A DNA stretch of 21,167 bases, from positions 1 to 21,167 of IMG/VR virus record IMGVR_UViG_3300001419_000071, one strand, 5' to 3'. Below the pieces are notes generated by a model. It had not been told where the DNA came from. It searched no databases and saw nothing but the letters and a program-made list of their open reading frames with translations. This DNA is from a virus. This document shows positions 1-21,167 of the stretch, in pieces. The position numbers were made by a program, and so were the translations under genes. Within the stretch, counting starts at the first letter, position 1. Each line of letters starts with the position of its first letter.

Positions 1-149
1 CCGCTCAGATCGTAGGTTTGGCCATCAACGAGATAGCGAGGTCCGCCAAAACCAGCAACGCGCTGATGCTTGGCTGAGAGCTTGGCAACCTCATGACCGT
101 TAGCGACCAGTGCCTTGAGTGCTGCGTTGACGGGAATGAACTTGGTCAT
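1..149 (-). CDS. Hypothetical protein, 3' end cut by window edge
   Basis: An open frame starts at an ATG at 149 on the minus strand and runs off the left edge, giving 49 complete codons with no stop. The N-terminus reads MTKFIPVNAALKALVANG. The ATG sits in an AACCATGA context with no Shine-Dalgarno motif, like many genes here. It lies 44 nt downstream of the hairpin and ATGCTGTAT element at 193-230, which suggests its own promoter. I do not recognise the family. The later visible residues (GFGGPRYLVDG) look protein-like, but too little is present to assign a function. Confidence 0.5.
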   Translation of the reverse strand, partial: MTKFIPVNAALKALVANGHEVAKLSAKHQRVAGFGGPRYLVDGQTYDLS

Positions 150-192
150 GGTTTTGATGTGAGAGGTGAGCGTCGCCGCTCTTGGGAGAATC

Positions 193-230
193 ATACAGCA
201 TCACGAAGCAGGGCCTTGATGGCCCTGCTT
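193..230 (-). promoter_or_regulatory. Hairpin followed by ATGCTGTAT element
   Basis: A perfect 10-bp stem (206-215 with 221-230, 5-nt loop) is followed on the minus strand, 4 nt later, by ATGCTGTAT (201-193). The next start codon lies 44 nt beyond. The same order and spacing recur at 1036-1066. The hairpin may end the gene at 242-715. TGCTGTATG could act as an extended -10 element (TGn plus a 4/6 match). The terminator and promoter roles are inferred. Confidence 0.45.
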
Positions 231-241
231 TTGCTTGACAA

Positions 242-715
242 TCAGTTGCCAATGCCGAATCGGCTTTCAGTGGTGATGTGGTGCCAGGTGATGGTGACAC
301 TGGTTTCGCTGCTGGAATCAGCGAAATGCCGCCAGCAACCATTGATGTCAATCTCCTCAGTAGCAGCGGCCTTGCGGATGATCTCTTCGCCTAGTTCGGC
401 GCCAATCAGCCAAGCAATGCTCTCGGGAGAGCGGATTTCCCAAGTGCGACCAAAACTATCCTTCACGTCTGCATGAGCGAGGATGTCATTGATGCGAGCC
501 AGACTCCAGACAATGGTGCCACGAGCTTTAGCGTAGTCCGCCCATTCATCACACTTGCGTTCGCAGATGTCCACCCAAAATTCACGGGGGGCCATGCGGC
601 AGATAACGCGACCAGCCCGAACAGCTTCGCGGATGGCTTCACGGGCACCATCGAGGCCAGTTTCTTCACCCAAGCAGAACTGGGGTTTGCGAATGGAAAG
701 GGGAGTAGTAGGCAT
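242..715 (-). CDS. Hypothetical protein, 157 residues
   Basis: A complete frame of 157 residues starts at the ATG at 715 in an AGCCATGC context. It is soluble in appearance, with no membrane segment. The first half is rich in Arg, Ala and Glu (for example GAREAIREAVRAGRVICRM, residues 21-39). The middle holds a Trp- and Cys-containing stretch, and the C-terminal part (TSVTITWHHITTESRF) looks like beta strands. A sigma70-like promoter with a dyad lies just upstream at 760-788 and a hairpin at 735-750. I do not recognise a family; the even amino-acid use and the upstream signals support a real gene. Confidence 0.7.
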   Translation of the reverse strand: MPTTPLSIRKPQFCLGEETGLDGAREAIREAVRAGRVICRMAPREFWVDICERKCDEWADYAKARGTIVWSLARINDILAHADVKDSFGRTWEIRSPESIAWLIGAELGEEIIRKAAATEEIDINGCWRHFADSSSETSVTITWHHITTESRFGIGN

Positions 716-734
716 GGCTTTAAGGCGGAGAGAA

Positions 735-750
735 GAGGCATCGCTGCCTC
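735..750 (-). terminator. Small GNRA-capped hairpin in 5' leader
   Basis: GAGGCA and TGCCTC pair around a four-base loop that reads GCGA (GNRA type) on the minus strand, followed by TTCTCT. It lies just downstream of the promoter at 760-788, so it would be in the leader of the 242-715 gene. It could also be a weak terminator for the gene at 797-991. The stem is only 6 bp, so confidence is low. Confidence 0.3.
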
Positions 751-759
751 ATGAACGGA

Positions 760-788
760 ATGGTACAGACTTTGACGACAGCCGTCAA
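760..788 (-). promoter_or_regulatory. Sigma70-like promoter with overlapping dyad
   Basis: On the minus strand a TTGACG -35 box (788-783) is separated by 17 bp from a TACCAT -10 box (765-760). The -35 box is one arm of a perfect inverted repeat, TTGACG-n5-CGTCAA (772-788), which could be an operator. It lies just after the stop of the 797-991 gene and about 45 bp before the start at 715, so it probably drives the 242-715 gene. Confidence 0.5.
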
Positions 789-796
789 GCGGCATT

Positions 797-991
797 TCAA
801 CCGTTGACGATGTTGTAGATATATTGCTCAGCCTGCCACTCCTTATCAAAGGCGATGAGACCTTGAGTGTGAATGTGAAGATCAGTGACCTTCTCCCATT
901 CGTACACTTCCCATTGCTGACCCATTTGACGGATGCCCCAGCCGTAGCGCTGGTTTTTGCGATCCTGCTCGATGGCTTGGAGGTGGTTCAT
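797..991 (-). CDS. Hypothetical protein, 64 residues
   Basis: The frame is open upstream to 1132, but the start at 991 is preferred. It has the CACCATGA context and lies 45 nt after the ATGCTGTAT element at 1036-1044, and the extra upstream codons would cross the hairpin at 1047-1066. The product starts MNHLQAIEQDRKNQ and is rich in aromatic and charged residues (WGIRQMGQQWEVYEWEK), which suggests a compact beta fold. The C-terminus (WQAEQYIYNIVNG) may be helical. No family is recognised. Confidence 0.65.
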   Translation of the reverse strand: MNHLQAIEQDRKNQRYGWGIRQMGQQWEVYEWEKVTDLHIHTQGLIAFDKEWQAEQYIYNIVNG

Positions 992-1035
992 GGTGCTTAG
1001 AGAAAGGGGAACGGAGTCGCCTCCGCCCCAAAACA

Positions 1036-1066
1036 ATACAGCATGAAGGCCCCGAGAACGGGGCCT
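1036..1066 (-). promoter_or_regulatory. Hairpin followed by ATGCTGTAT element (second copy)
   Basis: An 8-bp GC-rich stem with a tetraloop (1047-1054 with 1059-1066) is followed on the minus strand by ATGCTGTAT (1044-1036) after 2 nt. The start codon at 991 lies 45 nt further on. Hairpin, element and distance match the copy at 193-230. It probably separates the 1078-1371 gene from the 797-991 gene as a terminator plus promoter; this role is inferred. Confidence 0.45.
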
Positions 1067-1077
1067 GTCACAAAGCG

Positions 1078-1371
1078 TCACACGAAGCTCACTTCTTCTC
1101 CCATCGATTTGATCTTCAATACGCGGTCGCAATCAAATGAACGCCATGCGCCAGGGCCTTTCTTGGCAAGCCTGAAGTCCCTCACGCGAATGATGGAGGG
1201 GGTGGCGTAGTGAATGCCAGCCCCCTTAACCTCGCGGGAATCACGGGGGTTGAAGGTGATGCAACGCTTGGTGCCATCTTTTTTAATGAAATTAACACTC
1301 ACGATGTTGCTGCCGCAATTGACAATAAAGCGCTTGATGATGTCGGTTTTTTGAGCAGAAGAGAGAGCCAT
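1078..1371 (-). CDS. WYL_2/DUF2693-like small protein
   Basis: A 97-residue protein starts at the ATG at 1371 (AACCATGG context). The pattern VSVNFIKKDGTKRCITFNP (residues 24-42), a later VRDF, then WRSFDCDRVLKIK near the C-terminus resembles the WYL_2 (formerly DUF2693) group of small beta-barrel phage proteins. In these, a KKDG turn and a WR-x3-D-x-VL strand are typical. Its biochemical role is not known; the fold suggests nucleic-acid or ligand binding. The gene belongs to the minus-strand accessory cluster, and the hairpin at 1047-1066 lies 12 bp past its stop. A profile search with PF10902 would confirm or refute the assignment. Confidence 0.7.
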   Translation of the reverse strand: MALSSAQKTDIIKRFIVNCGSNIVSVNFIKKDGTKRCITFNPRDSREVKGAGIHYATPSIIRVRDFRLAKKGPGAWRSFDCDRVLKIKSMGEEVSFV

Positions 1372-1465
1372 GGTTCGGAGGTGAAGGATTTTGCAGGTCT
1401 TGATAGAGGCTCATGAAATAACCGTCATAAGCCTCGACGATGGAACGGAATTCAGGGTTGGTCAC
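1292..1465 (-). CDS. Possible overlapping small protein, 57 residues
   Basis: A GTG at 1465 opens a 57-codon frame that bridges the otherwise empty gap between the genes at 1452-1760 and 1078-1371. It overlaps the first by 14 nt and the second by 80 nt. The first 28 residues (including PEFRSIVEAYDGYFMSLYQD) look protein-like, but the remainder overlaps the 1371 gene in another frame and is rich in Cys, His and Gln. It may be a short overlapping gene or a decayed fragment. Confidence 0.3.
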   Translation of the reverse strand: MTNPEFRSIVEAYDGYFMSLYQDLQNPSPPNHGSLFCSKNRHHQALYCQLRQQHREC

Positions 1466-1760
1466 AATCGGCAGACTGAGCCATGATGCCCATCAGGATG
1501 TGCTCAACATAAGCTTTCGTATCGCGAAGCTTCGTCAAGGCTTCGTCGCGCTCTTTGCGAGCCTTCTCAAAAGCAGCAGGGCCTTGTGGGTAGAAGTCCC
1601 GTTCATTGCAGGTGGTTTCTACCAATGCATCGACGGCAGTATCAATGGCCTTGTAGGCGGCGTGGTATTCACGCCAGAGCGTTGCAACACCCGTGCCATT
1701 CAAATGGATGGAGGGGACGGAGGGAGAGGAGGGTGCGGAGGGGATAGCAGTGGTGGTCAT
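1452..1760 (-). CDS. Hypothetical protein with helical C-terminus
   Basis: The preferred start is the ATG at 1760 (AGCCATGA context), giving 102 residues. The frame also permits an ATG at 1799, which would abut the stop of the 1803-2009 gene. A low-complexity Pro/Ser segment (residues 5-16) precedes a charged, probably helical or coiled-coil region (ALVETTCNERDFYPQGP, then KARKERDEALTKLRDTKAYV). No family is recognised. There is no membrane segment. The order and direction fit the surrounding accessory cluster. Confidence 0.6.
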   Translation of the reverse strand: MTTTAIPSAPSSPSVPSIHLNGTGVATLWREYHAAYKAIDTAVDALVETTCNERDFYPQGPAAFEKARKERDEALTKLRDTKAYVEHILMGIMAQSADCDQP

Positions 1761-1802
1761 GGCTTGAAAGAGAAACGACTGCCCTCGCGGGCATGCCATC
1801 AA

Positions 1803-2009
1803 TTATTGAGGACGGGCTGCCGCCTTGTCAAGCGGTTCAACGTGAAAGCCGTTGGCAATGCGGCAATAGCGTTCAGGATGAAGCTTGATGCAGCGCAAGA
1901 AGCCCGAGTGATCGGGCTTCTGCTCAGGGGTGAAGAAGAAGATGGCAGACAAGGATGCTGAGGCTAGGGCCAGGAGCATCCAGGTGGGAACAGCGGAGGG
2001 GCGGTGCAT
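1803..2009 (-). CDS. Small membrane protein
   Basis: The 68-residue product has one hydrophobic segment (about residues 10-27, WMLLALASASLSAIFFF) followed by a polar tail containing CIKLHPERYC. The hydrophobic stretch could be an uncleaved anchor or a signal peptide. The gene begins 3 bp after the stop of the RlpA-like gene and is probably co-transcribed with it, so it may act in or near the cell envelope. A perfect 10-bp hairpin (1898-1907 with 1912-1921) lies inside the coding region and corresponds to the KPDHSGF region. Confidence 0.6.
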   Translation of the reverse strand: MHRPSAVPTWMLLALASASLSAIFFFTPEQKPDHSGFLRCIKLHPERYCRIANGFHVEPLDKAAARPQ

Positions 2010-2012
2010 GAT

Positions 2013-2363
2013 CTAAGCGCGAGAGAAACAAATGTCAGCAATGCCCTGAGAGGGAGGTGCGATGCTGGCGAACGCACCGTAGGACAAATCCAGAGAACGT
2101 CCAGGGATGAATGGTCCGCGATCGTTGACACGCACAACCACTGACCGGCCGTTGGCCTGGTTTACCACCTTGAGCTTGGTGCCCATGGGGAGGTGTCGAT
2201 GTGCAGCAGACAAGCCGTAGGCATTGAATCGTTCGCCACTGGCGGTGGTTCGACCGTGATAACCATCGCCGATGCCGTAGTGCGAAGCCTGGCTGCATGT
2301 GGGGGTTGCTGCCAGGGCAGCAGGGGAGAACAAAACAGACAGAAGGGAAAACAGAGTGAGCAT
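2013..2363 (-). CDS. Secreted RlpA-like double-psi beta-barrel protein
   Basis: The product of 116 residues carries a likely signal peptide (residues 1-18, cut after SPAALA). A double-psi beta-barrel domain follows. Its RlpA-type motifs include ASHYGIGDGYHGRTTASG (residues 26-43), LPMGTKLKVVN, VRVNDRGPF and GRSLDLSYGAF. In bacteria RlpA acts on septal peptidoglycan, and related barrels bind or cleave glycan strands. The frame is open upstream to 2663, but the start at 2363 is chosen because the signal peptide begins there and upstream residues look non-coding. No SPOR domain is present. The first bases upstream are a long C tract and there is no Shine-Dalgarno motif. Possible roles are wall remodelling or superinfection effects; these are inferred. 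Confidence 0.85.
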   Translation of the reverse strand: MLTLFSLLSVLFSPAALAATPTCSQASHYGIGDGYHGRTTASGERFNAYGLSAAHRHLPMGTKLKVVNQANGRSVVVRVNDRGPFIPGRSLDLSYGAFASIAPPSQGIADICFSRA

Positions 2364-2387
2364 TGAAAAGGGGGGGAAACAACTAGA

Positions 2388-2418
2388 GAGAATCGGCCTG
2401 TCTCCAGGCGCGATTCTC
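2388..2418 (-). promoter_or_regulatory. Hairpin in leader of the RlpA-like gene
   Basis: An 8-bp outer stem and a 4-bp inner stem, separated by a small internal loop, are closed by a GAGA (GNRA) tetraloop on the minus strand. The structure ends 24 nt before the start codon at 2363, and a C7 tract lies between them. It could affect translation or RNA stability of the RlpA-like gene. The pairing is visible; the function is not. Confidence 0.45.
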
Positions 2419-2437
2419 CATTGTGCCTTGAATTTGT

Positions 2438-2470
2438 GATCACTGCATGGTTTCCCGTGATACAGTGATC
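2438..2470 (-). promoter_or_regulatory. GATCACTG inverted repeat upstream of the RlpA-like gene
   Basis: GATCACTG (2438-2445) and CAGTGATC (2463-2470) form a perfect 8-bp inverted repeat with a 17-nt spacer, and three further pairs extend it inward. The left arm lies in the palindrome GTGATCAC (2436-2443), and a third related GTGAT lies between the arms. This fits an operator cluster or an RNA hairpin. The rest of 2364-2660 holds no convincing gene; a further GTCAGT/ACTGAC pair lies near 2546-2575. Confidence 0.4.
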
Positions 2471-2664
2471 GAGTGAGTCGGTCCTGGCCGCTTAATTGCT
2501 GCCCACCGCAAGGTGCCGCGAGGATGGACGGGTCTGGAGAGGAGGTCAGTGCCAAGCGCATCGCAAGGACTGACGAGGGGTTAAATGGTTCCCCTGAGAG
2601 ACTGCTCTCCCCATCTTGAGATTGGATGGACAAAGGGCTTATCGGAGGCTCACAAACAATCAAA

Positions 2665-2688
2665 AAGGGGGGGCTCAGGCCCCCCTTT
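2665..2688. terminator. Strong bidirectional rho-independent terminator
   Basis: A G/C-rich stem of about 10 bp with a TCAG loop is flanked by an A tract on the left and a T-rich tract on the right. On the plus strand CTTTCTTT follows; on the minus strand TTTTTGATTG follows. It would stop minus-strand transcription from the 2821-3426 gene before the RlpA leader, and any plus-strand reading into 2704. Confidence 0.75.
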
Positions 2689-2703
2689 CTTTATGATTGA
2701 TAT

Positions 2704-2868
2704 ATGCAGCCGCTCACGCCAGAAGAAGAGAAAGAACGTCTGGCTCGATGGCTTAGAGACGGGGAGGCCTGGCTTCCTGAGCGAGTTAAGATGATGGCTT
2801 CACAATATTTTTGTGAAGCTTTACCTGCCGTTTCCTTCCCTGCCGGCAGTGAGGGCCGTGGTGCGTGA
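2704..2868 (+). CDS. Possible small charged protein, 54 residues
   Basis: An ATG at 2704 starts a 54-residue frame on the plus strand. The first half (including LTPEEEKERLARWLRDGEAW) is a convincing amphipathic helix-like sequence. The last part overlaps the 3' end of the minus-strand gene at 2821-3426 by 48 bp and looks less protein-like. It begins 15 bp beyond the terminator at 2665-2688, so it would need its own promoter; I see no clear one. No family is recognised. Confidence 0.4.
   Translation: MQPLTPEEEKERLARWLRDGEAWLPERVKMMASQYFCEALPAVSFPAGSEGRGA
2797..2819. terminator. Hairpin at the 3' end of the 2821-3426 gene
   Basis: GCTTCACAA and TTGTGAAGC form a perfect 9-bp stem with a TATTT loop, ending one base past the minus-strand stop at 2821. 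It lacks a T tract on the minus strand, so it may be a 3' stabiliser or part of a two-step terminator together with the hairpin at 2665-2688. Confidence 0.4.
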
Positions 2869-3426
2869 GCCACGGCTCAGCAGGAAATGTTTGGTGCTGT
2901 TTTGTTCCCGCAATTGCCGCACCAGGCGAGCGGCATGCTTCCCCCCTGGCAATGGCTTGTCACGCCATGCAACAGCCAGACAATGAATGTCGCCTAAGGG
3001 TTCCAGAACAGCGTGGCGGTTCGTGCGATCCAACAATGCTTGACAAGCGGCACGGCGCAGCTTAGATAGTGGGGCTGCTGGCTCCTCTAGTTCCACGCGA
3101 GCGAAGTCGGCCAGCTCAGACAAATCTTCAAGACTGTCTGTGCTGACTACAAAATGCTTGCCGCGTTTGCGGAATTTTGTCCATGCGGGGTGGAGATTCT
3201 CTTCGGCCATTCGCATGGCCTCATCGGCTAACACCGGAGGGATGCAGATGTCCACTCTTCGTGCAGCGGATGTGTAGTTCATTTGAACCAAGTCCAAGAC
3301 GGAGGGCAATTGGATGCCATGGATGGATGCACCCAGGCAATTGTTGTCCTGCCCCAGTACGGCGGCCCCAGAAGCTGGCAGCCGGGCGGCAGTGTGTTCA
3401 ACCAGCTCACCTTCAGCCGTCGCCAT
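2821..3426 (-). CDS. Hypothetical protein, 201 or 153 residues
   Basis: The frame is open from an ATG at 3426 (201 residues), with an alternative ATG at 3282 (153 residues, MNYTSAARRVDI). The core is well formed: residues following the second start include a strand-like VDICIPPV, helices in LADEAMRMAEENLHP and SLEDLSELADFARVELEEP, and a basic C-terminus. This could be a compact nucleic-acid-binding or structural fold, but no family is recognised. The first 48 residues are Ala/Gly rich and less certain. A 21-bp tandem repeat lies 54 bp upstream of the longer start at 3480-3521. Start choice is unresolved. Confidence 0.65.
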   Translation of the reverse strand: MATAEGELVEHTAARLPASGAAVLGQDNNCLGASIHGIQLPSVLDLVQMNYTSAARRVDICIPPVLADEAMRMAEENLHPAWTKFRKRGKHFVVSTDSLEDLSELADFARVELEEPAAPLSKLRRAACQALLDRTNRHAVLEPLGDIHCLAVAWRDKPLPGGKHAARLVRQLREQNSTKHFLLSRGSRTTALTAGREGNGR

Positions 3427-3479
3427 TGGAACTGGCCACCACTGGAAGTGATATCAATGCAAGGCAATAGGCTATAAAG

Positions 3480-3521
3480 CCAATACAAAGCTAGCCGGAC
3501 CCAATACAAAGTCAACCGGAC
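3480..3521 (-). repeat. Two-copy 21-bp tandem repeat in an intergenic region
   Basis: Two direct copies of 21 bp (3480-3500 and 3501-3521) share 18 positions; each reads CCAATACAAAG then four variable bases then CCGGAC. On the minus strand each contains CTTTGTATTGG. The period equals two helical turns, which suits protein binding. The 10-mer GCCAATACAA at 3479-3488 recurs exactly at 5677-5686, over the -35 box of another minus-strand promoter. The region lies between the stop at 3523 and the start at 3426. Confidence 0.55.
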
Positions 3522-3522
3522 C

Positions 3523-3966
3523 TTAGTCATTGTCAGCATCTCCACGCTGATTGTATGCATCGTTCACACAACCAATGGCCAGCTCACAAACCATGTCACG
3601 CCAGGATTCATGACCACTGAAACTTGCCACCACTTCAAAATTAGTCATGCATTGACTAATGCGAGTGGCGTCCATTGTGGTGGACAATGCTGCGTGGGTG
3701 TTTTCGTGGGCTACAAGCTCTTCAATGTAGGTGGTGTGTATGGCAAACCATTTCCCCATGCAAAACAAGGCAATCTGTCTCAGGGCTTCGTCGCCGTATT
3801 GTTCGACGAGATCGCCAATTTGATCGCTCAGCTCAGGTGGCACTGCAACGAGATGGGGATCCTCGAAATGTTCGGTGATGAATTGCTCGACGTTGGGGCG
3901 CTGGGAAGTCTTGGCTTCCCGCGCCTTACGCAAGAATTCATTGACGCTGTCAAAAGAAGAAGACAA
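3523..3966 (-). CDS. Hypothetical protein, 147 residues
   Basis: The 147-residue acidic protein begins MSSSFDSVNEFLRKARE and ends in GDADND. It appears mostly helical, with segments such as DQIGDLVEQYGDEALRQIAL and IEELVAHENTHAALSTT. There is no membrane segment or clear catalytic motif. It follows the HTH/coiled-coil protein by 45 bp in the same direction and is probably part of that transcription unit. I do not recognise the family. Confidence 0.7.
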   Translation of the reverse strand: MSSSFDSVNEFLRKAREAKTSQRPNVEQFITEHFEDPHLVAVPPELSDQIGDLVEQYGDEALRQIALFCMGKWFAIHTTYIEELVAHENTHAALSTTMDATRISQCMTNFEVVASFSGHESWRDMVCELAIGCVNDAYNQRGDADND

Positions 3967-4011
3967 AAGAAAATTGCGACAAACCCATGCTGCCGACGAT
4001 AGTCAATCTCG

Positions 4012-4773
4012 TCAATAGTTGTCTTGTTGAAGATTTGGTAAAGCTTGGCCTTCAGGGCCAAGCTCTGGTTCTTCCTTCACATCGAAACTTACACCGTCAG
4101 TATCCTGCGACACGTCTTCGGCTTGCACGGGAAATGCTCCATCTCGCAAGTCTTCAGCTTTTTTTAATTCTTTCTCCTTGTCAATAGTTTTGGAAAGATC
4201 CTGCAGAAACTGGCGGTAGCTCTTATCTTGATTTTCCTCACGCTTCAATTCATGCAGTCCCAAGAGTTTTGCTTGCTCAACAAGAGAATTCTTTGCGACA
4301 TTCAAGAAACCATGATCGCCAGCGCTTTCTTCAATGCGAATGATGGTGCTTGATTTATCTGCATCGCCATCTTGAATGGTGGTCGTTTTCTTGCGCTTAC
4401 TCTCCTCAAACCCCTTCATCGCTTCTTCTTTCAAGTCCATTTGCTCTTTCAGCAGACGTGCCCTATGCACGTCTGCGGAGGCAAGCAGTTTTTCCGTGTA
4501 CAGCTCACGATTGTGATTCCTGTCAGCATTGACAGTTTCTTTTGAAAGCTTCAGGACATTCGCAATCTGTCGATTGCTCATTCTTGCGGCTAATAGCTCT
4601 TGCACCATATATCGCCGCAAGCCAAGCATATCCTTAGACAAGGCAATGCCTGGTTTGCATTTTGCTCGAATCTTTTCGATGTCCTCGGGAGAAAGTCCTG
4701 CCTCGAGCAGGACTTTCGTTCCATAGGCCAATTCCTGCTCGGAATCCTTAAATTCGATGTCAGGACGAGGCAT
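4012..4773 (-). CDS. HTH and coiled-coil protein, possibly small terminase subunit
   Basis: The 253-residue protein contains a helix-turn-helix at about residues 65-90 (MSNRQIANVLKLSKETVN). A long charged, coiled-coil-like region follows, then a segment NVAKNSLVEQAKLLGLHELK. An N-terminal HTH plus a late 'A...QAKLLGL' helix is common in phage small terminase subunits, which bind the packaging start. The C-terminus is acidic. The start overlaps the stop of the upstream gene by one base (TAATG), so translation is probably coupled. No large terminase gene follows in this window, so a transcription regulator or other DNA-binding role remains possible. A search against TerS profiles or a structure prediction would decide. 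Confidence 0.6.
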   Translation of the reverse strand: MPRPDIEFKDSEQELAYGTKVLLEAGLSPEDIEKIRAKCKPGIALSKDMLGLRRYMVQELLAARMSNRQIANVLKLSKETVNADRNHNRELYTEKLLASADVHRARLLKEQMDLKEEAMKGFEESKRKKTTTIQDGDADKSSTIIRIEESAGDHGFLNVAKNSLVEQAKLLGLHELKREENQDKSYRQFLQDLSKTIDKEKELKKAEDLRDGAFPVQAEDVSQDTDGVSFDVKEEPELGPEGQALPNLQQDNY

Positions 4774-5009
4774 TACTTTTCAGTTTTAATGTTTGCATTA
4801 AATTCATTATCTATAAGATCTTGAATTGCTTGCAGACTATTTCGCCAATGCCGTTCGCCTTGTGGGCTCACGGCACCGTACAGATAGCGCGGTGAGGGCT
4901 GAGGACCACGGGAAGGCCTAGAGAATCCGTGATGAATGCGACAGATAATTTCTACGCCATTGTGATCAATGGAAGGCAGCGCTTCTACGGGCTTGGGCGG
5001 CTTGAGCAT
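4773..5009 (-). CDS. Hypothetical protein, 78 residues
   Basis: The preferred start is the ATG at 5009 (GGCCATGC context); a TTG at 5015 would add two residues. The short protein begins with a Pro-rich stretch, followed by VEIICRIHHGFSRPSRG and SPRYLYGAVSPQGERHW, then a helical end (LQAIQDLIDNEFNANI). The layout suggests a small beta-hairpin plus helix fold. It is the first gene of the unit that contains the HTH/coiled-coil protein, and its stop overlaps that start by one base. A promoter at 5177-5205 and a structured leader of about 160 nt precede it. No family is recognised. Confidence 0.7.
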   Translation of the reverse strand: MLKPPKPVEALPSIDHNGVEIICRIHHGFSRPSRGPQPSPRYLYGAVSPQGERHWRNSLQAIQDLIDNEFNANIKTEK

Positions 5010-5170
5010 GGCCAATACTTATGACTGGCACATGATGGCAGATAATTTCTGCTTGGGCATGCTCGTACGCCGCCTTTGGGGCGGCTCCCTCGCCCAGACA
5101 GCGATGGGAAGGAACAGCCGCTCCTCGTCAAGATCGTCGAGTAACGAGCAAGCGAGGGCTAGCCGTCCCG
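5010..5170 (-). ncRNA. Candidate structured leader RNA
   Basis: This GC-rich stretch between the promoter at 5177-5205 and the start at 5009 would be transcribed as a leader of about 160 nt. Visible pairings are CCCTCGC (5087-5093) with GCGAGGG (5152-5158), which GGCT (5083-5086) with AGCC (5161-5164) extends after a 2-nt bulge. A GCCGCC/GGCGGC hairpin (5069-5074 with 5080-5085) shares bases with that extension, so the two helices compete. GCTCGT (5061-5066) can pair with ACGAGC (5144-5149), crossing the first helix as a pseudoknot. These features suit a cis-regulatory RNA, but no known riboswitch class is recognised. The plus-strand frame at 5008-5214 was judged spurious. Confidence 0.4.
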
Positions 5171-5176
5171 GTTTTG

Positions 5177-5205
5177 AGGGTAAAGGGGAGACTCACTTTT
5201 GTCAA
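5177..5205 (-). promoter_or_regulatory. Sigma70-like promoter, TTGACA-17-TACCCT
   Basis: On the minus strand a perfect -35 box TTGACA (5205-5200) is followed after 17 bp by TACCCT (5182-5177). It overlaps a perfect dyad, TTGTCA-n7-TGACAA (5199-5217), that could bind a repressor. It points toward the start at 5009 and would drive the unit 4773-5009, 4012-4773 and 3523-3966. Confidence 0.6.
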
Positions 5206-5292
5206 CCCTTATGACAATGCTGAGACTGCACTAAGGCCAGCAGACGCTGTAATCCGTTGCAGCGACTATGGGGAGGTCCATTTTTCCCTCGC

Positions 5293-5469
5293 ATGGAACC
5301 CTCCCCGACGCCCAAAATTACTCGCTTGCCTCGCAATGGTCCCAAGATGGGACAGTCCTATGAGCAGTGGGCCAGAGGCAAATCGATAGCGGACGGACGA
5401 TGGGAAGAGCGAAAGAAGCGCTATTCCTGGCGTCAAATGAAACGTCGCAATACGGAAAAAAGGGGCTAA
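5293..5469 (+). CDS. Small basic protein, 58 residues
   Basis: A plus-strand frame starts at the ATG at 5293 and ends at the TAA inside the loop of the terminator hairpin at 5457-5480. The protein has a Pro-rich start and a strongly basic C-terminal half (including WEERKKRYSWRQMKRRN), which suggests nucleic-acid binding. The frame is open further upstream to 5257, but the residues before this ATG look non-coding. No membrane segment or known family is seen. It is a lone plus-strand gene facing a minus-strand small gene. No strong promoter is obvious upstream, although the dyad at 5199-5217 lies about 75 bp away. Confidence 0.55.
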   Translation: MEPSPTPKITRLPRNGPKMGQSYEQWARGKSIADGRWEERKKRYSWRQMKRRNTEKRG

Positions 5470-5480
5470 GGCCCCTTTTT
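5457..5480. terminator. Bidirectional terminator between convergent small genes
   Basis: A perfect 10-bp stem (5457-5466 with 5471-5480) consists of five A/T and five G/C pairs with a TAAG loop. It has a T5 tract in both directions. The stop of the plus-strand gene lies in the loop, and the stop of the minus-strand gene overlaps the last base. It is a classic rho-independent terminator for both. Confidence 0.8.
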
Positions 5481-5638
5481 CATTCGCCAAATCCAGACGT
5501 TTTACGAGACCTTCTAACTCGCTTAGTTTTTGCTTCTTCCTGGATTTCGTCAACGATGGCTTCTTCTTCGGTCTTCTGCTTGTTGCCTTCTAAGGCAAGC
5601 CAAAGTGCATGCAAACCGGGATGGTGTTCAAAAGCCAT
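5480..5638 (-). CDS. Small charged protein, 52 residues
   Basis: The ATG at 5638 (TGTCATGG context) opens a 52-residue frame. The N-terminus (MAFEHHPGLHALWLALEG) is followed by an acidic helix (KTEEEAIVDEIQEEAK) and a basic tail (KTKRVRRSRKTSGFGE). A good promoter lies immediately upstream at 5654-5681, and the terminator at 5457-5480 begins at its stop codon. So it looks like a complete one-gene transcription unit. This charge pattern could suit a protein-binding or nucleic-acid-binding accessory factor; the family is unknown. Confidence 0.65.
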   Translation of the reverse strand: MAFEHHPGLHALWLALEGNKQKTEEEAIVDEIQEEAKTKRVRRSRKTSGFGE

Positions 5639-5653
5639 GACATTAACAACATC

Positions 5654-5681
5654 AATATATGCATTTTAATCGCATTGCCAA
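5654..5681 (-). promoter_or_regulatory. Sigma70-like promoter, TTGGCA-16-TATATT
   Basis: On the minus strand TTGGCA (5681-5676) is followed by a 16-bp spacer and TATATT (5659-5654), a good match to the -35 and -10 consensus. Initiation would be about 10 bp before the start at 5638. The -35 box lies within GCCAATACAA (5677-5686, plus-strand reading), a 10-mer also present at 3479-3488. Confidence 0.6.
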
Positions 5682-5685
5682 TACA

Positions 5686-5718
5686 ATTAAGAAACCCACC
5701 ATGCAGCGAAGGGGTGGG
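5686..5718 (-). terminator. Terminator-like hairpin downstream of primase-helicase
   Basis: CCCACC (5718-5713 on the minus strand) pairs with GGTGGG (5700-5695) across a 12-nt loop, and TTTCTTAATT follows. A second stem, GGGGGAT with ATCCCCC (5721-5727 with 5739-5745), lies between it and the primase stop at 5752. Together they probably end the primase-helicase transcript. Confidence 0.5.
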
Positions 5719-5751
5719 CGGGGGGATTGGTGCCGATGATCCCCCTGGAAT

Positions 5752-7725
5752 TCAAAACAAGTCGAAGTCTTCCTCTGCACTGACAGCTTCGGACTTCTCT
5801 TTAGACGGATTAGCAATATCTGGCTCTTCGTAATTCCAAGAGAAATACAGTCGAGAACGACGTGTACCGTCTTCACTGATCTCCAGGGAACTAGCGATTA
5901 ATCCTTGGCGGCGAGCTTGCTCAAGCGAGCGGCCAACAGAGGCGGTGTCGAAACTACCAATGGCACGACAGGCTTCACTGCGGGTGAAACGCTCATAAGG
6001 GCGATTGTCTAGTGCATTGACAACGCGATCCAATTCCTGGCCATCGCCGTTAACAGGGCCGGAATAGGTCCAGCCGTATGTCAGTCGATCACGGATAATG
6101 AAATGCTTTCCAGCTAGTCCTGAACGGCTTTTTGACCATTCGAGAATGTATTGCTCAGGATCGGGATTGTTGTCGGGCTTGTAAAGCTTGACGACTTCCG
6201 AGACATTGGCCTCGAAACTGCTGCTGTCGCGAATGCCACCACTTTTGTTCAAGTGGTGCAGGATGACAATGCTGCAATTGTATTGATTGGCGATGTCGCG
6301 CAATTCATAGATGCAATTACCGGCGTCTGAGCGGACAAGATCAACTTCAGTGCCAGCCAAGCATGCAGTGAGGCTGTCGATCATCACCAGTTGTGGTCGG
6401 TCGCGCTTAATGATTTCAACAAGCTGCGGAATGTTTGTGAATCGCCAGCGTTCAATGAAACCAATGTCATTGAAACCAACATTATCCTCGCCGTAGCCAA
6501 TAATTTGAAGCTTTTCGGCTGCATCGACTACAGGCTCGTCGCATTGAATGATTAAGCTCTTGCCTTTTTTGCAGCGACGATTACTCCATGTGCGGCCAGT
6601 TGCAACGCTTAATGCCCAGTTGTAAAGCAGAGTCGACTTACCAGTGCCAGGAGCTGCAGCTAGCAGCATGACACTACTTTCAGGAAGAATGCCTGCAATG
6701 GTCCACTTTCTGGAATCTTCAGACAAAGCAATACGTTTTGCGTCGAGCACTTCTAGTTCCTCCTTACCAACAATCCGAGACTGAGCTTCTTCGAGAAGCT
6801 TTTGAATGACGTTAGCTGGCATTTTGATGCCATGCATACTGAGCCATTCTTGAGACTCGTAAGCAATGCGAGCATCGTTGCCATAAAGCCCAACCATGCG
6901 CTCAAGAGTGGCGATGATCTCTTCGTACGAAGGTTTGCCATCGTTGCCTTCGTGACGGTCCTTGCTGACGATGCTCTTAAGGATGAGGTTGGCATCAGCA
7001 CCATCGTCTATCCAATCGCCAACGTCGTAACCACCGTTTTGCGGCAGGTTTTCCCATTCAAATGAATCGGGCTCTGCATAGAGGAATTGGGCGCCAGGGT
7101 TATCTGCCGCCACTTCTTTCATCAGGGTGATGCCGGGTTCGTCACGATCTGGACACAGAACGATGCGACGGCCACGAAACAATGTGGTGTAGTCACCATT
7201 AGCTCTGTATTGCCCGCTACCTCCCAGGAAGGTGACTGATGGTAGGCCGATGCTCCACAGCTTGTCGCAGCAAAGCTCACCTTCCGCGATGAAGATGGGA
7301 CTTTTAGTGGCGTCAGATGCTTCGATGGCCTCGTCATATCGATAGGGCATGATGGTGCCCCGAATCTCCGCAATTTGAGCTTTGCGTTGTGGTGCGCTCT
7401 GCGGAACGGAGGGATAATCTTGGCGGACGACTTTCTTGCCACTTGTGTCGTCCCTTGAAACGACGAGAACGCTGTCGCCGTTTCGGTTTTTGTAGGGGAA
7501 TTGATAAGACTGAGGAGGACGCGCTGGGCGCTCCCAGCGCTTCATTGGCGCCACTGCATTACGGATTTCAGCGCGGTGCTTGTCGGAAGGATCGTTCCAG
7601 CAGTTGTAAGAGCCATCGTTTTCATTGAAGGAGAAATCGTTTCCACCACAAGCAGGACATATATATTTATTGGGCTTGCCTGCAGGCTCAAGCTTCGCAA
7701 TGTGGTCTCGAATGTCGAATGCCAT
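5752..7725 (-). CDS. Phage primase-helicase (Toprim plus RecA-like ATPase)
   Basis: The 657-residue protein has an N-terminal zinc-binding site (C23, C26, C42 and perhaps H50). A Toprim domain follows, with the catalytic-type Glu at E148 (FIAEGE) and a DxD at D193-D195 (CPDRDE). A RecA-like domain has Walker A APGTGKS (residues 358-364), a Walker B-like aspartate D450 (LVMIDS) and a later ILHHLNKSG. A C-terminal region looks like a winged helix, and the acidic end reads EEDFDLF. This order is typical of bifunctional phage primase-helicases, which prime and unwind the replication fork. The start at 7725 is a CACATGG context with a possible promoter at 7747-7774. The acidic tail ending in DLF may contact partner proteins, as acidic tails do in T7. 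Confidence 0.9.
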   Translation of the reverse strand: MAFDIRDHIAKLEPAGKPNKYICPACGGNDFSFNENDGSYNCWNDPSDKHRAEIRNAVAPMKRWERPARPPQSYQFPYKNRNGDSVLVVSRDDTSGKKVVRQDYPSVPQSAPQRKAQIAEIRGTIMPYRYDEAIEASDATKSPIFIAEGELCCDKLWSIGLPSVTFLGGSGQYRANGDYTTLFRGRRIVLCPDRDEPGITLMKEVAADNPGAQFLYAEPDSFEWENLPQNGGYDVGDWIDDGADANLILKSIVSKDRHEGNDGKPSYEEIIATLERMVGLYGNDARIAYESQEWLSMHGIKMPANVIQKLLEEAQSRIVGKEELEVLDAKRIALSEDSRKWTIAGILPESSVMLLAAAPGTGKSTLLYNWALSVATGRTWSNRRCKKGKSLIIQCDEPVVDAAEKLQIIGYGEDNVGFNDIGFIERWRFTNIPQLVEIIKRDRPQLVMIDSLTACLAGTEVDLVRSDAGNCIYELRDIANQYNCSIVILHHLNKSGGIRDSSSFEANVSEVVKLYKPDNNPDPEQYILEWSKSRSGLAGKHFIIRDRLTYGWTYSGPVNGDGQELDRVVNALDNRPYERFTRSEACRAIGSFDTASVGRSLEQARRQGLIASSLEISEDGTRRSRLYFSWNYEEPDIANPSKEKSEAVSAEEDFDLF

Positions 7726-7746
7726 GTGCAGAGGAGAGATGAGGCA

Positions 7747-7774
7747 GTTGTAGCAGGATTGGCAGTGCCTGCAA
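7747..7774 (-). promoter_or_regulatory. Possible promoter for primase-helicase
   Basis: On the minus strand TTGCAG (7774-7769), a 16-bp spacer and TACAAC (7752-7747) form a plausible sigma70-type promoter ending about 20 bp before the start at 7725. It is the best match in the divergent region between primase-helicase and the plus operon. Both boxes have mismatches, so it is tentative. Confidence 0.4.
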
Positions 7775-7846
7775 CGGCGAAGCGGCTGTTTTAATGCATT
7801 TTTAACCGCACCGTCAGCCCTTAACTATTTCTTCAATATCGTGGGG

Positions 7847-7875
7847 TTGCACACCATGTGCGTGGTGTGTATGTT
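7847..7875 (+). promoter_or_regulatory. Promoter with operator dyad for the recombination operon
   Basis: TTGCAC (7847-7852) is separated by 17 bp from TATGTT (7870-7875). A perfect 7-bp inverted repeat, CACACCA-n6-TGGTGTG (7850-7869), fills the spacer and overlaps the end of the -35 box, so protein binding here would block RNA polymerase. The first gene downstream, at 7918, encodes a likely ribbon-helix-helix protein and may bind this dyad. The fit is seen in sequence; autoregulation is inferred. Confidence 0.65.
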
Positions 7876-7917
7876 GTGCCCAGTTGCCACTCCTGATGCA
7901 GCTTGCACCTCTCGCTC

Positions 7918-8166
7918 ATGAATGCAAATGTTCACGGCGAACCTAAAAAACGCCGTCATATCACGCTCACAGACACAGCGTTCAACCACCTCGGCGACAT
8001 CGCTCACGACGCAAGACTTTCCAACAGCGAAACTCTGGAACGCCTTGTACGTTCCACCCCCGTCTGGGAAGGAAGCGCGACTTTGGCGAACAATGCCTGG
8101 GAAGAATGCATGGATCACACTCAGTCCACCGTTTCCCCTGATTCAATTTCAGATGAAGGTCTCTGA
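7918..8166 (+). CDS. Ribbon-helix-helix regulator
   Basis: The 82-residue protein has a basic N-terminus and then a strand (residues 13-18, RHITLT). Helix A covers about residues 20-32 and a LSNSE turn precedes helix B, ending near ERLVRS. This is the CopG/Arc/MetJ ribbon-helix-helix pattern, in which dimers insert the strand into the DNA major groove. The start is set at the ATG at 7918; an upstream TTG at 7903 would add five residues. The gene is the first of the plus-strand operon and follows a promoter with a dyad, so it probably represses its own operon. It overlaps the next gene by 14 nt. The C-terminal 35 residues are acidic and outside the fold. The DNA-binding role is an inference from the motif. 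Confidence 0.7.
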   Translation: MNANVHGEPKKRRHITLTDTAFNHLGDIAHDARLSNSETLERLVRSTPVWEGSATLANNAWEECMDHTQSTVSPDSISDEGL

Positions 8167-8434
8167 ACTCTCTCTCCATTTGCGGGACTATCTCCAGCAG
8201 CATCCTGATTGCGATGTGAAGCTGTATTGCGAAAGCGTCGTTTATGACGATGTTTTTGACTCCAGCAGTTGCGAAGTGATCACTGACATACGAATGGTCA
8301 ATGACTGGCCGCTGCCAGGAGAAAGCTTGATCATCGGCAATTCAGAAGAGCCTGGTAAGTATCTGGTCATCTTTTACGACTCTGACCGGCCCTCCCCGAA
8401 TCGCCCTCAACGCATTGGTTCTGCCACTCCATGA
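8153..8434 (+). CDS. Small phage protein with KVSEL start
   Basis: The frame is open further upstream (to 7922), but the ATG at 8153 is preferred because the product then starts MKVSELSLHLRDYLQQ, a pattern I associate with small phage proteins of unknown role. It has 93 residues. The middle is acidic (YDDVFDSSSCEV) and a LVIFYDSD strand lies near the end. It overlaps the ribbon-helix-helix gene by 14 nt and the SSAP gene by 4 nt (ATGA), so the three genes are probably translationally coupled. Confidence 0.65.
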   Translation: MKVSELSLHLRDYLQQHPDCDVKLYCESVVYDDVFDSSSCEVITDIRMVNDWPLPGESLIIGNSEEPGKYLVIFYDSDRPSPNRPQRIGSATP

Positions 8435-9327
8435 CCAACACATTCACCCTCGGTAACGCATCAATGACTTCCGAAATTGCCCAGCAGACCTTGGCAGATC
8501 GTTACAACGGAATCTTCGCGCCGCTTGAGATCAGCGCAGAGGCGTTCCAGGCCGCATACGACACCCCCGACATTGGTCCTCACATTGAAAAGGATTACAA
8601 GGGACTGTCCTATCTGTCCTGGCCATTCGCCTATCGCTATCTCAAACAGCACTTCCCCACATTCTTCGTTTCATTCGAGGAGAAAACCTTGGGAGAAGTG
8701 GTGTTCGGCGTTCCTGGCGCCTACTATCTCCGTCCTTATTTGACGGATGGTTGTCGGCGTACTGTCGCTCTGGTGTTTCCCATCATGGATAGGAAGCACA
8801 ATGCCATCAAGGAATTAGATGGTCGTGCTATCAGCGACAACTGCCAACGTGCGGCAGTGAAATGCATTGCCACATTCACTGGCCTTGGTCTGCGCCTCTA
8901 TGCAGGCGAAGACATTCCCAAGGAAGAGGATCAGCGCGAATCGTCAAAGCCTGCACCTGCGGCCAGGAAGGCTGCACCTTCCCCGAAGGAGGCTACTGGT
9001 GGCACTTCTGAAAGCTTCGACGGCAAGGCCGCTCTGTTGAGTTTCTGCACTGCCAATCCGCTCGGATATGGCGATGCCAAGGCATGTCAAATGGCTGTCA
9101 AGGGATCACTGGAAAGCCTCGGCTTGGAGCGCGGCACCGATCTGAAAACTGTTTCGGATTTTGGCAATGTCATCACTACGCTTGTTTCCACATGGACCAA
9201 AGATCAAGGGATCAAAATCACAAAAGTGGCAATGGGGAAAGAATTGGACACCATCCGTGCCGAATGTGCCAACGGTGTCGATGCGGTGAACGCAGCAGTG
9301 GCAGCGTTCTACGAGGCAAAAAAGTAG
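8431..9327 (+). CDS. Single-strand annealing protein, DUF1071 type
   Basis: The 298-residue protein has the DUF1071 signature: YLSWPFAYRYLKQHFP (residues 61-76), a RPYLTDGCRR strand turn, FPIMDRKHNAI, and NCQRAAVKCIATFTGLGLRL (137-156) followed by YAGEDIP. In phages, members of this Erf-related group anneal complementary strands during recombination. A low-complexity Ala/Pro/Lys linker covers about residues 173-193, and a separate C-terminal domain follows (about 197-298). The start at 8431 overlaps the preceding stop as ATGA; a second ATG at 8464 is possible. A PD-(D/E)XK nuclease follows after one microprotein gene, which is the usual SSAP-exonuclease pair. A profile search would refine the subfamily. 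Confidence 0.85.
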   Translation: MTNTFTLGNASMTSEIAQQTLADRYNGIFAPLEISAEAFQAAYDTPDIGPHIEKDYKGLSYLSWPFAYRYLKQHFPTFFVSFEEKTLGEVVFGVPGAYYLRPYLTDGCRRTVALVFPIMDRKHNAIKELDGRAISDNCQRAAVKCIATFTGLGLRLYAGEDIPKEEDQRESSKPAPAARKAAPSPKEATGGTSESFDGKAALLSFCTANPLGYGDAKACQMAVKGSLESLGLERGTDLKTVSDFGNVITTLVSTWTKDQGIKITKVAMGKELDTIRAECANGVDAVNAAVAAFYEAKK

Positions 9328-9337
9328 ATCTGGCGGC

Positions 9338-9356
9338 AGCCCGCTTAGCGCGGGCT
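9338..9356 (+). terminator. Hairpin after the SSAP gene
   Basis: AGCCCGC and GCGGGCT form a 7-bp stem with a 5-nt loop, 10 bp past the SSAP stop, followed by TTCG. There is no proper T tract, so it may be a processing or attenuation hairpin rather than a full terminator, because the operon appears to continue. Confidence 0.35.
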
Positions 9357-9387
9357 TTCGCCGGCACTGTTTGTTTTGACCCTCAAA

Positions 9388-9534
9388 ATGGACCTGTTGA
9401 TTGCCCTCCCGACGCGATTCTCCAATGACCCTCTTGGTTTATTCCTGGTTGTTAGCTCAGGTGGATTTGCTATTTGGCTTTTCTCCTACATCGCATGGAA
9501 GGTGATTCTTGGCCTGTCTCGATCTCCAACTTGA
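9388..9534 (+). CDS. Membrane microprotein between SSAP and exonuclease
   Basis: An ATG at 9388 opens a 48-residue frame. Its second half is a strong hydrophobic segment (about residues 17-43, including VVSSGGFAIWLFSYIAWKV), so it is a predicted single-pass membrane protein. The stop lies 7 bp before the exonuclease ATG, which argues for coupling in the operon. I do not know the family. Its place inside a recombination pair is unusual, and it may be a membrane anchor or a host-interacting protein. Confidence 0.6.
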   Translation: MDLLIALPTRFSNDPLGLFLVVSSGGFAIWLFSYIAWKVILGLSRSPT

Positions 9535-9541
9535 ACGCCTC

Positions 9542-10303
9542 ATGAAATTTACGCGCTACGAACCCAACCGGCTGCAGATCAACAAAAAGCGTTACTACGT
9601 TTCCGATGATTTGCCTAATGTTCCTCCTGGGGTCGTCCTGCCATCTGTGACCACCATTGCTTCCGCAACGGCTCCCATTGGCAAGACCATGGCGCTGATC
9701 AAATGGCGTGAGCGTGTCGGAGATGCTGAGGCCAATCGTCGCACCCGCAATGCTGTGGAACGTGGCAATTGGCTGCATGGCGTCCTGGAAGACCAATTCA
9801 ATGGAGAGGATATTGAGACGCATTTTGATGCTTTCCCTCAATACACTCCCTATTACGACTCCATCCAGGGCTTTCTTGAGCGCATTGACGAGCCTCAGCT
9901 CGTCGAAAGCGCGATTGCATGGTTCTGCCCATCACGGCAGATTGGCTATGCAGGCACGTTTGACATGCTGGCAACCATGAAAGACGGAAGTTATGCTCTG
10001 CTTGACTGGAAAACCAGCTACAAACAAAAACCCGACTCTCAACTAGCTGACTATCGGATGCAGTTGGGAGCCTATGCACAAGCTATCGAGCAGATGTATG
10101 ACATCGAAATCGATCAGGCACATTGTGCAATCGCCATCTACGATCCCGACACAAAAAAAGGGAAAGAGGCTCAAATTGTGAGCCTTGATGGCGGCGAGCT
10201 TCTGGCTCAAGGTGGTGTGATGGCTTCTAAAACGGAGAAATTCTTTTTTGAACACTATCCGGGCAATGAGCCATTCACCATTTCGATGGACAAGGGGGCT
10301 TGA
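9542..10303 (+). CDS. PD-(D/E)XK exonuclease, RecB/Cas4-like
   Basis: The start is set at 9542 (CTCATGAAA), giving 253 residues. Recognisable elements are RGNWLHG (residues 74-80), E122, D141 (GTFDMLA), the D155-W-K157 core (LLDWKTS) and Q174 (YRMQLGAYA). Together they form the order H...E...D...DxK...Q of the RecB/Cas4-type nucleases. These process double-stranded ends to give 3' tails for an annealing partner, and the SSAP is just upstream. The protein does not carry an obvious Fe-S cluster cysteine set. A related exonuclease VIII-like function is possible; the domain family is clear but the exact polarity of the reaction is not. Confidence 0.85.
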   Translation: MKFTRYEPNRLQINKKRYYVSDDLPNVPPGVVLPSVTTIASATAPIGKTMALIKWRERVGDAEANRRTRNAVERGNWLHGVLEDQFNGEDIETHFDAFPQYTPYYDSIQGFLERIDEPQLVESAIAWFCPSRQIGYAGTFDMLATMKDGSYALLDWKTSYKQKPDSQLADYRMQLGAYAQAIEQMYDIEIDQAHCAIAIYDPDTKKGKEAQIVSLDGGELLAQGGVMASKTEKFFFEHYPGNEPFTISMDKGA

Positions 10304-10350
10304 TCCCCAGTCCATCGTCGCTACTCTTGTTCCATTCTTCTTCTTCAACC

Positions 10351-10626
10351 ATGGCCACTCAGCCCATTTACAAAATCGCAATCGACATCCCCGCAGACGT
10401 GTTCCGCGAGGCTAAGGAAGCTGGCCCCAATGACCGTGGCATGTATAGCCTCGCTGCATCACTGTGGACCAACGACCGCAAGACCACCGACTCTCAGCCC
10501 AGTTTCACTGGCCAAGTGCAAGTGAAGGGCAAGATCGATGGTGCTAAAGGGTATGCCTCGATGTGGGACAACTCTGGCAATGCTGGTGGTAGCACCAAGA
10601 AAGCTGCCAACGACGATTTGTTCTGA
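10351..10626 (+). CDS. Small protein with acidic SSB-like C-terminal tail
   Basis: The start is set at 10351 (AACCATGG context), giving 91 residues; the frame is open upstream to 10300. The core has alternating strand-like segments (YKIAIDIPADVF, FTGQVQVKGKI, YASMWDN). The C-terminus is Gly/Ala rich and ends NDDLF. An acidic end with a final aromatic residue is the signature of single-stranded DNA binding proteins such as bacterial SSB and T7 gp2.5. The primase-helicase also ends in DFDLF. It follows the exonuclease, so an SSB-like or replication accessory role is plausible, but the length is small and no OB-fold can be proven by eye. Confidence 0.5.
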   Translation: MATQPIYKIAIDIPADVFREAKEAGPNDRGMYSLAASLWTNDRKTTDSQPSFTGQVQVKGKIDGAKGYASMWDNSGNAGGSTKKAANDDLF

Positions 10627-10633
10627 TGTAATC

Positions 10634-10653
10634 GGGGCGCCCATTGGCGCCCC
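10634..10653 (+). terminator. Hairpin after the acidic-tailed protein
   Basis: GGGGCGCC and GGCGCCCC form an 8-bp stem with a CATT loop, followed by TTTCCC. It lies 8 bp past the stop at 10626 and just before the next start at 10662, so it may reduce expression of downstream genes or be a weak terminator within the operon. Confidence 0.5.
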
Positions 10654-10661
10654 TTTCCCGC

Positions 10662-10943
10662 ATGAAATGTTCTGACTGCAAATTTTGGTTTGGCGATGTG
10701 AAAGGAAGTGAAGGCGAATGTCGCTTTTACGCTCCTCGGCCTCGCCACATGTTCGCTATCGCTGTAGGCGACAACTGCTACGCCGACTGGCCTCGCACTT
10801 TGTCTGAGGACTGGTGTGGTCAAGGCCAAGCGAAGGAGCCCGTCCAAGCTCCTGAGCTGCCGATGCAACAGTCCAGTCCTTCGTCATCCTCCCCGAAGGT
10901 TGCCCCCGTCAAGCGCACTCCTCGCATTCCCAAAAAACAATGA
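10662..10943 (+). CDS. Small Cys-rich, probably zinc-binding protein
   Basis: The 93-residue protein starts at 10662 and contains C3, C6, C20 and C52, with a further C39. The context reads MKCSDCKFWFG, then GECRFYAPRP, then DWPRTLSEDWCG. This spacing and the WP...WCG ending recur in many phage and bacterial proteins of unknown role and suggest a small metal-binding domain. Residues 55-93 are Pro/Ser/Lys rich and probably disordered. It lies between the acidic-tailed protein and MazG in the same operon. I cannot say whether it binds zinc or an iron-sulfur cluster. Confidence 0.65.
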   Translation: MKCSDCKFWFGDVKGSEGECRFYAPRPRHMFAIAVGDNCYADWPRTLSEDWCGQGQAKEPVQAPELPMQQSSPSSSSPKVAPVKRTPRIPKKQ

Positions 10944-10957
10944 CACATTGTTCCTCC

Positions 10958-11287
10958 ATGGACATCAACGAGTATCAGCAAGTTGCTCGTCGAACCGCCA
11001 TCTATCCCAATGCCGGTCAGAATATGACCTATCCCACGCTCGGTCTAGCTGGTGAAGCTGGCGAAGTGGCGGAGAAGGTTAAAAAAGTCATTCGTGACAA
11101 GGACGGAGTGTTTGACGATGATGCCCGCGCAGCGATCAGCAAAGAGCTTGGCGATGTGCTTTGGTATGTTGCTCAAATCGCGTCTGAGCTTGGCCTTGAT
11201 CTTTCTAATGTTGCTCAGCAGAATCTGGACAAATTGGCGGATCGAGCGAAGCGCGGCAAGATTAAAGGCGATGGCGACAATCGCTAA
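10958..11287 (+). CDS. mazG: MazG-type nucleotide pyrophosphohydrolase
   Basis: The start is set at the ATG at 10958 (CTCCATGG), giving 109 residues. The metal-binding glutamates appear as E33-x2-E36 (GEAGEVAEK, residues 32-40) and E63-x2-D66 (KELGDVLWY, residues 62-70), the order expected of a MazG fold. Cellular MazG hydrolyses NTPs; cyanophage versions are thought to alter nucleotide pools or the ppGpp signal. It is a single MazG domain, compared with the longer tandem version in some bacteria. A short AAGGTG/CACCTT hairpin (11286-11301) follows, and the next gene begins at 11313. Confidence 0.85.
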   Translation: MDINEYQQVARRTAIYPNAGQNMTYPTLGLAGEAGEVAEKVKKVIRDKDGVFDDDARAAISKELGDVLWYVAQIASELGLDLSNVAQQNLDKLADRAKRGKIKGDGDNR

Positions 11288-11312
11288 GGTGTAGTCACCT
11301 TGCGTTGTCATT

Positions 11313-11714
11313 GTGAGCGCTCTTGAAGATCAATTCCTAGGGCTGTGGCAGGCCAAGTTCCCCTCTATTTCGCTAGAACGAGAGTTTAGTGCTGTCGAGG
11401 AATGGGAACGTGACTTCCAAGAGCGCTATGCAAAAAGCAAACGCTCAAAGCGTTATCGCGCTGATTTCGCTCATCCAGAAAGCCGATCTCTCATTGAAAT
11501 TCAAGGAGGCACTTATATGCGCGGTCGTCATGTCAGTGGATCCGGCTATGAGCGTGATGCGAGGAAATACAACCTTGCAATGATGAGTGGTTGGAAGGTG
11601 TTCCTACTCACCTCTGCCACGGCCAAAGACTCCGCTTGGATTGAGATGATTGCGACTTATGTTGCTTCTCAATCATCTCAGCCGCTTCCTCCATTAGAGC
11701 CTCAGCAGCCCTAA
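11313..11714 (+). CDS. PD-(D/E)XK-like endonuclease
   Basis: A GTG at 11313 opens a 133-residue frame. The core reads YRADFAHPES, then LIEIQGGTY, then GRHVSGSGYERDARKYNLAM and a GWKVFLLT strand. The D...E-x-Q arrangement plus GRH, GY and DARKYN suggest a PD-(D/E)XK nuclease of the kind seen in Vsr and Holliday-junction-resolvase-like phage proteins. In this family a K commonly follows the E; here a Q occupies that place, which could weaken or alter activity. The 3' end overlaps the minus-strand gene at 11608-11976 by 107 bp. A structure prediction would test the assignment. Confidence 0.6.
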   Translation: MSALEDQFLGLWQAKFPSISLEREFSAVEEWERDFQERYAKSKRSKRYRADFAHPESRSLIEIQGGTYMRGRHVSGSGYERDARKYNLAMMSGWKVFLLTSATAKDSAWIEMIATYVASQSSQPLPPLEPQQP

Positions 11715-11976
11715 GTTCATCGTCCCTGAGGGACATTGCCTGACGAAGCTGAATGTTTTCCATGACAAGCGTTTGAACGGCATCTTGCATATTGCTCCAA
11801 CCTTGCATCAGATTGGTTGCCACTTCTTTTAGCTTCGCCATGTCATCGCACTCCTCAATGGCTTTTTTGTTCATGGCCAACGAGAAGTCTCGTTCCAGGC
11901 TTCTTTCAAACGGTCCCATGTTGACCAAACGCTTTCCACCATCGTAAGTAAGAATTACGGGGATGCTGTACTGCAT
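11608..11976 (-). CDS. Antisense-strand hypothetical coiled-coil protein
   Basis: The ATG at 11976 (AGCCATGC context) starts a 122-residue frame on the minus strand. The frame is open upstream to 12006, but this start is preferred. The N-terminus (YSIPVILTYDGGKRLV) looks like beta strands; the rest is helical with coiled-coil character (MEEAAEMIEKQHKSQS) and a basic end. It faces the endonuclease-like gene and overlaps its 3' part by 107 bp. No promoter was seen. It interrupts an otherwise plus-strand operon, so its own transcript would be antisense to part of that gene. Confidence 0.6.
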   Translation of the reverse strand: MQYSIPVILTYDGGKRLVNMGPFERSLERDFSLAMNKKAIEECDDMAKLKEVATNLMQGWSNMQDAVQTLVMENIQLRQAMSLRDDELRAAEALMEEAAEMIEKQHKSQSSQSKRSLWPWQR

Positions 11977-12037
11977 GGCTCTTTCGTTTTCCTCTAGCGT
12001 AAGCAAGCGCGACCACGAGAAGTCCTTTTGCAGTGCC

Positions 12038-12337
12038 GTGGATCCTGGCGAAAATCCCGAATATAAACATACGGTTCTCCCATCATCTCGGTTTCAAAAG
12101 CCTCGTAGCACACCAAAACGCCATGAATATCAAGCAGGGGATCGTGTGGTGCTCCTTTCATTCACAGCAGAAGGATGGATATACTCAGGCTTCCGAGGGA
12201 CAATACTGTCACTATCATCTGTCAAGGATCGCAATGGGCGATCCTGCCCAAGGGCAGAAGTGGTTTGGGATGGGGGGCTCTCACATCCTTCCCACATTGG
12301 TGTCCATGCAGTTTCAAGACTCCGCCCCGAACCGTGA
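12038..12337 (+). CDS. Small protein with KOW-like beta barrel
   Basis: The start is uncertain. A GTG at 12038 gives 99 residues; an ATG at 11975 would add 21 residues but would overlap the start of the minus-strand gene. The core reads YQAGDRVVLLSFTAEGWIYSG, then a GTILSL strand, then AEVVWDGG and SRLRPEP, a small beta-barrel pattern similar to KOW-type or SH3-like folds. The stop overlaps the next start as GTGA. It may bind nucleic acid, but no partner is known. Confidence 0.55.
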   Translation: MDPGENPEYKHTVLPSSRFQKPRSTPKRHEYQAGDRVVLLSFTAEGWIYSGFRGTILSLSSVKDRNGRSCPRAEVVWDGGLSHPSHIGVHAVSRLRPEP

Positions 12338-12543
12338 TTGATTTTTCTCCGCAAACCAAGAGCTATGAGCAGCTACGTTACGAGCGGCTCATGGAAAGCA
12401 TTGATGAATATCTGGGAGGCGATGGCCCGGAAATGGGCATCGACCATCTCATCCGCGATCTGAAAAAGATTTGCCTTGACATCAGCACTTATCACGGCAA
12501 AGTCCTAGACGATTGCACCACTCTTGTGGACTATCTGCCATGA
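12334..12543 (+). CDS. Hypothetical protein, 69 residues
   Basis: A GTG at 12334 overlaps the previous stop (GTGA), and its TGA at 12541-12543 overlaps the ThyX start (ATGA), which supports this short frame. The protein is acidic and probably helical (YEQLRYERLMESIDEYLGG, then IDHLIRDLKKICLDIS). The tight coupling on both sides points to a role in the nucleotide-operon part. No family is recognised. Confidence 0.6.
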   Translation: MIDFSPQTKSYEQLRYERLMESIDEYLGGDGPEMGIDHLIRDLKKICLDISTYHGKVLDDCTTLVDYLP

Positions 12544-13253
12544 CACAATTTGCCATTCATGATCCCCTCGGTGATGGTATTAGCTCTCTGCGGCTCCTTG
12601 ACTACATGGGAAGTTCAATTGACATCGTTAACGATGCGCGGCAGAGCTTTGACGCTGAAAGTGACGACTTCACGGCAAGGGACCAGAAGCTTCTCAATTA
12701 CTTGGTTGCCCATAAGCACACCAGCCCGTTTCGCGGCGTAGTGTTCAAATGGCAAGTGAAGGCCCCTCTGTTTGTCGCGAGACAATGGTGGAAGCATGTG
12801 ATTGGCGGCACCTACGCCAACGATCAACTTGGCTGGAACGAGAAAAGCTTCCGTTACTGCGTGGCGGATGACGAGGAGTTTTATGTGCCAAATCAATTCA
12901 GGGAGCAGAGCAAGAACAACAAACAAGCCTCTAGCGGCCCCCTGCTGGGCCGTGGCCATGCCATTGCTGAGGCCGCCTATACAGACGCCCTGGCGGCCTG
13001 TAAGGACGCCTACAAGACGCTTATCGAGGCGGGCGTGAGTAAAGAGCAGGCTCGTGGCATCCTCCCTGTTTGCCACTACACATCGTTTGTCTGGACTTGC
13101 AGCTTGCAAGCCCTGCTCCATTTCTTGAGCTTGCGGCTTCCCGCTGATGCTCAATGGGAAATCCGTGCTTACGCTGACACCATGGCTCGCATTGCAGAGC
13201 CTATAGTTCCTGAAGCTTTTGACGCTTTTTATGCCAATGGCAAATCCTTTTGA
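12540..13253 (+). CDS. thyX: Thymidylate synthase ThyX (FAD-dependent), variant motif
   Basis: The start at 12540 overlaps the previous stop (ATGA) and gives 237 residues, normal for ThyX. The N-terminal half carries HTSPFRGVVFKWQVKAPLF (residues 60-78), then RQWWKH (81-86), a GGTYANDQLG segment and NEKSFRY (100-106), aligning with the ThyX fold and the RHRxxSxNExSxRY region. The canonical RHR is replaced by WKHV-type residues with an extra segment before the NE. ThyX converts dUMP to dTMP with reduced FAD and methylene-THF. The C-terminal half reads YADTMARIAEPIVPEAFDAF. Activity is likely but the altered motif warrants checking. Confidence 0.9.
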   Translation: MTQFAIHDPLGDGISSLRLLDYMGSSIDIVNDARQSFDAESDDFTARDQKLLNYLVAHKHTSPFRGVVFKWQVKAPLFVARQWWKHVIGGTYANDQLGWNEKSFRYCVADDEEFYVPNQFREQSKNNKQASSGPLLGRGHAIAEAAYTDALAACKDAYKTLIEAGVSKEQARGILPVCHYTSFVWTCSLQALLHFLSLRLPADAQWEIRAYADTMARIAEPIVPEAFDAFYANGKSF

Positions 13254-13590
13254 TCCCGTGGAAAGGCCCGAGCACTATGCCTCTGGAGCCATCGAATGTA
13301 TTGAAGCCATCGAAGCGCAATTAACGCCAGAAGAATATAGAGGGTTCCTAAAAGGTAACGTCGCCAAATATTTGTGGAGAGAAAAACTGAAAGGGGCCAC
13401 TCAGAGTTTGGAGAAGGCTCGTTGGTATCTCGATGCATTGATCAAGCTTGATAAAGCGAGCGAAACCACAACGGGAGTGGACATTACTGAGTGTAAGGAT
13501 GGCTTTTGTCCAATGCCAGACATCCGTTATGACGAGCCCCTGTCCGGCGGTAATAGTCCTGATTACATTGTTTTCCCGCCTATCACCTAG
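13240..13590 (+). CDS. DUF3310 protein
   Basis: The start at 13240 gives 116 residues and overlaps ThyX by 14 nt; an ATG at 13234 is also possible. Residues 1-65 contain ERPEHYASGAIECIEAIEAQ, then YRGFLKGNVAKYLWRE and LEKARWYLDALI, the DUF3310 pattern seen in many phages. These proteins are sometimes annotated as nucleotide kinase-like, but the biochemical role is not proven. The tail is acidic. Its stop shares the sequence CTAG with the stop of the opposite HNH gene, so the two genes converge. It is the last gene of the plus operon. Confidence 0.8.
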   Translation, partial: ANPFDPVERPEHYASGAIECIEAIEAQLTPEEYRGFLKGNVAKYLWREKLKGATQSLEKARWYLDALIKLDKASETTTGVDITECKDGFCPMPDIRYDEPLSGGNSPDYIVFPPIT

Positions 13591-14096
13591 GCAGTTTGCC
13601 ATTCAACATGCTTAAGATCCTCTAAAGAAAAAGGACCACTAGATGGTCCTTTCTTCTTGGGAGTGTAGTTAATTGCTTGCTGCACCAGACGCTTGGTCGC
13701 AAGGAATTGCCAATATTCTGCCTCATCCATGCATGCATCGACAAAACTATTGCAATAAATCCATGCCGTAAGAATTTCTTCTTTTTCTGCACTCCAGAAT
13801 TTCTGTGGCCTCCACCATTCAAAAACTGGCGCATTGGTTTTAGAAAGATTGCAACGCTCACAAGCTGGCGCCATATTCCATCGAGCAAAATGAGGGCCGC
13901 CCCTGCTCTTAGGGATGATGTGGTCAATAGTCAGCTTGCCGTGCCACTGGCCACAATAGGCACAAGCTGCTTGGCCTCTGGGGCCACGCAGCGGATAGTC
14001 ATTGTATATCGCACGTCTAAATAATCTTCGGGCATCAGATTTGCGTACTTCGATGAGGCTGGTGAGATAATCTTCAGGCTCATAAGCAACAAACAT
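13587..14096 (-). CDS. HNH endonuclease
   Basis: The 169-residue protein has C45-x2-C48, LTIDHIIPKSRGG (D58-H59), WNMAPACERC with N74, C79 and C82, and N83, a standard HNH/ββα-metal endonuclease. Its orientation is opposite to the plus operon and the lysis genes, and it ends by sharing the bases CTAG with DUF3310. The 3' part contains a hairpin (13630-13652) that probably terminates the plus operon. These features suit a mobile homing-type or packaging-associated nuclease, but no intron or intein is visible around it. Confidence 0.85.
   Translation of the reverse strand: MFVAYEPEDYLTSLIEVRKSDARRLFRRAIYNDYPLRGPRGQAACAYCGQWHGKLTIDHIIPKSRGGPHFARWNMAPACERCNLSKTNAPVFEWWRPQKFWSAEKEEILTAWIYCNSFVDACMDEAEYWQFLATKRLVQQAINYTPKKKGPSSGPFSLEDLKHVEWQTA
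13630..13652 (+). terminator. Terminator of the plus operon
   Basis: AAAGGACCA and TGGTCCTTT form a 9-bp stem with a CTAGA loop, followed by CTTCTT on the plus strand, 40 bp past the DUF3310 stop. It lies within the 3' coding part of the HNH gene and would end transcripts from the plus operon. Confidence 0.6.
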
Positions 14097-14162
14097 GAAG
14101 CCCTCACTTCAGTTGTTGCCTTTAATCTATTGCTTTTTTGATGCCCATGGAGAAGAGATAGA

Positions 14163-14396
14163 ATGAAAACTGATGAGGAGTTTCCTATGCAGCCCTGGAA
14201 AGAAGGACTGGCTAACTTCGTTGCTACCGTAACTGCCGGCATGCTTCTTTCTACAGGAGCCATGCTCATTGCAGTGAGTGGCCAGCAAATGAAGGTCACC
14301 ACACAAGTGGAAAACATTGCCGAAAAATTAGAGACGCTCACAGACAATGTTGCAGAATTAGAGAAGCGTGTGCGCTCCCTCGAAATTCGCCGCTAG
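14163..14396 (+). CDS. One-pass membrane protein with coiled coil, lysis cassette
   Basis: The frame starts at the ATG at 14163 (77 residues), but a strong Shine-Dalgarno GAGGAG at 14175-14180, six bases before the ATG at 14187, points to a 69-residue product from there. One hydrophobic segment (about residues 16-40, including FVATVTAGMLLSTGAMLIAV) is followed by a charged coiled coil (NIAEKLETLTDNVAELEKRV). This layout is typical of small phage holins and of inner-membrane spanins or accessory proteins, and it lies next to the endolysin. The strong RBS is unusual for this window. Confidence 0.65.
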   Translation: MKTDEEFPMQPWKEGLANFVATVTAGMLLSTGAMLIAVSGQQMKVTTQVENIAEKLETLTDNVAELEKRVRSLEIRR

Positions 14397-14424
14397 CGTA
14401 TAGGCGACATTTATTTTTCCTGTC

Positions 14425-14571
14425 ATGACTGCTGCTGAATGGTTTGTCATCGGTGCTGTTGTCGTTGGCGCCCTGGAGCACATCATTGCCGTGACTCCCA
14501 TCAAAGAGAACTCCACCGTTCAATTGGTGCTGTCGATTCTCAAGCGCGTATTTCCGGCTCACAAGTCCTGA
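14425..14571 (+). CDS. Small membrane protein, holin candidate
   Basis: The ATG at 14425 opens a 48-residue frame ending at 14571, 16 bp before the endolysin start. It begins MTAAEWFVIGAVVVGALEHI and has one hydrophobic helix, followed by a polar stretch and a second semi-hydrophobic stretch (STVQLVLSILKRVFP). Its position, size and membrane segment make it a holin candidate. It was inferred directly from the sequence and could be confirmed only by homology or toxicity data. Confidence 0.6.
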   Translation: MTAAEWFVIGAVVVGALEHIIAVTPIKENSTVQLVLSILKRVFPAHKS

Positions 14572-14587
14572 TTCACAGGCATAGCCG

Positions 14588-15688
14588 ATGATCCCCAATA
14601 CATGGGAAGGCATTAGCGCCTACGCCGCAAGCGCAGGCGCTAAATTCCCTCAACTTGTAGCCGCTCAATGGGCGTTAGAAAGTGGCTATGGAAAGCACAC
14701 TTCTGGCACCCATAACTATTTCGGCTTGAAGAGCGTCAAGGGCGGCACTGGTTGCATCACTAAAGAATTCATCGATGGTCGATGGATGACCATTAGGGAC
14801 GGGTTTATTAATTTCGATTCCCGCGAGGATTGCATTGATTACCTTGTCAGGCTTTGGTATAAAGACTTTCCTGCACATAAGCCAGAATATAAAGGCGTTA
14901 ATAATGCAACTTCGCCAGAAAAAGCTGCACAAATGCTTCAACAGGAAGGTTATGCCACTGATCCTGGTTATGCAGCAAAACTTATTCGCATTATGAAGGA
15001 AAACAAAATGTCAAATCGCACCATCCGTCTTACAAACGCTGCAAAATATTACAACGAAGAGAGTCATCAGATTGCAGCTTGGAATTACCTAGAAGAGCGT
15101 CTAACGCCCGAAGAACTCGGCGAATTCGCCCTGCTTTATCGGTCTGGTCCGAAGAAGCCGTCAATGCCTAGCAACCCTCTGAATGTCACTTATTTCAGTC
15201 AACGTGACAATGCCTCAGGCACTGGTTATCGCGAATGTTTCAGTAGTTCTTGCGCCATGCTCGCAGCATTTCATGGCAAGGTGACAACAGATGATCAATA
15301 CAATCAAATTCGCAGCAAGTATGGCGATTCCACTGACGCAAATGCACAAATTCAAGCATTGCGTTCTCTTGGCCTGACCGCCAGGTTCAGCACCATCGTC
15401 ACCGAAAAGATGATTGTTGATGAAATCAATGCAGGAAGGCCAGTTGCTGTTGGTTGGTTGCATTACGGTCCATACAACGCCCCTTCAGGAGGTGGTCATT
15501 GGTCTGTAATTATTGGCTATTCCGACGAAGACTTTATTCACCACGACCCCTATGGCAAAGCCGATATTGTCAACGGATCCTATCTGAGCGCTTCTGGCGG
15601 CAAGGGAGTGCACTATGGCAAACGTGTTTGGATGCCACGTTGGCGGGTTGGTGGCTCTGGCGGCTGGGCAGTGTTTGTTTCACGATGA
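14588..15688 (+). CDS. Two-domain endolysin: GH73-like plus C39-type peptidase
   Basis: The 366-residue protein starts at 14588. The N-terminal domain (residues about 8-140) reads PQLVAAQWALESGYGK with the likely catalytic E31, and HNYFGLK follows, the FlgJ-type glucosaminidase pattern. The C-terminal domain (about 195-366) begins YFSQRDNASGTGYRECFSSS with C217 as the likely nucleophile, then GRPVAVGW, GGHWSVIIGYSDEDFIHHDP with H304 and D320, the papain-like C39 peptidase order. The linker is short. Host wall lysis is the likely role; two different bond types in one protein is notable. It overlaps the next gene by 4 nt (ATGA) and follows two small membrane genes, so the lysis function is well supported. 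Confidence 0.85.
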   Translation: MIPNTWEGISAYAASAGAKFPQLVAAQWALESGYGKHTSGTHNYFGLKSVKGGTGCITKEFIDGRWMTIRDGFINFDSREDCIDYLVRLWYKDFPAHKPEYKGVNNATSPEKAAQMLQQEGYATDPGYAAKLIRIMKENKMSNRTIRLTNAAKYYNEESHQIAAWNYLEERLTPEELGEFALLYRSGPKKPSMPSNPLNVTYFSQRDNASGTGYRECFSSSCAMLAAFHGKVTTDDQYNQIRSKYGDSTDANAQIQALRSLGLTARFSTIVTEKMIVDEINAGRPVAVGWLHYGPYNAPSGGGHWSVIIGYSDEDFIHHDPYGKADIVNGSYLSASGGKGVHYGKRVWMPRWRVGGSGGWAVFVSR

Positions 15689-16059
15689 CCACTCAAGCGC
15701 TATTTCGAGCATTGTGCTACGAGGTGGGAGTGCTTTTCCTGGAGCGCTGGCCATCCCTAGCCACCAATCCCTGGTTCAGGCGGATGATGAATTATTGCCG
15801 CACAGACTGGGCTGATTGGAAAACTGCTAAAACCATGAAAGCAATTGACAGTCAAAGTCAAAAGCTGGTTGAAGAATGGGTGGAAGACCACCGCAATGCA
15901 ATGTCAAATAAACTTGCGAAAAAAGCGAAAGAAATGTTCCCTAAGGCCAAGGTTACGCCAGTGCCAGACGCAATTGTGCCTTCAGTGATCATCGAAGAAG
16001 AGGGCGGCGAAACCGCCCTCGGAGGTCCGATGAGGATCACCTGGAAGCTCGACGCTTAA
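15685..16059 (+). CDS. Hypothetical protein downstream of endolysin
   Basis: The start at 15685 overlaps the endolysin stop (ATGA), giving 124 residues. The N-terminus is aromatic and partly hydrophobic (LFRALCYEVGVLFLERWP), a helix may be membrane-associated, and the middle is a charged helix (KLVEEWVEDHRNAMSNKLAK) with a Val/Ile-rich end. It is translationally coupled to the endolysin and may be an accessory lysis or spanin-like protein, but no lipobox or other signature is seen. Its TAA stop is shared with the opposite tail gene as TTAA. Confidence 0.6.
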   Translation: MTTQALFRALCYEVGVLFLERWPSLATNPWFRRMMNYCRTDWADWKTAKTMKAIDSQSQKLVEEWVEDHRNAMSNKLAKKAKEMFPKAKVTPVPDAIVPSVIIEEEGGETALGGPMRITWKLDA

Positions 16060-17279
16060 ATCAGCTCCCGCCAGCCAAGAAGACCTAGTCCTTTCGTTGA
16101 ACTGTCAGCTTCCATTGTCAGCACCAGCACGTCTGAATTGCCATCTGCATCAACTCCGAGACTCAATGCAAGAGCCGATGCGGCAGAAAGGGAGGCGCTC
16201 CCACGAGTGCCGACCAATCCAGCAGCAATAACAGTGCCACCACTAAACGTGGCTGCCGTGAGCGTTTCTACATTGCCCCTTCCATTTGCAGCGGCAGTCC
16301 ATGTGCCGCTTGTAATGGTTGGATTGAGACGTAGGCGCCATTGAGCAGTGGTATTGCCTTCAATTGTGGCATCCACTTGTGAAGGCATAATAATATTGCC
16401 AGTGCGACCACTGACCATGCGAATGCCTGCCACGACTTGTTCGGAAGAAATGGCCGCAACACCAGTGGCACTACGACTCACCACATAAACCGGACCGGAC
16501 GGCTCATAGCCGCCTTCACTCATAACACTGCTACAGATTTGCTTTAACGATGCGCCAGAAGCGAGGATGGCAGTGCTTTCAATGCGATAAGAAAGCGGAA
16601 GAATTGCAGTGGTTGAATAAACAGTGGCACCATTATTTGCATGATTAAATTCATGGCAATATTTAATTTCGCCATCAATTACAAACCCGCATCGCACTCT
16701 TCCACTGCCGAGCCATTCCATGTCGGCAATGAAAATCTGCACCTTCGTCAGATCAAGCCCTTCAAACGTGTCGATGTTCCAAGAATCTTGATCGACTACG
16801 TTCTCCACTACACTGCCAGAAGCTTTTGAGCGAATGACAAATTGTGCAGTGGTTCCGTCAATGCGGAACATTACGCCGTTGTCGTCATCAAACAGGCCAA
16901 TATCTTGTTTGACGCCAGCCGCAGGAGTGGAAGGCACGAAACTTTGTAGCACCATCAAGCTCTTGCCTGGCTGGTAGGGAAAGCGCCGCTTAGTGCGGCG
17001 CAGTCCCACATTGCCAGAAGCCGTGCCAATGCCAATATCAAGAGCGCTTTCATCGGCAACATAAGTGAACGTGGCACTGCCAGTTGCCTTTTCAAACCAT
17101 AAATCCGTGCGCTTGGTATAACGCAATGTGGAGTCAAATAATGTGAATGGTTCACTCACTCGTTGACGCCCAAAAGCGTCAACTTCGCCACTATCAGGAC
17201 CACGCTTCAGAATGGCCCCGCGAAAATCAGCGGCGATAGCAGTTTCAAATTGCTCGCCGCCTCTAACTACTTGTCCCAT
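16056..17279 (-). CDS. Phage structural protein, tail or fibre associated
   Basis: The 407-residue protein starts at 17279. It contains AFGRQRVSEPFTLFDSTLRY (residues 35-54), a pattern I recognise from phage structural proteins where it reads FGR.RVS.P.TLFDS. After that come Gly-, Ser- and Ala-rich beta segments and a C-terminal Ala/Leu-rich region (LVGTRGSASLSAASAL). It is probably a virion component of the tail or fibre. It starts 10 bp after the stop of the next upstream gene and shares its stop with the lysis gene. It is the last gene of the minus-strand structural cluster. Confidence 0.65.
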   Translation of the reverse strand: MGQVVRGGEQFETAIAADFRGAILKRGPDSGEVDAFGRQRVSEPFTLFDSTLRYTKRTDLWFEKATGSATFTYVADESALDIGIGTASGNVGLRRTKRRFPYQPGKSLMVLQSFVPSTPAAGVKQDIGLFDDDNGVMFRIDGTTAQFVIRSKASGSVVENVVDQDSWNIDTFEGLDLTKVQIFIADMEWLGSGRVRCGFVIDGEIKYCHEFNHANNGATVYSTTAILPLSYRIESTAILASGASLKQICSSVMSEGGYEPSGPVYVVSRSATGVAAISSEQVVAGIRMVSGRTGNIIMPSQVDATIEGNTTAQWRLRLNPTITSGTWTAAANGRGNVETLTAATFSGGTVIAAGLVGTRGSASLSAASALALSLGVDADGNSDVLVLTMEADSSTKGLGLLGWRELI

Positions 17280-17288
17280 TACTCAGCC

Positions 17289-18074
17289 TCACTCCAGAAC
17301 GAGTGTGTCTTCACCGAAGGAGCCAGTAATAAATCCAGGGTCGACAATGCCGCCAGAAGAGGTGGCAAAGTCAATGCCACCAGAAGTAGTGCCTGCGTTG
17401 AACGCGATTGTATCCTCTGTAGCAGGCTCAGCGGTTTTAACGGTGGGTTCAGCAATTGCGACAGGTTCCTTGGGAGCAGGGGCAAGTTCAGGCCATGCAG
17501 TGGCAACATTCGGATTGACTTGCCTCTGCTCAATCATCTCTCCAGTATCAGGATCTTCTTCAAACGAAACAGTTTCAGCAGAACCGAATAGCAACTCTTT
17601 CAGCTCTTCAGTCGTAACGCATGCTGCAATTTGAGCTTCACGCTCTCCAGAAATCACCCTCACCTGATCTCGATAAACAAGCACTTCTCCAGGGATTTCA
17701 GCGCCTGTTTCAGCACGACGAGTGATATACCAGTCGGTAGGGGCTAGCAATGAAGCGGCAATCTGTTTTTGCGTGGCAATCCACTGTGTCTTCAAACCAG
17801 TTTGCTTAATCTGCTCTCCATTGCCATCCAGCAGAACATTGCCATCTTCATCAAACGCTGGCTCGTCATTCAAGCGCTTGGAAATAAGCTGGCCATTTTC
17901 ATCATATCCCCAGTAGAAACGCTGATCCCAGGAGGGAGGATTGGGACGCTCTTCAATGCCAATTGCTGCTCGCTCTTCAGGCGATGCAAGGCGCAGCCAA
18001 TTTGCGGGATATTGCACGCCATCATGCTCAAAAGCACGATCATAGGCAAGTGTTTTGCCGTTGAGGACAAGCAT
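17289..18074 (-). CDS. Tail-fibre accessory or assembly-like protein
   Basis: The 261-residue protein starts at 18074 (TCCCATG context). The N-terminus, MLVLNGKTLAYDRAFEHDG, then QYPANWLRLASPEERAAIG and WDQRFYWGYDENG, is a pattern I associate with phage tail-fibre assembly or chaperone-related proteins. A central APTDWYITRRAETGAEIPGE segment resembles that family. The C-terminal 90 residues are acidic with low-complexity Pro/Ala/Thr and Gly/Ser parts. The function as a chaperone or structural part is inferred; a profile search would decide. Confidence 0.6.
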   Translation of the reverse strand: MLVLNGKTLAYDRAFEHDGVQYPANWLRLASPEERAAIGIEERPNPPSWDQRFYWGYDENGQLISKRLNDEPAFDEDGNVLLDGNGEQIKQTGLKTQWIATQKQIAASLLAPTDWYITRRAETGAEIPGEVLVYRDQVRVISGEREAQIAACVTTEELKELLFGSAETVSFEEDPDTGEMIEQRQVNPNVATAWPELAPAPKEPVAIAEPTVKTAEPATEDTIAFNAGTTSGGIDFATSSGGIVDPGFITGSFGEDTLVLE

Positions 18075-18118
18075 GGGATTTACAGACAGTCTTTGAATAG
18101 TTTAATTGATGCTGAGCC

Positions 18119-18712
18119 TTAGCTCATATTGGCCAGCAAGTTAGCGGAAATTCGCGTTGTGCTGTCACAATAATAAACTAAAACGTCCGTTCCAGAAGCG
18201 GTGATAGTTGGAGCAGTCCCGCCTGGAAACTTCCAATAGGAGCCAAAAGCTAATGTATTTGCTCCTGCATTGGTAATAACAATCACACCACTTTGGCCTG
18301 CTCCGATATTGGTCGGATTAGAAAGTGTTCGATTGCCAGAAATTGTCACGGCAAAATTGTTGCCGCCATCAAAATCGGGAGCGATTGTTGCGCTATCGCT
18401 CAATGTAACGATGTCTCCTCTTTGTGCAGCCGTAAAATTTTGCGTGGCATTTGTCCTGGCAACACTACTGTCAACATTGAGCGTCACATCAGCATTTAAG
18501 CTCCCTCCACCACTAAGGCCACTGCCTGCAATGACTTGCCGAGAAGAAGGAACAATTTCTGAATAACGGGCCAGACGATTGCCGCCAACTGTTGAACCAT
18601 CATGAGCACGAAGCGTGTTCAATGTGGTGTCAAAAGTGATTTCTCCAACTGCACCAGTAAATGAACCGTGCTCAGTGGAGGTGCCGCGACGGAATTGAAC
18701 CTGCTTAGCCAT
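18119..18712 (-). CDS. Tail fibre/adhesin-like protein with Mtd-type N-terminus
   Basis: The 197-residue protein starts QVQFRRGTSTEHGSFTGAVG and continues with EITFDTTLNTLRAHDGST, a pattern like the N-terminal domain of the major tropism determinant (Mtd_N). In that domain an RRGT, an EI/GE and a 'L.v.DGt' loop precede the fibre. The rest is Ser/Thr/Gly rich and repeats short beta-strand patterns. It is one of three neighbouring genes with related N-termini. It ends with a polar beta region. A receptor-binding or fibre role is likely. Confidence 0.7.
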   Translation of the reverse strand: MAKQVQFRRGTSTEHGSFTGAVGEITFDTTLNTLRAHDGSTVGGNRLARYSEIVPSSRQVIAGSGLSGGGSLNADVTLNVDSSVARTNATQNFTAAQRGDIVTLSDSATIAPDFDGGNNFAVTISGNRTLSNPTNIGAGQSGVIVITNAGANTLAFGSYWKFPGGTAPTITASGTDVLVYYCDSTTRISANLLANMS

Positions 18713-18713
18713 A

Positions 18714-19139
18714 TCAGTTACTCAGAAGACTTAAAGAGCTGCCCCAGTCTTCACTGGAAGCTGCAGATTGTGTAACTAAACCATAGTCTACACTGCCAGT
18801 TTCAAAACCAAAGTCCTCTAAATGGCTAGCGCCGCCACCTCCACCATCCCCTGAAATGCTCACCCATTGACTGCCGTCCCAAACTTTCAATGCATTGGTG
18901 GATGTGTCTAACCAGCCCTCGCCTAAAGCATGCCCAGAAGAACCAGCAGCGCTCGCATTAGGAGCGCTGCTTCCAACATGAATAGGACCAACCTTTCTGA
19001 TGTCGCCATTGGCATCTTCAAGGAAAACGCCAAAGCTGGACTGATGCAAAACCACCGCAGGTTCGCCCAGCGCCAGTTGTGCGGCAGTAGGCCGCTTCTG
19101 CAGGACGCTAGTTCTTTTGAACTGGATGGTTTCGCTCAT
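18714..19139 (-). CDS. Small fibre-like protein
   Basis: The 141-residue product starts METIQFKRTSVLQKRPTAA-like (MSETIQFKRTSVL, residues 1-13) and continues with LALGEPAVVLHQSSFGVFLED, the same domain family as its neighbours. A middle GEGWLDTSTNALKVWDGSQW follows, then a Gly-rich stretch and a C-terminal beta segment. It is a likely small fibre or adhesion accessory. The gene lies 1 bp before the 18119-18712 gene (stop at 18714, start at 18712) and 2 bp after the large fibre gene. Confidence 0.65.
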   Translation of the reverse strand: MSETIQFKRTSVLQKRPTAAQLALGEPAVVLHQSSFGVFLEDANGDIRKVGPIHVGSSAPNASAAGSSGHALGEGWLDTSTNALKVWDGSQWVSISGDGGGGGASHLEDFGFETGSVDYGLVTQSAASSEDWGSSLSLLSN

Positions 19140-19141
19140 GC

Positions 19142-20392
19142 TCAGAAGGTGCCGCCGTCGATGGTCAAGCCACTAAGGGTGACATTGATCAGCTTGCGAT
19201 CAGAAGTAATAACTTCCGTGCCAGCAATTTTCACGCCACCACTAGTAACATTGATCGGCTGATTGAATGTCCAACAATCAGTGGCATCCACCCAGGTGAT
19301 AGTCTTATCAGTGGTGCCTTTCAGCGTGATACCGCCACCGTCAGCCCCAGCGTCTGTAGGCGATGCAGTGGAGCCAAGTTCGATGTTCTTGTCATCGATT
19401 GTGACTGTAGTGCTGTTGACGCTGGTGACAGTGCCATTCACTGTCAAATCACCGCCGACCGTCAGGTCATTGGCAATGCTCACGTTGTCAGGCAAGCCAA
19501 CAGTCAGCGTGCTGCTGCTGTTACTCACTTCCACTTCATTAGCAGTGCCCTGGACGGTCAGGGTGCCGCCATCAGAAACAGTGCTGGAAGTAGTGCCGTC
19601 GCTTACGTCAAAGCTTGTGCTGACAGATCCACCAAGTGAAACAGACGTTCCGTTGACGCTGATTGCGCTGTTGGACAGACTGCTGTTCGGGATGCTGGCC
19701 AGCGATCCCACACCAGTGGAATTGTTGTAGCTGAAGCCCGTAGAAGCATCGCCAGAAATGGCGGCGCGTGCCCTTGCATCCGTGTAGTAAAGGTTGGAAC
19801 CTTCACCAATATCCCCTGAGTCCAGGGTGATAGAACCACCAAGAGAAACAGCAGTGCTGTTGATGGTGATTGCGCTATTTGCTAACTCGCTATTGGCAAT
19901 ACCAGATAGCGTGAACGCACCACTGGAGTTGTCGTATGAAACACCGCCAGTTGCAGAAAAATGGGCTCTAGTCTCAGCAGCAGACGGTCCAGTGTATGTA
20001 ATTACACCAGTAGAGCTGTTGTAAGCAAGTGAACCATCACCGCCAGCATCTGTAACAGAAACTGCTGCACGCGCACGAGCGTCGGTGTAGTACAGATTGG
20101 TGCTGCCTTCACCAATGTCATCAGTGTCAAGCGTCAGCGTGCCGCCTAGGGCGAGCGAACTGCCGTTGATCGTGACACTGCTATTCGCCAGTCCGCTGTT
20201 AGGAATGGCTTCACCAGCAATGGAGATGACAGATGTGGCATTACCATTGCCATCATCGCCATAACCGTAATAAAGTTTTTTGTCGCTTGCATTTTCGTTA
20301 AATGCAAGCTCGCCGCTCTTGAGTGAGCTTGGGCTTCCCGCAGCGCCACTACTGGCCCTGCGTTTTATCTTGATAGTTACAGCATCAGACAT
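19142..20392 (-). CDS. Repeat-rich tail fibre protein
   Basis: The 416-residue protein begins with SDAVTIKIKRRASSG and then GELAFNENASDKKLYYG, related to the Mtd-type N-terminus of its neighbours. It has three related repeats: residues 63-110, 165-211 and 234-256. They share NSxxTINGSSLALGG-type strands, a DIGEGS turn and LYYTDARARAA. The C-terminal part (about 255-416) is a beta-rich region with SNSSSTLTVGLPDNVSI and ends LTIDGGTF. It is a likely fibre or receptor-binding protein. Its start overlaps the stop of the upstream gene by one base (TGATG). Confidence 0.75.
   Translation of the reverse strand: MSDAVTIKIKRRASSGAAGSPSSLKSGELAFNENASDKKLYYGYGDDGNGNATSVISIAGEAIPNSGLANSSVTINGSSLALGGTLTLDTDDIGEGSTNLYYTDARARAAVSVTDAGGDGSLAYNSSTGVITYTGPSAAETRAHFSATGGVSYDNSSGAFTLSGIANSELANSAITINSTAVSLGGSITLDSGDIGEGSNLYYTDARARAAISGDASTGFSYNNSTGVGSLASIPNSSLSNSAISVNGTSVSLGGSVSTSFDVSDGTTSSTVSDGGTLTVQGTANEVEVSNSSSTLTVGLPDNVSIANDLTVGGDLTVNGTVTSVNSTTVTIDDKNIELGSTASPTDAGADGGGITLKGTTDKTITWVDATDCWTFNQPINVTSGGVKIAGTEVITSDRKLINVTLSGLTIDGGTF
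19625..20206 (-). repeat. Three related repeats inside the fibre gene
   Basis: The repeat copies are at 20063-20206, 19760-19900 and 19625-19693, encoding residues 63-110, 165-211 and 234-256 of the fibre protein. The first two share LYYTDARARAA and DIGEGS; the third is truncated to the strand part. They are coding repeats, probably forming beta-structured fibre segments. Confidence 0.6.
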
Positions 20393-20667
20393 CAGAATGC
20401 GCCTCCAACAATAGTGAGATGTGCGTCAAGATGGTCCTGCGGAGCGTATCTAGTTCCGTCCCAAACCAAGATTTTGCCTTCATCACTAGATGTCAGTGCA
20501 TCAATTGCAGTGGTATCAAAGAAGTTTGATCCAGCAAATGACGGGCCTTGTGGTCCTCTTGCAGTAACAAGAGTGACTCGCAATTCCTGCTTCTGAACAA
20601 CAACCTCACTGGTTGATTCAGTTACAGCAATGCGAGACGGTGATCCAGGGGTGATTTGTAATTCCAT
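20392..20667 (-). CDS. Small fibre-associated structural protein
   Basis: The 91-residue protein starts at 20667. It has a beta-rich start (ELQITPGSPSRIAVTE), a collagen-like GPQGPS segment (residues 38-43), then TSSDEGKILVWDGTRYAPQD and ends LTIVGGAF. The C-terminal ending resembles the LTIDGGTF end of the following fibre gene. Its stop overlaps the next start. It is probably a short structural component; no precise family was recognised. Confidence 0.6.
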   Translation of the reverse strand: MELQITPGSPSRIAVTESTSEVVVQKQELRVTLVTARGPQGPSFAGSNFFDTTAIDALTSSDEGKILVWDGTRYAPQDHLDAHLTIVGGAF

Positions 20668-20670
20668 AGA

Positions 20671-21006
20671 TCAGCCAGTAAGACCATTATCAACGACAGC
20701 ATTACCTTGCAAAAGATAAAACTTTTCGTTGGTAGGTTCAGTTACTAATACATCGTACTGACCAAAACCACTCATTGTCGCAGTAGTGGCCGCTGAAATG
20801 GAAAGCGTGAATTGACCTGACGCTTGAGCTGTCCAAGTGTTAGTGAAATCGGCCAGTTTGTTTTGACCTAGCCTGTCCCACACCTGCCCTGCAACCGTAT
20901 AACCAGTCATGTCCACGCTATTGCCAGAACTGTCCTTGAAATGCAAAGGCAGTTCAAAAGTGGCGCCTTGGTGAATTCTGATGTCGTAGTTTGCAGGTTC
21001 AATCAT
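20671..21006 (-). CDS. Phage structural protein, baseplate or tail-tip type
   Basis: The 111-residue protein reads YDIRIHQGATFELPLHF near the N-terminus, then DMTGYTVAGQVWDRLG and QFTLSISAATTATMSGFGQY, and ends FYLLQGNAVVDNGLTG. This resembles a phage domain with a DxTGyt and a G-x-ftLsls-a-T signature found in tail-tip or baseplate-related proteins. It is a compact beta protein without a signal peptide. Its stop lies 4 bp before the start of the 20392-20667 gene. Confidence 0.65.
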   Translation of the reverse strand: MIEPANYDIRIHQGATFELPLHFKDSSGNSVDMTGYTVAGQVWDRLGQNKLADFTNTWTAQASGQFTLSISAATTATMSGFGQYDVLVTEPTNEKFYLLQGNAVVDNGLTG

Positions 21007-21011
21007 TAAAC

Positions 21012-21134
21012 TTACCCTTGCCCTCTCTTTAGTTTACGACCATGAGAAGGCCGCGAATTGCGACCGTTCCCTTGTTTTGTTTTTTTGGGCTTGCTCTCAA
21101 TGTGAACATTGCCTGAAAGGCTTTTCTTTGGCAT
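21012..21134 (-). CDS. Small basic protein, 40 residues
   Basis: The ATG at 21134 opens a 40-residue frame ending at 21012. The product begins MPKKSLSGNVHIESK and has a very basic C-terminus (SRPSHGRKLKRGQG). Lys, Arg and Gly dominate, which suggests nucleic-acid binding or a structural basic peptide. I recall small basic proteins with a similar start in cyanophage genomes, but this is memory and not a search result. It is the first gene of the minus-strand structural cluster within the window, and 33 nt remain before the right edge. Confidence 0.6.
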   Translation of the reverse strand: MPKKSLSGNVHIESKPKKTKQGNGRNSRPSHGRKLKRGQG

Positions 21135-21167
21135 TGATTAGAAATGCTAATTTGACAAAACCGTGAC

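Follow-up and report, generated by a model that had tools for sequence, protein, structure and literature searches.

A leader RNA before the small gene p80 in relatives of the cyanophage S-CBS4: a candidate cis-acting element with a predicted paired start codon

Does the stretch in front of the small phage gene p80 encode a regulatory RNA, and which of its possible helices would matter? It is located on the minus strand of a 21-kb virus record (the window, i.e. the whole analysed stretch of 21,167 nt) that is related to the Synechococcus siphovirus S-CBS4. Its neighbours are a gene at 5480-5638, which matches S-CBS4 gp083, and p80, which matches gp084 (Table 1). The original prediction had proposed a cis-regulatory RNA working by competing helices and a pseudoknot. 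Of the possible readings, that of a cis-regulatory leader RNA has the best support, which comes from a putative promoter conserved in position, a kept hairpin, a start codon predicted to be paired in most relatives and a module that covaries in distant relatives, but a mechanism based on competing helices and a pseudoknot is not supported. This means that a real regulatory-looking leader had been indicated, but the wrong structural features had been chosen. The more interesting part is found outside the coordinates given at first, namely the module that covaries in the relatives, together with its second locus.

Table 1. Features of the p80 leader region (window coordinates, unless a relative is named)
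Feature	Position	Strand	Description
5' leader of p80	5010..5170	-	about 160 nt, between conserved promoter-like site and conserved p80 start
Promoter-like site	5177..5205	-	TTGACA 5205-5200, 17-nt spacer, TACCCT 5182-5177
Hairpin module	5061..5093	-	base GC/GC (5093-5092 with 5062-5061), purine-rich internal loop, stem, loop CCAAA
Start-codon helix	5004..5064	-	GAGCATG 5064-5058 with CATGCTC 5010-5004; 5' strand overlaps module base
Alternative local start hairpin	5007..5034	-	CATG 5034-5031 and GCCAGT 5029-5024 with ATTGGCCATG 5016-5007
Long helix	5083..5164	-	GGCTAGCCCTCGC 5164-5152 complementary to GCGAGGGAGCC 5093-5083
Crossing helix	5061..5149	-	GCTCGT 5149-5144 complementary to ACGAGC 5066-5061
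p80	4773..5009	-	78 aa, conserved phage protein, first gene 3' of the leader
Gene 3' of p80	4012..4773	-	253 aa, next in operon, matches PHROG 645 ('Rnase E')
Terminator-like hairpin	5456..5480	-	AAAAAGGGGC-CTTA-GCCCCTTTTT; read from the sequence, possibly active in both directions
Small opposite-strand gene	5293-5469	+	58 aa, KITRLPRNGPKMGQS..., diverges from p80 promoter
Second module locus in relatives	L241:2979-3110	-	also in L193, L244, L212, L181, L192, L200, L211, L182

The terminator-like hairpin closes the upstream gene and parts it from the leader. Between both, the 58-aa frame on the opposite strand carries the motif K-[IV]-x-[KR]-LPRNGPK and is conserved: In L008, among others, its position and orientation are the same. 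Since these two features lie upstream, the p80 unit needs its own promoter. In some relatives, the opposite-strand gene adjoins the same leader. An antisense frame starting with MANTYDWHMMADNFCLG.. (5009-5214, plus strand) was rejected as a gene, because the longest open frames shift from relative to relative. No tRNA or tmRNA was found in a search of the window. Downstream of p80, the gene for the 253-aa protein is syntenic in nearly all relatives. By eye, this protein looks like a helix-turn-helix protein and resembles a small terminase subunit, whereas its PHROG carries the label 'Rnase E', which may be wrong.

The predicted promoter TTGACA-17-TACCCT is present, and a promoter-like site is located at the equivalent place in many relatives. 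About 15 distinct relatives carry TTGAYT-16/17-CCCTTTACCCT there; the sites in relatives were also summarised as TTGA-16/17-TACYCT. By consensus, the site is weak: Its -10 box agrees with TATAAT at only three of six positions, and a consensus promoter scan did not list 5177-5205. It is considered a candidate promoter of the p80 unit, from which transcription would start near 5170. In other relatives, the same downstream part is preceded by another promoter-like end, in which GGTNACGGAAAGTCCCG follows TANACT. With two different 5' ends preceding one module, these ends were apparently exchanged between phages, which points to recombination at the promoter and leader 5' end upstream of p80.

The 3' border of the leader is well defined. 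The start at 5009 had been chosen correctly, as protein conservation begins exactly at this Met, which is conserved in an alignment of 18 sequences. In S-CBS4 (HQ698895), gp084 is annotated at 61195-61473, and conservation begins at Met 61231. This annotation implies that p80 extends N-terminally across the start hairpin of S-CBS4, but such an extension was rejected: Single-base length changes before the Met in L014, L021, L052, L060, L062 and L067 break the frame. Consequently, this hairpin is non-coding and Met 61231 the likelier start, so that the annotated frame probably begins 36 nt too far upstream. The p80 protein itself has no match in Pfam, PHROGs or PDB sequences. AlphaFold2 predicts a beta-beta-beta-beta-alpha fold (pLDDT 84). 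The model has no fold match in the PDB at E<=0.001 and, therefore, yields no functional hint. In host genomes, one full-length match was found on a MAG contig (20,518 nt) that is evidently the phage sequence of L009; as far as searched, p80 appears to be phage-restricted.

Which structures does the leader contain? All three complementarities of the original prediction exist. In the predicted ensemble, however, they differ widely: The stem of the hairpin module (GCCGCC 5085-5080 with GGCGGC 5074-5069) has a probability of about 0.96, the long helix of about 0.001 and the crossing helix of about 0.03. Long helix and hairpin do share bases, but the overlap is limited to 3-4 bases (5086-5083), so that the main 7 bp of the long helix can coexist with the hairpin. 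Among relatives, an equivalent of the long helix is present in L008 only, and there it coexists with the hairpin, too. The pseudoknot is not a conserved feature: The crossing helix is confined to the window, and no 5' partner for it was found in relatives. When covariation in related phages was checked, the hairpin proved to be kept in the closest clade, but neither the long nor the crossing helix was, and no covariation reached significance in this clade. Nor was it confirmed that such a leader is unusual in a compact phage genome, as had been argued; gaps of 200-500 nt occur several times in S-CBS4. The leader folds better than its shuffled versions (z -4.5, none of 200 shuffles as good; z -5.1 in a second run). 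A z below -4 was also obtained for 13 of 228 contig tiles of the same size, one of which overlaps the leader, leaving 12 elsewhere. Therefore, folding strength alone is no argument.

A conserved hairpin emerges from the comparison with the closest relatives. This clade comprises eight sequences: the window, L003-L006, L008, L009 and L105. Common to all of them is a block of 98 nt that extends up to the p80 start, with a mean column identity of about 76%, and it is conserved outside any consistent reading frame. RNAalifold predicts for the clade exactly the GC/GC base, the purine-rich internal loop, the GC stem and the C-rich loop. All pairs of the hairpin are kept in 8/8 sequences and none varies, so that the clade neither supports nor contradicts the hairpin by covariation. 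A covariance model of the block (R2) yields confident matches in these eight sequences only, and the 66-kb genome of L008 contains a single element of this type.

S-CBS4 and most other relatives have a 66-nt module in the p80 leader. It consists of an outer helix UGGCC/GGCCA, an inner GC/GC, a 3x3 internal loop GNA/GGA, a stem and a C-rich loop ending with AA. It is often present in tandem and located close 3' of the promoter-like site in every leader. A covariance model (R1) built from the first copies only recovers the tandem second copies as well as a second locus. When 49 copies were aligned to R1, 94.7% of the cells were paired, 8 of 11 pairs had a compensatory change, and 43 doubly changed cells were counted compared to 10.2 +- 2.4 in shuffles; the alignment was fitted to the model, which favours covariation, and the copies are related. 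The window hairpin agrees with this module in layout, with GC pairs at the base, a purine internal loop, a GC stem and a C-rich loop that ends with AA, and it occupies the same place between promoter and p80. However, the outer helix is absent from the alignment of the window clade, the best R1 match in the window leader (9.3 bits, E about 1, rank 9) is not significant, and R1 does not match the L008 genome. Since the window scores below significance, it was not filed as a member of the module, and the likeness is one of layout and position. A search of Rfam 15 yielded no family in the window at the gathering threshold and, for 11 relatives, no relevant match at E<=1; the matches that leaders gave at E<=5 were far below the gathering thresholds and nothing among them was credible. 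Leader matches in named phages besides S-CBS4 were short chance matches only.

Most large genomes with tandem leaders contain the second module locus 13-16 kb away on the opposite strand. Its order is a TACGAT box, two modules, a terminator-like hairpin and an HNH gene on the same strand, and the locus appears to encode a stand-alone RNA of about 350 nt. In the stem at this locus, GCCC/GGGC is changed to GUUCC/GGAAC, with the flanks kept. The locus was detected neither in S-CBS4 nor in L116 nor in the window clade. Two alternatives have to be discussed here. The hairpin module might act at the level of transcription: Recognised right after the promoter by a phage factor or by RNA polymerase itself, it would make the polymerase ignore later terminators in a long operon, with start-codon pairing being secondary. 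In the phage HK022, put elements likewise occur twice, downstream of PL and of PR (PMC9378689), and both the proximity to a promoter-like site, often in tandem, and the recurrence of the module before a terminator-like hairpin at a second such site would fit. However, no terminator separates the leader module from p80, which follows directly, no second copy was seen in the clades of the window and of S-CBS4, and the recurrent pairing of the start codon would be left unexplained. We regard transcriptional control of this kind as unlikely. Alternatively, the leader might yield or mimic a trans-acting RNA, with the stand-alone copy and the leader binding the same protein and one serving as decoy for the other. 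The same genomes do hold the module both in the leader and at an RNA-like locus with promoter-like start and terminator. Against such a decoy speak the missing second locus in the window clade, S-CBS4 and L116 and the pairing between leader and stand-alone copy, which is not special: In a crude test with duplexfold, 9-34 of 100 shuffles were as good by count. We consider a role as decoy very unlikely.

The second recurrent property of the leader concerns the start codon. The start-codon helix of the window is part of the MFE structure of the leader's 3' half, whereas in the whole leader, the alternative local hairpin has a probability of about 0.9. By either route, the p80 AUG is paired with a probability of 0.997, compared to 0.60 in shuffles, of which 1/60 was as high. 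Start-codon pairing reaches at least 0.95 in 25 of 35 distinct relatives, with a mean of 0.85 versus 0.48 in shuffles, although the leaders of the large group are related and such counts are not independent. Within the window clade, it is at least 0.74 in 5/8 sequences, and the start codon is mostly open in L003, L004 and L105; L073 and L174 are further exceptions. The remaining 103 genes of S-CBS4 have a mean of 0.57, with only 9 of them above 0.95; equally well-paired start codons occur in about 5-9% of these genes. The sequences that form this pairing differ among the relatives, with GAGCAUG/CAUGCUC in the window, GAGCAUUCC/GGUAAUGCUU in L008, AUGCCGG/CCGGCAU in L006 and CAUUGCAGG/CCUGCAAUG in S-CBS4. 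This argues for selection on the pairing itself. Compensatory support is moderate for the start hairpin of the S-CBS4 group (CAUUGC..GCAAUG), which has 17 doubly changed cells versus 6.8 in shuffles and 12 in a slid control. In the start helix of the window clade, 87.5% of the cells are paired (n=8) and one pair is compensated, which is not above shuffles. From these predictions we infer that the start codon would really be hidden in the p80 mRNA.

Could the leader simply be an ordinary GC-rich 5' untranslated region, whose folds are by-products of composition and a conserved promoter? The window clade with its lack of significant covariation and the many equally stable stretches of the contig would be in agreement with this. 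However, composition explains neither a 98-nt block conserved without a consistent reading frame nor start-codon pairing far above shuffles across relatives nor the covariation in the wider group, so that this explanation is considered quite unlikely. It is highly improbable that the conserved hairpins act as DNA and belong to an origin of replication or a site of packaging next to the primase/helicase gene. Intergenic GC-rich inverted repeats adjoin the primase gene, and the cumulative GC skew of S-CBS4 reaches its peak about 1.7 kb from there, but this peak may only reflect gene orientation. Furthermore, a 3x3 internal loop with conserved GNA/GGA and covariation suit RNA, and the element is always located on the sense strand between the promoter-like site and a start codon that is itself paired.

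We give about an even chance to the proposal that the region is the cis-acting leader of the p80 operon and regulates p80 at the level of translation, with its start codon being masked. According to this proposal, transcription from the unit's own promoter near 5170 would produce a leader that forms the conserved GC-rich hairpin module as its sensing or binding part. Its default fold would keep the p80 start codon base-paired and thus poorly accessible. An alternative fold would release it, e.g. upon binding of a protein to the hairpin module, by a ribosome or depending on the pace of folding during transcription. The comparison of the sequences points to mutually exclusive elements other than those proposed originally, namely the module base and the helix covering the start codon. 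As the base (5062-5061) overlaps the start helix (5064-5058 with 5010-5004), forming one would weaken the other, yielding a two-state model. The protein that binds the module might be p80 itself, which is small and conserved and would be a natural candidate for autoregulation. The calculations show the position of the leader, the conservation of promoter and hairpin, the predicted start-codon pairing and the covariation of the wider module; from these, we infer a putative switch, its trigger and its effect on expression. It is conceivable, if rather doubtful, that S-CBS4-like cyanophages use an undescribed system in which the covarying module, single or in tandem, in the p80 leader and the stand-alone RNA from the opposite strand share a binding factor that controls the phage programme. 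The window clade would then represent a diverged single-copy version.

Knowledge of gene control in cyanobacterial siphoviruses is scarce, and a leader RNA kept in front of a conserved phage gene provides a concrete handle on the timing of expression. The covarying module, which is absent from Rfam and used twice in many genomes, is a candidate RNA family for the annotation of cyanophages. Translational riboswitches and autoregulated phage leaders sequester the start site. The predicted structure of the p80 leader shares with them a helix over the start codon and a structured domain upstream, but differs from riboswitches in that no metabolic gene is associated with it. The manA, wcaG and PhotoRC-II RNAs are likewise candidate cis-regulatory RNAs in untranslated leaders of cyanophages; they are Rfam members in front of sugar or photosynthesis genes, with manA and wcaG found in T4-like cyanophages (PMC2864571). 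In contrast, the p80 leader has no Rfam match and belongs to a relative of the S-CBS4-like siphoviruses. For the put RNAs of HK022 (putL and putR), which act in antitermination and anti-pausing, no sequence relation to the p80 leader was seen, and the host of the p80 phages is a cyanobacterium. Like the leader module, the put RNAs are structured RNAs just 3' of phage promoters, and they occupy two places per genome, as do the R1 loci in part of the relatives, i.e. in the wider group only. Whereas put comprises about 70 nt with two stem-loops, here a module and a start-codon helix precede a single small gene.
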